Assembly (NCBI RefSeq): GCF_014385435.1
Contig: NZ_JACSUD010000004.1
Span: 62,001 to 126,000, forward strand
Reading direction: 5' to 3'
From: Alloprevotella sp. Lung230
Lineage (GTDB): Bacteria > Bacteroidota > Bacteroidia > Bacteroidales > Bacteroidaceae
Length of the DNA: 64,000 bases
Part shown: one piece after another, positions 1 through 64,000 of the stretch
Layout of the letters: every line of letters starts with the position of its first letter
Position numbering within the stretch: the first letter of the stretch is position 1
Program-made: the position numbers and the translations under genes
Notes under the pieces: generated by a model
Database searches by the model: none
What the model saw: the letters and a program-made list of their open reading frames with translations, nothing else
Told to the model about the DNA's origin: nothing

Positions 1-2001
1 CGCATTGCCGGCTACTTCTATCCCGACAGCACACTGACGGGATTTTCCCACACCCACCTCTCAGGCACGGGCGCCGGCGACCTCTACGACATTTCCTTCT
101 TTCCGACCACGCTGCCGCAAAAGGCCGATTTCACCGTTCGACATCCTGACCAAGCTCCGCTCGGCATCTATTCCACCTTCCTCCACAGCGAGGAGACGGC
201 CACAGCCGGATTTTATGTCGTGCGACTGGCCGACTACGACATCCGCGTCCGCCTCACGGCCACACCGCGTTGCGGCGTTCAGCACTACACCTTCCCTGCC
301 GATGGTCGTGAGCGTGTGGTGACGCTCAACCTCGCCCGCACGATGAACTGGGATGCCACGCAGGCCGGCGAGGTACAGTTTCTCGACAGCACCACCCTCT
401 GCGGGCATCGTTTCTCCACGGGATGGGCGCGCGACCAGCGGGTGTTTTTCGCCACGCGTTTCTCCCGCCCTTGGCAGCGTGTAGAGATCGACACCGTGCC
501 CACGACAGCCGGCCGGAGCGTAGTGGTGCGCTTCTACTTCGGACATTCTGCCGATGAGGCTCAACGTTCCATCACTCTGGTCACGGCCCTGAGCGGGACG
601 AGCACGGAAGGCGCGCTGCGCAACCTCGCTGCCGAAGCACCGCACAACGATTTCGACCGCTATCGAGAAGACGCGCGCCGCCTTTGGAACGAACAACTCT
701 CGCGCCTCGAAGCCGAGAGTGACAACACGACCGACCTCCGTAAGTTCTACACCGCCCTCTATCACACCCTCCTCGCTCCCACCATCGCCAGCGATGTCGA
801 CGGAGCCTATCTCGGATCCGACCGCCGCATCCACCACACGGTCGGCATCCACTACTCCACTTTCTCACTCTGGGACACCTTCCGCGCCTCCCATCCCCTC
901 TTCACGCTCATCTGCCCCGAACGCGTGGGCGACATGGCACAAAGTCTCATCGACTTCGGCACGCAACACGGCCGCCTGCCGGTGTGGTCGATGTGGAGCA
1001 GCGAGACTGACATGATGATTGGGCTGCACGCCATTCCCATCTTGGCCGATGCCATCGGCAAGGGCATTAAAGGCTTCGACTATGCTCAGGCACTGGCTTT
1101 GAGCCGCCGCTCCCTCCTTGATGCCGACTACCGCAGTCTGGGACACTACGACAGTTTGGGCTACGTCCCCTTCGACGTAACGGACATGGGGAAAGACGAC
1201 TGGTCGCTCTCGCGCACCCTCGAATATGCCTACAACGACCATTGCGTGGCGCAGATGGCGCAATGGGTGGAAGGGCGTCCCGACCACCGCTTTGCCCAAC
1301 GCTCGCAAAACTTCCGCCACCTTTTCGATGCGCAGTCGGGCTTCTTCCGTCCTCGCGACAGCCACGGCCGCTTCCAGTCGGACTTCCATCCCGAGGCCTA
1401 CACACCGCACATCTGCGAGAGCAACGCCTGGCAGTATCTGTGGAGTGTGCAGCACGACCTCCCGGCACTGATGCACCTGCTCGGCGGTCGCGACCGGATG
1501 GAGGCGCGTCTCGACTCCTTTTTCACCCTCGCTCCCCGCGACAAGGCCGAACTTCCCCTCTTCTCCACCGGTATGCTGGGGCAGTATGCCCACGGCAACG
1601 AGCCTTCCCACCATGTGGCTTATCTCTACAACGTCGTCGGCCGGCCCGAGAAGACACAGCACTACGTGGCGCGGATAGTCCGCGAACTCTATCGTGACAA
1701 TCCGGCGGGCTTGTGTGGCAACGACGACTGCGGACAACTCTCCGCCTGGCTGGTGTGGAGCGCCATGGGCTTCTACCCCGTCGACCCGGTGAGTGGGCGC
1801 TACGAACTGGGCACGCCGCTCTTCCCGCACCTTCGCCTCCACCTGCCCGGGGGCACGACCACCACACTCCTCGCTCCCCACGTCGATGCCGACCATTGGC
1901 GCGTGGCGAGTCTCCGCGTCAATGGCCGTCGCCACCGCTCCACGTTCCTCCCCCACGCCCTCCTCACCTCCGGTGCTCGTATGGAATGGGAGATGAAGTG
2001 A
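1..2001 (+). CDS. GH92 family alpha-mannosidase, 5' partial
   Basis: This is the C-terminal 666 residues of a GH92 exo-alpha-mannosidase, which trims alpha-linked mannose from host or fungal glycans, usually in the periplasm or on the surface. The reading frame is open from base 1, so the start and any signal peptide lie outside the window. The early segment FSHTHLSGTGAGDL matches the GH92 N-terminal substrate-site motif. The catalytic-region motif GNDDCGQLSAW and the following MGFYPVDP lie near the C-terminus and are hallmarks of the family. The linkage specificity cannot be read from sequence. A second, divergent GH92 lies at 14864-17107 on the other strand. No gene follows for more than 700 bases. 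Confidence 0.93.
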   Translation, partial: RIAGYFYPDSTLTGFSHTHLSGTGAGDLYDISFFPTTLPQKADFTVRHPDQAPLGIYSTFLHSEETATAGFYVVRLADYDIRVRLTATPRCGVQHYTFPADGRERVVTLNLARTMNWDATQAGEVQFLDSTTLCGHRFSTGWARDQRVFFATRFSRPWQRVEIDTVPTTAGRSVVVRFYFGHSADEAQRSITLVTALSGTSTEGALRNLAAEAPHNDFDRYREDARRLWNEQLSRLEAESDNTTDLRKFYTALYHTLLAPTIASDVDGAYLGSDRRIHHTVGIHYSTFSLWDTFRASHPLFTLICPERVGDMAQSLIDFGTQHGRLPVWSMWSSETDMMIGLHAIPILADAIGKGIKGFDYAQALALSRRSLLDADYRSLGHYDSLGYVPFDVTDMGKDDWSLSRTLEYAYNDHCVAQMAQWVEGRPDHRFAQRSQNFRHLFDAQSGFFRPRDSHGRFQSDFHPEAYTPHICESNAWQYLWSVQHDLPALMHLLGGRDRMEARLDSFFTLAPRDKAELPLFSTGMLGQYAHGNEPSHHVAYLYNVVGRPEKTQHYVARIVRELYRDNPAGLCGNDDCGQLSAWLVWSAMGFYPVDPVSGRYELGTPLFPHLRLHLPGGTTTTLLAPHVDADHWRVASLRVNGRRHRSTFLPHALLTSGARMEWEMK

Positions 2002-2151
2002 GCACCGACTTGTATTTTTATATTTTACCGATTATTTAATTCCACTCAATAGGTAGTGTACTATATCGATGGAGGCGGTGTTTTCCATTACCCACTCAAA
2101 TCAAAATAGAGTGTACTTTCAAGGCAGAAGTGCAACAGTTCCCCCTTCCCT

Positions 2152-2578
2152 CGCGCGCGTTCCCTACAATTGTGTATGTTTTTTGCCTTCACGCCTTCAC
2201 CCGGCGAGGTAAGTTGCAGAGCAACAGAAGGTTGTGGGTGAAGGCAAAAGGCGTTTCATCCTTCACCGCCTTCACTACCTTCAGGGACTTTTCCTTCACC
2301 GGCAACTCTCTGACAGCCTGCAATTTAGGGAATTCGGTGAAGGCAGTGAAGGCAAAAAACAAGACTTTCAATGTAGTAACGCGCGCGTACGCGTGAGAAC
2401 GAGAACGTGTGGAGATAGAAACGCACACGATAGAGAAAAAGGAGGAGAGAAACAAGATGGGAGAAAGAAATATAAAAATATAAATAGGAGGGGGAGGAAT
2501 TTACCTCTGAGATAAATACAACTATCTCTGAGATAAAAATAATTACCTCAGAGGTAGTTTTTTCAATCTCAGGGGTAG
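2152..2578 (+). repeat. Dispersed repeat family A, copy 1 (fold-back core plus palindrome array)
   Basis: Non-coding repeat between the GH92 gene and tRNA-Gln. The core (about 2152-2391) has long inverted ends: CGCGCGCGT, then GTTTTTTGCCTTCACGCC on the left, mirrored on the right by GTGAAGGCAGTGAAGGC, an AAAAAAC tract and CGCGCGCGTACGCG. An inner inverted pair, GGGTGAAGGC and CCTTCACCGCC, lies at about 2236-2270. About 110 bases further on, 2502-2578 holds four variants of the palindrome TACCTCAGAGGTA separated by A/T-rich spacers. Other copies are at 24683, 52613 and (inverted) 60921. The rest of 2002-2740 contains nothing I recognise apart from the tRNA promoter. Confidence 0.8.
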
Positions 2579-2701
2579 ATAAGCGGGGGCGAAAATTCTT
2601 TGCCCAACTGATTGGGGAGAGTTCATGGGCGTGTTTCTGTCGTCTTTTTCTCGACGAGAACAGAAAAATCGTGCTTTTGGTAGAAAAAAGCGCGGGAAGG
2701 C

Positions 2702-2732
2702 TTGCAGGTGTGAAAAGAATGTCGTACTTTTG
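2702..2732 (+). promoter_or_regulatory. Bacteroidetes-type promoter of tRNA-Gln
   Basis: TTG at 2702-2704 and TACTTTTG at 2725-2732 are separated by 20 bases, matching the Bacteroidetes -33/-7 consensus (TTG, TAnnTTTG). Transcription would start a few bases before the mature tRNA end at 2742. Confidence 0.75.
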
Positions 2733-2741
2733 CAGCGCAAT

Positions 2742-2812
2742 TGGGTCATGGTGTAATGGTAACACTACAGGTTTTGGTTCTGTCATTCTGGGTTCGAATC
2801 CCGGTGACCCAA
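2742..2812 (+). tRNA. tRNA-Gln (anticodon UUG)
   Basis: A 71-nt cloverleaf. The acceptor stem TGGGTCA pairs perfectly with TGACCCA, the D stem is GTGT/ACAC, the anticodon stem is ACAGG/TCTGT with loop TTTTGGT (anticodon TTG reading CAA), and the T arm is CTGGG-TTCGAAT-CCCGG. The discriminator base is A and the 3' CCA is not encoded. It has its own promoter and terminator. Confidence 0.97.
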
Positions 2813-2818
2813 CAAAAT

Positions 2819-2862
2819 GCGCTGATTGGCTGCGTGCGCAACGCTCCGATTAGCGCTTTTTT
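2819..2862 (+). terminator. Intrinsic terminator of tRNA-Gln
   Basis: The inverted repeat GCGCTGATTGG / CCGATTAGCGC with a GC-rich loop is followed directly by six T residues, seven bases after the tRNA end. Confidence 0.75.
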
Positions 2863-2994
2863 GTTGTATTTCGGCCGCTGCGTCTGTTTCCTTCGTGCTC
2901 ACTCCTGTCTCGTCCGTGCGAGCAGCCCCTTTCGCAACGTCTGATTTCCCGACATCATCTTTCATATCACCTTATCTTCTGTCCTCCAAAAGCT

Positions 2995-4473
2995 ATGGCT
3001 TCTCTAAAATCGCTTGCCAAAGACACCGCCATCTATGGAATGAGTTCCATCGTGGGGCGCTTTCTCAACTACTTGCTCATGCCGCTCTACACGGCCAAAA
3101 TCGCGGCTTCTACCGGTGGATATGGTGTGGTGACGGAAGTCTATTCCTACACCGCGCTGCTTTTCGTCATCCTCACTTTCGGCATGGAGACCACGCTGTT
3201 TCGCTTCATCAACCGCGAGGACGAGCGCGACCCGACTCGCGTCTACACCACTGCCCTCATCGCTGTGGGCAGCGTGGGCTTGGCATTCATCGCCTTGGTG
3301 CTGCTGGGGCTGCGCGGCATTGCCGGCTGGATGGGCTATGCCGACCATCCGGAATACGTATGGATGATGGCGACGGCCGTAGCGCTCGATGCCTTTCAGG
3401 CCATCCCCTTCTGCTACCTTCGCTATCAAAAACGCCCGATGAAGTTTGCCATCCTCAAACTCGGTTTCATCTTCCTCAACATCACGCTCAATCTCCTCTT
3501 CTTCCTCGTTCTGCCGGCCGTTATGGAGGATTTTGTGGTGAAGGTAGACTATGTCTTTGCCATCAACCTCGCCTGCACCGGCCTCATCACCTTCGGATTT
3601 TGGAAAGAACTTTTCGGTGTGCGCTGGCGGCTGGACAAAGCGCTCCTGCGTCGCATGCTCGGCTATGCGTGGCCCATTTTGGTGCTCGGCATTGCGGGCA
3701 TCCTCAACCAAACGGCCGACAAAATCCTCTTCCCTCAACTTGTGCCCGGTCGGGAAGGTAAGGTGCAGCTCGGCATCTATGGGGCAGCGGTGAAGATAGC
3801 CATGATTATGGCGCTCATCACGCAAGCCTTCCGTTATGCTTACGAGCCGTTTGTCTTCGCAGCCACCAAAGAGGGCGACAGCACCGACAACCGTCGCACG
3901 TATGCCCTGACAATGAAGTTTTTCATCATCTTCACCCTCTTTGCTTTTCTCGCAGTGGTGGCCTATCTGGAAGTGATCCGCCACATCATCGGTCGGGACT
4001 ACTGGGAAGGCTTGAAGACCGTACCCATCGTGATGGTGGCCGAAATCCTGATGGGCATCTACTTCAACCTCTCCTTCTGGTACAAACTCACCGACCGCAC
4101 CATCTGGGGCACTTGGTTTTCGGGAGCAGGCTGTGTGGTGTTGCTCGCCTGCAATGTGCTCTTTGTGCCGCAATATGGCTACATGGCCTGCGCTTGGGCC
4201 GGCGTGGCGGGCTACGGTACGGCAATGATGCTCTCTTACTTCGTGGGGCAACGCTACTATCCCATCCCTTATCCCCTCCGCTCCATCGCGCTCTACGTGC
4301 TGTTGGCCGCTGTGCTCTATGCGGTGATGGCCTTTGTGCCCAGTCTGACCGCTTCGACACCCCTTCATCTGTTGGTCAATACGGTCTGCCTCGTCCTCTT
4401 CCTCACCTACGTTGTGCGCACCGACTTCCCGCTCTCCCGTCTGCCTTGGGTGGGGAAATACGTCCGCCGCTAA
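2995..4473 (+). CDS. Polysaccharide/O-antigen flippase (Wzx-like, MVF superfamily)
   Basis: A 492-residue integral membrane protein of the oligosaccharide-flippase group. Members move undecaprenyl-linked saccharide units across the inner membrane for LPS, capsule or related glycans. The N-terminus (MASLKSLAKDTAIYGMSS, then RFLNYLLMPLYT) is typical of Bacteroidetes polysaccharide biosynthesis proteins. Hydrophobic segments occur throughout, consistent with 12-14 helices, and the C-terminal tail is short and basic. No glycosyltransferase cluster surrounds it. It is followed after 23 bases by the M16 peptidase and Nudix genes, so these three probably form one transcript. The substrate cannot be told from sequence. 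Confidence 0.85.
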   Translation: MASLKSLAKDTAIYGMSSIVGRFLNYLLMPLYTAKIAASTGGYGVVTEVYSYTALLFVILTFGMETTLFRFINREDERDPTRVYTTALIAVGSVGLAFIALVLLGLRGIAGWMGYADHPEYVWMMATAVALDAFQAIPFCYLRYQKRPMKFAILKLGFIFLNITLNLLFFLVLPAVMEDFVVKVDYVFAINLACTGLITFGFWKELFGVRWRLDKALLRRMLGYAWPILVLGIAGILNQTADKILFPQLVPGREGKVQLGIYGAAVKIAMIMALITQAFRYAYEPFVFAATKEGDSTDNRRTYALTMKFFIIFTLFAFLAVVAYLEVIRHIIGRDYWEGLKTVPIVMVAEILMGIYFNLSFWYKLTDRTIWGTWFSGAGCVVLLACNVLFVPQYGYMACAWAGVAGYGTAMMLSYFVGQRYYPIPYPLRSIALYVLLAAVLYAVMAFVPSLTASTPLHLLVNTVCLVLFLTYVVRTDFPLSRLPWVGKYVRR

Positions 4474-4496
4474 TTCTTCTTCTCTCCTACTGAATT

Positions 4497-5744
4497 ATGC
4501 CCACAGCAACACTCAGCAACGGCCTTCGCGTCATCTTCGAGCCCTCCGCTTCGGAAGTGCTCTATTGCGGCTATGTGGTGTGTGCCGGCACACGCCATGA
4601 GCCCGAAGCCGACAGCGGAATGGCGCACTTCTTGGAACACTTGAGTTTCAAAGGCACCACGCGCCGCACCTCCACACAAATCAACAACTTTCTGGAACGA
4701 GTGGGCGGCGATCTCAACGCCTTCACCAACAAGCAAGAGACAGTGTACCACGCCACGGTGTTGCGCAAGGACGTGGCACGCGCCGTCGATTTGCTCACGG
4801 ACATTGTGTTCCACAGCACCTACCCTCAGGCGGAAATCACGAAAGAAGTGGAAGTGATTGTGGACGAAATCGATAGTTATCGCGACAGCCCCTCAGAACT
4901 CATTTTCGACGAATTCGAACACCTCCTCTTTGCCGACGCTCCCCTTGGGCGCGACATTCTCGGCACTCCCGAACGTCTGCGCCAATACACCACGGCCGAT
5001 GCACACCGATTTGCCGACCGCTACTACCAACCGGACAATGCCATCTTCTTTGTCTATGGGCAAACCGACTTTGCCCGCGTGCTGCGTCTGCTCTCCAAGG
5101 CGCATCAAGCCGAAGTGACGACTGCGCCTCCATCGCCCCCGGAAGTACGCCCCGGAGAGGTGGACGCCCCCACGGCTTTCAAAGGCTACGCCACACCAAC
5201 CACACGCATCGTGCAGAAGGACACCCATCAAGCCCACGTCATGATGGGCGCCCCGACTTTCGGGAGCAACGACCCACGCCGCTTCGCACTGATTTTGCTC
5301 AACAACCTGCTGGGCGGTCCCGGGATGAACTCCCGCCTCAACATGGTGGTGCGTGAGCGCCACGGCCTGGTCTACAGCATCGATGCCTACCTCAACTCCT
5401 ATCCCGATGCGGGCTACTGGAATGTCTACTTCGGTTGTGATGTCGACGACGTGAAGCGCTGCCTCCGTTTGGTGAAACGCGAGTTGCAGAAGTTGGCCGA
5501 AAAGCCACTCACACCGGCACAACTCAAAGCCGCCAAAGACCAATTGTGCGGACAAATCGGTATCTCGTGCGACAACCGCGAAGGCTATGCCCTGGCGATG
5601 GCCAAGACCTTTGCCCATTTCGGCCGCCACCGCAATGTGGCCGACGTCGTGGCCGCCATCCGCGAGGTGACGGCCGAACAACTGCAGAAGTTGGCCGCCG
5701 AGATTTATGCGCCCGAACGCTTGTTTACCCTCATCTATCAGTAG
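4497..5744 (+). CDS. M16 family zinc metallopeptidase
   Basis: A 415-residue single-chain M16B peptidase, related to mitochondrial processing peptidase and PqqL. The inverted zinc motif HFLEH lies at residues 44-48 within GMAHFLEHLSFKG, and the third ligand Glu is expected in EVEVIVDEIDSY about 75 residues later. The second half has the expected R/Y-type segment (GLVYSIDAYLNSYPDAG). No signal peptide is visible, so it is likely cytoplasmic; family members degrade peptides or process small proteins. Its length fits a complete single-subunit enzyme of two homologous domains. The stop codon is four bases before the preferred start of the Nudix gene, which suggests translational coupling. Confidence 0.92.
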   Translation: MPTATLSNGLRVIFEPSASEVLYCGYVVCAGTRHEPEADSGMAHFLEHLSFKGTTRRTSTQINNFLERVGGDLNAFTNKQETVYHATVLRKDVARAVDLLTDIVFHSTYPQAEITKEVEVIVDEIDSYRDSPSELIFDEFEHLLFADAPLGRDILGTPERLRQYTTADAHRFADRYYQPDNAIFFVYGQTDFARVLRLLSKAHQAEVTTAPPSPPEVRPGEVDAPTAFKGYATPTTRIVQKDTHQAHVMMGAPTFGSNDPRRFALILLNNLLGGPGMNSRLNMVVRERHGLVYSIDAYLNSYPDAGYWNVYFGCDVDDVKRCLRLVKRELQKLAEKPLTPAQLKAAKDQLCGQIGISCDNREGYALAMAKTFAHFGRHRNVADVVAAIREVTAEQLQKLAAEIYAPERLFTLIYQ

Positions 5745-5748
5745 GAAG

Positions 5749-6312
5749 ATGTCCTCCCATTGTCTCTCCCGCTTTTGCTACTGCCCCTGCTGCGGCAGCG
5801 ACCAATTTTCCGTGCTCGACGACCGCTCCAAACGCTGTGCCGAGTGCGGCTTTGTGTTCTACCTCAATGCTTCGGCCGCCACCGTGGCCCTCATCCGCAA
5901 TCCCAAGGGCGAACTCCTCGTGGTGCGTCGTGCCCGCCATCCGGGCAAAGGGTTGCTCACCCTGCCCGGCGGCTTCGTGGACCACGGAGAGAGTATCGAA
6001 GAGGGTTGCCTGCGTGAGGTGCGCGAGGAAGTCGGTGTGTCGGGACGCATCGTTCGCTTCCTGTTTTCCCTCCCCAACCGTTACCCATTTTCCGACTTTG
6101 TCGTGCCCACGGTCGACAGTTTCTTTGAAGTCGCCATCGACAATCCGGCAGCGATTGTGGCCGGCGACGATGCCGAGGCGGCCTTTTGGGTAGCCCCCGA
6201 AGATTTGCCCCTCTCGTCCTTTGCGATGTCCTCCGTGCGCGAAGGTTTGGCGCGTTGGCTGGAAGAGCAAAGGAGAAAAACAAACACCTCATCCGTCCTA
6301 ACCTCTTCGTAA
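5749..6312 (+). CDS. Nudix hydrolase with N-terminal zinc ribbon
   Basis: A 187-residue protein. A four-cysteine zinc ribbon (CPCCG near residue 12, CAEC near residue 30) precedes a complete Nudix box at residues 75-97 (G-x5-E-x7-REVREEVGV). Nudix enzymes hydrolyse nucleoside diphosphates linked to another moiety. The ribbon resembles that of NADH pyrophosphatases, but the protein is shorter, so the substrate is unknown. I chose the ATG at 5749 because it follows the peptidase stop by four bases with a purine-rich stretch before it; an in-frame ATG at 5707 would overlap the peptidase gene and precede the ribbon with unrelated residues. Confidence 0.9.
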   Translation: MSSHCLSRFCYCPCCGSDQFSVLDDRSKRCAECGFVFYLNASAATVALIRNPKGELLVVRRARHPGKGLLTLPGGFVDHGESIEEGCLREVREEVGVSGRIVRFLFSLPNRYPFSDFVVPTVDSFFEVAIDNPAAIVAGDDAEAAFWVAPEDLPLSSFAMSSVREGLARWLEEQRRKTNTSSVLTSS

Positions 6313-6404
6313 GTCTTGTTGAGCCCCGCCCTCCATCAGCAGGCAGGCGTCGTCGGGATTACACTTTTTTAGGTCAAAAGGCAGTAGAAACAAAGTTTTT
6401 TGCG

Positions 6405-6412
6405 TATCTTTG
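6405..6412 (+). promoter_or_regulatory. Probable -7 promoter element of the PpiD-like gene
   Basis: TATCTTTG fits TAnnTTTG exactly, 78 bases before the start codon. No clear TTG lies at the usual upstream spacing, so this rests on the -7 box alone. Confidence 0.5.
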
Positions 6413-6489
6413 TCGCCAAATATGTGCATACCCCCTCTCGGGAGAAGTGCTAAAAGACTGAGAATGAAACAATAATAACAACAATACTA

Positions 6490-8649
6490 ATGGCAGCATT
6501 ACAAAAAATCAGAAGCAATACGTGGATTATTGCAATCATGGGAGTAGGACTTTTCCTCTTCATCCTGACCATGGTACTCGACCAAAACACCATCTCGGCC
6601 ATCACCAGCGGCGGCCGCACCGTGGGTGAAGTCTACGGCAAGAGCCTTTCGCAAGAGGAATTCTACAAGATGGTCAACGAAGCCTCCGAAGTGCAGAAGT
6701 TCCGCAGCGGTGGCAGCCTCACCGACGAACAAACGGAGCAGGTGCGCGACCAGGTGTGGAACGAGTTTGTTTCGTTTGAACTCATCAAGCACGAGTGCGA
6801 CAAGCTCGGTCTTATCGTCACCGACGAAGAGGTGAAACAAGCCCTTCGCGAAGGAACGGCCCAAAGTTTCCAGAACGTTCCGATGTTCATGGGGCAAGAC
6901 GGTCGCTTCAACTACACCGCCCTCCAAGGTTTCTTCAAGCAAGCCAAGGAAATGAAGGGCAAACAGGTCGATTCCTCTGTGGCTGAGCAAATCGCCACCA
7001 TCAACAGCCTTTGGGCCTACACCGAGAAGCAATTGCGCCGCGAGTTGCTCATGAACAAGTATCAAGCGCTCTTCGTGACTTCCTTCACCAGCAACCCTGT
7101 GAGCGCCAAGGTGGCTTTCAACGACCGCACCGTCTCCACCAACACGCAAGTGGCGGCTTTGCCTTTCGCTTCGATTTCCGACAAGGAGGTGAAGGTCGAA
7201 GACAGCGACCTCAAGGCCGCCTATGACCAATATAAAGAATTGTTCCGTCTCGACAACGAAGTGCGCGACATCAAGTATATCGACGTGAACGTGACGGCAA
7301 GTGCTGCCGACAAGAAGGCCCTCAACAACGAGATGAACGTCATCTTCGGCAAGCTCCAAGCGGGCGAAGATCCTGCTGCCGTCATCAACGCCAGCAAGAG
7401 TGCTGTACGTTTTGCCAATGTGCCCCTCTCCACGAGCGTATTCCCCTCCGACATCAAGGCAGAACTCGACTCTATGGGGGCAGGAGCCACCAAAGCACCC
7501 TACCTCAACGTACAGGACAACACGATGAACATCGTCAAGGTGATTTCCAAAGTTCAAGCTCCAGATTCCATCCTCTATCGCGCTCTCCCCGTGCAGGCTG
7601 CTGATGCCAAGGCTGCCGGTGTGCGTGCCGACTCCATCCTCAACGCCCTCAACAGCGGTGCAAAATATGCCGACATCGCCAAGAAGGCCGGTGTACCCAG
7701 CGACTCATCGTGGATTGCCGCTTCGCAATTTGAGTCTACCGAAATCTCTGCCGACAACGCCAAGTTTGTCAATGCCCTTTATAATGCTCCGCTGAAAGGC
7801 TACACTCAACTCGAAATCGGTGGCAACAAAATCATCCTCCAAGTCCTCGATCGCAAGGCGATGAAGAGCAAGGTGGTGGCCGCTGTGGTGAAAATCCCCG
7901 TAGACTTCTCCAAAGCCACTTACGATGCTGCGGTGAGCAAGTTCAACCGCTTCCTGGCTGAAAATCACTCCTTGGCCGACATTGTAAAGAACGCTCCCAA
8001 GGCCGGCTATCAGGTGATTGACCAAGATGGTTTCTCCTCGTCCAACCGCCACATCGGTGGCAACGGCCAGTTCCCCGGCATCGCCGGTTCGAAAGACGCT
8101 GTGCGCTGGGTGTTCGACACTGCTGACGAAGGCGAACTCTCTCCTCTCTACGAAGTGGGCGAAGCCAACAACCACCTCCTCGTGGTTGCCTTGGACAAGG
8201 TCTACAAGAAAGGCTACATGCCTTGGGACAACAAGCAGGTGAAAGAGTTCCTCACCGCAGTAGTGAAGAGCCAGAAGAAGGGCGAAGTGGCAGCGAAGAA
8301 ACTCGCCGGTGTGAAGACCATCGAAGCCGCCAAAGCCAAGGGTGCTGTTGTCGACAGTCTCAACAACGTGACGTTCTCAGGCTATGCCGTTGTTCCTGCC
8401 GTTGGTACTCCCGAGCCGATGCTCACGGCCGCTATCAGCACTGCCAAGGTGGGCCAGACCACCGCTCCCATCATCGGTACCGCCGGTGCCTACGTGGCCA
8501 AGATTGTTTCGCGCAACAAGGGCACGGAGAAGTTTGACGCCAAACTCGAAATGAACATGACACAGCGCAGCTACATGCAGGCCGCCCAGCAGGTGCTTGG
8601 GGCTTTGGCACGCAAGGCTGACATTGTCGACCATCGCTACAAGTTCTAA
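6490..8649 (+). CDS. PpiD/SurA-like periplasmic chaperone (peptidyl-prolyl isomerase family)
   Basis: A 719-residue protein anchored by one N-terminal transmembrane helix (about residues 12-31, preceded by the basic MAALQKIRSNTW). The remainder would be periplasmic. The first 250 residues resemble the SurA/PpiD N-terminal chaperone fold (GEVYGKSLSQEEFYKMV, then LTDEQTEQVRDQVWNEFV). The middle contains a parvulin-like region that looks degenerate. The family helps outer-membrane proteins leave the Sec translocon. It appears to be monocistronic, with a promoter at 6405 and a strong terminator at 8681. In Bacteroidetes such proteins are usually annotated as SurA N-terminal domain or peptidylprolyl isomerase; isomerase activity is not certain. 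Confidence 0.88.
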   Translation: MAALQKIRSNTWIIAIMGVGLFLFILTMVLDQNTISAITSGGRTVGEVYGKSLSQEEFYKMVNEASEVQKFRSGGSLTDEQTEQVRDQVWNEFVSFELIKHECDKLGLIVTDEEVKQALREGTAQSFQNVPMFMGQDGRFNYTALQGFFKQAKEMKGKQVDSSVAEQIATINSLWAYTEKQLRRELLMNKYQALFVTSFTSNPVSAKVAFNDRTVSTNTQVAALPFASISDKEVKVEDSDLKAAYDQYKELFRLDNEVRDIKYIDVNVTASAADKKALNNEMNVIFGKLQAGEDPAAVINASKSAVRFANVPLSTSVFPSDIKAELDSMGAGATKAPYLNVQDNTMNIVKVISKVQAPDSILYRALPVQAADAKAAGVRADSILNALNSGAKYADIAKKAGVPSDSSWIAASQFESTEISADNAKFVNALYNAPLKGYTQLEIGGNKIILQVLDRKAMKSKVVAAVVKIPVDFSKATYDAAVSKFNRFLAENHSLADIVKNAPKAGYQVIDQDGFSSSNRHIGGNGQFPGIAGSKDAVRWVFDTADEGELSPLYEVGEANNHLLVVALDKVYKKGYMPWDNKQVKEFLTAVVKSQKKGEVAAKKLAGVKTIEAAKAKGAVVDSLNNVTFSGYAVVPAVGTPEPMLTAAISTAKVGQTTAPIIGTAGAYVAKIVSRNKGTEKFDAKLEMNMTQRSYMQAAQQVLGALARKADIVDHRYKF

Positions 8650-8680
8650 TCCCCTCATTGATTAGCAACAGACTCACCGA

Positions 8681-8722
8681 AGCGAAGTGAGGAGGTGAAA
8701 CTCCCCACTTCGCTTTTCCTTT
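8681..8722 (+). terminator. Intrinsic terminator after the PpiD-like gene
   Basis: A stem of AGCGAAGTG paired with CACTTCGCT, extended by GGAG/CTCC around a six-base loop, followed by a T-rich tract, 31 bases after the stop codon. Confidence 0.75.
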
Positions 8723-8747
8723 GTTCCTTTCCCTCTTTTTTTCCTCC

Positions 8748-10721
8748 ATGCGTACTTCTATTTCTGCGCGCTCCTTGGCCTCTTCGGGGTGGAGCGTTCC
8801 CGTTGTGCTTCTGCTCAACACCCTGTTGGCACTTATGGTGTTTGCACTGTGCCGCCTCGTCTTTTTTCTGGAAAACTATACCCTCTATGCTGCCGACTTA
8901 GGGCGCTGGTCGTGGGGCGAGATGTGGGAAGGCACGTTGCGGTTTGACGGTGCCGCCGTGGCTTATACCCAGCTGCTCTATGCACTGTTCTTGCTCTTCC
9001 CCTATCCCCGTTGGGAGGGGCAAGTGCGACAACGCTTGACCAAATGGACGTTTGTCGGGGTGCAAAGTCTGTGTGTGGTTCTCAACCTCATCGATGCCGT
9101 CTACGTCCAGTACACCGGACGGCGCAGCACGATCGGTGTGCTGCAAGAGTTCAGTCACGAAAGCAACATCGGGCGCATCTTCCTCGCCGAGCTCCTCCCC
9201 CACTGGTACCTCTTCGTGGCAGGCGCAGTCCTCATTTTCCTCCTCTATCGGTGCTACGTCTCGCTGCCCCATCCCACGAGCCCTTTCCGCCCGAAGTCCT
9301 ACTACTTCTCGCGCATCGGCACTCTACTGGGGTTTGCTCTCCTCGCAGTGGTAGGCATGCGGGGCGGCTATCTCGGGGGACAGCGTCCCATTCGCTTGAC
9401 CGATGCCAACATCTTTGTCCGGCGTCCCACTGAAGCGTCCCTCATCCTCAACACCCCCTTTTCCATCATCCGCACCCTCGGCAAACGCTCCTTTGTTGTG
9501 CCGCACTACTTTCCGGCCGACCGTTTGCCAGCCCTCTATTCGCCCATCCACAACGTGGGCGACAGTCTGCCGATGCGGCGGAAGAACGTGGTGGTGCTCA
9601 TTGTCGAAAGCATGGGCCGCGAATACATCGGTGCGCTCAACCGCGACTTAGACGGCGGACGCTATCGGGGGTTCACCCCCTTCTTAGACTCTCTGTGCCA
9701 ACAGAGCTACCGTTTCGAACAAAGCTACGCCACCGGCCGTAAGAGCATCGACGGCATGCCCTCCATCCTTTCGGGACTGCCGAGGATGGGTGAGTCCATC
9801 TTCCTCACCCCTGCCGCCCTCAACAAAATAAGCGGCTTGGCGGGAGAACTCCGCAAAGAGGGCTACACCACCGCCTTCTTCCACGGTGCCGAAAGGGGGT
9901 CGATGGGCTTCCTCCCCTTCTCCCGCACCACCGGCTACGCTCACTACTATGGCCGCGAAGACTACGAGGCCGACCCCGTCTGGGGAAAGCAGGCGGCCTT
10001 CGACGGCACTTGGGGCATCTGGGACGAGTGGTTCTTGCAATACTATGCCCACAAGATGACGCAGATGCGCCCGCCCTTCCTGACCACGGTCTTCACGCTT
10101 TCGAGCCACCATCCTTTCCACGTGCCCGAAGCCTATGCCAAGCGCTTTCCTGAAGAGGGCGGACATCCCCTCTACAAGTGCATCCGCTATGCCGACTTTG
10201 CCCTCCGCCGATTCTTTGAAACCGCCCAAAAGCAACCGTGGTACAAGAACACGATTTTTGTACTCACTGCCGACCATACCAACGCCCCCATCCACGACGA
10301 ATATCGCACGGTGGCGGGACTTCACGCCGTCCCCATCTTCTTTTTCGACCCTTCCGGCGAACTGAAGCCTACTCTCAGAAAGGGCATTGCGCAACAGTCC
10401 GACATCATGCCTACCCTCCTGAGCTACCTCGGCTATAAGCGCCCCTTTGTGGCCTTTGGACACGACCTCCTGCACACACCCGATGCCGCAACGTGGACAG
10501 CGGGCTTCGACAACGGCACTTTCTACATCATCCGCGGCAATCATCTCCTCCTCTTCGATGGCGAGCGTACCACGGCGGTCTACAATCTGGCCGACGACCG
10601 CCTCTGTCGCCGCAACCTGGTCGGGAAATATCGCGAACAATCCGCCCTCGAACAACTCCTCAAAGCCTACATCCAGTCCTATATGGAGCGTGTCGATGGC
10701 AACCGGCTTGTCTGCGAGTAG
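8748..10721 (+). CDS. LTA synthase family membrane phosphotransferase (sulfatase fold)
   Basis: A 657-residue inner-membrane enzyme with about five hydrophobic segments in the first 210 residues and a periplasmic alkaline-phosphatase-superfamily domain behind them. Visible active-site elements are the metal ligand Glu in VVVLIVESMG (about residue 287), the probable nucleophile Ser in GRKSIDGMPSILSG (about residue 333), and TADHTN near residue 508. Relatives transfer phosphoglycerol or phosphoethanolamine from lipids to glycans, lipid A or teichoic acid. A Gram-negative bacterium makes no lipoteichoic acid, so the acceptor here is unknown. The ATG at 8748 is preferred over an upstream in-frame TTG, which would put the start inside the preceding terminator region. 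Mfd follows after 96 bases. Confidence 0.88.
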   Translation: MRTSISARSLASSGWSVPVVLLLNTLLALMVFALCRLVFFLENYTLYAADLGRWSWGEMWEGTLRFDGAAVAYTQLLYALFLLFPYPRWEGQVRQRLTKWTFVGVQSLCVVLNLIDAVYVQYTGRRSTIGVLQEFSHESNIGRIFLAELLPHWYLFVAGAVLIFLLYRCYVSLPHPTSPFRPKSYYFSRIGTLLGFALLAVVGMRGGYLGGQRPIRLTDANIFVRRPTEASLILNTPFSIIRTLGKRSFVVPHYFPADRLPALYSPIHNVGDSLPMRRKNVVVLIVESMGREYIGALNRDLDGGRYRGFTPFLDSLCQQSYRFEQSYATGRKSIDGMPSILSGLPRMGESIFLTPAALNKISGLAGELRKEGYTTAFFHGAERGSMGFLPFSRTTGYAHYYGREDYEADPVWGKQAAFDGTWGIWDEWFLQYYAHKMTQMRPPFLTTVFTLSSHHPFHVPEAYAKRFPEEGGHPLYKCIRYADFALRRFFETAQKQPWYKNTIFVLTADHTNAPIHDEYRTVAGLHAVPIFFFDPSGELKPTLRKGIAQQSDIMPTLLSYLGYKRPFVAFGHDLLHTPDAATWTAGFDNGTFYIIRGNHLLLFDGERTTAVYNLADDRLCRRNLVGKYREQSALEQLLKAYIQSYMERVDGNRLVCE

Positions 10722-10817
10722 TTGCCGGTGTTCTTCTGATCTCGAAGGTCGAACTTCCACATCATCCTCCCCGAAGCGCGCTTCTCCAATTTTGCTTTTC
10801 TCCCATTTCCTCACTTC

Positions 10818-13800
10818 ATGACCCTTCCCGAACTTCTCCCGCTTTTTGCTCATCATCCCGGTGTGCGCGCCCTGCTCCACTGCCTGCGCGAAGGGCAGAC
10901 GCCCGTCCTGCTCGAAGGGCTGCGCGGTTCTGCTCCTGCACTGATGCTGGGGGCAGCAGCTCACGAATGTCCATCCCCCTACCTCTTCGTGCTCAACGAC
11001 GAAGAGGAGGCGGGCTACTTCTACCACGACCTGCGGCAACTGCTGGGCGACGAGTGCGTACTGTTCTTCCCCTCGTCCTATCGCCGGGCAGTGAAATACG
11101 GCCAACGCGATGCAGCACAGGAGATCCTCCGTACCGACGTACTCTCCCGACTGAGCCGATGGGAAAGTACCCCTACCGAGGAGCACCCCATGCCGCTCTG
11201 CGTCGTGACCTTTCCCACGGCACTGGCCGAACGGGTGGCTTCGCGTAAGGAACTGACCGACCACTCCCTCACCATTCACACCGGCGAAGAGTACGACATC
11301 ATTGCCCTCACGCGCCGACTGGAAGAAGTGGGCTTCCATCGCCGGGACTACGTCTACGAACCGGGAGAATACGCCCTCCGCGGGTCGATACTCGATGTGT
11401 TTAGTTTTTCGTACGAACTTCCCTTCCGCATCGACTTCTTCGGCGATGAGGTGGAGACGATACGCACCTTTGAGGTGCAGAGTCAGCTGTCCAAGCAGCT
11501 CTGCGTCGAAGCCCACATTGTGCCCCACGTTGAGGAACAAAGTTCCGCGGCGGAGTTGGTGCCGTTCACCGACTTCTTGCCGTCTGCCACACGTTTGGTC
11601 GTGCGCAACTTCGGTTTCCTCACCGCTGCCGTGCAGAAGGTCTACGACGAGGGCTTTGCCCGACAGGCAGTGGCCGAGATGGAGGCTTCATCCGAAATGG
11701 AGGCGGCCGAACTCGAAGCCCGATTTTCGGCTGCCGCTCAGTTGGTGAGCGGGAGTCGACTGGAGCGGGAACTTGCGCCTTTGCAGCGCTTCGAACTCAC
11801 AGCCTCGCCCTCTACCATGGCCGATGAGGCTGCGCGGGTGGTGTTTCGCACGCAGGCCCAACCGCTGTTTCACAAGAATTTCAATCTTGTGGTCGACACC
11901 CTCCGCCGCAATCTCCGAGCGGGCATACACACCTATGTCCTCGCCGACAGTGAGAAGCAAAACGAGCGTCTGCGCGAAATCATCAACGATCTCCAACACG
12001 CCGATGTGGAGACTTCGCAAGAGGCCGCCCAGACCGCCCCACTCTTTACGAGTGTGCACCTCACCCTACACGAGGGTTTTGTCGATGAGCAAGCGCAGGT
12101 CGCCCTCTTCACCGACCACCAAATCTTCGACCGATTTCACAAGTACAACCTCCGTTCCGACCACGCCCGCAATGCCAAAATTGCCCTGACGCTCAAAGAG
12201 CTGATGCAGTTTGAGCCGGGCGACTATGTGGTGCACGTCGACCACGGCGTGGGGCGGTTTGCCGGATTGGTGCGCATGCCCGGTGCCGACGGCGAACTGC
12301 AAGAGGTCATCAAAATCACCTATCAGAACAACGATGCCATCTTCGTCTCCATCCACGCCCTCCACAAGGTGTCGAAGTACAAAGGCCGCGAGGGCGAACC
12401 GCCCCGACTCTCCCACCTCGGCACCGGTGCGTGGGAGCGCATCAAGAGCAAGACCAAGGAAAAGCTCAAAGACATCGCCCGCGACCTCATCGTCCTCTAC
12501 AGCCGCCGGCGCGAAGAAAAGGGCTTCGCCTACACCCCCGACACGTTCCTCCAGCAGGAGCTTGAAGCCTCCTTTGCCTACGAAGACACCCCCGACCAGC
12601 TCAAAGTGACCCAGCAGGTCAAGGCCGACATGGAGCGCGACCGCCCGATGGACCGCCTCGTCTGCGGCGACGTGGGGTTTGGCAAAACCGAAATCGCGGT
12701 GCGCGCTGCCTTCAAGGCGGCCTGCGACAACAAGCAGGTCGCCGTGATGGTGCCGACCACGGTGCTCGCCTTGCAGCACTACAAAACTTTCGCCAAGCGG
12801 CTGAAGGACTTCCCAGTCCGCGTCGACTACCTCTCGCGGGCACGCACCACGGCCCAGACCAGGGAAATCCTCAAAGACCTCGCCGCCGGCAACATCCACA
12901 TCATCATCGGCACGCACAAACTCATCGGGAAGAGCGTCAAGTTCAAAGACTTGGGCCTCCTCATCATCGATGAAGAGCAGAAGTTCGGCGTTTCGGTCAA
13001 GGAAAAGCTCCGCCAACTGAAAGTGAACGTCGACACGCTCACCATGTCGGCCACGCCCATTCCACGCACGTTGCAGTTTTCGCTCATGGGGGCCCGCGAC
13101 CTGAGCGTCATCAACACGCCGCCCCCCAACCGCCTCCCCATCCAGACGGAGATCCACTCCTTCGGCCACGAAATCATTGCCGACGCCATCAACTTCGAAC
13201 TCTCTCGCAATGGACAGGTCTACATCGTGACCCACCGCATCTCGTCCCTCACCAACATCGAATCGCTCATCCGCAAGCACGTGCCCGATGCGCGAGTGGT
13301 CGTGGGGCACGGACAGATGGAACCCAAGCGGCTGGAAGAAATCATCCTCGACTTCGTCAACCACGAATACGACGTCCTGCTCTCCACCACCATCATCGAA
13401 AACGGCATAGATGTGCCCAACGCCAACACCATCCTCATCGACAACGCCCACCACTTCGGCCTCTCCGACCTCCACCAGATGCGTGGTCGCGTGGGGCGCG
13501 GCAACCGCAAAGCCTTCTGCTATCTCCTCGCACCGCCCCTCTCCCTCCTCCCCGACGACAGCCGCCGACGCCTGCAAGCCATCGAAAACTTCTCCGACCT
13601 CGGCTCGGGCATCCACATCGCCATGCAGGACCTCGACATCCGCGGCGCCGGCAATCTCTTAGGTGCCGAACAGAGCGGCTTCATCGCCGACCTGGGCTAC
13701 GAGACCTATCAGAAAATCCTGGCCGAAGCCGTGGCAGAACTGAAGAACGAGGAGTTTGCCGACCTTTTTGCCGAAGAACTCGAACGCCAGACCAACGCCC

Positions 13801-14300
13801 TCGACGGCGATGCCTTCGTGGCGGAATGCAACGTGGAGTGCGACCTCCGCGCCTATCTGCCCGAAACCTACGTGCCCGGCGCGAGCGAACGCATGCTCCT
13901 CTACCGCGAACTGGACGGCTTCAACACCGATGAAGAAATCGAAGACTTCCGCCGCCGCCTCATCGACCGATTCGGAACGCTGCCGCCCGAAGCCGAAGAA
14001 CTGCTGCGCGTGCTCCCTCTCCGCCGTCTCGGTCGCCGGTGCGGGGCGGAGCGCTTGGTGCTGAAGGGCGGCAAAATGACCCTCTACTTTGTGGCTAACG
14101 CCCAAAGCCCCTTCTACCAGAGCGGTGCTTTCAGCCGCGTGCTTGCCTTCGCCACCTCTCCGGCCAACCTCCGCCGCTGCGAACTCGGCGAACAGAAGGG
14201 CAAGCGCTTCATGCGCATCAAGAGCGTGCCCTCCGTGGCCGATGCCGTGGCGCTGCTCGCCCATCTTGTGGAACATCAAGACGCTGCGTCCCCACAATAG
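10818..14300 (+). CDS. mfd: Transcription-repair coupling factor Mfd
   Basis: A full-length Mfd of 1160 residues. It removes RNA polymerase stalled at DNA lesions and recruits UvrA. Order of parts: an N-terminal UvrB-like module, a CarD-like RNA polymerase interaction domain (about 461-560, starting FEPGDYVVHVDHGVGRFAG), a RecG-like helicase with Walker A GDVGFGKTE near 617 and motif II DEEQKFGV near 717 (usually DEEQRFGV), helicase C with MRGRVGRGNRKAFCY, and a C-terminal TRCF domain. It probably has its own transcription start or shares one with the upstream phosphotransferase. The region downstream to 14863 is non-coding. Confidence 0.97.
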   Translation: MTLPELLPLFAHHPGVRALLHCLREGQTPVLLEGLRGSAPALMLGAAAHECPSPYLFVLNDEEEAGYFYHDLRQLLGDECVLFFPSSYRRAVKYGQRDAAQEILRTDVLSRLSRWESTPTEEHPMPLCVVTFPTALAERVASRKELTDHSLTIHTGEEYDIIALTRRLEEVGFHRRDYVYEPGEYALRGSILDVFSFSYELPFRIDFFGDEVETIRTFEVQSQLSKQLCVEAHIVPHVEEQSSAAELVPFTDFLPSATRLVVRNFGFLTAAVQKVYDEGFARQAVAEMEASSEMEAAELEARFSAAAQLVSGSRLERELAPLQRFELTASPSTMADEAARVVFRTQAQPLFHKNFNLVVDTLRRNLRAGIHTYVLADSEKQNERLREIINDLQHADVETSQEAAQTAPLFTSVHLTLHEGFVDEQAQVALFTDHQIFDRFHKYNLRSDHARNAKIALTLKELMQFEPGDYVVHVDHGVGRFAGLVRMPGADGELQEVIKITYQNNDAIFVSIHALHKVSKYKGREGEPPRLSHLGTGAWERIKSKTKEKLKDIARDLIVLYSRRREEKGFAYTPDTFLQQELEASFAYEDTPDQLKVTQQVKADMERDRPMDRLVCGDVGFGKTEIAVRAAFKAACDNKQVAVMVPTTVLALQHYKTFAKRLKDFPVRVDYLSRARTTAQTREILKDLAAGNIHIIIGTHKLIGKSVKFKDLGLLIIDEEQKFGVSVKEKLRQLKVNVDTLTMSATPIPRTLQFSLMGARDLSVINTPPPNRLPIQTEIHSFGHEIIADAINFELSRNGQVYIVTHRISSLTNIESLIRKHVPDARVVVGHGQMEPKRLEEIILDFVNHEYDVLLSTTIIENGIDVPNANTILIDNAHHFGLSDLHQMRGRVGRGNRKAFCYLLAPPLSLLPDDSRRRLQAIENFSDLGSGIHIAMQDLDIRGAGNLLGAEQSGFIADLGYETYQKILAEAVAELKNEEFADLFAEELERQTNALDGDAFVAECNVECDLRAYLPETYVPGASERMLLYRELDGFNTDEEIEDFRRRLIDRFGTLPPEAEELLRVLPLRRLGRRCGAERLVLKGGKMTLYFVANAQSPFYQSGAFSRVLAFATSPANLRRCELGEQKGKRFMRIKSVPSVADAVALLAHLVEHQDAASPQ

Positions 14301-14461
14301 TGCCCCGCCCCGTGCCTCTGCCGACACAGGTTCGGTGTCCTCATTTTCGCCCCATAGTTTTCTCCCCAAGCGGAGAACCGATTTTCCCTCGCGGGAGAAT
14401 GGGTTCTCTTCTTGGGGAGAAATGGTTAGAGGCAAAGAGGGGTTTCCATCTGAGCTTCAGC

Positions 14462-14672
14462 AAAAGTTCGTGGCTTCAGCAAGAAAAGTTGCGCGCCTCA
14501 AAGATAAACTATAAACCAAACTTTGAATTACATAAACCAAACTTTGGTTTATATAAACCAAGGCTTGAATTATATAAACCAAGGTTTGGTTTATAGATTG
14601 CGCCTTAGCTTTTCAACTTTTCTTGCCGAAGCCACGAACTTTTTCGCTCACGCAGGCGAGCTGTGCCCAAAG
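14462..14672 (+). repeat. Dispersed palindromic repeat family B, copy 1
   Basis: A perfect-length inverted pair flanks the element: AAAAGTTCGTGGCTTC then GCAAGAAAAGTTG (14462-14491), and its complement at 14614-14643 with one mismatch. The interior (14509-14595) is four tandem units of about 21 bp, each starting ATAAACCAA, with pairs able to fold as ACCAAACTTTGGT or ACCAAGGTTTGGT. The right flank to 14672 is shared with copies at 40001 and 47968. The intergenic region 14301-14863 otherwise holds only a terminator. Confidence 0.75.
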
Positions 14673-14802
14673 AAGGGATGAGTTTTGAACAATGCCGCAG
14701 CATAGCTTGGATAGAGAAACGACACTTCGATGTTCGTGCCTCACGCTCACCTGCGGTGTGCTTCTCAAACAGCCCTTCGGGATGATGCCTGCTACATAAG
14801 CC

Positions 14803-14837
14803 AAAAGGCTGCACTTCGTGATGAAGTGCAGCCTTTT
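14803..14837 (-). terminator. Intrinsic terminator after the second GH92 gene
   Basis: A near-perfect 15-bp stem, AAAAGGCTGCACTTC / GAAGTGCAGCCTTTT, with a five-base loop, 27 bases beyond the stop of the minus-strand GH92 gene. It is symmetric enough to work in both directions. Confidence 0.7.
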
Positions 14838-14863
14838 CTGTGCTTGTACGGTTGTGTCGATAG

Positions 14864-17107
14864 TTATTGCAACTCAAAGTCCAAGCGGCCACCGCGCAGG
14901 AGGTCGGCGTGGGAGATGCGGAAGCCCTTGAACGGGCGGCCGCCCAGGCGGATGGAGCGGATGCGTTGTCCTTGCGCGGCATTGGGGGCGGAGATGACCA
15001 AGCGGTCGGTGCCGTGGATGGCAGGGTCAAGACGCAGGGTGATGCGGTCGAACACCGGAGCGGTGAGGGTGTAGGAAGCATCGGCAGGGTTGTCGGGGTA
15101 GAAGCCCATCATCGCGAAGACAGCCCATGCACTCATCGTGCCGGTGTCGTCATTGCCGGGGATGCCGTGGGGAGCGTTGTGGAAGACTTTGTCGAGCCAT
15201 TGGCGTGTGAGCACTTGTGTGCGCCATTCCTCGCCCTTGATGTAGGAGAAGAGGTAGGGATAGGCGATGTCGGGCTCGTTGGCGGGGTCGTAGTAGCCGT
15301 TGTCGAAAATGCTTTGGAGACGTTCGGTAAACTTGCGGTTGCCGCCCATCAATTTGGCTAAGCCGGTAATGTCGTGCGGCACAAAGAAGGTGTAGTTCCA
15401 AGCGTTTCCTTCGTGAAATCCGGGAGAGGGCTCGAAGTTTTCGCCTTGTTTGGGATTGAAGGGCGAGAGGAAGCGACCGTCAGGCGTACGGGGGCGCAGG
15501 GTGCCAAACTCGGGGGAGTAGTAGTGCTTGTAGCCCAGCGAGCGGCGGCGATAGCGGCGGGCATCGTCTTTCTTGCCGAGGGCTTCGGCAAAACGTGCGA
15601 GCGCGGCATCGGCCACGTAGTATTCGAGAGCGTGGGAGACAGAATTGTCGTAGGGCTCGCGCAGGGGGCAGTAGCCGAAGCGCAGGTAGTCGTCGTTGTC
15701 GGGGCGTAGGGGATTTTCCTTGCCGGGCGTGTCGGCTCCTTTGCACATGGCTTCATAGGCGAGGGGGACGTCGAAGTCGCGCAGCCCCTTCATCCAGGTG
15801 TCGACGATGACGGGGATGGCCGGGTCTCCTTCCATGGTGTAAGTTTCCTGCCCATAAAGTTCCCATTTCGGCAGCCAGCCCGTTTCGCGATATTGGTCGA
15901 GCATGGAGCGCACCATGGCCTGCTGACGTTGGGGAAAGAGGAGCGTGAAGAGTTGGTGGGTGCAGCGATAAGTGTCCCAAAGAGAGAACACGGTGTAGCG
16001 GTCGCCCGAAGTGCGGCGAGTGATGCCGGTTTGCATTTCGGGATATTCGCCGTTGACGTCTTGGAGGATGTTGGGGTGGATTTGTGTGTGATAGAGCGCG
16101 GTGTAGAAGATGGTGCGCTGGTCCGGCGTGCCGCCTTCGACGGTGACCACGGAGAGTGCCTCTTCCCACGCACATTCGGCAGCGGTGCGCACATCGGCAA
16201 AGTGGGTGCCTTGGGGCTGTTCGTGTTGTAAGTTTTCGCGCGCATTGGCGGTACTCACAAAGGAGACCCCGATTTGAACTTCTATCTGTTCGCCCTCTTC
16301 AACATTGAAGGAAAAGTAAGCCCCGATGTCGTCGCCCGAAATCTCGCGATGGAAGTTGGGGTAGAGTTTGCGTTTTCCGGCGTAGGGTTCCCAATCGGCC
16401 TCGGCGGTCATGGGGCGCTGTTGCTTCCAAAAACCGCGCTGTTGGGGACGGCGGTTGATGCGCATCACGAAGTAGAGCGGATAGACGGCTTGGGGATTGT
16501 TGTAGCAAAATGTGCCGAGGAGTTTGCTGCCTTCGATTTCGGTATCGCTCACATAACGCACCGTAGCACCACTCTCGTTGGTCAAGCCTTCGCCCAGGTT
16601 GAGCAAGACGTTGGCCTGCCCTTTGGGAAAGGTGAAGCGGGCGATGGAACTGCGGAGCGTGGCCGACACCTCGGCGAGGATGCCGTATTTCGTCAGGCGG
16701 TTGCTGTAATAGCCGGGATGCGCCACCTCGTCGGTGTAGGTGGAACCATAGTTTTTGTAGTCCGTTTCGAGGTCGCCTGTCGTGGGCATCAGCAGGAGCG
16801 AACCCATGTCGGGGCAGCCCACACCGCTGAGATTGACGTGGCTGAATCCGGTGAAGAAGCGGTTGGTGTGGTCATAGGGCGTGGACCACCAGCGGGCGTC
16901 TTTGTCGTAGCCGTTCAGGTCGCTCCCCATCACGTTGAAGGGCGTCACGCTCATCAGCCCTGTGGGGAGGACAGCACCAGGGTTACACGTCCCGAAGTTG
17001 GTCGTACCGATGAAGGGATTGACGTAGTCGATGAGCCGCTGCGCGGATTGAGCCGCTGCTGCCGAGGCAAGCGTGCAAGCCAACAGAAGAATGAGAATGC
17101 GTTTCAT
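14864..17107 (-). CDS. GH92 family alpha-mannosidase, secreted
   Basis: A complete 747-residue GH92 enzyme. The start at 17107 begins with a classical signal peptide (MKRILILLLACTLASAAAAQ, predicted cleavage after AAAQ); the frame extends further upstream but without a better start. The N-terminal domain opens with DYVNPFIGTTNFGTCNPGA and contains FSHVNLSGVGCPDMGS, the usual calcium/substrate loop. The catalytic-base region GNDDTGTMSAW and AMMGFYPDNP lie near the C-terminus. It should remove terminal alpha-mannose residues in the periplasm. The gene is 77 bases after rsgA on the same strand, so read-through from rsgA is possible. It differs clearly from the partial GH92 at the left edge, so the two are not a recent duplication. 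Confidence 0.93.
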   Translation of the reverse strand: MKRILILLLACTLASAAAAQSAQRLIDYVNPFIGTTNFGTCNPGAVLPTGLMSVTPFNVMGSDLNGYDKDARWWSTPYDHTNRFFTGFSHVNLSGVGCPDMGSLLLMPTTGDLETDYKNYGSTYTDEVAHPGYYSNRLTKYGILAEVSATLRSSIARFTFPKGQANVLLNLGEGLTNESGATVRYVSDTEIEGSKLLGTFCYNNPQAVYPLYFVMRINRRPQQRGFWKQQRPMTAEADWEPYAGKRKLYPNFHREISGDDIGAYFSFNVEEGEQIEVQIGVSFVSTANARENLQHEQPQGTHFADVRTAAECAWEEALSVVTVEGGTPDQRTIFYTALYHTQIHPNILQDVNGEYPEMQTGITRRTSGDRYTVFSLWDTYRCTHQLFTLLFPQRQQAMVRSMLDQYRETGWLPKWELYGQETYTMEGDPAIPVIVDTWMKGLRDFDVPLAYEAMCKGADTPGKENPLRPDNDDYLRFGYCPLREPYDNSVSHALEYYVADAALARFAEALGKKDDARRYRRRSLGYKHYYSPEFGTLRPRTPDGRFLSPFNPKQGENFEPSPGFHEGNAWNYTFFVPHDITGLAKLMGGNRKFTERLQSIFDNGYYDPANEPDIAYPYLFSYIKGEEWRTQVLTRQWLDKVFHNAPHGIPGNDDTGTMSAWAVFAMMGFYPDNPADASYTLTAPVFDRITLRLDPAIHGTDRLVISAPNAAQGQRIRSIRLGGRPFKGFRISHADLLRGGRLDFELQ

Positions 17108-17184
17108 TTCAGGGAAACTAAAAAGGATGGTGTGTTTAGAAGAAAAGGTGCGGCCGGTTTGGAGTAGACAGTACCTTGATGGCC

Positions 17185-18135
17185 TCAAAGGTGGGCGCGA
17201 TATTTTCCCTCTTCCTTGTCGTTGAGCATGGAGAGGTAGGAGGTGTAGCGCGAGGGAGCGAGCCGGTGGGCTTCGAGAGCTTCGACGACGGCACAACCCG
17301 GTTCTTGGGTGTGGGTGCAGTTGGAGAAGCGACAACCCTCTCCGAGCGCAAAGATGTCGCGGAAGTAGTGGGCGATTTCTTCCGGCTCCATGTCGAACGT
17401 GCCAAACCCCTTGATACCGGGGATGTCGATGAGGCTGCCCGCAGATTGATCATCGGGCGAAGGAAGGTCGAAGAGTTCGCTGAAAGTGGTGGTGTGCATC
17501 CCCGTGCCGTGGGCGTCGGAAATTTCGGCCGTCTTCACTTGCGCATCGGGAATGAACTGATTGAGCAACGTGCTTTTGCCCACGCCCGAATGTCCGGCCA
17601 GAAGGGTGATTTTCCCCGTGAGCCGTGGACGCAATGCCTCCAATCCGTGGCCGGAGAGCGCCGCAATTTGGTGCACCTCGTAGCCCATGTCGGTGTAGAT
17701 GTGCGTGAGGTAGTCGGCCGTGGCGCGTTCGTCGTCGGTCAGATCGTCCATTTTGTTGAGCACCAACACGACGGGGACACGATAGGCTTCGGCCGAAGCC
17801 AAGAAGCGGTCGATGAAAGTGGTGCTGGTCTCAGGGCGCGCCAAGGTGGCCACCAAGAGGGCTTGGTCGATGTTGGCGGCGAGGATGTGGCTTTGTTTGG
17901 AGAGGTTGGAAGCTTTGCGGATGATGTAGTTGCGGCGCGGGTCGATGGCGGTGATGAAAGCGAGTTCGCCCTCGCCGTTATTGCGCAGCGTCACGCCATC
18001 TCCCACTGCCACGGGGTTGGTGGTGCGGATGCCTTTGAGGCGGAAATTGCCTTTGACGCGGCTTTCGATGAGTTGCCCTTCATCGGTGCGCACAAGATAA
18101 CTGCTTCCGGTGTTTTTGATGACGATGCCGTGCAT
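17185..18135 (-). CDS. rsgA: Ribosome small subunit biogenesis GTPase RsgA
   Basis: A 316-residue circularly permuted GTPase that checks maturation of the 30S decoding centre. An N-terminal OB-fold (about 1-70) precedes the G domain, in which the G4 motif NKMD (about 126) comes before G1 GHSGVGKST (about 180) and G3 DIPG, the expected permuted order. The C-terminal zinc finger is visible as CRFSNCTHTQEPGC. Its position next to frr, another ribosome factor, on the same strand fits, but a hairpin with a T-rich tail lies between them. The ATG at 18135 gives the typical start MHGIVIKNTGSSYLV. Confidence 0.96.
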   Translation of the reverse strand: MHGIVIKNTGSSYLVRTDEGQLIESRVKGNFRLKGIRTTNPVAVGDGVTLRNNGEGELAFITAIDPRRNYIIRKASNLSKQSHILAANIDQALLVATLARPETSTTFIDRFLASAEAYRVPVVLVLNKMDDLTDDERATADYLTHIYTDMGYEVHQIAALSGHGLEALRPRLTGKITLLAGHSGVGKSTLLNQFIPDAQVKTAEISDAHGTGMHTTTFSELFDLPSPDDQSAGSLIDIPGIKGFGTFDMEPEEIAHYFRDIFALGEGCRFSNCTHTQEPGCAVVEALEAHRLAPSRYTSYLSMLNDKEEGKYRAHL

Positions 18136-18203
18136 GAAGTTGAGGGATTGGGGGGAGGTTTTCGGAAATAAGTAGGCAATGAAGCGTCTGTAAGGAAACG
18201 AAG

Positions 18204-18249
18204 AAAACGATGGTCAGGTAGTGCATAGGCTACTTGCCATCGTTTTTTT
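18204..18249 (-). terminator. Terminator between frr and rsgA
   Basis: Read on the minus strand, CGATGG and CCATCG arms enclose an inner stem AGTAG/CTAC and are followed by TTTTCTTCGTTTCC, 30 bases after the frr stop. Plus-strand reading also gives seven Ts, so it may act both ways. Confidence 0.65.
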
Positions 18250-18278
18250 CGGGCTGGGGCCAAGAGCGACCTTCTGCC

Positions 18279-18839
18279 TTAGACGGTCATGATTTCTTTG
18301 CTCTTGGCGGCGAGCAATTCTTCCACGCGCTTCACCATCTTGTCGTGGAGCTTTTGCAAGTCGTTTTCGGCATCTTTGGCCACATCTTCGGGCACACCGT
18401 CTTTCGTGCTTTTCTTGAGTTTGTCGATGCCGTCACGACGTGCGTTGCGGATGGCGATTTTAGTCTCTTCGCCCTCGGCATTGCACTGCTTGGTGAGGTC
18501 GCGGCGACGTTCTTCGGTGAGCGGGGGAATGGCGAGACGGATCACTTCACCATTGTTTTCGGGCATAATGCCCACGTTGGAATCGATGATGGCCTTTTCG
18601 ATGGGGCGGAACATCGACTTGTCCCAAGGCTTGATGGCAATCGTGCGGGCATCTGGAGTGGTGATGGCAGCACAATTGTTCACGGGCACCATCGATCCAT
18701 AGGAGTTGACCATCACTTGGTCGAGGATGTGGACATTGGCCTTTCCGGCGCGGATGTGCGAGAGCGTTTCTTCGAGGTGCATCACACTCATTTCCATTCT
18801 TTCCTCGCTGTCGGCGAGCAGTTGCTTTACGTCTAACAT
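18279..18839 (-). CDS. frr: Ribosome recycling factor
   Basis: A 186-residue protein of standard RRF length. With EF-G it splits the post-termination ribosome. Family signatures include the N-terminal LEETLSHIRAGKANVHILD and the central IKPWDKSMFRPIEKAI, with NVGIMPENNGEVIRLAIPPLTEERR after it. The start at 18839 begins MLDVKQLLADSEERM. The gene has a promoter at 18981-19011 and a leader of about 135 nt containing two 31-bp direct repeats. A terminator separates it from rsgA. Confidence 0.97.
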   Translation of the reverse strand: MLDVKQLLADSEERMEMSVMHLEETLSHIRAGKANVHILDQVMVNSYGSMVPVNNCAAITTPDARTIAIKPWDKSMFRPIEKAIIDSNVGIMPENNGEVIRLAIPPLTEERRRDLTKQCNAEGEETKIAIRNARRDGIDKLKKSTKDGVPEDVAKDAENDLQKLHDKMVKRVEELLAAKSKEIMTV

Positions 18840-18888
18840 GGGGCTGTCAAGTGTTATCGTTGAGTTAAGTAAGTGTTCAAAATCAAAC

Positions 18889-18963
18889 GTAGTTACCTTA
18901 CTTGTAGGCTGTTCTCTACTATCAGTAGGTGTGTAGCTATCTTATCCGTAGGTTGTTCTCTAC
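18889..18963 (-). repeat. Two 31-bp direct repeats in the frr leader
   Basis: Units at 18889-18919 and 18933-18963, separated by 13 bases, read on the minus strand as GTAGAGAACAnCCTAC followed by a TAAG and CTAC segment. They differ at about six positions, all transitions. Each can form a small GTAG/CTAC hairpin. A related sequence (minus strand, AAAGTAGAGATCATCCTAC) occurs at about 25040, next to repeat A copy 2. Confidence 0.7.
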
Positions 18964-18980
18964 TTTGATATTTCGTTTTG

Positions 18981-19011
18981 CAAATATACTTCATCTTTTC
19001 CTATTTGCAAA
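18981..19011 (-). promoter_or_regulatory. Promoter of frr
   Basis: On the minus strand TATATTTG (18981-18988) is preceded by TTTG (19008-19011) with 19 bases between, matching the Bacteroidetes consensus. Transcription would start near 18974, leaving a leader of about 135 nt. Confidence 0.75.
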
Positions 19012-19050
19012 GGAAAGCTCCGGATTTGTAAGGCGCAGTGCTGCATTTCA

Positions 19051-19977
19051 CTATTTCCGGGCAGAAGGGCCGGCTTTGTAGTTTTCCCAATCTTGGCGGG
19101 TGCGCTTCCAGCGGTTGTGCGTCCAGAGCCAAAGGTGAGGTTGCGAGCGTATGCTTTGCTCAATGCAGCGGGCAAAGGCGTCGGTGACGGGGAAAGGCTG
19201 TTCCGGTGTGGGGACTTCAGGGTGCATCTCCCGCAATTCCGCCCGATAATACCCTCTTCGAGGACGCGTCATTTCGAGATAGAAGAAGCGAGCGCCCAAC
19301 TTTCCACCGATTTTCTCCGCCCCGGTGAAAAAGGACGTGTCGTGGTGCAGAAACTCCGTCCAGTGGTGCATCGCCTCTATCTTGGGCGCTTGGTCGGCAA
19401 TGAAGCCCACCATCGACGAGTGTCCTTCGCGCTTCCAGTGCAGCAGTACGCGCAGCGTCTCTTTCATCGCAATGTTCGTTGCGCCGAAGCGACCTCGGAT
19501 GTGGAAAAACAGCCGGTCCATCATGGGCGAGTGAAGGGGATGATAGATTTGTCCAAACATCGTGCTGCGGTGACTCCACAGCGGCAACGAGGCCACCCAC
19601 TCCCAGTTGCAGAAATGCCCCAGATAGAGGAAGCAATGCTGTTCGGGGCTGCGTTCCATTTCGGCTTCCACCTCCGCGAGGTTGACAAACTCCATACGGC
19701 GCATCATCTCTCGGCGCGAGATGGAGAACTCTTTGAGGGTTTCCACCATATAGTCGGCCAGCCAGTGGTAAAACTTGCGTTCAATCTCCTGCCGCTCCTG
19801 CTCACTTTTTTCTGGAAAACAATCGCAAAGGTTGCGCTGCACCAGTGCACGGCGATACTTCAAAATGTGGAACACGAGGGGGAACACCAGCACATCGGCC
19901 AAAAAATAATGTAGTCGTAAGGGAAGCAGCGAGGTCAAGTAGGCTAAACCATAAGCTATCCAATAAAAAACTTTCAT
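19051..19977 (-). CDS. Lipid A biosynthesis acyltransferase (LpxL/HtrB family)
   Basis: A 308-residue LABLAT-family acyltransferase that adds a secondary acyl chain to the lipid A precursor at the inner membrane. The N-terminal helix (about residues 5-35) anchors it. The HX4E catalytic motif is present as HFCNWE in CFLYLGHFCNWEW (about residue 125). A following segment (FGQIYHPLHSPMMDRLFF) matches the conserved substrate region. Its length is typical. The -7 box TAACTTCG ends five bases before the start codon, so the transcript may be leaderless. It is a single gene between frr and the rpsJ-proximal region. Confidence 0.93.
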   Translation of the reverse strand: MKVFYWIAYGLAYLTSLLPLRLHYFLADVLVFPLVFHILKYRRALVQRNLCDCFPEKSEQERQEIERKFYHWLADYMVETLKEFSISRREMMRRMEFVNLAEVEAEMERSPEQHCFLYLGHFCNWEWVASLPLWSHRSTMFGQIYHPLHSPMMDRLFFHIRGRFGATNIAMKETLRVLLHWKREGHSSMVGFIADQAPKIEAMHHWTEFLHHDTSFFTGAEKIGGKLGARFFYLEMTRPRRGYYRAELREMHPEVPTPEQPFPVTDAFARCIEQSIRSQPHLWLWTHNRWKRTRQDWENYKAGPSARK

Positions 19978-19981
19978 GCTG

Positions 19982-19989
19982 CGAAGTTA
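19982..19989 (-). promoter_or_regulatory. -7 element abutting the lipid A acyltransferase start
   Basis: On the minus strand TAACTTCG is followed by CAGC and then the ATG. This is the same geometry as at menA (TATCTTCG, four bases, ATG). A CAAA (TTTG on the minus strand) lies 23 bases further up. If used, it would give an mRNA starting at or next to the start codon. Confidence 0.45.
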
Positions 19990-20170
19990 CAATTTTAAGT
20001 TGAGATGGGCGTCAAAGGCTACGACATTTCATGGAGAGAGGATACAAAAGCGCTCCTACCGATAGAAAAAGAAAGCGTACCGCAAGCCCTGTTTCGCTGG
20101 ACTTATGCCAACTTGACCCTTCAAATTTACTTTACTGTCGTTAAAAAGAGGCGGTTTTAGTCGATTCTGC

Positions 20171-20201
20171 TTGTTCTAAGATAGCAAACGTTGTATCTTT
20201 G
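20171..20201 (+). promoter_or_regulatory. Promoter of the 41-aa ORF transcription unit
   Basis: TTG at 20171-20173 and TATCTTTG at 20194-20201 with exactly 20 bases between. Transcription would begin near 20208, about 240 bases before the small ORF. The 19978-20170 stretch holds nothing else I recognise. Confidence 0.75.
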
Positions 20202-20207
20202 CACCAG

Positions 20208-20449
20208 AAAACAAAACGATAGCACTCGCTTCGATAGTCGTCACCTCGACACTCAAGCGCGCTTCGTGTTCCAATATGGATTTAAGGTAAAAATTAAGGA
20301 TAATATCCGCTGCGTGATGCAGCCGATTGATTAAGGTAAAAGATTAAGGATTAGATGTTGACTGTCGAGAGACAGACAAACTGAACACAGAGGCCGGCAA
20401 AACGGCCGGTTCTCTTATTGTTGAACACAAAAACAAAAAAGAACCAATT
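20208..20449 (+). promoter_or_regulatory. Long structured leader of the 41-aa ORF
   Basis: The leader carries two direct repeats of about 20 bp (TTAAGGTAAA followed by ATTAAGGAT, near 20282 and 20333) with CTGCGTGATGCAG able to fold between them. A strong hairpin, GGCCG-GCAAAA-CGGCC, follows at about 20390-20409. An A-rich stretch precedes the ORF. The arrangement resembles a regulatory leader or a structured RNA, but I do not recognise a known family. Confidence 0.5.
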
Positions 20450-20575
20450 ATGATGGATAAAAAAACTATTGACGAACTGATGTATCGCATTGCTCGGTAC
20501 CGTTCGATGGGCAACGGCAGTATGTGCCAAATGCTCAACAGCCAACTTCGTGCACTCCGTTCACAAGTCGGTTAA
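20450..20575 (+). CDS. Small 41-residue protein of unknown function
   Basis: The ORF begins MMDKKTIDELMYRIARYR and ends LRALRSQVG, a basic and probably helical peptide without membrane segment or signal. Support for it being real is contextual: a consensus promoter (20171), an A-rich ribosome-binding region immediately before two ATGs (20450 and 20453), and an intrinsic terminator at 20664. No other coding frame exists in the unit. It lies just beyond the terminator of the str operon and points toward it. I do not recognise the family and assign no function. Confidence 0.6.
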   Translation: MMDKKTIDELMYRIARYRSMGNGSMCQMLNSQLRALRSQVG

Positions 20576-20663
20576 GAAAACTCTCTTCAACCCTCGCACT
20601 TCCCAATTCGGGGAAGTCGAGACAGAGGTTGAACAGAAATGTTGTTACAACCCCTTTATTGAT

Positions 20664-20691
20664 GAAGCTCCACATCGGGCTTCTTTTTTTT
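20664..20691 (+). terminator. Terminator of the 41-aa ORF unit
   Basis: The stem GAAGCTC / GGGCTTC (one G-U pair) with a six-base loop is followed by eight Ts, 88 bases after the small ORF. Confidence 0.75.
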
Positions 20692-20742
20692 GCCCCTATG
20701 CACAGCAAGTTGGAGCGCCCGAACGTATGGCTCTTCAGCCGG

Positions 20743-20789
20743 GCAAAAAACAAAAGAGGATATATCCCGAAGCGGGCTATATCCTCTTT
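20743..20789 (-). terminator. Terminator of the rpsL-rpsG-fusA-rpsJ operon
   Basis: On the minus strand a stem of about 15 bp (AAAGAGGATATAGCCCG with its complement, loop CTT) is followed by TTTTGTTTTTTG, 28 bases after the rpsJ stop. It marks the end of the str operon here. Confidence 0.85.
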
Positions 20790-20816
20790 ATTGTTGTAAA
20801 TCGAAGCGAGAAAAGA

Positions 20817-21122
20817 CTACACCTTGATTTCTACTTCAACACCGCAAGGCAATTCGAGCTTCATGAGCGCATCGATGGTCTTGGGGTTGGAGCTGTAGAT
20901 GTCGATGAGACGCTTGTAGGTCGAAACCTCAAACTGCTCACGACTCTTCTTGTTGACGAAGGTAGAGCGGTTCACCGTGATGATGCGCTTACGAGTGGGG
21001 AGGGGGATGGGACCGCTCACGATGGCACCCGTTGCTTTGACATTCTTCACGATTTTTTCGGCCGACTTCTCAACGAGAGTGTGGTCGTAGCTCTTGAGCT
21101 TGATACGAATTTTTTGACTCAT
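20817..21122 (-). CDS. rpsJ: 30S ribosomal protein S10
   Basis: A 101-residue S10, a 30S head protein that also serves as NusE in antitermination. Start [17 protein letters not shown] and the segment [17 protein letters not shown] are diagnostic. It lies 98 bases downstream of fusA. In many Bacteroidales S10 is followed directly by rplC and the rest of the S10 cluster; here a strong terminator follows, so the cluster must lie elsewhere. Confidence 0.98.
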
Positions 21123-21220
21123 TGTTTTGTAGTGTTTGACACCATCGAAAGGTAGGCGGGATAAGAGTCGTTCGCTATCCCACTCCTTTCGGCGGCAATG
21201 GATTGGATTTTGTTTCGGAA

Positions 21221-23341
21221 TTACTTGATGAGGTCTACGCGGCCCTTGATTTCTTCAAGCACAGCCTTAGCGATACCGCTCGAAACGGGCGAGTGGTGAT
21301 CGTACTGCATCGAAGAAGTGGCACGACCGGAAGTGATGGTACGGAGCGCTGTCACGTAGCCAAACATTTCTGCGAGAGGCACAGTGGCCTTCACGATGCG
21401 GGCACCGGAACGGCTGTTTTCCATACCTTCCACCTGACCACGGCGCTTGTTGAGGTCACCGATGACGTCACCCATGTTTTCTTCGGGAGTTACCACTTCG
21501 AGCTTCATCATGGGCTCCATCAAGACAGGACCTGCTTGTGCGCAAGCGTTCTTATAGGCTTGGAGGGCAGCGATTTCGAAGGAGAGCTGATCGGAGTCAA
21601 CGGGGTGGAAAGAACCATCGAGGAGTTCCACCTTGAGGCTGTCGAGAGGGAAGCCACCGAGCACACCACTCTTCATAGCGTTTTCAAAGCCCTTCTGTAC
21701 AGAGGGGATGAATTCCTTAGGAATGTTACCACCAGTCACCTTGTTCACGAACTGGAGACCACCTTCCTTGAAGTCTTCATCAACAGGACCTACGTTCACG
21801 ATGATGTCTGCGAACTTACCGCGACCACCAGATTGCTTCTTGTAGACTTCGCGGAGGTTGACGGTCTTGGTGATGGCTTCCTTGTAGTTCACCTGAGGCT
21901 TACCTTGGTTGCACTCCACCTTAAACTCACGACGCAGACGGTCGATGATGATGTCGAGGTGAAGTTCACCCATACCCGAAATCACGGTCTGACCGCTTTG
22001 TTCGTCGGTCTTCACGGTGAAGGTGGGGTCTTCTTCGGCGAGCTTGGCCAAACCATTGGAGAGCTTGTCGAGGTCCTTCTGCGTCTTGGGCTCAACCGCA
22101 ATACCAATCACGGGATCGGGGAAGTCCATAGATTCGAGCACGATGGGAGCGCCTTCTTCAGCGAGCGTGTCGCCCGTGCGGATGTCCTTGAAACCGACAC
22201 CGGCACCGATGTCACCGGCAGAAATCACGTCTACGGGGTTTTGCTTGGAAGAGTGCATCTGGAAGAGACGCGAAACGCGTTCCTTCTTGCCGGAGCGAAC
22301 GTTGTAGACGTAAGAACCAGCTTCCACCTTACCGGAGTAAACGCGGAAGAAGGTGAGTCGACCTACGTAGGGGTCGGTAGCAATCTTAAAGGCGAGAGCA
22401 GCCGTCTTTTCGTCTTCCGAAGGCTTGCGCGTTTCGACTTCGCCGGTTTCGGGGTTCGTACCTTCGATAGCGGGTGTGTCGAGGGGAGAGGGCAGGAACA
22501 TGCAGACGTAGTCGAGCAGCGTCTGTACGCCCTTGTTCTTGAACGAAGAACCGCAAGTCATGGGCACGATGTCGAGAGCGAGCGTACCCTTGCGGATAGC
22601 AGCCACGATTTCCTCTTCGCTGAGCGAGTTGGGGTCGTCGAAGAACTTCTCCATGAGGGTTTCGTCTTGCTCAGCAGCGAGTTCAATCATCTTCTGACGC
22701 CATTCGTTGCATTCGTCCACGAGTTCGGCGGGGATGTCTTCTACATCATATTCCGCACCCATCGTTTCGTCGTGCCACAGGATGGCCTTCATCTTGATGA
22801 GGTCTACGATACCCCTGAAGTTTTCTTCAGCACCGATGGGCACAGAAATCACACAGGGAGTAGCACCGAGGACGTCCTTCATCTGGCGCACCACTTCGAA
22901 GAAGTTGGCACCGGAACGGTCCATCTTGTTGACATAACCGATACGGGGGACGTTGTACTTGTCGGCCTGACGCCAAACGGTTTCCGATTGAGGTTCAACA
23001 CCACCCACGGCACAGTAGGTTGCCACAGCACCGTCGAGCACACGGAGCGAACGTTCTACTTCTGCGGTGAAGTCAACGTGTCCCGGAGTGTCAATGAGGT
23101 TGAACTTATACTGTGTGCCGTTGTACTTCCAGAAGGCAGTCGTAGCAGCGGAGGTAATGGTGATACCGCGCTCCTGCTCTTGTTCCATCCAGTCCATGGT
23201 AGCACCACCTTCGTGTACTTCACCAATTTTGTGGGTCTTACCCGTGTAGAAGAGGATACGTTCGGAAGTGGTGGTCTTACCGGCATCGATGTGGGCCATG
23301 ATACCGATATTACGCGTCAAATGGAGATCTTGCTTTGCCAT
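21221..23341 (-). CDS. fusA: Elongation factor G
   Basis: A 706-residue EF-G, the translocase GTPase. G1 is [13 protein letters not shown] (GX4GKT variant), G3 DTPGHVDF and G4 NKMD, all near the N-terminus, followed by domains II-V ending [19 protein letters not shown]. Codons are strongly biased, as expected for a highly expressed gene. It sits 26 bases after rpsG. A long open frame on the opposite strand is a by-product of this codon bias. Confidence 0.98.
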
Positions 23342-23367
23342 TTTGTTATGCTATCTTGGGGGTTGGA

Positions 23368-23844
23368 TTAGAAACGGAAGTGTGCAAAGGCACGGTTAGC
23401 TTCTGCCATACGGTGCATTTCTTCCTTACGCTTGAAGGCAGCACCCTGTTCGTTGTAGGCGTCCATGATTTCGGCAGCGAGCTTGTCGGCCATCGTCTTG
23501 CCACCGCGCTTGCGAGCATAGGCAATCATGTTCTTCATCGAAACAGACTCCTTACGATCGGGGCGGATTTCTGTGGGCACTTGGAAAGTGGCACCACCGA
23601 TACGACGGCTCTTCACTTCCACTTGGGGAGTAATCTTGTCGAGGGCAATTTTCCAGATTTCGAGCGCACTCTTTTCTTCGCTCTGCATCTTCTCACCTAC
23701 GATTTCGAGGCTCTTGTAGAAAATCTCGTAGGAGATGTTCTTCTTGCCGTCATACATGAGGTGATTTACGAACTTGGAGACCTTCTGGTCGCCGTAGACG
23801 GGATCCGGGAGGATCACACGCTTCTTTGGTTTTGCTTTACGCAT
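23368..23844 (-). CDS. rpsG: 30S ribosomal protein S7
   Basis: A 158-residue S7, the primary 16S rRNA 3'-domain binder and classical operon autoregulator. Diagnostic segments are [34 protein letters not shown] and the C-terminal [17 protein letters not shown]. The gap to rpsL upstream is 220 bases, unusually long for this pair, and shows no ORF of its own; it could contain an S7 regulatory site, but I could not define a structure. Confidence 0.98.
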
Positions 23845-24064
23845 GGGTGATAAGGGGTTGGGTTGTGTTAGGGCTGCATCATGTCTTCAGCAGAGCCACG
23901 ATAGTGGTGCTTACTCAACCTTATGCAAACCAATCTTTGATTTGATAGACGAAGCATTGGGAAAGGGCTGGTGGGCTAAGGGCTACCCGCTCAGTAAGAG
24001 CGAGTCTTCATCCGCCATCACTTGGGGATTACTCTCTTACCACAGCGCTCATTTCCCGATCTTC

Positions 24065-24448
24065 TTATTTCTTGGCGGCCTTAGGACGCTTAGCGCCATA
24101 CTTCGAACGGCGCTGTGTGCGGTTGGCCACGCCGGCGGTGTCGAGCGTACCGCGAACGATGTGATAGCGTACACCGGGGAGGTCCTTCACACGACCACCG
24201 CGAACGAGCACGATGCTGTGTTCCTGGAGGTTGTGGCCTTCACCGGGGATGTAGGAGTTGACTTCCTTAGAGTTGGTGAGACGCACACGAGCCACTTTAC
24301 GCATGGCGGAGTTAGGCTTTTTGGGGGTGGTTGTGTACACGCGAACACAAACACCACGACGCTGAGGGCAGTTGTCGAGAGCAGGCGACTTTGACTTGTC
24401 GGCAGCTACTGAACGACCCTTACGAACGAGTTGTTGAATAGTTGGCAT
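24065..24448 (-). CDS. rpsL: 30S ribosomal protein S12
   Basis: A 127-residue S12, part of the decoding centre. The start [12 protein letters not shown] and conserved loop [16 protein letters not shown] are visible. The streptomycin-related lysines in the PKKPNS loop and near GVRYHIVRG appear unaltered (lysine in the former), so the sequence gives no sign of classical streptomycin resistance. It is first in the operon, with a promoter at 24532-24562 and an AT-rich leader of about 80 nt. Confidence 0.98.
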
Positions 24449-24531
24449 TTTGCTGATTTTTAATTGTTTATATATTGTATTTTTGTTGTCTTATGAGGGT
24501 TGGGTGAGTGCATACTTCACCTTTCAAGGTG

Positions 24532-24562
24532 CAAAAGTACCACTTTTTTTTGGCTTAGACAA
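24532..24562 (-). promoter_or_regulatory. Promoter of the str operon
   Basis: On the minus strand TACTTTTG (24532-24539) is preceded by TTG (24560-24562) with 20 bases between. Transcription would begin near 24525, leaving a leader of about 77 nt before rpsL. Confidence 0.8.
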
Positions 24563-24682
24563 TAGCAAGGGGGCATTTTTTCGGTGCAAGCGAGGATAAT
24601 CTATCCGCACAGGAAGTTCTCCGAAAAAAGGACTCTCCTCACCTGCCGAAAATTAGACTTCCGAGCGGCACTCACGACGCCT

Positions 24683-25030
24683 CGCGCGCGTCCTCTACAA
24701 GAGAGTGTGCGTTTTGCCTTCACGCCTTCACCGGAGCAGATAAGTCTCCGAAAAACAAGTAGATACGGGTGAAGGCAACGCGAAAGATGTGCCTTCACCT
24801 TCATTGACTGAGTATAAAGAGTTTCCTCAGGAGGTGAAGGCAGTGAAGGCAAAAAACAAGATTTTACAGAATAGCGTGCGCACATGCGTACGCGCGTATG
24901 AACAACGAGAGAAGAGGCGCGAAGACGTGATGAAAAAAGCCTTCACCGCGGTGGCTCGGTTGTGCGCTCCACTTACCTCAGAGGTAGATTTTTCTACCTC
25001 TGAGATAGAAAAAACTACCTCTGAGGTAAG
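24683..25030 (+). repeat. Dispersed repeat family A, copy 2
   Basis: The core 24683-24898 runs from CGCGCGCG through GTTTTGCCTTCACGCC, the inner pair GGGTGAAGGCAA / TGCCTTCACC, and GTGAAGGCAGTGAAGGC to GCGTACGCGCG. The array at 24973-25030 has three palindromes, TTACCTCAGAGGTAG, CTACCTCTGAGATAG and CTACCTCTGAGGTAAG. It occupies most of the gene-free stretch between the rpsL promoter and the toxin/immunity island; 25031-25276 holds only a D-type repeat at about 25040 and a short C-type repeat at about 25173. Confidence 0.8.
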
Positions 25031-25276
25031 TGGGTCTTCTTTGTAGGATGATCTCTACTTTGACACCCTCTTTGCCTCTCTTTTCCGCCATCTCGCCCTT
25101 GTTCATCCCTCGCGTAGCCCGCTACACTCCTTCTTCGCAAAGACAAGCTGACGAAAAAAATGAAACAAATCTGGTATCAATTCATTCCGAACACCCACTT
25201 AAACAAAGTTAAAGTCACGCCTTCATGGCTGTTTTTGAGATTGAGATGACTATATACAAAGGAGGAGGCCAAAATC

Positions 25277-25321
25277 AAAAGTTCCCCTATCGCTTGAAAC
25301 GAGATAGGGGAACTTTCTTTT
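25277..25321. terminator. Strong bidirectional hairpin terminator
   Basis: A 14-bp perfect stem, AAAGTTCCCCTATC / GATAGGGGAACTTT, is followed by TCTTTT on the plus strand. It lies 137 bases beyond the stop of the minus-strand gene at 25458 and directly before a solitary copy of the IS terminal repeat. Confidence 0.7.
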
Positions 25322-25334
25322 AACCCCAATTCGA
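25322..25334 (+). repeat. Solitary IS terminal-repeat sequence
   Basis: AACCCCAATTCGA matches the first 12 bases of the terminal repeats of the IS remnant at 28320-28702. No transposase sequence adjoins it. Together the two mark the edges of the AT-rich island. Confidence 0.45.
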
Positions 25335-25457
25335 GACCGTAGAGTCAACCAGCAAATGCAAAATTACACTTTTATTTGATAGAACTCTGATTTCAGTTTT
25401 GCAAAACTAAGTTATGTCTCGGTCTGTTGTATAGAAGTTTAAGGGGCAACAACATGT

Positions 25458-26048
25458 CTATATTTCATTATCAACGATTTTAAGCTCTTTCATCTTTAAT
25501 CTATAAAGACTTTTCGCATTCTTACAATCTTTACTATACCATTCATATTTTGTAAGGTCTACAAGCGTACGAATGCCCCAACCAGAATCATTGGTTATGA
25601 CAATATAACAGACGCTTCCATCTTTACGTCTGTAGTAGCTTACTTCGCCTAATTCATCTGCATAGTGATTTCCCCAATCCATTGTATTATCCCAATAACT
25701 ATATACAGGATTATATTGATTCCCCTCTTTAAAGTTCAGAGTCAAATACTTGGTTTTTCTATAAAAACTGATTTTATAGAATTCATATCGCTCCAAAGAA
25801 TCCAGACACACATTCTTCCAAAAATACGTTTCTAAGCATTGCTTTATATTTTTCTTAAGATACGGAGCATTATCCACCAACATTATGTGGTACACTGATT
25901 TCGTTCCTGAATCCGAGACGGTTGTATGAGTCTCCAAAACATCACACCTTATTGGTGCAACAACAATGTCTCTTCTAAAGTGAAAGATTACACCCATCAC
26001 TATGAAACAGAGAAATGCCAGTCCAATAAGACTCTTCTTGTGTCGCAT
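25458..26048 (-). CDS. Putative membrane-anchored immunity protein, paralogue a
   Basis: A 196-residue protein with one N-terminal transmembrane helix (about residues 8-25, after MRHKKS) and a soluble remainder ending LKMKELKIVDNEI. It is roughly 85-90 percent identical to the 196-residue product at 27575-28165. I do not recognise the family. The immunity assignment is inference: it starts ten bases after a polymorphic-toxin tail remnant, the island is AT-rich, and its paralogue also directly follows a fragment ending in the same MSKEII-QGQL peptide. Those are the hallmarks of toxin-immunity pairs. Confidence 0.65.
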   Translation of the reverse strand: MRHKKSLIGLAFLCFIVMGVIFHFRRDIVVAPIRCDVLETHTTVSDSGTKSVYHIMLVDNAPYLKKNIKQCLETYFWKNVCLDSLERYEFYKISFYRKTKYLTLNFKEGNQYNPVYSYWDNTMDWGNHYADELGEVSYYRRKDGSVCYIVITNDSGWGIRTLVDLTKYEWYSKDCKNAKSLYRLKMKELKIVDNEI

Positions 26049-26058
26049 TGTATATATA

Positions 26059-26268
26059 TCAGTTTAATTGACCTTGTATTATAATTTCTTTCGACATCAC
26101 ACTAAGCTGGGGCTTCTTACGGGAGACAATCCCACCGATGTAAGGGTCGTATGAGTCCAATCTTACATACTTATGTTTAGCAGGCGACTCTCCGGCCACC
26201 TTTGTCCCTTTCTTCGATGCTTCTAAATGCTCCACCTTTGTAAGGATCGAACTTGGCACGCGCCTCAT
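26059..26268 (-). pseudogene. Polymorphic toxin tail remnant, copy 2 (truncated pre-toxin segment)
   Basis: The frame encodes GTKVAGESPAKHKYVRLDSY and then VSRKKPQLS, the linker that precedes variable toxin domains in Bacteroidetes Rhs-type and other polymorphic toxins, and stops 16 residues later with MSKEIIIQGQLN. Compared with copy 1 (26962-27378) the conserved domain after SRKK-QL is missing and replaced by the tail of another toxin. An overlapping frame upstream reads NEARAKFDPYKGGAF, which suggests an additional frameshift. It is probably not functional. Confidence 0.6.
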
Positions 26269-26293
26269 TGGAGACCGGCACCTCCACTCGAAT

Positions 26294-26959
26294 TCACTTC
26301 TTAGGTTCTTGATAGCGTTCGATGTCTCGCTGGAGATACTGCCTAAACGTAGGAAACTCCTTGTCCGTGACTTCTAATATCGTCTCTCGAACGACCGTCG
26401 GAATACGATCCAAGCGTATGAGCTGGTCATATTCACCGAACTCAGGGTAGGAAAGGCAAAGTTTGGAATAGTCCTCTTCAGAGAGAGGGATCTCTGATTC
26501 CTCGACACTATCACTCCACGTGCCCACTCCTCCTTTATGCTTCACTACCCCCCACGTTTTGTCCTCCTTAAAGTAAAACATAAAGCTATAGACCGTATCA
26601 TAGTCTTGCGGATGCTTGGGTTGGAGTCTGATAGTATCCAAGAACAATGTTTTCCCTTCTTGTGTGAAGTCTCTAAACGTATAAATGAGAAAGTTTTCAA
26701 GATCCTCTCTCAAGAAGTCTACCCCAAAGTATCCCACATTGGACTCAATGGCGCAGTAGGGGCTGTCATCCTCATTGAGAATCGTTGCAAAGTAAACATT
26801 TTGTTGCTCATGCGCTTCGCGAGAGGCCAGTTCCAAAAGGCCTTCTTTATTCTTCCGACGAGAATAGCGAGTCTTGTTGTAGCGATCTAATTGACTTAGG
26901 GTTGCTTCTTCTGTATTTATGTGATTACCAACCCAGGTTCTAATGAATATTGTCTTCAT
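26294..26959 (-). CDS. Putative immunity protein, 221 aa
   Basis: A soluble, acidic 221-residue protein (start MKTIFIRTWVGNHINTEEAT) with no signal peptide or membrane segment. I do not recognise its family. It starts two bases after the stop of toxin tail copy 1, which suggests translational coupling and makes it the likely partner of that toxin. Cytoplasmic immunity proteins of this size are common in polymorphic toxin loci. Base composition is AT-rich relative to the surrounding housekeeping genes. Confidence 0.65.
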   Translation of the reverse strand: MKTIFIRTWVGNHINTEEATLSQLDRYNKTRYSRRKNKEGLLELASREAHEQQNVYFATILNEDDSPYCAIESNVGYFGVDFLREDLENFLIYTFRDFTQEGKTLFLDTIRLQPKHPQDYDTVYSFMFYFKEDKTWGVVKHKGGVGTWSDSVEESEIPLSEEDYSKLCLSYPEFGEYDQLIRLDRIPTVVRETILEVTDKEFPTFRQYLQRDIERYQEPKK

Positions 26960-26961
26960 AA

Positions 26962-27378
26962 CTAATTATAGTATTTACCTTTTATGTCTCTAATCTTTAT
27001 ATAGTGCTTCTTCGCGTAGTCTAATACCTTTGGCGGTATTTCCGCTTTATGCACGGGCACTTCAAGAATCATTTGTCCTTTAAGAACTTTTCCATTATTT
27101 GCCTTGAAGATTCCGGCATTAGCCTTACTTATATTGGACGGCACATCGGCAATGATCGAACCTGATGGGTACTTCTCCTCTAGCTCCTTGAGGTAACGAA
27201 TTGCTGTCTCTTCCGACACCTCACCGAGTTGGGTTTTCTTACGAGAGACTATCTCACCTTTCTGAGGGTCGTATGAGTCCAATCTTACATACTTATGTTT
27301 AGCAGGCGACTCTCCGGCCACCTTTTTCCCTTTCTTCGGTGCTTCTAAATAAACCTCATTGAAAGGATAGAACCCTCG
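26962..27378 (-). pseudogene. Polymorphic toxin C-terminal remnant, copy 1
   Basis: The frame is open for 138 residues and follows an in-frame TAA of the 70-residue lipoprotein upstream. It reads NEVYLEAPKKGKKVAGESPA, then KYVRLDSYDPQKGEIVSRKK and TQLGEVSEETAIRYLKELEE, and ends KIRDIKGKYYN. The RLDSYDP-x-EIVSRK segment and the following LKGQMILEVPV are a pattern I know from C-termini of Bacteroidetes polymorphic (Rhs/YD-type and similar) toxins. No N-terminal delivery region or repeats are present, so it is an orphan tail cassette. A start at a GTG near 27321 could allow separate translation. Confidence 0.65.
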
Positions 27379-27591
27379 TTAATAACTTGGCGAATCGACC
27401 TCAAAGGTCCACTCGTATTCATCCGCTCCGTAGCTCTCATTCTTCAGTTGAACAACCATAGGAGAGGTCTTGTCCTCAGCAACCTCAATAGAGAAGGAAG
27501 AGGCTATTGGAACTGACTGTTCGTGGAGGCAGGAAGAAAAGAGTATTATCAAGAGACCTGCTATTATAATACTTCTATATTTCATTATCAA
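27379..27591 (-). pseudogene. Truncated lipoprotein with PKD-like segment
   Basis: A 70-residue product. MIMKYRSIIIAGLLIILFSSC is a lipoprotein signal peptide with lipobox FSSC, followed by a beta-sandwich-like stretch (FSIEVAEDKTSPMVVQLKNE) that resembles the start of a PKD domain. The reading frame ends at a TAA and continues open into the toxin tail. It overlaps the 3' end of the 27575-28165 gene by 17 bases. It is either a genuine small lipoprotein or the N-terminus of a larger protein cut by cassette recombination; the first four residues of its start (MKYR) also recur just after the paralogue at 25458. Confidence 0.5.
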
Positions 27592-28165
27592 CGATTTTAA
27601 GCTCTCTCATCTTTAATCTATAAAGACTTTTCGCATTCTTACAATCTTCACTATACATTTCAGATTTTGAAATGTCTACAAGCGCACGAATACCCCAACC
27701 AGAATCACTGGTAAAGACAATATAACAGACGCTTCCATCTTTACGTCTGTAGTAGCTTACTTCGCCTAATTTATCTTCATAGTGATTTCCCCAATCCATT
27801 GTATTATCCCAATGGCTATATACAGGATTATATTGCCCACCCTCTTTAAAGTTCAGAGTCAAATACTTGGTTTTTCTATAAAAATAGATCTTATACTTTT
27901 CATATCGCTCCAAAGAATCCAGACCCACATTCTTCCAAAAATACATCTCTAAGCATTGCTTTATGTTTTTCTTAAGATACGGAGCATTATCCACCAACAT
28001 TATGTGGTATACTGATTTTATTCCTGAATCCGAGAAAGTTGTATCAGACTCCAATATGTCGCACCTTATTGGTGCGACAACAATATCTCTTCTAAAGTGA
28101 AAGATTACGCCCATCACTATGAAACAGAGAAATGCCAGTCCAATAAAAATCTTCTTGTGTCGCAT
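27575..28165 (-). CDS. Putative membrane-anchored immunity protein, paralogue b
   Basis: A 196-residue paralogue of the 25458-26048 product, with the same N-terminal helix (after MRHKKI) and conserved middle (LERYEKYKIYFYRKTKYLTL). It begins six bases after a 45-residue ORF whose final peptide MSKEIILQGQLK also precedes paralogue a. The duplicated block runs from that peptide through the gene into the first bases beyond its stop. Differences between the paralogues cluster around residues 35-50, 75-95 and 170-180, as might be expected if immunity specificity diverged. Function is inferred from context only. Confidence 0.65.
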   Translation of the reverse strand: MRHKKIFIGLAFLCFIVMGVIFHFRRDIVVAPIRCDILESDTTFSDSGIKSVYHIMLVDNAPYLKKNIKQCLEMYFWKNVGLDSLERYEKYKIYFYRKTKYLTLNFKEGGQYNPVYSHWDNTMDWGNHYEDKLGEVSYYRRKDGSVCYIVFTSDSGWGIRALVDISKSEMYSEDCKNAKSLYRLKMRELKIVDNEI

Positions 28166-28171
28166 TGTATG

Positions 28172-28309
28172 TCACTTTAATTGCCCTTGTAATATAATTT
28201 CTTTCGACATCATTGTCACAAAGGGTTTATACCCCCTCATGTATTGCAAGATAAACCACGAACAAAAATCTTCTGCAGCTTCTTCGAAGAGTACATCAGG
28301 AAGCTCCAT
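28172..28309 (-). pseudogene. Toxin C-terminal fragment (45 aa) cut off by the IS remnant
   Basis: The frame reads MELPDVLFEEAAEDFCSWFI and then LQYMRGYKPFVTMMSKEII, ending QGQLK. A stop codon lies directly upstream, ten bases before the terminal repeat of the IS remnant, so the 5' part of the gene seems to have been lost with the insertion. The last 12 residues match the end of the tail that precedes paralogue a, supporting a toxin-immunity unit that was duplicated as a block. Confidence 0.55.
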
Positions 28310-28319
28310 ATTCCGTTAT

Positions 28320-28702
28320 AACCCCAATTCGGGATAAGGAACTCTTGTTTTTTGCCTTAAAATAGTTTCAATAAAAGCCCAAAAAGAGGATTATTTTTCG
28401 TATATTTGTTGTTGATAACCAAACAGATAACAAAAAACAATCCTCTATGAAACTTGTCAGCAAAGTTACGGAAATTTATTGTATTGCAGATGATTTCTGC
28501 AAAGAATATGAGTTGGAATTGAACAAAAAAGCACTATCAATATGGAGTTTGAGATGGAGGGAGAAGCAGGAGTGAAACAGCTCACACTTTTCTAAACCTA
28601 CTTGCGTGAAACAATGAATCTTCGGCCTACAACAAGGTCGAAAGAATCGTTGTGGACTATAAGCTGAGTAAAAAATAGGTGACCTTAAACCGAATTGGGG
28701 TT
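28320..28702 (+). mobile_element. Internally deleted insertion sequence (IS982-like)
   Basis: 383 bp bounded by inverted repeats AACCCCAATTCGG at 28320 and its complement CCGAATTGGGGTT ending at 28702. Inside, a frame at 28447-28575 starts MKLVSKVTEIYCIADDFCKE, which I associate with the N-terminus of IS982-family transposases from Bacteroidetes, then loses homology and stops. The 3' end keeps a transposase-like terminus, YNKVERIVVDYKLSKK and a stop near 28677. A TATATTTG -7 box (28401) precedes it. The element cannot make its own transposase. No clear target duplication is visible. Confidence 0.65.
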
Positions 28703-28732
28703 ACTAAGTAGGTGTAAAAATCGGACGAGGAC

Positions 28733-31360
28733 TTAGAAGCCTGCCAGTTCGAGCACTTTGGCCACCGCTGCGTCAAGGCCGGCCGTATTCTTGCCGCCGG
28801 CTGTGGCGAAGTGGGGAGCGCCGCCACCACCACCTTGGATGAGACGGGCAGCTTCCTTCACGAGGTTGCCGGCATGGAGTGAACGGCCGGACACGAGGTC
28901 TTTGCTGACCATCACCGTGAGGAGCGGTTTGTCGTCGTGCTTGGAACCCAAAACGATAAAAGTGCTTTCGGGCAACTGACCGGCCACTTGGAAAGCGAGA
29001 TCCTTTACGGCAGCAGGATCTACGTCCATCGGAATAACTTGGGCGATAATCTTCACGCCGTCCACTTCTTTGGCGGCTTCGATGAGACGGCCTTTCAGTT
29101 GTCCCACACGTTCGCGCACAGCGGCTTCCACCTGCTTCTTAAGGTCGGAATTTTCTTCGATGGCACGCCGTACGGCAGCCGTAACGTCTTTGGCATTGTT
29201 GAAGAAAGCGCCCACGCTTGAGATGATGTCTTGTTGGAGATAAATGCTTTCTTCGGCAGCTTCGCCCGTGATGGCCTCAACACGACGCACACCGGCAGCG
29301 ACACTGCTTTCGGAAACGATGCGGAAGAGGCCGAGTTGGCCGGTGCTCTTGGCGTGGCATCCACCGCAAAACTCTACGCTGTCGCCAAACTGCACCACGC
29401 GCACTTTGTCGCCGTACTTTTCGCCGAAGAGAGCGATGGCGCCCATCTCCTTGGCATCGGCGATGTCCATGTCGCGGTGGTCTTGGAGGGGCATATTTTC
29501 GCGAATGCGGCTGTTGACCAGACGCTCCACTTGGCGAATTTCTTCGGGAGTGACCTTTTGGAAGTGGGAGAAGTCGAAACGAAGACTTTGCGGGGTGACG
29601 AGCGAGCCCTTCTGCTCAACGTGGGTGCCGAGGACTTCGCGCAGGGCTTGGTCGATGAGGTGGGTGGCCGTGTGGTTGGCTTCGCAGGCACGGCGCTTGT
29701 CGACATCGACACAGGCCATAAATTCGGCCTCGGGATGCTTGGGAAGTGCCTTGGTGAGATGGATGGGCAAGTTGTTTTCGCGCTTGGTGTCGAAGATTTC
29801 AATCGTTTCTGCTTCGTTCACCAACACACCCTGATCGCCCACTTGTCCGCCCATTTCTGCATAGAAAGGCGTGTGGTCGAGCACCAACTCGAAGTAGGTT
29901 TGCTTCTTCTGCTGCACTTGGCGATATTTCAAAATGCGGCAGCCGTATTCAGTGAAATCCCAACCGTGGAAGGTAGTTTCTCCTTCGGCGAGCACGACCC
30001 AGTCACCTGTTTCGGAAGCGGCAGCGTTGCGGGCGCGCTCCTTTTGCTGTTGCATTTCAGCATTAAAGCCGTCTTCGTCTACCGTAAGACCGGCTTCAGA
30101 GCAGATGAGTTCGGTAAGGTCGAGGGGGAAACCATAGGTGTCAAAGAGAGTGAAGGCTTCTTTGCCGTCCACAACCTTTTCATTGGCGGATTTCGTGGCC
30201 TCGATGATACCTTCGAGACGGCTGATGCCCGTGGCGAGGGTGCGGAGGAAGGACTCTTCCTCTTCGCGAATGACCTTGGTGATGAGCTCTTGCTGAGCGG
30301 GGAGTTCGGGATAGGCGCCACCCATCTCCTGCACGAGCGTGGGGATGAGTTTGCAGATGAAAGCCTCGCGCTGGTTGAGGAAGGTGTAAGCATAACGCAC
30401 AGCACGACGAAGGATGCGGCGAATCACGTAACCTGCCTTGGCGTTGGAGGGCAACTGCCCATCGGCGATGGAGAAGGCAATGGCACGCAGATGGTCGGCG
30501 ATGACGCGCATGGCCACATCGACACTCTCCTCTTGGCCGTAGGAGAAGCCCGAAAGTTCGGCAATTTTGCGAATGATGGGCTGGAAGATGTCGGTGTCGT
30601 AGTTGGAGTTCTTGCCTTGGAGCACACGCACCAAGCGTTCGAAGCCCATACCGGTGTCGATGACTTTGTGGGGAAGCCCTTCGAGCGAACCGTCGGCTTT
30701 GCGGTTGTACTGCATGAAGACGAGGTTCCAGATCTCAATCACTTCTGGATTGTCCTGATTGACGAGCGAAGCACCGGGGATTTTGGCCTTTTCCTCCTCC
30801 GAACGGCCATCGATGTGGATTTCAGAGCAAGGGCCGCAGGGACCGGTGTCGCCCATTTCCCAAAAGTTGTCGTGCTTGTTGCCGTTGATGATGTGGTCTT
30901 TGGGGAAGTAGCGTTCCCAGATGGTAGCCGCTTCGTCGTCGCGCTCCAGGCCGGCGGATTTGTCGCCTTCGAAAACGGTGACGTAAAGGTTTTTCGGGTC
31001 GATTTTCAGTACATCCACCAAGAACTTATAGGCAAAGGTGATGGCGTCTTCCTTGAAATAGTCGCCAAAGGACCAGTTGCCAAGCATTTCAAACATCGTG
31101 TGGTGGTAGGTGTCGTGTCCCACCTCTTCGAGGTCGTTGTGCTTACCGCTCACGCGCAGGCATTTCTGCGAGTCGGTCATGCGGCGGCTTTTGGGTTCGG
31201 CGTGTCCGAGGATGATGTCCTTGAACTGGTTCATCCCGGCGTTGGTAAACATCAATGTCGGGTCGTCCTTGATTACCATAGGAGCGGAGGGGACGATGAG
31301 GTGTCCGTGCTCCTCAAAGAAGCGCTTGTAGGCTTCGCGTATTTCGTTTGCTGTCATCAT
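28733..31360 (-). CDS. alaS: Alanyl-tRNA synthetase
   Basis: An 875-residue class II synthetase that charges tRNA-Ala and edits Ser/Gly mischarging. The catalytic core ([15 protein letters not shown], then GCWxF-type [17 protein letters not shown]) is followed by the editing domain with HTATH in [10 protein letters not shown] and CHAKSTG, and a C-Ala domain ending with the glycine-rich [15 protein letters not shown]. Two successive ATGs (31360, 31357) could start it. The -7 box TAACTTTG at 31386 predicts a leader of about 20 nt. A long open frame opposite is a shadow. Confidence 0.97.
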
Positions 31361-31385
31361 ACTGTATTCTTAATGTATTTGGGTG

Positions 31386-31393
31386 CAAAGTTA
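31386..31393 (-). promoter_or_regulatory. -7 element of alaS
   Basis: TAACTTTG on the minus strand fits TAnnTTTG, 26 bases before the start codon; no convincing upstream TTG is seen. Confidence 0.5.
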
Positions 31394-31399
31394 CAATTT

Positions 31400-31449
31400 T
31401 CTAAACGAAAAACGAGCGATACGGCCACGAATTGTGACCGAATCGCTCG
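31400..31449 (-). terminator. Terminator after the DUF805 gene
   Basis: CGAGCGAT / ATCGCTCG arms with inner CACAATTCGTG symmetry, followed on the minus strand by TTTTTCGTTTAG. It lies about 42 bases beyond the stop at 31491 and just upstream of the alaS promoter. Confidence 0.7.
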
Positions 31450-31490
31450 GTGTCTGAGTGAGTTGTGCTACAAAGGTAGTTACTTAAAGA

Positions 31491-31889
31491 TTATCCTTGG
31501 TAAGGATCGCCGTAAAGATCGTTACCTACACCCTTAGGGTTAGGGCCATACCCGTTATGTCCTAGTTCGCTATCGGTGCACATCCAGACGAGCATAAGGA
31601 TTCCTCCCACTAAAGGGATTAAAACAGTTAGGTAAAACCACCCACTTTTGCCCGTGTCGTGAAGACGGCGCACACATACTGCAATTGTGGGTAGCAATGT
31701 TGCCAGCCCCCAAAGATAGGCAAGAGATATGAATCCAGGAGTGTCTGTTGCAAGAGCTAACAATAAAGCAAGAACAACGCATGCAATGTAAATCAAGGTG
31801 TTGAATAGGGTGTAATACCAGTACTCGGAACGTCGAGCACGGCCGTTGAAGTCAGCATAGTGCTGAAGGCAATAAAGAAAATACTTCAT
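31491..31889 (-). CDS. DUF805 family membrane protein (132 aa)
   Basis: A small inner-membrane protein with about four helices. It has the DUF805 start MKYFLYCLQHYADFNGRARRSEYW and the RRLHDTGKSGWFYL motif between helices 3 and 4. The family has no established biochemical role. It is paralogous to the 175-residue DUF805 protein immediately upstream; their first 25 residues are nearly identical. The tail (DSELGHNGYGPNPKGVGND) matches the common soluble C-terminus of this family. Confidence 0.9.
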   Translation of the reverse strand: MKYFLYCLQHYADFNGRARRSEYWYYTLFNTLIYIACVVLALLLALATDTPGFISLAYLWGLATLLPTIAVCVRRLHDTGKSGWFYLTVLIPLVGGILMLVWMCTDSELGHNGYGPNPKGVGNDLYGDPYQG

Positions 31890-32000
31890 AAAAGGATTGT
31901 TTAAAGGGTTTATTGTGAGTTGAATGCTCTAGCATTTCAATTATTGCTTTTCCCTGAGATGAAAACCTTGTTGATTTGGGTATCCACCTTTATTGAGAGC

Positions 32001-32528
32001 CTATTGAACTGGATTTGCGTTGTTTCCTTCTTTGGGGTTAGGACCAAATCTATTTACCCCTTGTTGGCTGTCTCTGCAATACCAAACTAGAAGAAGGATT
32101 TCTGCAGCTATGTGGCAAATGATGGAGATGAACAAAAGAACTGAAAGCAGTTTTTCTTCCATAAAAATAGAGAAGCCACGCATATCTATGCCCCATATGG
32201 CATAAAAGAATAGCAGATACACCAAGATTATTACCAAACCAAACGTAATGAGTCCGGTAATGATGGTCAATAGTTGCCACCAACCACTTCGGTTCGTGTC
32301 GTGTAAGCGTCGAGCTGAGACTGCCAAATTAGGAATGAATAAGGCAATCGGATATACAGATATTATGAAACTCCAATCTATTCCTATTACTCTTTTTATT
32401 GCTAGAATGATAAGGTAAATACCAATAAAAATAAGAACGTTGAAGAGCTGAAAGTACCAAAACTCCGAACGGCGTGCACGGCCGCTGAAGTCGGCATAGT
32501 GCTTAAGACAATAAAGAAAATACTTCAT
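32001..32528 (-). CDS. DUF805 family membrane protein (175 aa)
   Basis: A paralogue of the preceding entry with start MKYFLYCLKHYADFSGRARR and motif RRLHDTNRSGWWQL. It is longer because of an insertion of about 40 residues between helices 3 and 4 (around GFSIFMEEKLLSVLLF). The C-terminal DSQQGVNRFGPNPKEG motif matches its neighbour, and the gap between the two genes is 111 bases, so they arose by tandem duplication and probably share a transcript. The role is unknown. Confidence 0.9.
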   Translation of the reverse strand: MKYFLYCLKHYADFSGRARRSEFWYFQLFNVLIFIGIYLIILAIKRVIGIDWSFIISVYPIALFIPNLAVSARRLHDTNRSGWWQLLTIITGLITFGLVIILVYLLFFYAIWGIDMRGFSIFMEEKLLSVLLFISIICHIAAEILLLVWYCRDSQQGVNRFGPNPKEGNNANPVQ

Positions 32529-32866
32529 AGTGTTGAAAAAATTATCGAAGAATGGAGTTATTGCAAATCTTGTCCGCCAGCATTAGGGTTTTGTTGGTAA
32601 GAATTGACCGCGTTGTGAGGAGGCTGTTATTCGTGCACAAAATTACGAAATAATTCGCATTGGATGCGTTTTCGCTGTATAAAAAGCGACTATCCGTGCC
32701 GGGGGACGTTGTTTTGTCGGGGCGGGTGGAACATTTCGGAGAGACAAAGGGAGAGAAGAATGCCGCTTGCTCCGCCCTACGTTCGCCTCCTCCAAAAACA
32801 AAGTCCCCTCACCTTTGGCGAACAAAGGCAAGGGGGCAAATGATGTTGCGTAACAACGAGTAGGAA
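32529..32866. other. Gene-free stretch
   Basis: 338 bases between the DUF805 gene and dps. Apart from a TAATTTTG -7-like box on the minus strand (32638-32645, possible DUF805 promoter) and the dps terminator, I see no gene, repeat or RNA. Confidence 0.6.
32792..32835 (-). terminator. Terminator of dps
   Basis: The stem CCCCT-CCTTTG / CAAAGG-AGGGG with a five-base loop is followed on the minus strand by ACTTTGTTTTT, 32 bases after the dps stop. Confidence 0.75.
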
Positions 32867-33340
32867 TTAAGCGAGGGTGGCGGCAAGCATCCACACTTCT
32901 TTCTCCTGACCACGGAGATAGTCGCTGATGAGGGCTACCGTCACCTCGTCGCCGGCTTCTTGAGCAGCGGCCAAGATGGCACGCTCTTCGGCGATGAGCA
33001 GACGAAGGGTGTCCAAGACGTATTGCAAAGCATCTTCCTTGTCGTGGACCACACCCAGTTCCTTCACCTCAGATTGTTGCAGGTAGGCGCTGAAACGGTG
33101 TTCGGGGGTAGCTTCGAGCTGAAGGAGGCGTTCGGCAATCTCGTCCACCTTTCCGGCAGCGTCATTGTAGAGGTCTTCGAAGTGGGTGTGGAGCGAGAAG
33201 AACTGGTTGCCACGGATGTTCCAGTGCAGACCACGGAGGTTGGTGTAGTATACCTGGAAGTCAGCCAGCAGTTGGTTGAGAGCTTTGACTACGGGAGCTA
33301 CGGCAGCGGCATTAAGGCCGGTGATTTCGAGAGTTTTCAT
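32867..33340 (-). CDS. dps: Dps-family ferritin-like DNA protection protein
   Basis: A 157-residue mini-ferritin that oxidises and stores iron with peroxide and protects DNA. The ferroxidase residues are visible in LHWNIRGNQFFSLHTHFEDL (His, then His/Asp) and DEIAERLLQL (Asp, Glu), as in other Dps. I chose the ATG at 33340 (MKTLEITGLNAAAVAPVV); the longer frame would start inside the promoter. A consensus promoter lies at 33397-33427. In anaerobic Bacteroidales dps is usually induced by oxygen and peroxide through OxyR; no OxyR site was resolved here. Confidence 0.95.
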   Translation of the reverse strand: MKTLEITGLNAAAVAPVVKALNQLLADFQVYYTNLRGLHWNIRGNQFFSLHTHFEDLYNDAAGKVDEIAERLLQLEATPEHRFSAYLQQSEVKELGVVHDKEDALQYVLDTLRLLIAEERAILAAAQEAGDEVTVALISDYLRGQEKEVWMLAATLA

Positions 33341-33396
33341 AAGAGTGATTGTTTTGAGGGGTTGATGTATTATTGTTTTTTTCTTGTTTTCTGGTG

Positions 33397-33427
33397 CAAA
33401 GATACGGCGCATCTTGCACCCCGCCAA
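33397..33427 (-). promoter_or_regulatory. Promoter of dps
   Basis: TATCTTTG (33397-33404) with TTG (33425-33427) 20 bases upstream on the minus strand, giving a leader of about 50 nt. Confidence 0.75.
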
Positions 33428-33547
33428 CAGATATAAACAAACACGAGATAGAGGATTTCTATTTCAAGAGGATAACTCTCTCATTTACAAACTTATTTCT
33501 ACCGTCTTCAAGTTTTTTTATGCCATTCTTCGGCAGTAGGATAGTTC

Positions 33548-34963
33548 CTACTTTTGCGCACGATGGGCTTCGGCGGAGAGGGGAAAGCCGATGCCGAAGG
33601 CCACGTTGGAGTTCAAGCTGTTGAGGGGAATGCCCTGCTTGGAGAGGCGCCCCACAAAGCGGTCGGCAGCGACAAAGAAGTGGAAACCGTGGGCGTTGAG
33701 CGTGAGCATGCCACCAAACTGCGTACCGGTGCTGGTGAAGGCCGTGCTGAGGCCGACTTCCACTAAGCGGATGGGACGGACGCGGGCACTGAGCATGGTG
33801 GAGTTCCAACTATAAATGTCGTTGATGCGGTGGGAGTGGAGAAGGCCGAAACTGAGTTTGTCGTAAACGGGCAGGGTGTATTCCGCACCGATGTTGAGCG
33901 TCGTGGCGAGACCCTGGCCGTGACCTTTACGGCCGGTGTCGTAGAGGTTGAGCATGTCTTTCAAGTCTTCGCCCATTTGGTCGAACTCGTGTCCCAACTC
34001 CTGCGAACCGCTCTTGTCGGAGGCCACGTAGGCTTGGCGAAAACCACTGAACGTCCACTTCGCATTGTCTTTGGTTTTGAGATTTTGCGCCTGACTATGG
34101 TTGATGCCGCCCATGTCGTTGAGGGCAGCGCTGAGGGTGAGGTTTTCCATACCGTGCACCTTGTAGGTCGCACCAAGATCGAAGGCCACACCGAAACCGG
34201 TCATGCCGCCTTTGAAGTCCTCAAGGTCGTCCAAGCGGCCCTTGCTGTCCATCCGGAAGTGGGTGTTTTGGAAAGCGACAGCCCCTTCAGCCTGCCCCAT
34301 CACTTCCCACTTGTTGTCGTCGAGGGTGAGGTCGAGCTGCTTGACTTTCAGGTTGGCATAGGCCAAACCGAAGAGGAGTTTTGCCTTGGCACCCACCACA
34401 AAGTGGTCATCAATGGCGTGAGAGTGACCCAGCGCTACTTCTAAGTACGACTGGCTTTTCATACCCAAATCCGAAAGGTTGTAGCTACTGTTGGCGCCAC
34501 TTTCTTTGGCAAAACGGAAGAGTTGGTTGGGGAGCTTAAAGTCGGTGTTGGAGCGCAAATTGACATCAATAATGTTGTTGCCCTGCCACGCTTTGAAGCC
34601 CACGGAGATGAGATTCATATTGAGATAGACACCGCCCTGCACATCGTCGCTGCCCAGCGTGCTGAAGAACTGACCACTACTCACGTCGGGATGCAGAAAG
34701 GTGCCGTAACGCCGGCCGTTGTTTTGGGCGGGGTCGATGTCGTAGATGAAGGTGCGAGCGCCGAAGTTGCCCACCGACCCAACGTTGAAGTTACCCAAGA
34801 AGGGCATGGAGACATAGCGTTGGTCGCTGATGTAGGCGGGATTCAACTGGTGGCGAAACTTGGCCGTTTCCATAAAGTAGGAAGTGCGCATTTCCTGTGC
34901 TGCGGCGGTGAAGGCTGCGCTGCCGAGGAGAGCGGCAAGAAGGGTTTTATGAAGAGCTTTCAT
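33548..34963 (-). CDS. DUF5723-type outer membrane beta-barrel protein
   Basis: A 471-residue exported protein. The signal peptide is MKALHKTLLAALLGSAAFTA with cleavage after AAAQ. The mature part shows alternating amphipathic strands and the segments LNPAYISDQRYVSMPFLGNF and LSFGLLHSHRINDIYSWNS, which I associate with DUF5723 proteins, a Bacteroidetes family related to PorP/SprF-like barrels. It lies 21 bases downstream of a large lipoprotein gene, and the two very likely form an operon and may act together at the outer membrane. The function is not established. Confidence 0.82.
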   Translation of the reverse strand: MKALHKTLLAALLGSAAFTAAAQEMRTSYFMETAKFRHQLNPAYISDQRYVSMPFLGNFNVGSVGNFGARTFIYDIDPAQNNGRRYGTFLHPDVSSGQFFSTLGSDDVQGGVYLNMNLISVGFKAWQGNNIIDVNLRSNTDFKLPNQLFRFAKESGANSSYNLSDLGMKSQSYLEVALGHSHAIDDHFVVGAKAKLLFGLAYANLKVKQLDLTLDDNKWEVMGQAEGAVAFQNTHFRMDSKGRLDDLEDFKGGMTGFGVAFDLGATYKVHGMENLTLSAALNDMGGINHSQAQNLKTKDNAKWTFSGFRQAYVASDKSGSQELGHEFDQMGEDLKDMLNLYDTGRKGHGQGLATTLNIGAEYTLPVYDKLSFGLLHSHRINDIYSWNSTMLSARVRPIRLVEVGLSTAFTSTGTQFGGMLTLNAHGFHFFVAADRFVGRLSKQGIPLNSLNSNVAFGIGFPLSAEAHRAQK

Positions 34964-34984
34964 GATGTTTGTGAGTACTGAAGG

Positions 34985-36796
34985 TTAGTTGAAATCCGCA
35001 ATGATGGCTCCGCCAAAGTTGAGTTTGGCATTCTGAATTTGGAGATACTGGTCGCTGCGCAAGGTCTGTGCCTTGTTCACCTCGTCGGCCGATGCCTTGA
35101 CGGAGAACTTGAAGCGCTTGATGAGTTGCAGGCTTTTGGGATGGTCGGCTTTGAGGGTGAGGGTGATGGGGCGTGTCACAACATTGCCATCGGGAGCTCC
35201 CTTGATGTCGACTTCCGACACGGTGATACCGGCAATCACATTGCCCTTTTCGTCGAGCGGGATGAGGCGTGCTTTCAGCGAGAGAGGGATATTGGTGAGG
35301 ACATCGGCGGTGACAGCAATCGCAAGGTTGCTGCTCGTCACGTCGTCCATGTCCATGTCGATGTCGCTCGTTTCATCGGTGTAGTCGACCTTCAGCCCCT
35401 GCGAGAAGGCAAAGGGCACCAACATCTTGTAAGACGATTGGGCACGATACTGACGGCCGAATTCGAGGGTGACTTCCTCGCCGGCCAACCGCACAGCGCC
35501 ATCGTTCAGGCGGACGTTGACCACATCGGGGATGGTTTCGATGAGCCGGCCGAAATCCTTGACCACCGACTTTCGTGCATCGGCAGGAGCGGTTTCGGTG
35601 TCGTAGGGTTGCTCGCCTTGGTAGAAATAAACCACGTTCTTCCGGTCTTTCTCCAAGCGCACGCCCTCCGGTGCGAGCTGCACTTCAGTGTGCTTGCCGC
35701 CGGCTTGTGCGGTGAGTTTACCCTTTTGCAACACTACGGCCGCGGGAACATCGGTCATGTCGGCATCGAAGCGGAGGGTGAGTTGGTCGACCTTGAGCGC
35801 AACATCGTCGCCGCTCAGGAAGTCGGGCACTTGCGCCTTCACCTGAATGGGGTCGATCTTCGGGGCAATGGAGGGACTGAACACCCCCGTCACCGTTTTG
35901 GCGGCCACCACGTCTTTGTTCTTCCCATTCACCGTCACGAGCAAGGCGATGGTCGCTTTGGGCGCTTTGTCGCCCGACACGTGGAAAGGAGTTTTCACTC
36001 CCATGGCCAGTTCGCCTTTGAGACCAAACTTTTCGGCAGGCACCTGGTGGGAGGTCAAGGCTTTGGCGAAGGCGAGACGATCCACCACGATATTGCCCAA
36101 GTCGATTTCGCGCAGACCTTCGACGATGGTTCGATTGGGCAGCGTGTAGATGCCATCCTTGTAGTGGGCGCTGTTGGACTTGATATAAGAAGGCAGTGTG
36201 ATTTTGAGATTTTTCAGACCGTAGATGGCAAAGTGCGTCGCCACATCATCTTGCAGTTTCAGTTTGAGGTTGAACGTGACGTTGCCCAAACCAATGCTGC
36301 TCACCTGCTTCACTTCGTCGCTCCAAGAGAGGTTGAAGTCGAAGTCTTTGCCGTCTTCAAAAGCGGTGTAGTCGGGGTTGGTGTTGGCCGGCACGTCGTA
36401 GCCCGTTGTAGCCAAAAGCGCCTTTTGTGCATCGGTGAGCTGGGAGAGCAGATGTTTCCAGATGTCGTTGCCAAAGTTGTAACCCACGTTCAACTGGTTG
36501 ACCTCTATTTCAGACGAGGCCTTCTTTATGGTGAAGTCCAGGTGGGTCTGCCCGGTTTCCACGAGGTAGTAAAGCCCGTTGGCATCGGTTTTGATATTTC
36601 CTTCGGGCTTGAGGAGGTCCACGAGTTTAATCCTTTCAGTGTTGCCGAATTTCACCTTCAATCCATCAACATTGAGTTTCACTTTCATATCGACATCGCC
36701 ATAGTCGACGGAAGAGTCAACGCAGCTACACAGCATGAGGGCGGCAGGAAGTACATAGAAAGCGCGCCGCAAGAGAGGACTTAGGGAGTGTTTCAT
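34985..36796 (-). CDS. Large lipoprotein of unknown function
   Basis: A 603-residue lipoprotein. MKHSLSPLLRRAFYVLPAAL then MLCSC gives a type II signal with Cys at about residue 25. The mature part is beta-rich with repeated short strands (VDYGDVDMKVKLNVDGLKVK) and no catalytic motif I can identify. I chose the ATG at 36796 because it puts the signal peptide at the N-terminus; the frame extends 21 codons further. It has a consensus promoter about 100 bases upstream and precedes the DUF5723 barrel, so it is probably its outer-membrane partner or accessory lipoprotein. Confidence 0.8.
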   Translation of the reverse strand: MKHSLSPLLRRAFYVLPAALMLCSCVDSSVDYGDVDMKVKLNVDGLKVKFGNTERIKLVDLLKPEGNIKTDANGLYYLVETGQTHLDFTIKKASSEIEVNQLNVGYNFGNDIWKHLLSQLTDAQKALLATTGYDVPANTNPDYTAFEDGKDFDFNLSWSDEVKQVSSIGLGNVTFNLKLKLQDDVATHFAIYGLKNLKITLPSYIKSNSAHYKDGIYTLPNRTIVEGLREIDLGNIVVDRLAFAKALTSHQVPAEKFGLKGELAMGVKTPFHVSGDKAPKATIALLVTVNGKNKDVVAAKTVTGVFSPSIAPKIDPIQVKAQVPDFLSGDDVALKVDQLTLRFDADMTDVPAAVVLQKGKLTAQAGGKHTEVQLAPEGVRLEKDRKNVVYFYQGEQPYDTETAPADARKSVVKDFGRLIETIPDVVNVRLNDGAVRLAGEEVTLEFGRQYRAQSSYKMLVPFAFSQGLKVDYTDETSDIDMDMDDVTSSNLAIAVTADVLTNIPLSLKARLIPLDEKGNVIAGITVSEVDIKGAPDGNVVTRPITLTLKADHPKSLQLIKRFKFSVKASADEVNKAQTLRSDQYLQIQNAKLNFGGAIIADFN

Positions 36797-36892
36797 GGCT
36801 GAATTTAATTTATGGGGTTGGTGTATATGTATATGGAGTTCCGTGAGAGAAAAAGGCAAAACATCCGCATTTCAACACGACGTAAAGCACCG

Positions 36893-36923
36893 CAAAGATA
36901 TAAATTCTTTTAATAATGCCCAA
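36893..36923 (-). promoter_or_regulatory. Promoter of the lipoprotein-DUF5723 operon
   Basis: TATCTTTG (36893-36900) with TTG (36921-36923) 20 bases upstream on the minus strand; the leader would be about 90 nt. Confidence 0.78.
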
Positions 36924-37093
36924 AGAAGACGCGATTTTAAGCAAAAAAAACAAGGAAAATACCATCCCAAGCTCCCCCAAAGTTCCAAATACCTTCTCGT
37001 CCGACAAAAACAGCGCTCCATGTGAAGTAAAATTGGACAAGGCAATCCAATGAATTGGACAAGTGTGTCCAATCCATTTGCAGCGTGAAGCAC

Positions 37094-37139
37094 AAAAAAG
37101 CGAGCCCCTTCCTTGGATGATCCAAAGAAGGGGTTCGCT
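37094..37139 (-). terminator. Terminator after the GH27 region
   Basis: A long stem GCGAACCCCTTC / GAAGGGGCTCGC with inner TTGGAT/ATCCAA is followed by TTTTTTG on the minus strand. It lies 129 bases beyond the GH27 stop. Confidence 0.78.
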
Positions 37140-37157
37140 GCATTCAGAAGGCGCGCG

Positions 37158-37262
37158 TTAGTGCCGGAAAAAGGAGTGGGGATTGCAGATGTTGTCCCAC
37201 AAGCGGGGCAAAAACGTGTTGAGAACAAGGGCGGGCACGATGGAGAGCGCGAAAACCGTGGG
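37158..37262 (-). pseudogene. Possible C-terminal remnant of a membrane protein
   Basis: In a frame different from GH27 the minus strand reads RHPTVFALSIVPALVLN then TFLPRLWDNICNPHSFFRH and a stop, a hydrophobic segment with a plausible protein C-terminus, placed between the GH27 stop and its terminator. No start belongs to it. It may be a decayed gene or chance. Confidence 0.2.
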
Positions 37263-37267
37263 GTGCC

Positions 37268-39718
37268 TTAACGAATGATTTTCGCCCCGTTTTCCAAAAC
37301 GTAGACGCCGGAAGTGGGAGCGCTCACCCTGCGGCCGGAGAGGTCGTGCAAGCGGCCTTGAGCCTGAGCGGCCGCGGTTTGGCTGCTGCCGGGGAGGGGG
37401 TCGATGCCGGTGGTACCCGACTTTTCAGTAAGGAGGAACACCTTCGTTTCGTAGGGAGCGAGCGCGCCGGTGGTGAGGCGGCCGGTCACTTCGGTCGTTG
37501 TGCCGGTCCACACATTCTTAGAGAGGTAGGTGGCAGTGGCTTTGAGATAGAGCTTCGTCAGGTCGAGTGTGCGCGAAGCGATGGACGCTCCGCCGCGGTT
37601 GGTCACGGCGATGGCTTTGCGGCCGCCGGTGAGGTCCTTGACGTAGACATCGAAGCCCGTCTTCGCAAAGTCGGTGTTGCCGGTGCTGAGCTCGGCCATA
37701 TATTCCGCCTGCTGGCCGAGGGCATCTTGGTTGATGGCGATGATGTCGGCATTGGTGAGGGTGGCGAGGTCGGCTTTGGTGACAAGAGGTGTGGGGATCG
37801 ACACGCCGCCGTTGGCTTCGCCTCGGGGGGTGGCGCGGAGGTCGCAAGTGAGCGCGAGCGGACTGGCCAGCATGCACCAGAGGCTCATCTGGCTGCGGGA
37901 TTGGGCGTTGTTGAGGCCGGGGATGATGCCGCCGTTGCTTTGGTGGTCGGAGGTGTTGTTGCTCGGGCCGCCGAGACCGTGGAGCCCGATGCACATCATG
38001 TCGAGGTCGTTGAAGCGATTGACACCGGCATACATCCAGAGGTCGCGCACCTCGTCGACACCGCCCAGCACACCGGGTCGGCTGTGGTTGCCGATCCAGC
38101 TTTCACGCGCATCGGCCGTGGCCCGCCAACTGCTGCCACCGGCTTCAGCGCCCCAGGTCCAGGGGCGGTTGGTGCCCCACTCGCAGATGTTGTAGCCGAA
38201 GGGAGGACGACCGGCAGCGGCGCGGGCGTCGTTGATTTGCTTCACCGCCTGCCCCATCGCTTTGTAGCTTGGATAGGCTGCTCCTTCACTATTGCAGAAG
38301 TCATACTTGAGCATATCGACACCCCAACTCTCGAAGAGCTGCATGTGGGGCAGTTCGTAGCCATAGCTGCCGGGCTGATAGTTTTCGCAGGTCATGCGGC
38401 CGGCATCGCTGTAGATGCCTACCTTGGCTGTGGGATTGACGGCTTGCAGGGCAGCCTTGAGCCCGCTGATGCCTTTCGGGAACTTGACGGGGTCGTAGGT
38501 AAGTTTGGCTTTGTCGGCCTCCTGCGTCCCCCATCCGTCGTCGAGGACGATGGTGTTGTAGCCAGCCGCAAAAAGACCTTTGTCTTCCATCCCTTGCGCG
38601 ATGGCCACCATCTTGTCGTGACTGATGGATTTGGCAAACCAGTTCCAGCTAAGCCATCCCATCATGGGCGTGGGCGACTGCAGGTGGCGACTCACGGTGA
38701 GGCGGACGGGGATGCTGCTCACCACACCGTCGGAGGCAGCCACCTTGACGTGGTAGACGTATTCGCCTTCCTGTTCGGGCGCCGTGCCGTAGACGTACTT
38801 GTAGCGGTTGCCCACGGCCGTACGGTCGTCTTTGAGGCTGAAACCGGCGAGCGCACCGAAGTCGACACTCTGCACGGTCTCGCCCGAATTGGCCACGAGT
38901 TTGTGCATAAATTCTGCTCCGGGAAGGCTGAACAACGTGGTGGCGCAGGCCAGCGAACCCACCGCGGGGTCAATGATGGTCCATGCACTGTTGCCGTCGT
39001 CGGTGCGCCAGAGGTTGAGCACGGCCTTGTAGTTCACCCCGCCGGTGAAGTTCCACGAAGGGGTATCTTCCTTCACCTGCGCCACACTGCCGGGGATGAT
39101 GCTCACGTTCTCCCGGTCGGTCCGCAGGAGGATTTTCCACGTTTTGGCCGCCGAGGCCGAGGTGACCACCTTCACATAGCTGCCCGACTGCGTGGTTTGC
39201 AGATCGGCATTGGCCACGCGGGTGTAGGTGATGTAGCCATTGGCCGCGAGGTCATAGATATAGTAGTGGCCGATGGTGTTTTGGTCTTCGAGAAAGAGGA
39301 AGCGGTCGGCCTCCGACTTCTGGGTCGTGGACACGAGGTTGTTGCCCTTCTTTCCGATGTAGGCGGCCGGCATTTTGAGCAGGTAGGGATGTCGTTCGCC
39401 ATGGAGCGAGAGGGTGGGAATGAACATCTGGAGGAAGTCTACATTGACCTGCCGATGGGTGTTGTCCACCTGCACGGTGTAGCCGTAGCCGCCTCCGCAG
39501 GTCACTTTCACATCACTTTCCTCGATGGGTTCGGCTTTGAATTTGGTGTCGCCCTGTGCGTTCACACCGCGGAAGGATGAACCGCGGATGGTGATGGTGG
39601 CCGTCTGCGGCATACCGGACGAGAAGAGCGTGTACTCCCTCAGTTCCGCCGAAAGGGGCAGTACGATGGCGAGCAGGAGCAGCAACAGGGTGCTGCGAAA
39701 TCGTAAGGTTGAAAACAT
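37268..39718 (-). CDS. GH27 alpha-galactosidase, secreted, with T9SS-like C-terminal tail
   Basis: An 816-residue secreted enzyme that removes terminal alpha-galactose. After the signal peptide (about 1-24) come 320 residues of accessory beta domains. The GH27 barrel starts at PMMGWLSWNWF (351), with VLDDGWG (391-397), the nucleophile Asp473 in LKYDFCN and the acid/base region NDLDM (570-574, equivalent to NDPDM). A beta-sandwich follows. The last 40 residues (LHDLSGRRVSAPTSGVYVLE, ending KIIR) resemble the type IX secretion sorting domain or its degenerate Prevotella form, so the enzyme may be surface-exposed. It has its own promoter and stands alone. Confidence 0.92.
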   Translation of the reverse strand: MFSTLRFRSTLLLLLLAIVLPLSAELREYTLFSSGMPQTATITIRGSSFRGVNAQGDTKFKAEPIEESDVKVTCGGGYGYTVQVDNTHRQVNVDFLQMFIPTLSLHGERHPYLLKMPAAYIGKKGNNLVSTTQKSEADRFLFLEDQNTIGHYYIYDLAANGYITYTRVANADLQTTQSGSYVKVVTSASAAKTWKILLRTDRENVSIIPGSVAQVKEDTPSWNFTGGVNYKAVLNLWRTDDGNSAWTIIDPAVGSLACATTLFSLPGAEFMHKLVANSGETVQSVDFGALAGFSLKDDRTAVGNRYKYVYGTAPEQEGEYVYHVKVAASDGVVSSIPVRLTVSRHLQSPTPMMGWLSWNWFAKSISHDKMVAIAQGMEDKGLFAAGYNTIVLDDGWGTQEADKAKLTYDPVKFPKGISGLKAALQAVNPTAKVGIYSDAGRMTCENYQPGSYGYELPHMQLFESWGVDMLKYDFCNSEGAAYPSYKAMGQAVKQINDARAAAGRPPFGYNICEWGTNRPWTWGAEAGGSSWRATADARESWIGNHSRPGVLGGVDEVRDLWMYAGVNRFNDLDMMCIGLHGLGGPSNNTSDHQSNGGIIPGLNNAQSRSQMSLWCMLASPLALTCDLRATPRGEANGGVSIPTPLVTKADLATLTNADIIAINQDALGQQAEYMAELSTGNTDFAKTGFDVYVKDLTGGRKAIAVTNRGGASIASRTLDLTKLYLKATATYLSKNVWTGTTTEVTGRLTTGALAPYETKVFLLTEKSGTTGIDPLPGSSQTAAAQAQGRLHDLSGRRVSAPTSGVYVLENGAKIIR

Positions 39719-39817
39719 GATATTGAAGATTTAAAAGTTGAATGTCGAAGAGCGTGCACACCGCTATCGGGAATTCCTTGCCGACAGTCTTATGCACTAT
39801 ATGTACTCAGTCGGGTG

Positions 39818-39848
39818 CAAAGATATAAATTCTTTGCTATACAGCCAA
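39818..39848 (-). promoter_or_regulatory. Promoter of the GH27 gene
   Basis: TATCTTTG (39818-39825) and TTG (39846-39848) separated by 20 bases on the minus strand; the leader would be about 95 nt. Confidence 0.78.
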
Positions 39849-40000
39849 AGCCGTCTCGACTTTGCCCGAACTCAATGTGCACAACATTTTAGCGCAGCAC
39901 TCCTATCTTGAAAGTACACGACGTTCGTTCCACCCGACGTACAGTGTTCAGACAAAAAGAAGACCACATCCGCAACAAAAGATAATTCTCTCCAAGGAAT

Positions 40001-40102
40001 ACTATAAACCAAAGTGTGATTTATAGATTACTCCTTAGCTTCTCAACTTTTCTTGCAGAAGCAGCCAACTTTGTCATTGAGCCTGACGAACAGTGCCAAA
40101 AG
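40001..40102 (+). repeat. Dispersed repeat family B, copy 2
   Basis: This copy has one palindrome, CTATAAACCAAAGTG..TTTATAG, followed by TTAGCTTCTCAACTTTTCTTG, GCAGAAGC and a conserved end TTGAGCCTGACGAACAGTGCC. It corresponds to the right half of copy 1 and to the inverted copy 3. It lies in the 476-base gap between GH27 and the transporter; 39849-40000 shows nothing else recognisable. Confidence 0.7.
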
Positions 40103-40113
40103 GAACATCATCA

Positions 40114-40163
40114 AACGGACTCGGCAGGACTTTGCCGAAAGACAAAATCCTGCCGAGTCCGTT
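40114..40163 (-). terminator. Terminator of the AspT/YidE-like transporter gene
   Basis: A perfect 16-bp stem, AACGGACTCGGCAGGA / TCCTGCCGAGTCCGTT, with an 18-base loop, 32 bases beyond the transporter stop. The T-richer side is on the plus strand (ATTTT). Confidence 0.7.
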
Positions 40164-40194
40164 ATTTTAGAAGAAGTCTATAAGATATGAGGCA

Positions 40195-41946
40195 CTACAT
40201 GAAGAAGAGCAACACGAGCTGCGCCATGAGGATGCGCAAGAACATGGCGAGCGGATAGACGGTGCTGTAGCCCACGGCCGGGGCGTTGTTGCCCGCTGTG
40301 GCGTTGGCAAAAGCCAAGGCCGGTGGGTCGGTGTTGGAACCGGCAATCAAGCCCATCAGGGTGAAGTAGTTGAGCTTCATCTTCAAGCGTCCGTAGAGAC
40401 CTACGATGAGAATGGGGAGGGTTGTAATCAGGAAACCCATCCAGACATAGTGGACGCCGTCGCCCTCCATGATAGTCTTCCAGAAGGAAGCACCGGCCTG
40501 AATGCCCACACTGCTCAAGAAGAGGATGAGACCGACTTCGCGGAGCATGAGGTTGGCCGAGGTGGACGTGTAGGTGTTGATTTTGTAGCGATAGCCAAAG
40601 GCACCGATGAGGATGGCCACCACGAGAGGACCACCGGCCAAACCGAGCTTCACAGGCACAGACACACCGGGGATGGGGATGGGCAACTGGCCGACAATGA
40701 TACCCACGAGGATGCCGAAGAAGATGGCACCAACGTTGGGGTGGTCGAGGTGCTTGACGTGGGCACCGATGACGTTTTTGAGGCGCTCGATGTTTTCTTC
40801 ACGTCCCGTCACCATGATGCGGTCGCCCACTTGGAGGGGCAGGTCGCGGGCGGCAAAGAGCTCCATGCCGTTGCGAGTGACGCGGGTGACATTGACGCCA
40901 TAGAGGGACGAGAAATGCAGTTGGCCGAAGGTCTTGCCGTTGATTTCGGGTTTGGTGATGACCAAGCGTTTGCTCACGTAGTTGGTCGTTTCGATGGTTT
41001 CGGGCTCGTTGAAAGGCTCTGCCTCACCGATGAGTAGGGTGAGCGCTTCGGCCTCATTTTCGGTGCAGACGATGTGCACGCTCATGCCCAGTTCGAGTTC
41101 CGTTTCGTGGTTGGGGATGAAGAAACTGCCATCGGGATTGATACACCGCGTGACGATAAACTGGCGGTTGAGGAACTGGTGAAGCGCTTCGAGCGAACGG
41201 CCCACGACGGCCTTGTTGGTCACACGCACAAGGATGTGCTTGGGGGTGGCATGAGGGTTGCTTTCTTCCGACTGGCGGATGGCTTCTTGCTCCTTTTCGT
41301 AGGAAACTCCCGTAAGTAGTCGGATGGCGAGAGTGGCCAGGATGATGCCCACCACACCGAGGGGATAGGCGCAGGCGTAGCCGTTGGCGATGGTGGGGAT
41401 GGTGCCGGACTGGATGAGGTCGGGCAGAACACCGTTGGCCGCACCGAGACCGGGAGTATTGGTCACAGCGCCATACATCACCCCGACCATCATGGGCAAG
41501 TTGTTGGCATCACCAGGATGAGAGAAGATACCGGCAAAGTCGCCCAAATAGTAGAGGCCGAGCATGACCACCACGTTGAGCATCACCAAACTGGCAGTGA
41601 GCAGGTTCATACCCAGTCCGCCCGACTTGAAAGTTTCGAAGAAACTGGGGCCGACTTGCAGACCGATGCAGTAGACAAAGAGGATGAGCCCCAACTCCTT
41701 GACCACATCGATGATGGGTTTCTGATAGGCCACGGCCGCCGCGGGGTCGGCATAAAGCACGTTGGTGCAGATGTGGCCGACAATGATGCCCACAAAGAGT
41801 ACCCACGTGACTCCAAAGGCGATGCCGTTGCGGCCGCCAATCTTCCAGCGACCCAATTTAACCCCCAGACTAATGACCAGGGCATACAAAATCACAATAT
41901 GCGCAATGCTCTCCGGGTTTTGTAGAATTTTCACGAACCAATCCAT
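40195..41946 (-). CDS. AspT/YidE-type transporter with two RCK-C (TrkA-C) domains
   Basis: A 583-residue inner-membrane protein: about five helices, two cytoplasmic TrkA-C domains (about 205-380), then five or six more helices. The paired halves share the duplication typical of the aspartate-alanine exchanger family, e.g. LGLILFVYCIGLQVGPSFF and VGLILFLSSVGIQAGASFW. The C-terminus contains LMGLIAGSNTDPPALAFAN. Members exchange amino acids or related anions; the substrate in Bacteroidetes is not established. It diverges from udk, and both start in the 208-base intergenic region. Confidence 0.92.
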   Translation of the reverse strand: MDWFVKILQNPESIAHIVILYALVISLGVKLGRWKIGGRNGIAFGVTWVLFVGIIVGHICTNVLYADPAAAVAYQKPIIDVVKELGLILFVYCIGLQVGPSFFETFKSGGLGMNLLTASLVMLNVVVMLGLYYLGDFAGIFSHPGDANNLPMMVGVMYGAVTNTPGLGAANGVLPDLIQSGTIPTIANGYACAYPLGVVGIILATLAIRLLTGVSYEKEQEAIRQSEESNPHATPKHILVRVTNKAVVGRSLEALHQFLNRQFIVTRCINPDGSFFIPNHETELELGMSVHIVCTENEAEALTLLIGEAEPFNEPETIETTNYVSKRLVITKPEINGKTFGQLHFSSLYGVNVTRVTRNGMELFAARDLPLQVGDRIMVTGREENIERLKNVIGAHVKHLDHPNVGAIFFGILVGIIVGQLPIPIPGVSVPVKLGLAGGPLVVAILIGAFGYRYKINTYTSTSANLMLREVGLILFLSSVGIQAGASFWKTIMEGDGVHYVWMGFLITTLPILIVGLYGRLKMKLNYFTLMGLIAGSNTDPPALAFANATAGNNAPAVGYSTVYPLAMFLRILMAQLVLLFFM

Positions 41947-41983
41947 GGTATAAGATAAATGAGATGAATGTTGATTTTGGGTG

Positions 41984-42013
41984 CAAAATTAAGTATTATT
42001 TGCGTTCCTGCAA
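41984..42013 (-). promoter_or_regulatory. Promoter of the AspT/YidE-like gene
   Basis: TAATTTTG (41984-41991) with TTG (42011-42013) 19 bases upstream on the minus strand. Confidence 0.65.
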
Positions 42014-42115
42014 AATATCGCCCTCAAAAAAACATGCCCCGCTTCCTCTGAGCCGCTCCCAAGGCGAGGGGGAAGAATTTTCCATAAAAAATTTCCGAGT
42101 TTCGTTTTTTCTACG

Positions 42116-42123
42116 TAAGTTTG
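42116..42123 (+). promoter_or_regulatory. -7 element of the udk-dxs-trkA-trkH run
   Basis: TAAGTTTG fits TAnnTTTG, 32 bases before the udk start. No clear TTG at the normal distance. Confidence 0.5.
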
Positions 42124-42154
42124 CATTTCTAATCGTATCACAGCACACAACCGC

Positions 42155-42796
42155 ATGATAATCATAGGTATAGCCGGCGGAACGGGGTCGGGAAAGACCA
42201 CCGTTGTCCGTAAAATCGTAGAAAGTTTGCCCGAAAACTCCGTCGCGGTCATCCCCCAAGATTCCTACTACAAGCACCAGTGGGATGTGCCCGAAGAGTT
42301 GCGCAAGCTCACCAACTTCGACCATCCGAACGCTTTCGACTGGCCGCTATTGGCCCATCAGATTGAGCAGCTCAAATTTGGCAAAGCCATCGAGCAACCC
42401 ACCTACTCCTACCTCACCTGCACCCGTCAGGAGGAGACCATCCACGTGGAGCCGCACGAGGTGATTATCGTGGAGGGGATTATGGCTCTTTACGACAAAG
42501 AGTTGCGCGAACAGATGGACTTAAAAATCTTTGTCGATGCCGAACCGGACGAACGGCTGCTGCGCGTCATTGAGCGCGACATTGCCGAACGGGGACATCC
42601 GCTCGACATGCTGATAGACAAATATCGCAACGTCTTGAAGCCGATGCACGACGAGTTCATCGAACCCTCGAAGCAACACGCCGACATCATCATCCCCAAT
42701 GGCGGCGACAACACCCGCGCCATCGCCATGATGCAGCAATACATCCGCTCCGCCTTCCGCGAGCAGGAGGTGCGGGCGGCCTTCTCTGCTAAGTAG
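42155..42796 (+). CDS. udk: Uridine kinase
   Basis: A 213-residue uridine/cytidine kinase of the salvage pathway. The P-loop GIAGGTGSGKTT (about 5-16) is followed by PQDSYYKHQWDVP and NFDHPNAFDW, typical uridine-binding segments, and the lid IERDIAERG. It is full length. It begins a plus-strand series with dxs 106 bases on; the intervening segment carries a short hairpin-forming repeat (AAGTAGG...CCTACTT). Confidence 0.95.
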   Translation: MIIIGIAGGTGSGKTTVVRKIVESLPENSVAVIPQDSYYKHQWDVPEELRKLTNFDHPNAFDWPLLAHQIEQLKFGKAIEQPTYSYLTCTRQEETIHVEPHEVIIVEGIMALYDKELREQMDLKIFVDAEPDERLLRVIERDIAERGHPLDMLIDKYRNVLKPMHDEFIEPSKQHADIIIPNGGDNTRAIAMMQQYIRSAFREQEVRAAFSAK

Positions 42797-42902
42797 GGAA
42801 GTAGGTAAATAGGTATTCATTCTGAACGCCTACTTACGACTCATCTGTCGTGAGCCGACAGCCCTTTTCCCTCCTCTACCCTCTCTCATCAACCACTTAG
42901 AC

Positions 42903-44825
42903 ATGACAAATCCGTCGAAATATCAACTGCTCTCCCATATCAACTCACCAGCCGACCTGCGGCGCTTGCCTCTCGAACGATTGCCACAACTTTGTCAGGA
43001 GTTGCGCGAGGACATCCTCGACGAACTGGCACAAAATCCCGGACATCTGGCCTCGAGTTTAGGGGTGGTGGAACTCACCGTGGCGCTCCACTATGTGTTC
43101 GACACGCCTGAGGACCGCATCGTTTGGGACGTGGGACATCAGGCCTATGGGCACAAAATCCTCACAGGGCGGCGCGATGCCTTCTGCACCAACCGCAAGT
43201 TGGGCGGCATTCGCCCCTTTCCCTCCCCCCAAGAGAGTCCCTACGACACCTTTGTGTGCGGTCACGCCTCCAACTCCATTTCGGCTGCCCTCGGCATGAG
43301 TGTGGCCGCCTTGCAACAGGGGCATCCCGAGCGCAAGGTGGTGGCGGTGATCGGCGATGGGGCGATGAGCGGCGGACTGGCCTTTGAGGGGCTCAACAAC
43401 GCTTCCGACACGCCCAACAACCTGCTCATCATCCTCAACGACAACAACATGAGCATCTCCCATTCGGTGGGCGGCATGAAGCAATACCTCCACCACGTCC
43501 ACACCTCCTCCTTCTACAACCGCTGGCGCAACCGCTTCGCTCGAAAACTGGAGCAATGGGGATGGCTCAACACACCGCGACGCAAAAGGCTCATCCGCCT
43601 CAACAACGCGTTCAAGTCGTTCATCACCGCCCAGCAAAATATCTTTGAGGGGATGAACATCCGTTATTTCGGCCCTTACGACGGTCACAATGTGCTGGAG
43701 TTGGTGCAATCGTTGCGCCGCCTCAAAGACATGACCGGCCCTCGCTTGCTCCACATCCACACCACTAAGGGCAAGGGTTATGAACTGGCTGAGGAAAACC
43801 CCATCGTCTGGCACGCCCCGGGCAAGTTCGACCGCCAAGAGGGCGAACGTCTTGAAACGGGCAAGGACGGGCAACCTCCGAAATTTCAAGATGTATTCGG
43901 CCACACGCTGGTCGAACTCGCACAGAGCAACCCACGCATCATGGGCGTCACGCCGGCCATGCTCACCGGTTGCTCCATGCACTTGCTGGCCGAAGCGATG
44001 CCCGAACGCACCTTTGATGTGGGCATTGCCGAAGGCCACGCCGCCACCTTCTCGGCAGGTATGGCCAAAGATGGGCTCATCCCCTTCTGCAACATCTACT
44101 CCTCCTTTGCCCAGCGCGCCTACGACCACATCATCCACGACTGTGCCATCCTCTCCCTTCCGGTGGTGTTCTGCCTCGACCGCGCGGGGCTTGTGGGCGA
44201 AGACGGACCCACCCACCACGGCAGTTTCGACATTGCCTACCTCCGTCCCATCCCCAACCTCACCCTTGCCTCGCCCTACGACGAGCACGAACTGCGTCGC
44301 CTCATGTTCACCGCACAGCAGGAGGCCACAGGACCTTTCTTCATCCGCTACCCTCGCGGCGGCGGCCGACTGGTCGACTGGCGCTGCCCGCTGGAAGCCA
44401 TCGAAGTGGGGCGTGGACGTTTGCTCAAAGATGGACGCCGAGATGGGCAGGGCGATGTGGCCCTCCTCTCGTTCGGCCCAATCGGCAATGTGGCAGCCGA
44501 TGCCATCGCCCGACTCACCGTAGAACGCCCGGACTTGCGCATCTCCCACGTCGACCTTCGCTTTGCCAAACCGCTCGACGAAGCTCTCATCCTCGACATG
44601 GCGCGCACCCACCGGCGCCTCATCACTCTTGAAGACGGTGTGCGCAAAGGCGGTGTCGGCACGGCCGTTCTCGAGCTCCTGGCCGACCACAATCTCTCCT
44701 GCCCTGTGCAGCGCATCGGCCTGCCCGACCACTTTGTGGAGCACGGTACACCGACCGAACTCTATCACCTCTGCGGAATGGACACGGAAGCCATCACGCA
44801 GGCTTTGTCAGACATCAGAAGTTAG
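42903..44825 (+). CDS. dxs: 1-deoxy-D-xylulose-5-phosphate synthase
   Basis: A 640-residue thiamine-diphosphate enzyme that condenses pyruvate and glyceraldehyde 3-phosphate, the first step of the MEP isoprenoid pathway. Visible are [13 protein letters not shown], the ThDP motif [16 protein letters not shown], and the second-half [15 protein letters not shown] and FIRYPRGGG. The C-terminal transketolase domain is intact. It is followed after 12 bases by trkA, suggesting one mRNA, although there is no clear functional link with potassium uptake. Confidence 0.96.
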
Positions 44826-44837
44826 AAAATCCCTCCT

Positions 44838-46181
44838 ATGAAAGTTGTCATTGCCGGTGCCGGCGAAGTAGGCACTCACTTGGCCAAAATGCTCGTGGGC
44901 GAACACCACGACATCACTCTCATCGACGAAAAGCAATCGCGGCTCAACGCCGTGTCCTCCAACCTCGACATTCTCACCATCTTCGGGTCGCCCACTTCCA
45001 TCAGCACCCTTCAAGAGGCGGGAGTGGGGCGTGCGGGGCTTTTCATCGGCGTCACCCCCGATGAAAGTCGCAACATGACCTGCTGCATGCTCGCCAAAAA
45101 ACTCGGGGCGAAGAAGACGGTGGCGCGCGTCGACGAACTCGAATACACGCAGCCCGACAACCTGAGCTTCTTCCAGACCCTCGGTGTCGACTCCGTCATT
45201 TACCCCGAACAACTCGCAGCGCAGGAAATCAACCACCTCATCCGTCGCCCCTGGGTGCGCCAATGGTGGGAAGTGCAGGGCGGACAGCTCATGCTCTTCG
45301 GAGTGAAAGTGCGCCGCGGAGTGTCCATTCTCAATCGCCCCTTGGCGGAGTTTTCCGGGCCGGACGACCCCTATCACATCACCGCCATCAAGCGGCGGGG
45401 CGAAACCCTCATCCCCCACGGGTCGGACTGCATTGAGGAGGACGACCTCGTCTTTGTCATGACCACACCCGACCACATCGGCCTCGTCCGCGAAATCCTC
45501 GGCAAGGCCGACACGCCCGAGGCCCACACCGTCTTCTACATGGGGGGCGCCGACACGGTGGTGCAAAGTATCAACACCCTCGACCCCAAAATCCACGTCA
45601 AACTCTTTGAGCGCGACCCCGAACGCCACCTCGACCTCAGCTCGGCCATCCATCGCTCAGACATTCTGATGCTCAACGGCGATGGGCGCGACATCGACCT
45701 GCTGCGCGACGAAAACATCGAGCACGCTCAGGTGTTTGTGGCCGCGACACTCAGTTCGGAATCCAACATTCTGGCCTGCATGGCCGCCAAACGTCTCGGC
45801 GTGCCCAAAACGATTGCCATGGTCGAAAACACGGAATACATTGCCATGGCCGAACAGCTCGACATCGGCTCTGTGCTCAACAAGAAGGCATTTGCCGCCG
45901 GCCACATCTACCGCCTCCTGCTGCGCGCCGATGTCGAGTCGATCAAATACCTGAGCATTGCCCAAGCCGACGTCATCGAATACAAAGTCAAGAAGGACTC
46001 GCGCATCACGCAAAAGCCCATCAAGGACCTCCACCTCCCCTCGAGTGTCAACATCGGTGGCTACGTGCGCAACAACCGCGGCTATCTGGCCAACGGCAAC
46101 ACCACCTTCGAAGCGGGCGACATCGTCGTGGCTTTCAGTTTCAAAGGCGAATGCAAAAAGTTGGAGAAGTTTTTCAAATAA
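44838..46181 (+). CDS. trkA: Trk potassium uptake NAD-binding subunit TrkA
   Basis: A 447-residue peripheral subunit with two RCK units. The N-terminal Rossmann motif is GAGEVGTHLAKML (about 6-18) with the acidic DE after LI; the second unit begins YMGGADTVVQ near residue 235. Each is followed by a TrkA-C domain. It binds nucleotide and gates TrkH. trkH starts 37 bases downstream, so the pair forms a complete K+ uptake system. Confidence 0.95.
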   Translation: MKVVIAGAGEVGTHLAKMLVGEHHDITLIDEKQSRLNAVSSNLDILTIFGSPTSISTLQEAGVGRAGLFIGVTPDESRNMTCCMLAKKLGAKKTVARVDELEYTQPDNLSFFQTLGVDSVIYPEQLAAQEINHLIRRPWVRQWWEVQGGQLMLFGVKVRRGVSILNRPLAEFSGPDDPYHITAIKRRGETLIPHGSDCIEEDDLVFVMTTPDHIGLVREILGKADTPEAHTVFYMGGADTVVQSINTLDPKIHVKLFERDPERHLDLSSAIHRSDILMLNGDGRDIDLLRDENIEHAQVFVAATLSSESNILACMAAKRLGVPKTIAMVENTEYIAMAEQLDIGSVLNKKAFAAGHIYRLLLRADVESIKYLSIAQADVIEYKVKKDSRITQKPIKDLHLPSSVNIGGYVRNNRGYLANGNTTFEAGDIVVAFSFKGECKKLEKFFK

Positions 46182-46218
46182 AGCGCATCTAATAACACGC
46201 ATCTAAGTACACCTACTT

Positions 46219-47676
46219 ATGCTCAATTATCGTATCATTGCCAAAGCCCTCGGCGGTCTCCTCTGGCTCGAAGCCCTGCTGCTCGGCCTCTGTCTGCTCG
46301 TAGGGCAATGGTATAGAGAGACCAACACCTCGGTGTGGCTCATCCCCATCGGAATCTGTGCCCTCCTCGGGCTGCTCGGGCTGCTCGTAGGCCGCCGCGC
46401 CCACAACAATTTCGGACGACGCGATGGCTATATGATTGTGTCGAGTGTTTGGATCATTTATTCTCTCATCGGCATGATTCCCTTCCTCATCGACGGACAC
46501 ACCGACCGTGTGGCAGTGGCCTTTTTCGAAACGATGTCGGGCTTCACCACCACCGGCGCTACCGCCTTCTCCGACGTCGATGCACTCCCCCACTCCATCC
46601 TCTTCTGGCGCAGTCTCACCCACTGGATTGGCGGTATGGGCATCATCTTTTTCACCCTCGCCGTCCTCCCCGCCATGGGCATCGGCGAGCAAAAACTCTT
46701 CTCGGCCGAAGCCACCGGACTGAAGATGGGCAAACTCCATCCGCGCATCTCCACCACTGCCCATTGGCTCTGGTCGGTCTATTTTCTCATCACCGGCAGC
46801 TGCATCCTCACCTACTACCTCTGCGGCATGTCCCTCTTCGATGCCGTCAATCACGGCTTTGCCACCATCGCCACCGGGGGCTTCTCCACCCACACGGAGT
46901 CCGTGGCCTACTTCCACTCCCCCGCCATCGAATATGCCACGACCTTCTTCATGTTCTTGGCCTCGACCAACTTCACCCTGCTCTACCTCTTCATCATCAA
47001 GCGCCGCTTCCGGCAGGTGCTCAAGGACGAAGAACTGCGTCTTTTCTTCGCCATCATCACCCTGGCCGTGGTCATCATCACCATCACCAAGTGGATTGAG
47101 GCCGACACCATCAGCGAACAGAGCTTCCGCAACGCCCTCTTCAACGCCATGTCGCTGATGAGCACCACGGGCTTCACCACCGACAACTTCATGCTCTGGC
47201 CCCACCTGGCCTGGATCATCCTCACCGCCATCAGCGTCATCGGTTCGTGCCAGGGCAGCACCAGCGGCGGCGTGAAAGTGGTGCGCGTGCTCACCTCGTT
47301 CAAGATTGTGCGCAACGAGTTTAAGCGCATCCTCCACCCCCGGGCCGTCCTCCCCGTGCGCCTCAACCACGACTATCTGGGCAACGATGTCACGCAGTCC
47401 ATCTTTGCCTACACCTTCTTCTACATCGTGCTCATCGCCCTCGGCACAGCGGCCATGACCATGATGCACCTCCCCATCCTCGATGCCGTCGGGCTGAGCA
47501 TTTCGGCCTTCTCCAACATCGGCCCCACCATCGGCCATTTCGTAGGTCCGCTCGATGCCTGGGGCATCATCCCCGACACCGCCCTTTGGGTCAATTCGTT
47601 CTTGATGCTCGCCGGCCGTCTCGAAATCTTCACCCTCCTGCTCCCCTTTGTCCCCGCCTTCTGGCGCGACAATTAG
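46219..47676 (+). CDS. trkH: Trk potassium uptake membrane subunit TrkH
   Basis: A 485-residue K+ translocating subunit with about ten or more helices in four M1-P-M2 repeats. Pore-loop glycines are visible in MSGFTTTGAT, ATIATGGFSTH, MSTTGFTTDN and SNIGPTIG, as expected for the four selectivity segments. It is the partner of trkA upstream. The 3' end is followed by 493 gene-free bases, including an sRNA-like unit and repeat B copy 3. Confidence 0.95.
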   Translation: MLNYRIIAKALGGLLWLEALLLGLCLLVGQWYRETNTSVWLIPIGICALLGLLGLLVGRRAHNNFGRRDGYMIVSSVWIIYSLIGMIPFLIDGHTDRVAVAFFETMSGFTTTGATAFSDVDALPHSILFWRSLTHWIGGMGIIFFTLAVLPAMGIGEQKLFSAEATGLKMGKLHPRISTTAHWLWSVYFLITGSCILTYYLCGMSLFDAVNHGFATIATGGFSTHTESVAYFHSPAIEYATTFFMFLASTNFTLLYLFIIKRRFRQVLKDEELRLFFAIITLAVVIITITKWIEADTISEQSFRNALFNAMSLMSTTGFTTDNFMLWPHLAWIILTAISVIGSCQGSTSGGVKVVRVLTSFKIVRNEFKRILHPRAVLPVRLNHDYLGNDVTQSIFAYTFFYIVLIALGTAAMTMMHLPILDAVGLSISAFSNIGPTIGHFVGPLDAWGIIPDTALWVNSFLMLAGRLEIFTLLLPFVPAFWRDN

Positions 47677-47754
47677 GATATCTCTTTCCCTTAAAAGAAA
47701 TGAGATGAAGTCATGTTCTTCCACCTCTCATCACAAAATACCTATTTTTAGGTA

Positions 47755-47785
47755 TTGCGACTTTTCTACAGCCTTGCTACCTTTG
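47755..47785 (+). promoter_or_regulatory. Promoter of a small transcription unit
   Basis: TTG (47755-47757) and TACCTTTG (47778-47785) separated by 20 bases, an excellent consensus match. It points to a terminator only 80-110 bases downstream. Confidence 0.72.
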
Positions 47786-47791
47786 CACCCA

Positions 47792-47898
47792 ACAAACTCC
47801 ACGTTATGCAAAGCGACCGACTCCAACTTATAAGAAGAAACGGGGTTTCCCCTTCCACTCAGCGCACCATTCTTTCTCTGAATGGTGCGTTTTCTTTT
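47792..47898 (+). ncRNA. Candidate small RNA (or leader peptide unit)
   Basis: A unit of about 105 nt defined by the promoter at 47755 and a terminator at 47863-47898. It can fold GGGG-TTT-CCCC at about 47832-47842. A frame beginning ATG at 47806 (MQSDRLQLIRRNGVSPSTQ) runs through the terminator, but lacks a recognisable ribosome site. I do not recognise an RNA family. The unit lies between trkH and the TetR regulator and has no obvious link to either. Confidence 0.5.
47863..47898 (+). terminator. Terminator of the small unit
   Basis: The 10-bp perfect stem CGCACCATTC / GAATGGTGCG with a seven-base loop is followed by TTTTCTTTT. Confidence 0.8.
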
Positions 47899-47967
47899 GA
47901 ACAAAACAAAACAACGTTCATTTTACAGTCGTTTTCTCGCCACGGCAATGTCCAAAATTCCCCCTTC

Positions 47968-48072
47968 ATTTTGGCACTGCTCATCCGGCTCAACGAAAAA
48001 GTTGATTGCTTCAGCAAGAAAAGTTGAAAAGCTAAGGAGCAATCTATAAACCAAGGTTTGGTCTATAGATTA
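47968..48072 (-). repeat. Dispersed repeat family B, copy 3 (inverted)
   Basis: Reading on the minus strand: CTATAGACCAAACCTTGG, TTTATAG, ATTGCTCCTTAGCTTTTC, AACTTTTCTTGC, GAAGC and a conserved end AGCAGTGCCAAAATG. It is the most complete match to copy 2 and the right half of copy 1. It lies about 100 bases before the TetR gene. Confidence 0.7.
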
Positions 48073-48169
48073 TCCTTGAGGAAAATAACTTTTTGTCGTA
48101 GGTAGAATCTTTTTTCATTGTAGCAACACCTTTCATTTCAGACTTCAACTTCTCTCCCAACTCATCCCT

Positions 48170-48784
48170 ATGCAGACACTCAAAGACGACATACGGCAGC
48201 GCATTCTCGCCATAGCACGTGAAGCATTCATTGCACACGGCGTAAGGGGCACTTCCATTCGTCAGGTAGCCGGAAAGGCGGGTATCGCCGTAGGCAACAT
48301 TTACACCTATTTCAGCAGCAAGGACGAATTGTTCTGCGAAGTGCTGCGCCCACTCCTCCATGCGCTCAATCGGTATATACAGTCGCACAACGATGAGCGA
48401 AACCTGAGCATCAACATCTTCACCGGGCAGGAAATTCAAGAAGAACACATCATGTCCATCAAGACACTCGTTCAAAAATTCCGCGCCGAACTACGATTGC
48501 TCCTTTTTCAGGCAGAAGGCACATCCCTTGCCGGCTATAAGGCGAAAATCATCCAACATCAGGCTGAAATTGCTCAGGAATATCTGCTGCTGATGAAAGC
48601 GCGTTATCCTCACATCAACACCAACATCTCCCCCTTCCTGCTCCACATCGCGTGCTCCACCTGGATGAACCTCTTCTCCGAACTGGTGGAACACGATGAG
48701 TACAGCGAACAGGAAATAGATTGTGCCCTCCGGCAATATGCGGCTTACAGTACGGCCGGTTGGAAAGCACTCATGAATCCATAA
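48170..48784 (+). CDS. TetR family transcriptional regulator
   Basis: A 204-residue repressor. The N-terminal helix-turn-helix (about residues 10-55) shows the family pattern AREAFIAHGVRGTSIRQVAG then AGIAVGNIYTYFSSKDELF. The C-terminal ligand domain is not conserved enough to name an effector. It ends 23 bases before the first ABC exporter gene on the same strand, so it probably autoregulates the operon and controls drug or metabolite efflux by the two transporters. Confidence 0.92.
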   Translation: MQTLKDDIRQRILAIAREAFIAHGVRGTSIRQVAGKAGIAVGNIYTYFSSKDELFCEVLRPLLHALNRYIQSHNDERNLSINIFTGQEIQEEHIMSIKTLVQKFRAELRLLLFQAEGTSLAGYKAKIIQHQAEIAQEYLLLMKARYPHINTNISPFLLHIACSTWMNLFSELVEHDEYSEQEIDCALRQYAAYSTAGWKALMNP

Positions 48785-48807
48785 CACTTTCAATACATAA
48801 AATAGTC

Positions 48808-50562
48808 ATGATAAAGACACTCAAACGCTTAGGAGCATACATGGGAGGGCGCAGTCTGCTGTTGCCTTGCTCCATCGGGCTGTCGGCACTCCATGGACTG
48901 CTGTCGCTCGTCCCCTTCATTTTCTTGTGGCTTGTGGTGCGCACCCTCCTCACGAGTGAGGGGAACCTCTCCGACACGCCTCTGTGGGACTACGCCCTTG
49001 CAGCGCTCGCCATATCTATCGTCAATGTGCTGCTCTACTTTGCTGTGCTCATGCTCTCCCACCTTGCCGCCTTTCGTGTGGAGACCAACATGCGCCGCCG
49101 GGCCATGGAGCGGCTCATGCGTGCGCCGTTGGGATTTTTCGACACGCAAAACACCGGACGTATGCGCAAAATCATCGACGAAGATTCCGCACAGACGCAC
49201 ACTTTCGTGGCCCACATTCTGCCCGATGTGGCAGGAAGCATCGTCGCTCCGCTCGGCGTCATCCTTCTCCTCTTCGTGGTAGACTGGCAGTTGGGACTGG
49301 CTGCCATGATGCCGATGGTCTGTGCCTTCGGCATCATGGGCTATATGATGAACCCCAACAACAACGATTTCCAGCGAATGTATCTCGATGCGCAGGAGAA
49401 GATGAGTGCCGAGGCGGTGGAATATGTGCGCGGCATTCCGGTGGTAAAAGTTTTTCAGCAGACGGTTTTCTCCTTCAAACGTTTCTACGACAGCATCATC
49501 AACTACCGCGACCTCGTCATCAAGTACACGCTCTTGTGGCGCACCCCCATGTCGGCCTATCTCGTTGCCGTCAATGCCTTTGCCTTCTTTCTCGTGCCGA
49601 CGGGCATCCTCCTCATGGGGCACGGCAGTCAGCCTACGCTCGTCATTGCCGACTTGTTTCTCTACGTCGTCATTGCACCAATGATTTCGGGCAACATCAT
49701 GAAGGTGATGCACCTCAGTCAGAATCTCTTCATGGCCAACGAAGCCGTCGAGCGTTTGGAAACGCTCACTTCCACGCTGCCGCTTCCCGAAAGTGCATCG
49801 CCGGCCACGCCCAAGACATTCGACATCCGACTTCGTGACGTATCGTTCCGCTACGAAGGGGCAGAAAAGGATGCCGTGAGCCATATCGACCTCGTCATTC
49901 CAGAGGGTAAAACCGTGGCTCTCGTCGGTGCTTCGGGCAGCGGAAAGACCACCATAGCCCGGCTCATCCCCCGATTTTGGGATGTGCGGAAAGGCAGTGT
50001 GAGCATCGGCGGCACGGATGTGCGGCAGATGGACAAGGGCGAACTGATGCGCAACGTTTCGTTTGTGTTTCAAAACACCCATCTCTTCAAAACCACGCTC
50101 TTGGAAAACCTTCGTTACGGCCATCCCGAAGCTACAATCGAAGAGGTAAATCGCGCCATAGACCTCTCGCAAAGTCGTGAAATCATCGACCGCCTACCGG
50201 AAGGGCTGAACACCGTCATCGGGGCCGAGGGCACCTATCTTTCGGGCGGCGAACAGCAGCGCATCGTCCTGGCTCGCGCCATACTCAAAGACGCTCCCAT
50301 CGTGGTGCTCGACGAAGCCACGGCCTTTGCCGATCCCGAAAACGAGCATCTCATCCGCCAAGCCCTCTCACACCTCACCCGGGGCAAGACCGTGCTGATG
50401 ATTGCCCACCGGCTCACCACGGTTCGGGATGCCGACAACATCGTCGTCGTAGACGGCGGCCGCATTGCCGAACAGGGCACACACGACCAACTGATGGCGA
50501 AAGAGGCACTCTACTACCACATGTGGAACGAATATCGGAAAGCGGTGGCTTGGAAACTATAA
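48808..50562 (+). CDS. ABC exporter subunit (membrane plus ATPase), first of pair
   Basis: A 584-residue fused permease-ATPase of the type I exporter class. Six helices lie in the first 320 residues; the ATPase has Walker A GASGSGKTT (about 375), signature LSGGEQQR and Walker B IVVLDEATA, with the H-loop in MIAHRL. It lacks a signal and sits in the inner membrane. The ATG at 48808 (MIKTLKRLGAYMGG) follows the TetR gene; a longer frame would overlap it. With the next gene it makes a heterodimeric exporter of the kind that moves siderophores, peptides or drugs. Confidence 0.92.
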   Translation: MIKTLKRLGAYMGGRSLLLPCSIGLSALHGLLSLVPFIFLWLVVRTLLTSEGNLSDTPLWDYALAALAISIVNVLLYFAVLMLSHLAAFRVETNMRRRAMERLMRAPLGFFDTQNTGRMRKIIDEDSAQTHTFVAHILPDVAGSIVAPLGVILLLFVVDWQLGLAAMMPMVCAFGIMGYMMNPNNNDFQRMYLDAQEKMSAEAVEYVRGIPVVKVFQQTVFSFKRFYDSIINYRDLVIKYTLLWRTPMSAYLVAVNAFAFFLVPTGILLMGHGSQPTLVIADLFLYVVIAPMISGNIMKVMHLSQNLFMANEAVERLETLTSTLPLPESASPATPKTFDIRLRDVSFRYEGAEKDAVSHIDLVIPEGKTVALVGASGSGKTTIARLIPRFWDVRKGSVSIGGTDVRQMDKGELMRNVSFVFQNTHLFKTTLLENLRYGHPEATIEEVNRAIDLSQSREIIDRLPEGLNTVIGAEGTYLSGGEQQRIVLARAILKDAPIVVLDEATAFADPENEHLIRQALSHLTRGKTVLMIAHRLTTVRDADNIVVVDGGRIAEQGTHDQLMAKEALYYHMWNEYRKAVAWKL

Positions 50563-50614
50563 GTAGATCTATTATCAATTCATTTCGAACACCTACTTAA
50601 TAAGATTTACGACC

Positions 50615-52360
50615 ATGACTAATTTTTTTCAGAAATACTTCCAAAAGCGTTTTGCCTTGTCGGAAAAAGGGGCAAAAGACTTGCAGCGAGGCATCTTCTT
50701 CTCCACTCTGCTCAACCTGGCCTTGATGCTGCCGCCCACCTATTTGTTTTTCTTCCTCATGGAGTACGTCGGCACGCAGCCCGCGCTGCAACGACACACC
50801 CTCTGGTTCTACCTGCTCCTGGCGGCAGTGCTGGCCGTGGTGATGTTTCTGGTGGCACGATGGCAGTACGACAGCACCTACACCACCGTCTACACCGAAA
50901 GTGCACAGCGACGCATCAGCGTGGCCGAAAAACTGCGGCGTCTGCCGCTGGCCTTCTTCGGTGAGCGCAACCTCTCCGACCTCACCTCGACCGTGATGGA
51001 AGACTGCACACAACTCGAACAGACCTTTTCCCATGCCGTCCCCCAACTGTTTGCCTCTGCTTTGAGTATGCTCGTCATTGCCGTCAGCCTCTTCTGCTAC
51101 GACTGGCGACTGGCGGCAGCGCTCTTCTGGGTCGTTCCGCTTGCCCTTGCCATCCTCCTGCTCTCGAAGCATAGGCTCGACATTCTCTTCGACCGACACT
51201 ATCACGTGAAGCGTGGAGTCACCGAACAGATACAAGAGGGATTGGAGTGCGTGCAGGAAATCAAGTCGTACAACGGCGAAGCGGCTTACTGCCGGAGCTT
51301 CGACCACCGTCTCCACCTTTACGAAAAAGGGCTCATCCGCGGCGAACTAGTGGTAGGCGTTTTGCTCAACCTCTCAATTATGTTGCTAAAACTGGGTCTG
51401 CCCACGGTCATCCTCTTGGGAGCGTGGTTGCTGCAGCGCGGCGACATTTCGGTGTTCGTCTACATGGCTTTCCTCATCGTTTCGGCCATGGTCTACAATC
51501 CCGTTCAGGAGGTGTGCAACTATCTGGCCATCCTCACCTTCCTCGACGTGCGCATCAACCGCATGAAAGAGATTGAAGCCATGCCGGCGCAGGAAGGGAA
51601 CAAGCCGGCCGAGATGGAGCACTACGACATCGAGTTTCGCAACGTCAGCTTCGCCTACGAAAGTCGGAAGCAGGTGCTGAACAACGTCTCTTTCATCGCC
51701 CGTCAGGGGGAGGTGACCGCTCTCGTTGGCCCATCGGGCGGAGGCAAAAGCACTACGGCCAAACTGGCAGCACGCTTCTGGGACATCGACAGCGGGCAGA
51801 TATTGCTCGGCGGCTGCGACATTGCCGATATAGAACCCGAAGCCTTACTGAAGCACTATGCCATCGTCTTCCAAGACGTGCTGCTCTTCAATGCCTCCAT
51901 TGCCGACAACATTCGCATCGGCCGACGCGATGCCACCGATGAGGAAGTGCACCGTGCAGCACAGTTGGCCCGATGCGACGACTTCATCAGCCGCATGCCG
52001 CAAGGCTACGACACCATCATCGGCGAAAACGGCGAAACGCTTTCGGGCGGCGAGCGCCAACGCATCTCCATCGCCCGTGCTCTGCTGAAGGACGCCTCCG
52101 TCATCCTCTTGGACGAAGCCACCGCCAGCCTCGATGCAGAAAACGAAACAAAGATACAAGCCGGGCTCTCCGAACTGGTGCGCGACAAGACCGTCATCAT
52201 CATTGCCCACCGCATGCGCACCGTGCGCAATGCCGACCACATCGTGGTGCTCGACGGCGGCACCATCGTTGAGCAAGGCACACCGGACGAACTGATGGCG
52301 CTGAATGGCGAGTTCGCCCGAATGGTCGGCCTGCAACAGGACAATAGTTGCTCCCTCTGA
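50615..52360 (+). CDS. ABC exporter subunit (membrane plus ATPase), second of pair
   Basis: A 581-residue partner of the preceding gene. The permease half has six helices; the ATPase has Walker A GPSGGGKSTT (about 371), signature LSGGERQR and Walker B VILLDEATA, H-loop IIAHRM. Catalytic Glu after Walker B is present in both, so neither half is obviously degenerate. The 52-base gap between the genes carries a short repeat (AATTCATTTCGAACACCTAC). The pair is likely controlled by the TetR protein. The substrate is unknown. Confidence 0.92.
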   Translation: MTNFFQKYFQKRFALSEKGAKDLQRGIFFSTLLNLALMLPPTYLFFFLMEYVGTQPALQRHTLWFYLLLAAVLAVVMFLVARWQYDSTYTTVYTESAQRRISVAEKLRRLPLAFFGERNLSDLTSTVMEDCTQLEQTFSHAVPQLFASALSMLVIAVSLFCYDWRLAAALFWVVPLALAILLLSKHRLDILFDRHYHVKRGVTEQIQEGLECVQEIKSYNGEAAYCRSFDHRLHLYEKGLIRGELVVGVLLNLSIMLLKLGLPTVILLGAWLLQRGDISVFVYMAFLIVSAMVYNPVQEVCNYLAILTFLDVRINRMKEIEAMPAQEGNKPAEMEHYDIEFRNVSFAYESRKQVLNNVSFIARQGEVTALVGPSGGGKSTTAKLAARFWDIDSGQILLGGCDIADIEPEALLKHYAIVFQDVLLFNASIADNIRIGRRDATDEEVHRAAQLARCDDFISRMPQGYDTIIGENGETLSGGERQRISIARALLKDASVILLDEATASLDAENETKIQAGLSELVRDKTVIIIAHRMRTVRNADHIVVLDGGTIVEQGTPDELMALNGEFARMVGLQQDNSCSL

Positions 52361-52612
52361 CATCGGTTGAGGACAAAAGAAAGGTTCATCCGACATTTGG
52401 AGTGATGCGGTTCTAAAAAAGAAGAAAACCGCTGTACAAATTGTATATTTGGATTGTCAGGGCATGTGCTACAAGGCTGCCGTCGTGGCACAGCGCCGCC
52501 TGAAAGACCGCGTGGTCGGTTTCTCCATCTTGGTGTCCGATGCCACCGTCCTTTGGTCATGCAGGAGTTCAGCATCCGCACTGCTCGCTGAGGCTCACGC
52601 TCCACGGACTGC

Positions 52613-52983
52613 TCGCGCGCGTATACATTATATAGTACGTGTTTTTTGCCTTCATTGCCTTCACCAGCACTCTAAGTTGTTGATATTCTCTTGTTTATGG
52701 GTGAAGGCAAAATAAAGAATTGCCTTCACCGCCATCCCTCTCACTTCGTGATTTTGGGTAAGACGGTGAAGGCAGTGAAGGCAAAAAACACGACTTAATA
52801 GTGTGGTGCGTGCGCGTACGCGCGAGGAATGGGAGAGGAAGTCGGTGGGGATATGTACCATCGAGGAGGTTCCTTCCCATCGACACTCCCTTCTATGTCT
52901 CCTTTTCTCATACAGCACAAGTAGTCGATTCTACCTCAGAGGTAGTTTTACGCAGCTCAGAGGTAGATCCAACTACCTCTGAG
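52613..52983 (+). repeat. Dispersed repeat family A, copy 3
   Basis: The core 52613-52825 runs CGCGCGCGTATAC, GTTTTTTGCCTTCATTGCC, the inner pair GGGTGAAGGCAA / TTGCCTTCACCGCC, and GTGAAGGCAGTGAAGGC to GCGCGTACGCGCG. The array (52931-52983) is CTACCTCAGAGGTAG, GCTCAGAGGTAG and CTACCTCTGAG before a T run. Within 52361-53151, the flanks (52361-52612) contain only a TATATTTG box at 52444 with no gene behind it, and a weak GCGGTT/AACCGC hairpin after the ABC gene. Confidence 0.8.
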
Positions 52984-53095
52984 TTTTTTTTGTGAGGGGA
53001 ACGCTCGATATTCACCCGTGCGGCTCTGACAGCACAACACAATGTGTCAGCCGAGGTCTGCCATTTTGGCGCGTTGTCTGGGGCAGGACGGCTTT

Positions 53096-53109
53096 GGCAG
53101 AGTGTTTGC
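53096..53109 (+). promoter_or_regulatory. Candidate sigma-54-type promoter before groES
   Basis: TTTGGCAGAGTGTTTGCAA contains GG (53096-53097) and GC (53108-53109) separated by exactly ten bases, matching TGGCAC-N5-TTGCA. The predicted start, about 12 bases after GC, is near 53121, 31 bases before groES. No TAnnTTTG box is present between repeat A3 and groES. Confidence 0.4.
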
Positions 53110-53151
53110 AATAGAAACCAACAAAATCATTATCACAAAAAAGTTACAGCA

Positions 53152-53424
53152 ATGAATATCCAACCTCTTGCAGACCGCGTGCTCATCAAGCCCGCTCCTG
53201 CCGAAGAAAAGACTGTCGGCGGCATCATCATTCCTGACACCGCAAAAGAGAAACCCCTCCAAGGCGAAGTGCTCGCTGCAGGAAAGGGCACGAAAGACGA
53301 AGAAATGGTGCTCAAAGCCGGCGACCAAGTGCTTTATGGCAAATATGCCGGTACGGAAGTCGAATTTGAGGGCGAGAAGTATCTCATCATGCGTCAAAGC
53401 GACGTCCTCGCCATCCTCGGCTAA
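53152..53424 (+). CDS. groES: Co-chaperonin GroES
   Basis: A 90-residue Gro[22 protein letters not shown] then [13 protein letters not shown] (mobile loop) and [19 protein letters not shown] are typical. I used the ATG at 53152; the upstream extension of the frame has no homology. It forms the lid of the GroEL cage and precedes groEL by 72 bases. Confidence 0.97.
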
Positions 53425-55134
<1,710 letters not shown>

Positions 55135-55189
55135 GCCGACCTGCTCCTTTGAAAACCAAGGTGGCTTTTCCCACCCTTTATAAACGAAC

Positions 55190-55226
55190 CGCCCGAATGC
55201 TCAGCCGAGCATTCGGGCGTTTTTTT
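55190..55226 (+). terminator. Terminator of groES-groEL
   Basis: A 13-bp perfect stem, CGCCCGAATGCTC / GAGCATTCGGGCG, with a four-base loop and seven Ts. It separates the operon from convergent tilS. Confidence 0.9.
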
Positions 55227-55250
55227 GTGTGTCGATCTTCGGAAAAGGGG

Positions 55251-56570
55251 TTATGCAGGTGTCAGGGTCAGCGTGAGTATCTCGCCGGTAGCGGGTGTTA
55301 CCGCAGCACGGTGGGCGATGGTTTCGCCAACGAGCCAAAGGATGCCGACCTCATCACACACCACGAGCGCACGGAGTTTGTCGATGCGCGAACGATGGCG
55401 GTCGGTCAGGTAATCGCTCACGAGTTTGCTGCCGCTCCGCATTCCATAGGGCGTAAAGCGGTCGGCCGGGAGAATGCGTCGCAAAGTTAGTTCACCGACA
55501 ACGGCATGGGCGTCAATTGTGGCGATGTGGGGTGCGCGGGAGGGGTGAAACGGCGTCGGGCGAGGAACACGGTTTTGCTGTAAAACAGGGAGTGGTGCCA
55601 AATCGACCGAAAAGGGAAGTTGCGGGGCTGCATAGAGGGTGCTGAAAGCCGCTACTTCCAAACTGCCGCGGCTCACGGCCGCAAGATGGGTGCGCGAGTA
55701 GGCCGTTGCTCCTTCGCGGGCAGTGAGGAGAGCATCTACCGCCTCGGCTGAAAAGCCCAAGGGAGCGAGTTGTTCATACAGCCAAAGCCGTCCCACCTCC
55801 CCTTGTTCGCGGAGTGGCAGAAGGGGGTAGCGGGTCGTGCCGCCCTCGGTTCGGGGAGAAAAGAGGGACGTGAGTTGTTGCAGTCCGAGGGTGTAGACGG
55901 CTTCCGCGGCTTGCAGATGTTGTTGCGTTTGAAGTAAACCTTTCCGAACAGATGGATTGAGTTCCTGCAACAGCGGCAGCAGACGATGGCGCACAAAATT
56001 TCGGCGAAAGGTCGTGTCGGCATTGGTGAAGTCGTCCACGAAAGATTGCTTTTGTTGTGCGAGATAGTGCAGGATGTCGGAGCGGTTTACTGCGAGCAGA
56101 GGACGCAGGATGTTGACGCCATTATCAAAACGCATCCCCGTAAGGCCACGAATACCGGTGCCGCGAATGAGGTTGAGCAAGAGAGTTTCGATATTGTCGT
56201 CGGCATGATGCGCCACGGCCGTCGGTCGGTCGTGTTGAGCAAACCAAGTATAGCGCAATCGACGGGCGGCCATTTCAACGCTTTCCCCAGTGCGGCGGGC
56301 TTCGGCGAGGGTGTCGAAATGCTCTACCTCAAGCGGCACATTCCGCTCTTGACAGAGGCGGCGCACAAAGGCTTCGTCGCGATGGCTCTCCTCCCCGCGC
56401 AGGTGGAAGTTACAATGCAGGGCGGTGACAGGGACGCGCAGTTCCTGCAACACCAGGAGCAGCGCCACCGAGTCGGCGCCACCGCTCAGCGCACAAAAAA
56501 GCCCCTGCGTTTGTGCCGCTTTAAGATGAGGGGCAAACGTAAGGGCGATATTTTCTGCAAAAGGGGACAT
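55251..56570 (-). CDS. tilS: tRNA(Ile)-lysidine synthase
   Basis: A 439-residue enzyme that makes lysidine at C34 of tRNA-Ile(CAU), required to read AUA. The PP-loop SGGADS lies at residues 29-34, followed by LHCNFHLRGEESHRDE and the conserved AVAHHADDNIETLLLNLIRG. The C-terminal TilS domain is present, including LRRILPADRFTPYGM. It is last in an operon with the radical SAM gene 15 bases upstream. Confidence 0.95.
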   Translation of the reverse strand: MSPFAENIALTFAPHLKAAQTQGLFCALSGGADSVALLLVLQELRVPVTALHCNFHLRGEESHRDEAFVRRLCQERNVPLEVEHFDTLAEARRTGESVEMAARRLRYTWFAQHDRPTAVAHHADDNIETLLLNLIRGTGIRGLTGMRFDNGVNILRPLLAVNRSDILHYLAQQKQSFVDDFTNADTTFRRNFVRHRLLPLLQELNPSVRKGLLQTQQHLQAAEAVYTLGLQQLTSLFSPRTEGGTTRYPLLPLREQGEVGRLWLYEQLAPLGFSAEAVDALLTAREGATAYSRTHLAAVSRGSLEVAAFSTLYAAPQLPFSVDLAPLPVLQQNRVPRPTPFHPSRAPHIATIDAHAVVGELTLRRILPADRFTPYGMRSGSKLVSDYLTDRHRSRIDKLRALVVCDEVGILWLVGETIAHRAAVTPATGEILTLTLTPA

Positions 56571-56585
56571 AAGCGCAAAAAGAGG

Positions 56586-57362
56586 TTAGTAAGACACCGA
56601 ACAAGGCATGCCGAGGGCGCGCACTCGCTCGGCAATGGCATCGAGTGTGGCGGGCGGTGTTTTGCAGAGATGTTTTGCCGGTGTTTCGCGGTCGATGGTG
56701 TAGACATAGACCTGTTCGGGCTGAATGCGACGAAGAGCATCGAGCCACGGCAGGAGGTAGCGTTCGGTGGAGTTGTCAAAAGTTTTCCCTTCAAATTCGC
56801 CCGTCAGAAAGATGGTTTGTATCTGCACCTTTCCGTTGAAAGTGCACAGCGTCTCAATGAGTTGCTCCACATCGTAAGCGCCGACAGGTCGATCGACGAG
56901 CCGGATAAATTCGGCATCGACGGTGTCGAGTTTGAGAATGTTGTTGTCCACACGCATCAGAGCTTCCCGCACAGCAGGACGATGGCTGAAAGTGGCATTG
57001 CTCAACACACTCACTTTGGCCAAAGGAAAATAGCGGTCGCGCAGGGCGAGGGTATCGTCGATGACGGCCGCAAAATCGGGATGCAGCGTAGGTTCACCAT
57101 TGCCGGCAAAAGTGATGACGTCAAGCGGTTTTCCTGCGCTGTGCATCTCTCGGAGGGTTTCGGCCAAGGCATCGGTCACCATTTGGCGCGTAGGAATGGG
57201 GGAGCGAGTGCGCCCCGCAGCATTGAAACCGCATTCGCAGTAGATGCAATCGAAAGTGCAGAGTTTCCCATCGGCAGGAAGGAGATTGACGCCCAACGAT
57301 ACCCCCAACCGCCGACTGTGAACCGGACCGAAGATGGGAGCAGGGAAGAGAATGGTGGACAT
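56586..57362 (-). CDS. Radical SAM protein (COG0731-like)
   Basis: A 258-residue radical SAM enzyme. The 4Fe-4S motif CTFDCIYCECGF (C-x3-C-x2-C) is near residue 35, and the SAM-binding GNGEPTLHP and the later VSVLSNATF are visible. Its N-terminus FGPVHSRRLGVSLGVNLLP and pattern match a group of small radical SAM proteins of undefined reaction, related to Fe-S oxidoreductases of COG0731. It lacks an auxiliary cluster domain. It is flanked by tilS and a secreted hypothetical, four bases from the latter, within the tdk operon, which may hint at tRNA or nucleotide modification. Confidence 0.85.
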   Translation of the reverse strand: MSTILFPAPIFGPVHSRRLGVSLGVNLLPADGKLCTFDCIYCECGFNAAGRTRSPIPTRQMVTDALAETLREMHSAGKPLDVITFAGNGEPTLHPDFAAVIDDTLALRDRYFPLAKVSVLSNATFSHRPAVREALMRVDNNILKLDTVDAEFIRLVDRPVGAYDVEQLIETLCTFNGKVQIQTIFLTGEFEGKTFDNSTERYLLPWLDALRRIQPEQVYVYTIDRETPAKHLCKTPPATLDAIAERVRALGMPCSVSY

Positions 57363-57366
57363 GATG

Positions 57367-58032
57367 CTATTGTGGGAAATAGATGAAAAGTTTGGAGAGC
57401 GAGGCCGGATCTTTCCAACTCCACCAACGATCGTTCATCAAGTTCTTGAAGGCTTCTTTCATTTCAGGGAGCACTTCTTTCTTGATACGGCGTTCGCGGG
57501 CTTCGACCACGCGCCCTTTGAGCATAAAGTAATACTCTTGTTTGAGGGGATAACCATGGTTGTCGAGCTGTTCAGCACCGGACAAGTCCATCAGTTGGTT
57601 GAGTCCAAAGCCGGCCATGTCGATTTCAAAGAAAGGCAAATCACTGCCACCTCCGGTTTGTGCTTTGTAGCGCTGCATGTCGATGGTGGTAACGCAGAGG
57701 AGGAGGTTTTGCCCTTGTTGAGCAATCACCCGTCCCATCGCCACGTCGTTTACTTTCATGTAGCGAATGCTGTCGAACTCAACGCCCACGATGCTCTTAT
57801 TGACGGCCTGATAGACTTTGTTGTCTTTTTCGTCGAGATAGCAAAGCGCCGCGTTTTTGTAAAGGATATTGGCTTTGGCCTTCACCCGCCGATTGAAAGT
57901 TTGCAATACCTTGGCGTTGCGAAATTCGGGGAAGAGCAGTTGGCTGTGGGCACGCAGCTCTTCTTGTTGCTGTTGTGCGGCAAGGGGAAGCAGGGAGAAA
58001 GCGGCCAAAAGGAGAAGAAAAATGGGCTTCAT
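57367..58032 (-). CDS. Secreted hypothetical protein, 221 aa
   Basis: A 221-residue exported protein with signal peptide MKPIFLLLLAAFSLLPLAAQ. The mature part is soluble; the middle has VGVEFDSIRYMKVNDVAM and the C-terminus is basic (RRIKKEVLPEMKEAFKNLM). I do not recognise the family. It starts two bases after tdk and ends four bases before the radical SAM gene, so it is translated with them. An upstream extension of the frame exists inside tdk; the ATG at 58032 is preferred because of the signal peptide. Confidence 0.8.
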   Translation of the reverse strand: MKPIFLLLLAAFSLLPLAAQQQQEELRAHSQLLFPEFRNAKVLQTFNRRVKAKANILYKNAALCYLDEKDNKVYQAVNKSIVGVEFDSIRYMKVNDVAMGRVIAQQGQNLLLCVTTIDMQRYKAQTGGGSDLPFFEIDMAGFGLNQLMDLSGAEQLDNHGYPLKQEYYFMLKGRVVEARERRIKKEVLPEMKEAFKNLMNDRWWSWKDPASLSKLFIYFPQ

Positions 58033-58034
58033 GA

Positions 58035-58598
58035 CTATTGCGTTTTGTTGTAGCACTGCCGACAGAGAGGTTCGTACTCTTGCAGTTCGCCGAGCATCAC
58101 TTGTTTGTCTCCCTCCACGATGCGGTGGCTGACATGGGCAAGATTGCCGCAGCGGACGCAGATGGCGTGCACCTTCGTGACATCTTCGGCAATGGCGCAC
58201 AAAGCCGGCATCGGACCGAAAGGCACACCTTTGAAATCCATGTCGAGCCCGGCAATGATGATGCGCTTGCCCCGATTGGCCAAAGTGTTGCACACCTCCA
58301 CCAGCCCTTCGTCGAAAAATTGCGCCTCGTCTATGCCTATCACATCGGCTTCAGTGGCCATCAACAGAATGCTCTGACTGGATTCGACGGGTGTTGAAGC
58401 CACGGAATTACTGTCGTGCGAAACGACATCTTCTTCGCTGTAGCGCGTGTCAATCATCGGTTTGTAGATTTCCACTTTTTGCTGCGCAATGCGAGCGCGG
58501 TTGAGGCGGCGGATGAGTTCTTCAGTTTTCCCGGAAAACATACTGCCGCAAATCACTTCAATGCGGCCCTGACGGGGAAAATGTTCGTTGTAAGGCAT
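58035..58598 (-). CDS. tdk: Thymidine kinase
   Basis: A 187-residue type II thymidine kinase of the pyrimidine salvage pathway. P-loop [12 protein letters not shown] lies at residues 18-29, the catalytic acid region is [10 protein letters not shown], and the structural zinc ligands are CVRCGN and CRQC. I chose the ATG at 58598 over an in-frame TTG at 58625, because the promoter's -7 box (58623-58630) overlaps that TTG. It heads the operon tdk-hypothetical-radical SAM-tilS. Confidence 0.95.
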
Positions 58599-58622
58599 AA
58601 ATAAGGGAGATGGTTTCAACAG

Positions 58623-58653
58623 CAAAAGTAGTACTTTTTTTTGGTTGTGCCAA
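58623..58653 (-). promoter_or_regulatory. Promoter of the tdk operon
   Basis: TACTTTTG (58623-58630) with TTG (58651-58653) exactly 20 bases upstream on the minus strand. It overlaps the menA promoter on the other strand. Confidence 0.78.
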
Positions 58654-58671
58654 ATGAAATACCTATCTTCG
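58641..58671 (+). promoter_or_regulatory. Promoter of menA, predicted to give a leaderless mRNA
   Basis: TTG (58641-58643) and TATCTTCG (58664-58671; one mismatch to TAnnTTTG) 20 bases apart. The menA ATG is four bases after the -7 box, so the transcript would start at or just inside the start codon. Confidence 0.5.
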
Positions 58672-58675
58672 CTTT

Positions 58676-59614
58676 ATGAACAATGTACAACCGAACTCTT
58701 GGCGAGCCTGGTGGCTGGCGGCACGTCCGAAAACACTCTCGGGCGCGTTGGTGCCGGTGGCAACGGCAGCAGCCTTGGCCTATCATACCTCCCCTCTGCT
58801 GCGTCACGCTTGGCTGGCGGGAGCCTTCTGCGCCCTCTTCGCCGGAGGAATGCAGGTGGCCTCCAACTTCATCAACGACCTGATAGATTTCGAGCGCGGC
58901 ACCGACCGCGCCGACCGCCTCGGTCCAGAACGCGCCTGCCAACAAGGATGGATTTCTCCAAGGGCTATGCGTTGGGGTATTGTGGTCGTACTGACACTGG
59001 CCGGCATCGTTGGCTTGGGGCTTTTGGCTGTTGTGTGGGAGCAAACCCCACTCCCCAAACCACAACTGGCGATGGCGCTGCTCGGAATCGGTGTGGCCTG
59101 CATGGCCGGAGCCTTTCTCTACACCACTCTGTTCAGCCGCTTGGGACTGGGCGATGTCATGGTGCTGCTCTTCTTTGGTCTTGTGCCGGTGTGCGGCACG
59201 TTTTTCGCCTTGACCGGCACCCTTTCGTGGGCGACCCTATGGCTGGGACTGAGCATCGGCTGTGTGGTCGACACGCTGCTGGCAGTGAACAATTTTCGCG
59301 ACCGCGACACCGACCGTGCCGTAGGCAAGCGCACGTTGGTGGTGGTGCTCGGTGAGTGTGGCGGGCGAGGGCTCTATCTGGCAGTCGGCTGTTGCGGAGC
59401 GTTCTTGATGGCTGTTGCGGACGCCTCTCTTCATCAACGTCTCAGCGTTTTGACGCTTTGCATGTTGCCCTATTTGTTCTTCCATTTCCTCACTTGGCGT
59501 AAGATGTGCCGCATTGGACGCGGCCGCGAGCTCAATCTCATTCTGGGAGAAACGTCTCGCAATATGCTGCTCTTCGCCCTCCTCACCCTCCTCGGATTGT
59601 GGGGAAGTGCCTGA
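58676..59614 (+). CDS. menA: 1,4-dihydroxy-2-naphthoate polyprenyltransferase
   Basis: A 312-residue UbiA-family prenyltransferase, the membrane step of menaquinone synthesis. It has about eight or nine helices, and the two aspartate-rich motifs are NDLIDFERGTDRADR (about 67-81) and NNFRDRDTDRAVGKRT (about 202-217). The N-terminal WLAARPKTLSGALVPV is typical. There is no later ATG that would leave the first helix intact, so 58676 is the start. It diverges from tdk and converges on ddh across a shared terminator. Confidence 0.93.
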   Translation: MNNVQPNSWRAWWLAARPKTLSGALVPVATAAALAYHTSPLLRHAWLAGAFCALFAGGMQVASNFINDLIDFERGTDRADRLGPERACQQGWISPRAMRWGIVVVLTLAGIVGLGLLAVVWEQTPLPKPQLAMALLGIGVACMAGAFLYTTLFSRLGLGDVMVLLFFGLVPVCGTFFALTGTLSWATLWLGLSIGCVVDTLLAVNNFRDRDTDRAVGKRTLVVVLGECGGRGLYLAVGCCGAFLMAVADASLHQRLSVLTLCMLPYLFFHFLTWRKMCRIGRGRELNLILGETSRNMLLFALLTLLGLWGSA

Positions 59615-59642
59615 ATCTCAACAAGAATAGCTCTCACCACAA

Positions 59643-59687
59643 AAAATACCCTGTCGTACGATGCCATTTCGCACGACAGGGTATTTT
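59643..59687. terminator. Bidirectional terminator between menA and ddh
   Basis: The stem AAAATACCCTGTCGT / ACGACAGGGTATTTT with a 15-base loop has A/T tracts on both sides and lies between the convergent menA and ddh ends. Confidence 0.88.
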
Positions 59688-59711
59688 CTTTATGCAAGAG
59701 AGAGAGAAAAC

Positions 59712-60614
59712 TTACACCAAGTGAGCAATCAAAGTCTCACGATCGCCGGGAAGATAGTCGATGACGGGAATTTCAATCATCGTGTAAGCGCCCGGTTGCT
59801 GCTTCATGGAAGCGCGGGCCACATTCACCAGCACTTGGGCGGTCAGCGCCGGATTGTTGATTTTCATGTTGAACTCAAAGAGCTGGTTGTGCGTCTTGCC
59901 CGAAACGCCCTTGCGCGTCAAGTTCACCCCATGCCCCACATCATTGAGTTCGGCCACGCAGGGCACTTGCTGCACGTGGGTTTCGTCGTTCACAAAGTAG
60001 GCATCGGCCTTGATGGCAGCCTCCACCGCTTTGAAGTCGGCCCCTTCTTCCAGTTCTACGTACACCATACGGCGATGGATGCTGGTGCCCAAGGGAATGG
60101 TCATCGAGAGGGCATCGCGCACCCCTTCGATGGCGCGCACCGCCACGGAGTGTCCCATCGAGCGACCGGGGCCGAAGTTGGTGTAGCTCACGCCTTCGGG
60201 AGCGAGACTTTGCATCAGTGTGCGCACCACAGAGTCCGAACCGGGGTCCCAACCTGCCGAAACGACACTCACCGCACCGTGCTTCTTGGCTTCGGCATCG
60301 AGCGAACGGCGCAAATCGACAATCTTCGTGTGGATGTCAAACGAGTCGACGGTGTTGATGCCCAGTGCCAGGCACTTCTTGGCATATTCTTCCACTTTGC
60401 GAGTGGGGGTAGCCAAGATGGCCACATCCACATCTTTCAACTCGGCAATATCTTTTACCACCGGATAGGCAGCGAGTTCAGAGGGCAAATTTTCTGCACC
60501 GGCACGGCGTACAACGCCCGCACATTCAAAGTCGGCAGCTGCTTCAATGGCTTCAAGTGCATAGCGGCCGATGTTACCATAGCCTACGATGGCAGCGCGA
60601 ATTTTCTTTTCCAT
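59712..60614 (-). CDS. ddh: meso-diaminopimelate D-dehydrogenase
   Basis: A 300-residue NADP-dependent enzyme that makes meso-diaminopimelate directly from tetrahydrodipicolinate, for lysine and peptidoglycan. The Rossmann motif AAIVGYGNIGRYALEAI is at the start, and the substrate-region segments VSAGWDPGSDSVVR and NFGPGRSMGHSVAVR are characteristic. This one-step route is common in Bacteroidetes. It has a promoter at 60731-60760 and a leader of about 110 nt. Confidence 0.95.
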   Translation of the reverse strand: MEKKIRAAIVGYGNIGRYALEAIEAAADFECAGVVRRAGAENLPSELAAYPVVKDIAELKDVDVAILATPTRKVEEYAKKCLALGINTVDSFDIHTKIVDLRRSLDAEAKKHGAVSVVSAGWDPGSDSVVRTLMQSLAPEGVSYTNFGPGRSMGHSVAVRAIEGVRDALSMTIPLGTSIHRRMVYVELEEGADFKAVEAAIKADAYFVNDETHVQQVPCVAELNDVGHGVNLTRKGVSGKTHNQLFEFNMKINNPALTAQVLVNVARASMKQQPGAYTMIEIPVIDYLPGDRETLIAHLV

Positions 60615-60730
60615 AAAAAGGACGGATTTGAGTTGTTTTTAAGTAAGTTGTCGTCCATTCGTAGAGGAGAAATGCGAACTTTTGAGCGTCAAAGCTCCCC
60701 TTTCATAGATTTCCTCTCGAACTTCGGATG

Positions 60731-60760
60731 CAAAAGTAGCAATTAGTCAGTCTCTGACAA
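60731..60760 (-). promoter_or_regulatory. Promoter of ddh
   Basis: TACTTTTG (60731-60738) with TTG (60758-60760) 19 bases upstream on the minus strand. Confidence 0.72.
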
Positions 60761-60920
60761 AGGAAGAGTGGAATTTTAGTCTAATTTAGTTTTACGCCGA
60801 TTTTGAAAGCCCCCCTATTTATAGATAGACATCTCACCGACGAAATCAGCCACAAGGCCTTGGATTTAACACAACTTTAACACTCACCATCTGTCCCTGC
60901 ACGCCGAGATAGACACACTT

Positions 60921-61262
60921 GCCTCAGAGATAAATCCGACTACCTCTGAACTAAATTCATCTACCTCAGAGATAGTTCAAACTACCTCTGAGAAAAATCA
61001 TCCCCTCAGCGCTTCGTACGCGCGCGCAACACACTACACTACATTCTTGCATTTTGCCTTCACTGCCTTCACCCATTTGTGTAAACCTCTCAAAATCAAG
61101 CATTTCGACAATCCGCCAAAACATGGTCAATGCTCCTCTCTTTGGTGAAGGCAATCTCCCTTTTGCCTTCACCCTTAACGCACTGCACCACAGCGAGATA
61201 GACCTTGCGGTGAAGGAGTGAAGGCAAAAAACACAGACTATTGTAGGGTATACGCGCGCGAG
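60921..61262 (-). repeat. Dispersed repeat family A, copy 4 (inverted)
   Basis: The inverted orientation puts the array first (60921-60992): GCCTCAGAGATA, CTACCTCTGAACTA, CTACCTCAGAGATAG, CTACCTCTGAG. The core (61016-61262) follows after only about 24 bases, with TACGCGCGCGC, TTTTGCCTTCACTGCC, the inner pair TGGTGAAGGCAA / TTTTGCCTTCACCC, and GTGAAGGAGTGAAGGC to TATACGCGCGCG. It fills most of the gap between the ddh promoter and the dnaA 3' end. Confidence 0.8.
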
Positions 61263-61272
61263 GGCAACTCGC

Positions 61273-62619
61273 TTATTTTTTCTTGAGGGAGGCTTCGATC
61301 TCTTCGACTTCGCGGTGGAAGAGTTGGTCCTTGTTAAGGCGGAGTTCGATTTGGGTGCAGGCGTGGCTGACGGTGCTGTGGTCGCGTCCGCCGAGTTCGC
61401 GTCCGATTTGGGAGAGCGAGAGAGTGGTGTACTTGTTGGTGAGGTACATCGTGAGGTGGCGGGCCTGCACGTGCTTGCTCTTGCGGCTTTTGGCGGCGAT
61501 TTCGGAGGGTTTGACCTTGTAGGTGTTGCAGATGGCGGCCACGATGTCGTCGAGGGTGAGTACCTTTTGCGCTTGGTTGACTACGCGGGCCACAACGCGG
61601 CGGGCGAGGTCGAGGTCGATGGCGCAGAAGTCGCGGAGGGAGAAGGCGATGAGGGAGTTGACGGTGCCTTGGATTTCACGCACGCTGTCGGAGACGTTTT
61701 CGGCGATGTACTGCGTCACCTCTTCGGAGAAAACGATATTTTCACGGCGGAGTTTGGCTTCGAGGATGTCGCGGCGGAGGCGTAGGTCGGGGCGTTCGAG
61801 CTCGGTGATGCCGCCCCATTTGAGGCGGGTGAGCATGCGCTCTTCGATGCCTTTGAACTCGGCGGGGGCGCGGTCGCAGGTGATGAGGATTTTGCGCTTG
61901 TTGGCCTGGAGGTGGTTGAAAATGTGGAAGAAGGCGTTTTGTGTCTTTTCACCCGTAATCTCCTGGAAGTCGTCGATGATGAGGACGTGGATGCTCTGGT
62001 AGAAGTAGATAAAGTCGTTGGTGTTGTTGCGTGCGTCGGTGTATTGGGTCTGAAACTGGCGTGCCGAGACGAAGAGGATGCGCCAGTCGGGGTGGCGCTC
62101 GGCGAGGGCGAGGCCGATGGCGTTGACGAGGTGGGTTTTGCCCACACCGGAGGGTCCGTAGAGGAAGAAGGGATTGAAGAGTTGCTGCTCGGGATGGTCG
62201 ACGATGGACTTGCCCATGGCCAGCGCCACGCGGTTGCTCATGCCTTCGCAGAAGTTTTCGAAGGTATAGTCGGGGTTGAGGTAGGACTTGAGGGGAGCGG
62301 GGGCGCTTTGCCGCTGGGGGGTGTAGGGCGTGCCTTTGCCCACGGCAGCGATGCCGGCGCGTGCATTGGGATTTTCATCCTTGGGCAGCACCCAGCGCAC
62401 TTTGGCCTCCTGACCGAAGTGCTGATAGATGGCTTCGGTCAAGGGTTGGCGTATCTCCTTGACCATGACATCGGCAAAGACCTGCCCGGGCACTCCGATG
62501 GCGAGAAGATTGTTGTCAAAGGAGTCGAAACGCAGTTGCTGCACCCACGTGGCGTAGAGTTCGGGGGTGAGCGTTTGTTGCAGTTGTTGCAGGAGGGCGT
62601 TCCATTGTGGGTTCATCAT
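61273..62619 (-). CDS. dnaA: Chromosomal replication initiator DnaA
   Basis: A 448-residue DnaA. Domain I (about 1-85) begins MMNPQWNALLQQLQQTLTPE; the AAA+ domain has Walker A GPSGVGKT (155-162), Walker B LIIDD (213-217) and sensor motifs; domain IV ends with the DNA-binding signature LGGRDHSTVSHAC. It binds DnaA boxes and opens oriC. I found no box cluster nearby. The frame offers two adjacent ATGs (62619, 62616). A stem-loop occupies its leader. Confidence 0.97.
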   Translation of the reverse strand: MMNPQWNALLQQLQQTLTPELYATWVQQLRFDSFDNNLLAIGVPGQVFADVMVKEIRQPLTEAIYQHFGQEAKVRWVLPKDENPNARAGIAAVGKGTPYTPQRQSAPAPLKSYLNPDYTFENFCEGMSNRVALAMGKSIVDHPEQQLFNPFFLYGPSGVGKTHLVNAIGLALAERHPDWRILFVSARQFQTQYTDARNNTNDFIYFYQSIHVLIIDDFQEITGEKTQNAFFHIFNHLQANKRKILITCDRAPAEFKGIEERMLTRLKWGGITELERPDLRLRRDILEAKLRRENIVFSEEVTQYIAENVSDSVREIQGTVNSLIAFSLRDFCAIDLDLARRVVARVVNQAQKVLTLDDIVAAICNTYKVKPSEIAAKSRKSKHVQARHLTMYLTNKYTTLSLSQIGRELGGRDHSTVSHACTQIELRLNKDQLFHREVEEIEASLKKK

Positions 62620-62647
62620 GGGGCGGAGGTGGGTTAGGGGATGAGGC

Positions 62648-62687
62648 CAATAAGAAGTCCTCCGTGGACGTGGAGGACTTCTTATGT
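62648..62687 (-). promoter_or_regulatory. Stem-loop in the dnaA leader
   Basis: The perfect 14-bp inverted repeat ATAAGAAGTCCTCC / GGAGGACTTCTTAT with a 12-base loop lies 28 bases upstream of dnaA and between it and the -7 box at 62698. No T tract follows on the minus strand, so it is unlikely to be an efficient terminator for the upstream glycosidase; it would sit at the very 5' end of the dnaA mRNA. Confidence 0.6.
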
Positions 62688-62697
62688 TTGTTCAAGG

Positions 62698-62705
62698 CAA
62701 AGGTA
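62698..62705 (-). promoter_or_regulatory. -7 element of dnaA
   Basis: TACCTTTG on the minus strand fits TAnnTTTG; the expected upstream TTG is not clear. Start of transcription would be near 62691. Confidence 0.5.
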
Positions 62706-62767
62706 CGAAATCTTTGCTAATTGGGAAAGGTTTTCGGAGCGAAATACCTACTTTTTTATGGTGCGTT

Positions 62768-64000
62768 TTATCGAGCAGCTTCGATGATGAAACTCCATTC
62801 GTAGTCTTGCTCGTTGAGAAGATACTGATCAAGCGGCCATGCGCCCCAGCTGTCGATGCAGCCCAACCCCATCTGCCGAAGGGCGATATCGACCACCGAG
62901 AAGGGGCGCGGGGTGAGGTCGCCTTGGTGCACGTGGCGCGCTTCCTTGACCGGGCCGCCGTCGAGGTCGTCGGTGAGGTAAGGGAGGGTGGCGCATTCCA
63001 GCGGTTGCAGGCCGAGGAAGGTGAGGCCGATGCCGGTGCTGTCGACCACGCTCCACGAGCGCACATCGGTGTGGTTGCCCGTCTCTTGCGGACGAACGTA
63101 GTTGCCGAGTTGATCGGCTACGCGCTGAGTGTAGCGTCCCAAAAACTGGCTGCTCTTGCGGTCCTGATAGTTCTCCACTGGTCCACGACCGTAGAAGTCG
63201 ATGCGGTCGTAGCGCTGCGGCATGATGAGCTGCATACCGACACGGAAGGGTTGGTGCTTCTTGTCAACATCGGTGTGGAGGCGTTGCGTCACGATGAGGC
63301 GGCTGTCGGGAGTGAGGGTGTAAGTGAGGGTGAGTTGCGCTTTCACCTCGGGGAGGGAGTAGCGTGCCACAACGATACGGGAGTCGCCGATGACGCTGTC
63401 GCTCAGATGGGTGAGTTCCATCTTCGGTTGCTTCCAGGCTTGCTTGATGTTTTGCAGACCGGCACCATAGTCGTTATCGGTCGGGGCGCGCCAGAAGTTG
63501 GGGCGGAGCGAGCGGCGGTCTTCGAGCATCGGCCGACCGTCGAGGTCGAGGTAGTCCACCCATCCGCCGTCTTTGCCAAAAGTGACGGTCATTCGTGGGG
63601 AGATGAGCTGAATATAAGCCAAAGTTTCGTCACGCTTCACGAGCGGAGTTTTTGATGCTTTTTTCGCCTTGGAGGCCACTTTTTCGGTGAGTGCGTTGAA
63701 GGTGGGGAAAGCATAGTGGCTGAGGGTAAACTCCTGTTCGGCCAGCACATGTCCTTTCGTGAGAATAGGATCGTCTGTCACCACATAACGTATCACCAAA
63801 TTGCGCTCTTTTAGTGTATCGCTTGGCAGTTGCCAACCCGACAACGTGAGCGTTTGACGGCCTTGTGCCGGCACGTTGATGCGCCCTGCGTTGCCACTTT
63901 GCACCACACGTCCTTCCTCACGCAGTTCCCAGAGCAGTTCGGCGTTGTCGATGGAAGTAAAGCAGCGTTCATTCTGCACCGTCACACTACCGCGCTGTGC
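62768..64000 (-). CDS. GH2 beta-galactosidase, C-terminal part (5' end outside window)
   Basis: The last 410 residues of a LacZ-type GH2 enzyme, open through the right edge. The region covers the immunoglobulin-like domain (NERCFTSIDNAELLWELRE) and the C-terminal beta-galactosidase small-chain domain, with LRPNFWRAPTDNDYGAG and YGRGPVENYQDRKSSQFLG as strong signatures, and W-SFIIEAAR at the end. The catalytic glutamates lie upstream, outside the window. It would hydrolyse terminal beta-galactose, and with the GH27 and GH92 enzymes indicates glycan use. It ends 148 bases before dnaA. Confidence 0.93.
   Translation of the reverse strand, partial: AQRGSVTVQNERCFTSIDNAELLWELREEGRVVQSGNAGRINVPAQGRQTLTLSGWQLPSDTLKERNLVIRYVVTDDPILTKGHVLAEQEFTLSHYAFPTFNALTEKVASKAKKASKTPLVKRDETLAYIQLISPRMTVTFGKDGGWVDYLDLDGRPMLEDRRSLRPNFWRAPTDNDYGAGLQNIKQAWKQPKMELTHLSDSVIGDSRIVVARYSLPEVKAQLTLTYTLTPDSRLIVTQRLHTDVDKKHQPFRVGMQLIMPQRYDRIDFYGRGPVENYQDRKSSQFLGRYTQRVADQLGNYVRPQETGNHTDVRSWSVVDSTGIGLTFLGLQPLECATLPYLTDDLDGGPVKEARHVHQGDLTPRPFSVVDIALRQMGLGCIDSWGAWPLDQYLLNEQDYEWSFIIEAAR

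Follow-up and report, generated by a model that had tools for sequence, protein, structure and literature searches.

A conserved Bacteroidales small-protein gene whose long leader in Alloprevotella is complementary to, and may be controlled by, a BTnc060-type small RNA

Among the described systems closest to the locus reported here is FopS/GibS with RbpB from Bacteroides thetaiotaomicron, in which RbpB, a protein that prefers single-stranded RNA, binds the single-stranded R1 region of FopS and has its top CLIP motif within the FopS sRNAs (PMC11697453). Another is MasB, which corresponds to BTnc201, a Cur-activated sRNA of about 100 nt that acts on the 5' region of its target mRNA BT_1675, approximately 40 nt inside the coding sequence (PMC10994844). 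The consensus site of Cur (BT4338) has been given as wwwTATGTTnTAnAACATAwww (PMC6989115). A further Bacteroides sRNA, BTnc060, is listed in Rfam (RF04184); neither a target nor an antisense relation was found for it in the literature examined, and no mention of BTnc060 or of a sponge was found in the literature on FopS.

Here we describe a transcription unit at positions 20171-20691 of the window, the whole 64,000-nt stretch of Alloprevotella DNA that was analysed. On balance we favour the reading, drawn from sequence comparison, that this unit yields a small-protein mRNA and that a BTnc060-type sRNA controls it by way of the leader. The leader resembles FopS in that both are complementary to this sRNA, and site 1 of the leader and the FopS seed region have GATTTAAGGT in common. 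FopS, however, has one seed region, whereas the leader is part of an mRNA, contains two site-plus-hairpin modules and does not match the FopS model (RF04319), which had no match anywhere within the unit. The likeness to MasB lies in a Cur-activated sRNA acting on the 5' region of an mRNA, with the difference that the partner here would be BTnc060 and its putative sites lie in the leader; the possibility that the sRNA is MasB was rejected, given its match to BTnc060, MasB being BTnc201. As for BTnc060 itself, its 45-nt core is also present in the Alloprevotella copies (E 1.6e-10 and 1.7e-6), which fall under its gathering score (76 and 56 versus 228.9 bits).

The original prediction of a complete stand-alone transcription unit held up on direct reading of the sequence, with promoter, leader, ORF and terminator all found (Table 1). 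The promoter combines a TTG with a Bacteroidota-type -7 box, a class outside the scope of the E. coli-type promoter scan, and a TAnnTTTGCA box also lies upstream of most homologues of the gene. From this arrangement the transcript would start near 20207, leaving about 240-245 nt of leader before the ATG at 20450.

Table 1. Features of the small-protein unit (window coordinates).
Feature	Start	End	Strand	Basis and remarks
Bacteroidota-type promoter	20171	20201	+	direct reading: TTG 20171-20173, -7 box TATCTTTG 20194-20201
Leader RNA, about 243 nt	20207	20449	+	putative transcript start; folds at -63.4 kcal/mol, z -3.5; no Rfam match
sRNA-complementary site 1, TTTAAGGTAAAAATTAAGGATAA	20281	20303	+	13-nt exact block against G064 sRNA; largely unpaired in centroid fold
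Hairpin after site 1, GCTGC-GTGAT-GCAGC	20309	20323	+	fold prediction; counterpart in G064
sRNA-complementary site 2, TTAAGGTAAAAGATTAAGGAT	20331	20351	+	11- and 8-nt exact blocks against G064 sRNA; unpaired in centroid fold
Hairpin after site 2, CTGTC-GAGA-GACAG	20362	20375	+	fold prediction; G064 reads CTGCC-GTGA-GGCAG, with one stem pair altered on both sides
GC-rich hairpin with AAAACG loop, 5' of the A-rich start region	20390	20414	+	resembles AAACG-loop hairpin of the homologues' short leaders
41-aa small-protein gene, stop included	20450	20575	+	homologues; dN/dS below 1; two-helix hairpin model
Intrinsic terminator	20664	20691	+	7-pair stem 20664-20683, then T run

The 41-residue ORF proved to be a genuine gene. 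A single-sequence query identified homologues in 14 of 61 genomes, and an alignment query in 29 of 58 Alloprevotella genomes (15 of 19 among the near-complete ones). Homologues were also found in other families of Bacteroidales. In named genomes, 112 homologous loci were found, chiefly in Bacteroides, Phocaeicola, Alloprevotella and Barnesiella; judged by these matches, the small protein is widespread in gut and oral Bacteroidales. The homologues share the conserved core YRIxRYxxMGNGxMCQxL within ORFs of 40-55 aa, which places the window's ORF in an MGNGxMCQ family. Conservation of the peptide, a check proposed with the original prediction, was evident as an excess of synonymous change: Nei-Gojobori dN/dS values ranged from 0.05 to 0.22 in 10 of 11 species pairs, indicating purifying selection on the reading frame, and none of the homologues listed contained an internal stop. 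The eleventh pair, the window's own genome (G000) and Alloprevotella sp. OH1205 (G064, locus L061), gave 0.51 on the basis of only 18 changes. A homologue sharing 89% identity with the small protein of B. fragilis was also observed in a GenBank entry labelled as a bacteriophage from human faeces (MT835747.1, 9420-9557), where it may represent bacterial DNA or cargo.

No significant match to the small protein was obtained in Pfam, NCBIfam or PDB. PHROG 4105, itself without a function, matched weakly (E 0.0017), and assignment to a known family was therefore rejected. By these searches, MGNGxMCQ is an undescribed small-protein family of Bacteroidales, absent from the protein-family libraries searched. 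The AlphaFold2 model (mean pLDDT 88) consists of two helices, residues 2-20 and 23-40, and predicts a two-helix hairpin with a G-N-G turn and the MCQ motif. It superposes on UVR-motif helical hairpins, such as the UvrB C-terminus and McsA, with TM values of 0.89-0.94 over 38-40 residues, but the Foldseek E-values exceed 2, which denotes a generic helical hairpin only, and none of 42 small-protein members scanned against Pfam gave a UVR match. To our knowledge, the conserved MGNGxMCQ is no UVR signature. At most, the modelled fold suggests a helical-hairpin adaptor or binding protein.

The leader is predicted to fold stably, its structure being more stable than those of all 200 dinucleotide shuffles. 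The two TTAAGGTAAAA..ATTAAGGAT repeats noticed previously are present, lie 50 nt apart and are 74% identical over 31 nt; with up to 3 mismatches, the pattern TTAAGGTAAAANATTAAGGAT matched once in the window and never in shuffles. Sites 1 and 2 end approximately 146 and 98 nt 5' of the start codon, respectively. A GGCCG hairpin had also been described, and it was found in the leader, with a longer pairing than first given (CCGGC-AAAACG-GCCGG). The leader had been proposed for comparison with RNA family models; against the riboswitch and leader families of Rfam 15, it gave no match at gathering score or at low E-value, and a riboswitch or other Rfam leader was rejected on this ground.

Upstream of the homologues, the leader repeat did not recur with 2 mismatches allowed, and the idea of a genus-wide element fixed in place was discarded; its gapped form led to an sRNA. 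Searching 58 genomes of the genus with GGTAAAAN{2,9}TWAGGATAA returned 12 matches (0 in controls), of which 2 were small-protein leaders and 7 lay antisense in one short stand-alone unit. This unit comprises a TAnnTTTGCA promoter, GTTATCCTAAAnACAATCTTTTTACCTTAAAGAACTAATACCTATTG and a terminator, in that order. The sRNA is about 95 nt long and contains 5' GUUAUCC..CAAUCUUUUUACCUUAAAGAACUAAUACC; across 15 aligned copies, the 45 nt of the 5' region are near-invariant, and the terminator stem has pairs that change on both sides. A covariance model detected it in 26 of the 58 genomes and, once per genome (E about 1e-12), in all five Bacteroides/Phocaeicola genomes tested. The Bacteroides copies L233, L235 and L236 match BTnc060 above the gathering score. 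In L220 and L221 (genomes G021 and G026), BTnc060-type sRNAs were observed that have about 55 inserted nt separating ACCTTAA from CTAATACC and keep both complementary blocks. The 213-nt Rfam model RF04184 begins 5' of the conserved -7 box and takes in the Cur box; its 5' boundary may thus be too long, with about 120 nt of the 5' part being promoter and not RNA.

Both leader repeats show complementarity to this sRNA within its near-invariant 5' region. The window's own genome, Alloprevotella sp. OH1205, G025, G075 and G077 have leaders of 230-250 nt; all four of these long-leader relatives carry such sites in the leader and encode the sRNA. Pairing of each genome's own sRNA with its own leader was calculated at -31.2 (G025), -28.1 (G075) and -27.1 kcal/mol (G077), energies that no more than 3 of 1000 leader shuffles and 7 of 1000 sRNA shuffles equalled; being closely related, these three genomes do not provide independent leaders, and the G077 leader has fewer complementary blocks. 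The own duplex of Alloprevotella sp. OH1205 (-24.1 kcal/mol) was marginal, with 42 of 1000 leader and 30 of 1000 sRNA shuffles as good. In the case of the window's leader against the OH1205 sRNA, the best single duplex reached -23.3 kcal/mol, again marginal (19 and 45 of 1000 shuffles as good). The exact blocks of 13, 11 and 8 nt between these two RNAs gave a score that was not reached in a set of 1500 random 245-nt window pieces. The complementarity of leader and sRNA core is beyond chance, with the window's genome alone marginal by duplex energy. Pairing remained at shuffle level in the short-leader relatives, no pairing beyond chance was seen between the Bacteroides sRNA and the Bacteroides small-protein leader, and most genomes that encode the sRNA lack a site in the leader of the small-protein gene.

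In the window's own genome, a draft assembly of 31 contigs that is 97% complete, the sRNA was not found by the covariance model with either stricter or laxer filters, nor was it found in the window with filters switched off. The pattern ATCCN{2,16}TTTTACCTTAA matched there only the two leader sites, in antisense. The sRNA was likewise not found in G005, G033 and G062. Weak model matches in the window's genome (L247 and L258) were rejected as they lack a promoter and the core, and a pattern match in G005 (L272), also without a promoter, is probably due to chance. Another candidate, L201, was rejected as the sRNA because it lies on the opposite strand and is FopS: this gene (L201 1491-1559, contig C2 at about 145 kb; RF04319, 70 bits) lies 5' of nagB and has a promoter and a terminator of its own.

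The FopS of this genome pairs with the BTnc060-type sRNA at -28.7 kcal/mol. Since the leader is complementary to the same sRNA, two RNAs of the genome match a partner that was not found there. Between the BTnc060 core and the FopS consensus of Rfam, the pairing energy was -26.5 kcal/mol, against a mean of -11.7 and a best value of -20.7 kcal/mol in 300 shuffles. In L233, L234, L235 and L236, near positions 1500-1600 on the minus strand, the BTnc060 core was observed to be complementary to the FopS seed region. These sequence matches suggest that BTnc060 is a sponge or a target of FopS.

Among the homologues, most leaders measure 40-120 nt, and many carry an AAACG-loop hairpin right before the A-rich start region. 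The long leader is, by this comparison, lineage-specific and not a conserved part of the unit. The OH1205 leader has a matching tandem layout, GGTATAAAGATTTAAGGATAAC plus hairpin followed by GGTTAAAATGATTAAGGATAAC plus hairpin. Between this genome and the window's, the ORF is nearly unchanged and the leader has diverged except near ATTAAGGATAA and the hairpin that follows it, whose stem was read directly as CTGTC/GACAG in the window and CTGCC/GGCAG in OH1205.

A perfect ATGTTnTAnAACAT Cur box was identified at most 60 nt 5' of the -7 box in 46 of 63 homologues from Bacteroides and related genera, and 13 more have it with one mismatch; shuffles averaged 4.4 mismatches. At the window promoter, the best site for TATGTTnTAnAACATA has 4 mismatches, and the other Alloprevotella small-protein promoters tested are without a Cur box. 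At the promoter of the sRNA gene, Bacteroides has this box with a single mismatch and several Alloprevotella have it with 0-2; the four long-leader relatives have no such box there. A scan of five Bacteroides genomes with the pattern returned 17 sites, several without a properly spaced promoter, and its use as a regulon finder was rejected. The absence of the Cur box from the Alloprevotella small-protein promoters tested, together with the presence of sRNA-complementary sites, points to an exchange of promoter control for leader control; in this Alloprevotella lineage, control has probably moved from promoter to leader.

The monocistronic mRNA would thus encode a conserved Bacteroidales small protein whose expression is set via the leader. 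Its tandem modules, each a single-stranded TTAAGGTAAAA..ATTAAGGAT followed by a hairpin, would serve as docking sites for a BTnc060-type sRNA acting in trans. Given the distance of both sites from the start codon, pairing would be expected to alter how the leader folds or how stable the mRNA is, and not to cover the start codon directly; in Bacteroides, the small-protein gene and the sRNA gene would instead be addressed through the Cur sites at their promoters. The pairing, its sign and its effect, as well as a cognate sRNA in the window's own genome, are what we infer from these matches. The expectation that so large a leader implies regulation is borne out by repeats complementary to a conserved sRNA and by the stable fold. 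Confidence in control by the sRNA is limited by its absence from this genome's search results.

An alternative that these observations do not separate from a target is a leader acting as a decoy, in which the tandem sites mimic the R1' seed of FopS (GAUUUAAGGUUAAU) and titrate the anti-FopS sRNA; the mRNA would then affect the sRNA no less than the sRNA affects it. The FopS gene in this genome and its predicted duplex with the sRNA, the stretch that FopS shares with site 1, the two copies of the site and its distance from the start codon all favour such a decoy; nevertheless, the failure to find the cognate sRNA in the genome counts against it, and we regard it as unlikely. The repeats might also be bound by an RRM protein, of which RbpB is an example, with the sRNA unneeded. 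By analogy, the preference of RbpB for single-stranded regions and its top CLIP motif in FopS sRNAs (PMC11697453) agree with leader sites that are largely unpaired and FopS-like. A protein alone would leave unexplained the in-order complementarity to the relatives' sRNA, including the ATTAAGGATAA part that is missing from FopS, which makes this quite unlikely.

That the sites are a relic, having worked with an sRNA in an ancestor and having no present role since the lineage lost it, would accord with the four genomes in which the sRNA was not found and with the strong divergence of the window's leader from that of OH1205 outside the sites. Yet both sites retain exact complementary blocks of 11-13 nt while the remainder diverged, and the genome keeps a FopS that matches the BTnc060-type sRNA; a relic is very unlikely. 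The length and stable fold of the leader had also raised the possibility that the unit's product is the RNA, with the ORF incidental or minor. This was not upheld and is now extremely improbable: conservation of the ORF extends across families, at dN/dS values well under 1, and the leaders of homologues vary in length and sequence, the long form occurring in few relatives.

Beyond control of the small-protein mRNA by the sRNA, a wider picture can be proposed tentatively. Across Bacteroidales, the BTnc060-type sRNA could serve as an antisense partner (sponge) for the FopS/GibS seed, controlled by Cur in Bacteroides, and the small-protein gene could have escaped direct Cur control and joined this network by gaining tandem docking modules in its leader. 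An antisense relation between BTnc060 and FopS, two Bacteroides sRNAs listed in Rfam, was not found in the literature examined. The small protein, unannotated and widely conserved, joins the candidates of the starvation (Cur) regulon in gut Bacteroides, and the locus offers a testable example of a gene shifting from promoter control to sRNA control. Shine-Dalgarno sequences are little used in Bacteroidota, and a leader with two putative docking modules far from the start would be a clean system for studying sRNA action on mRNAs in this phylum.

Additionally, a small exported-protein gene (MKRLGLTL...) with a Cur box was observed in B. cellulosilyticus (L249) and B. xylanisolvens (L251), and about 50 nt of its leader are complementary to BTnc060. 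The calculated duplexes of the Bacteroides sRNA with this leader reached -46.3 and -41.7 kcal/mol, and none of 300 shuffles was as good. By complementarity, this gene is a second case of a leader matched by a BTnc060-type sRNA.

In the neighbourhood of the small-protein unit, rpsJ (20817-21122, minus strand) adjoins it in convergent orientation. The remark that the S10 cluster would be expected at this position holds only in the sense of this convergent neighbour. A motif search of twelve homologous loci found neither rpsJ nor the acyltransferase gene near the small-protein homologues, and synteny with either gene in relatives was rejected. Within the window, rpsL, rpsG, fusA and rpsJ lie together (20817-24448, minus strand); the run stops at rpsJ beside the small-protein unit, and the remainder of the S10 operon is absent after it. 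The promoter and transcript start of a dps-like gene (ATCTTTGCACCAGAAAACAA; window 33384-33405, minus strand) were found to be identical to those of the small-protein unit over at least 20 nt.
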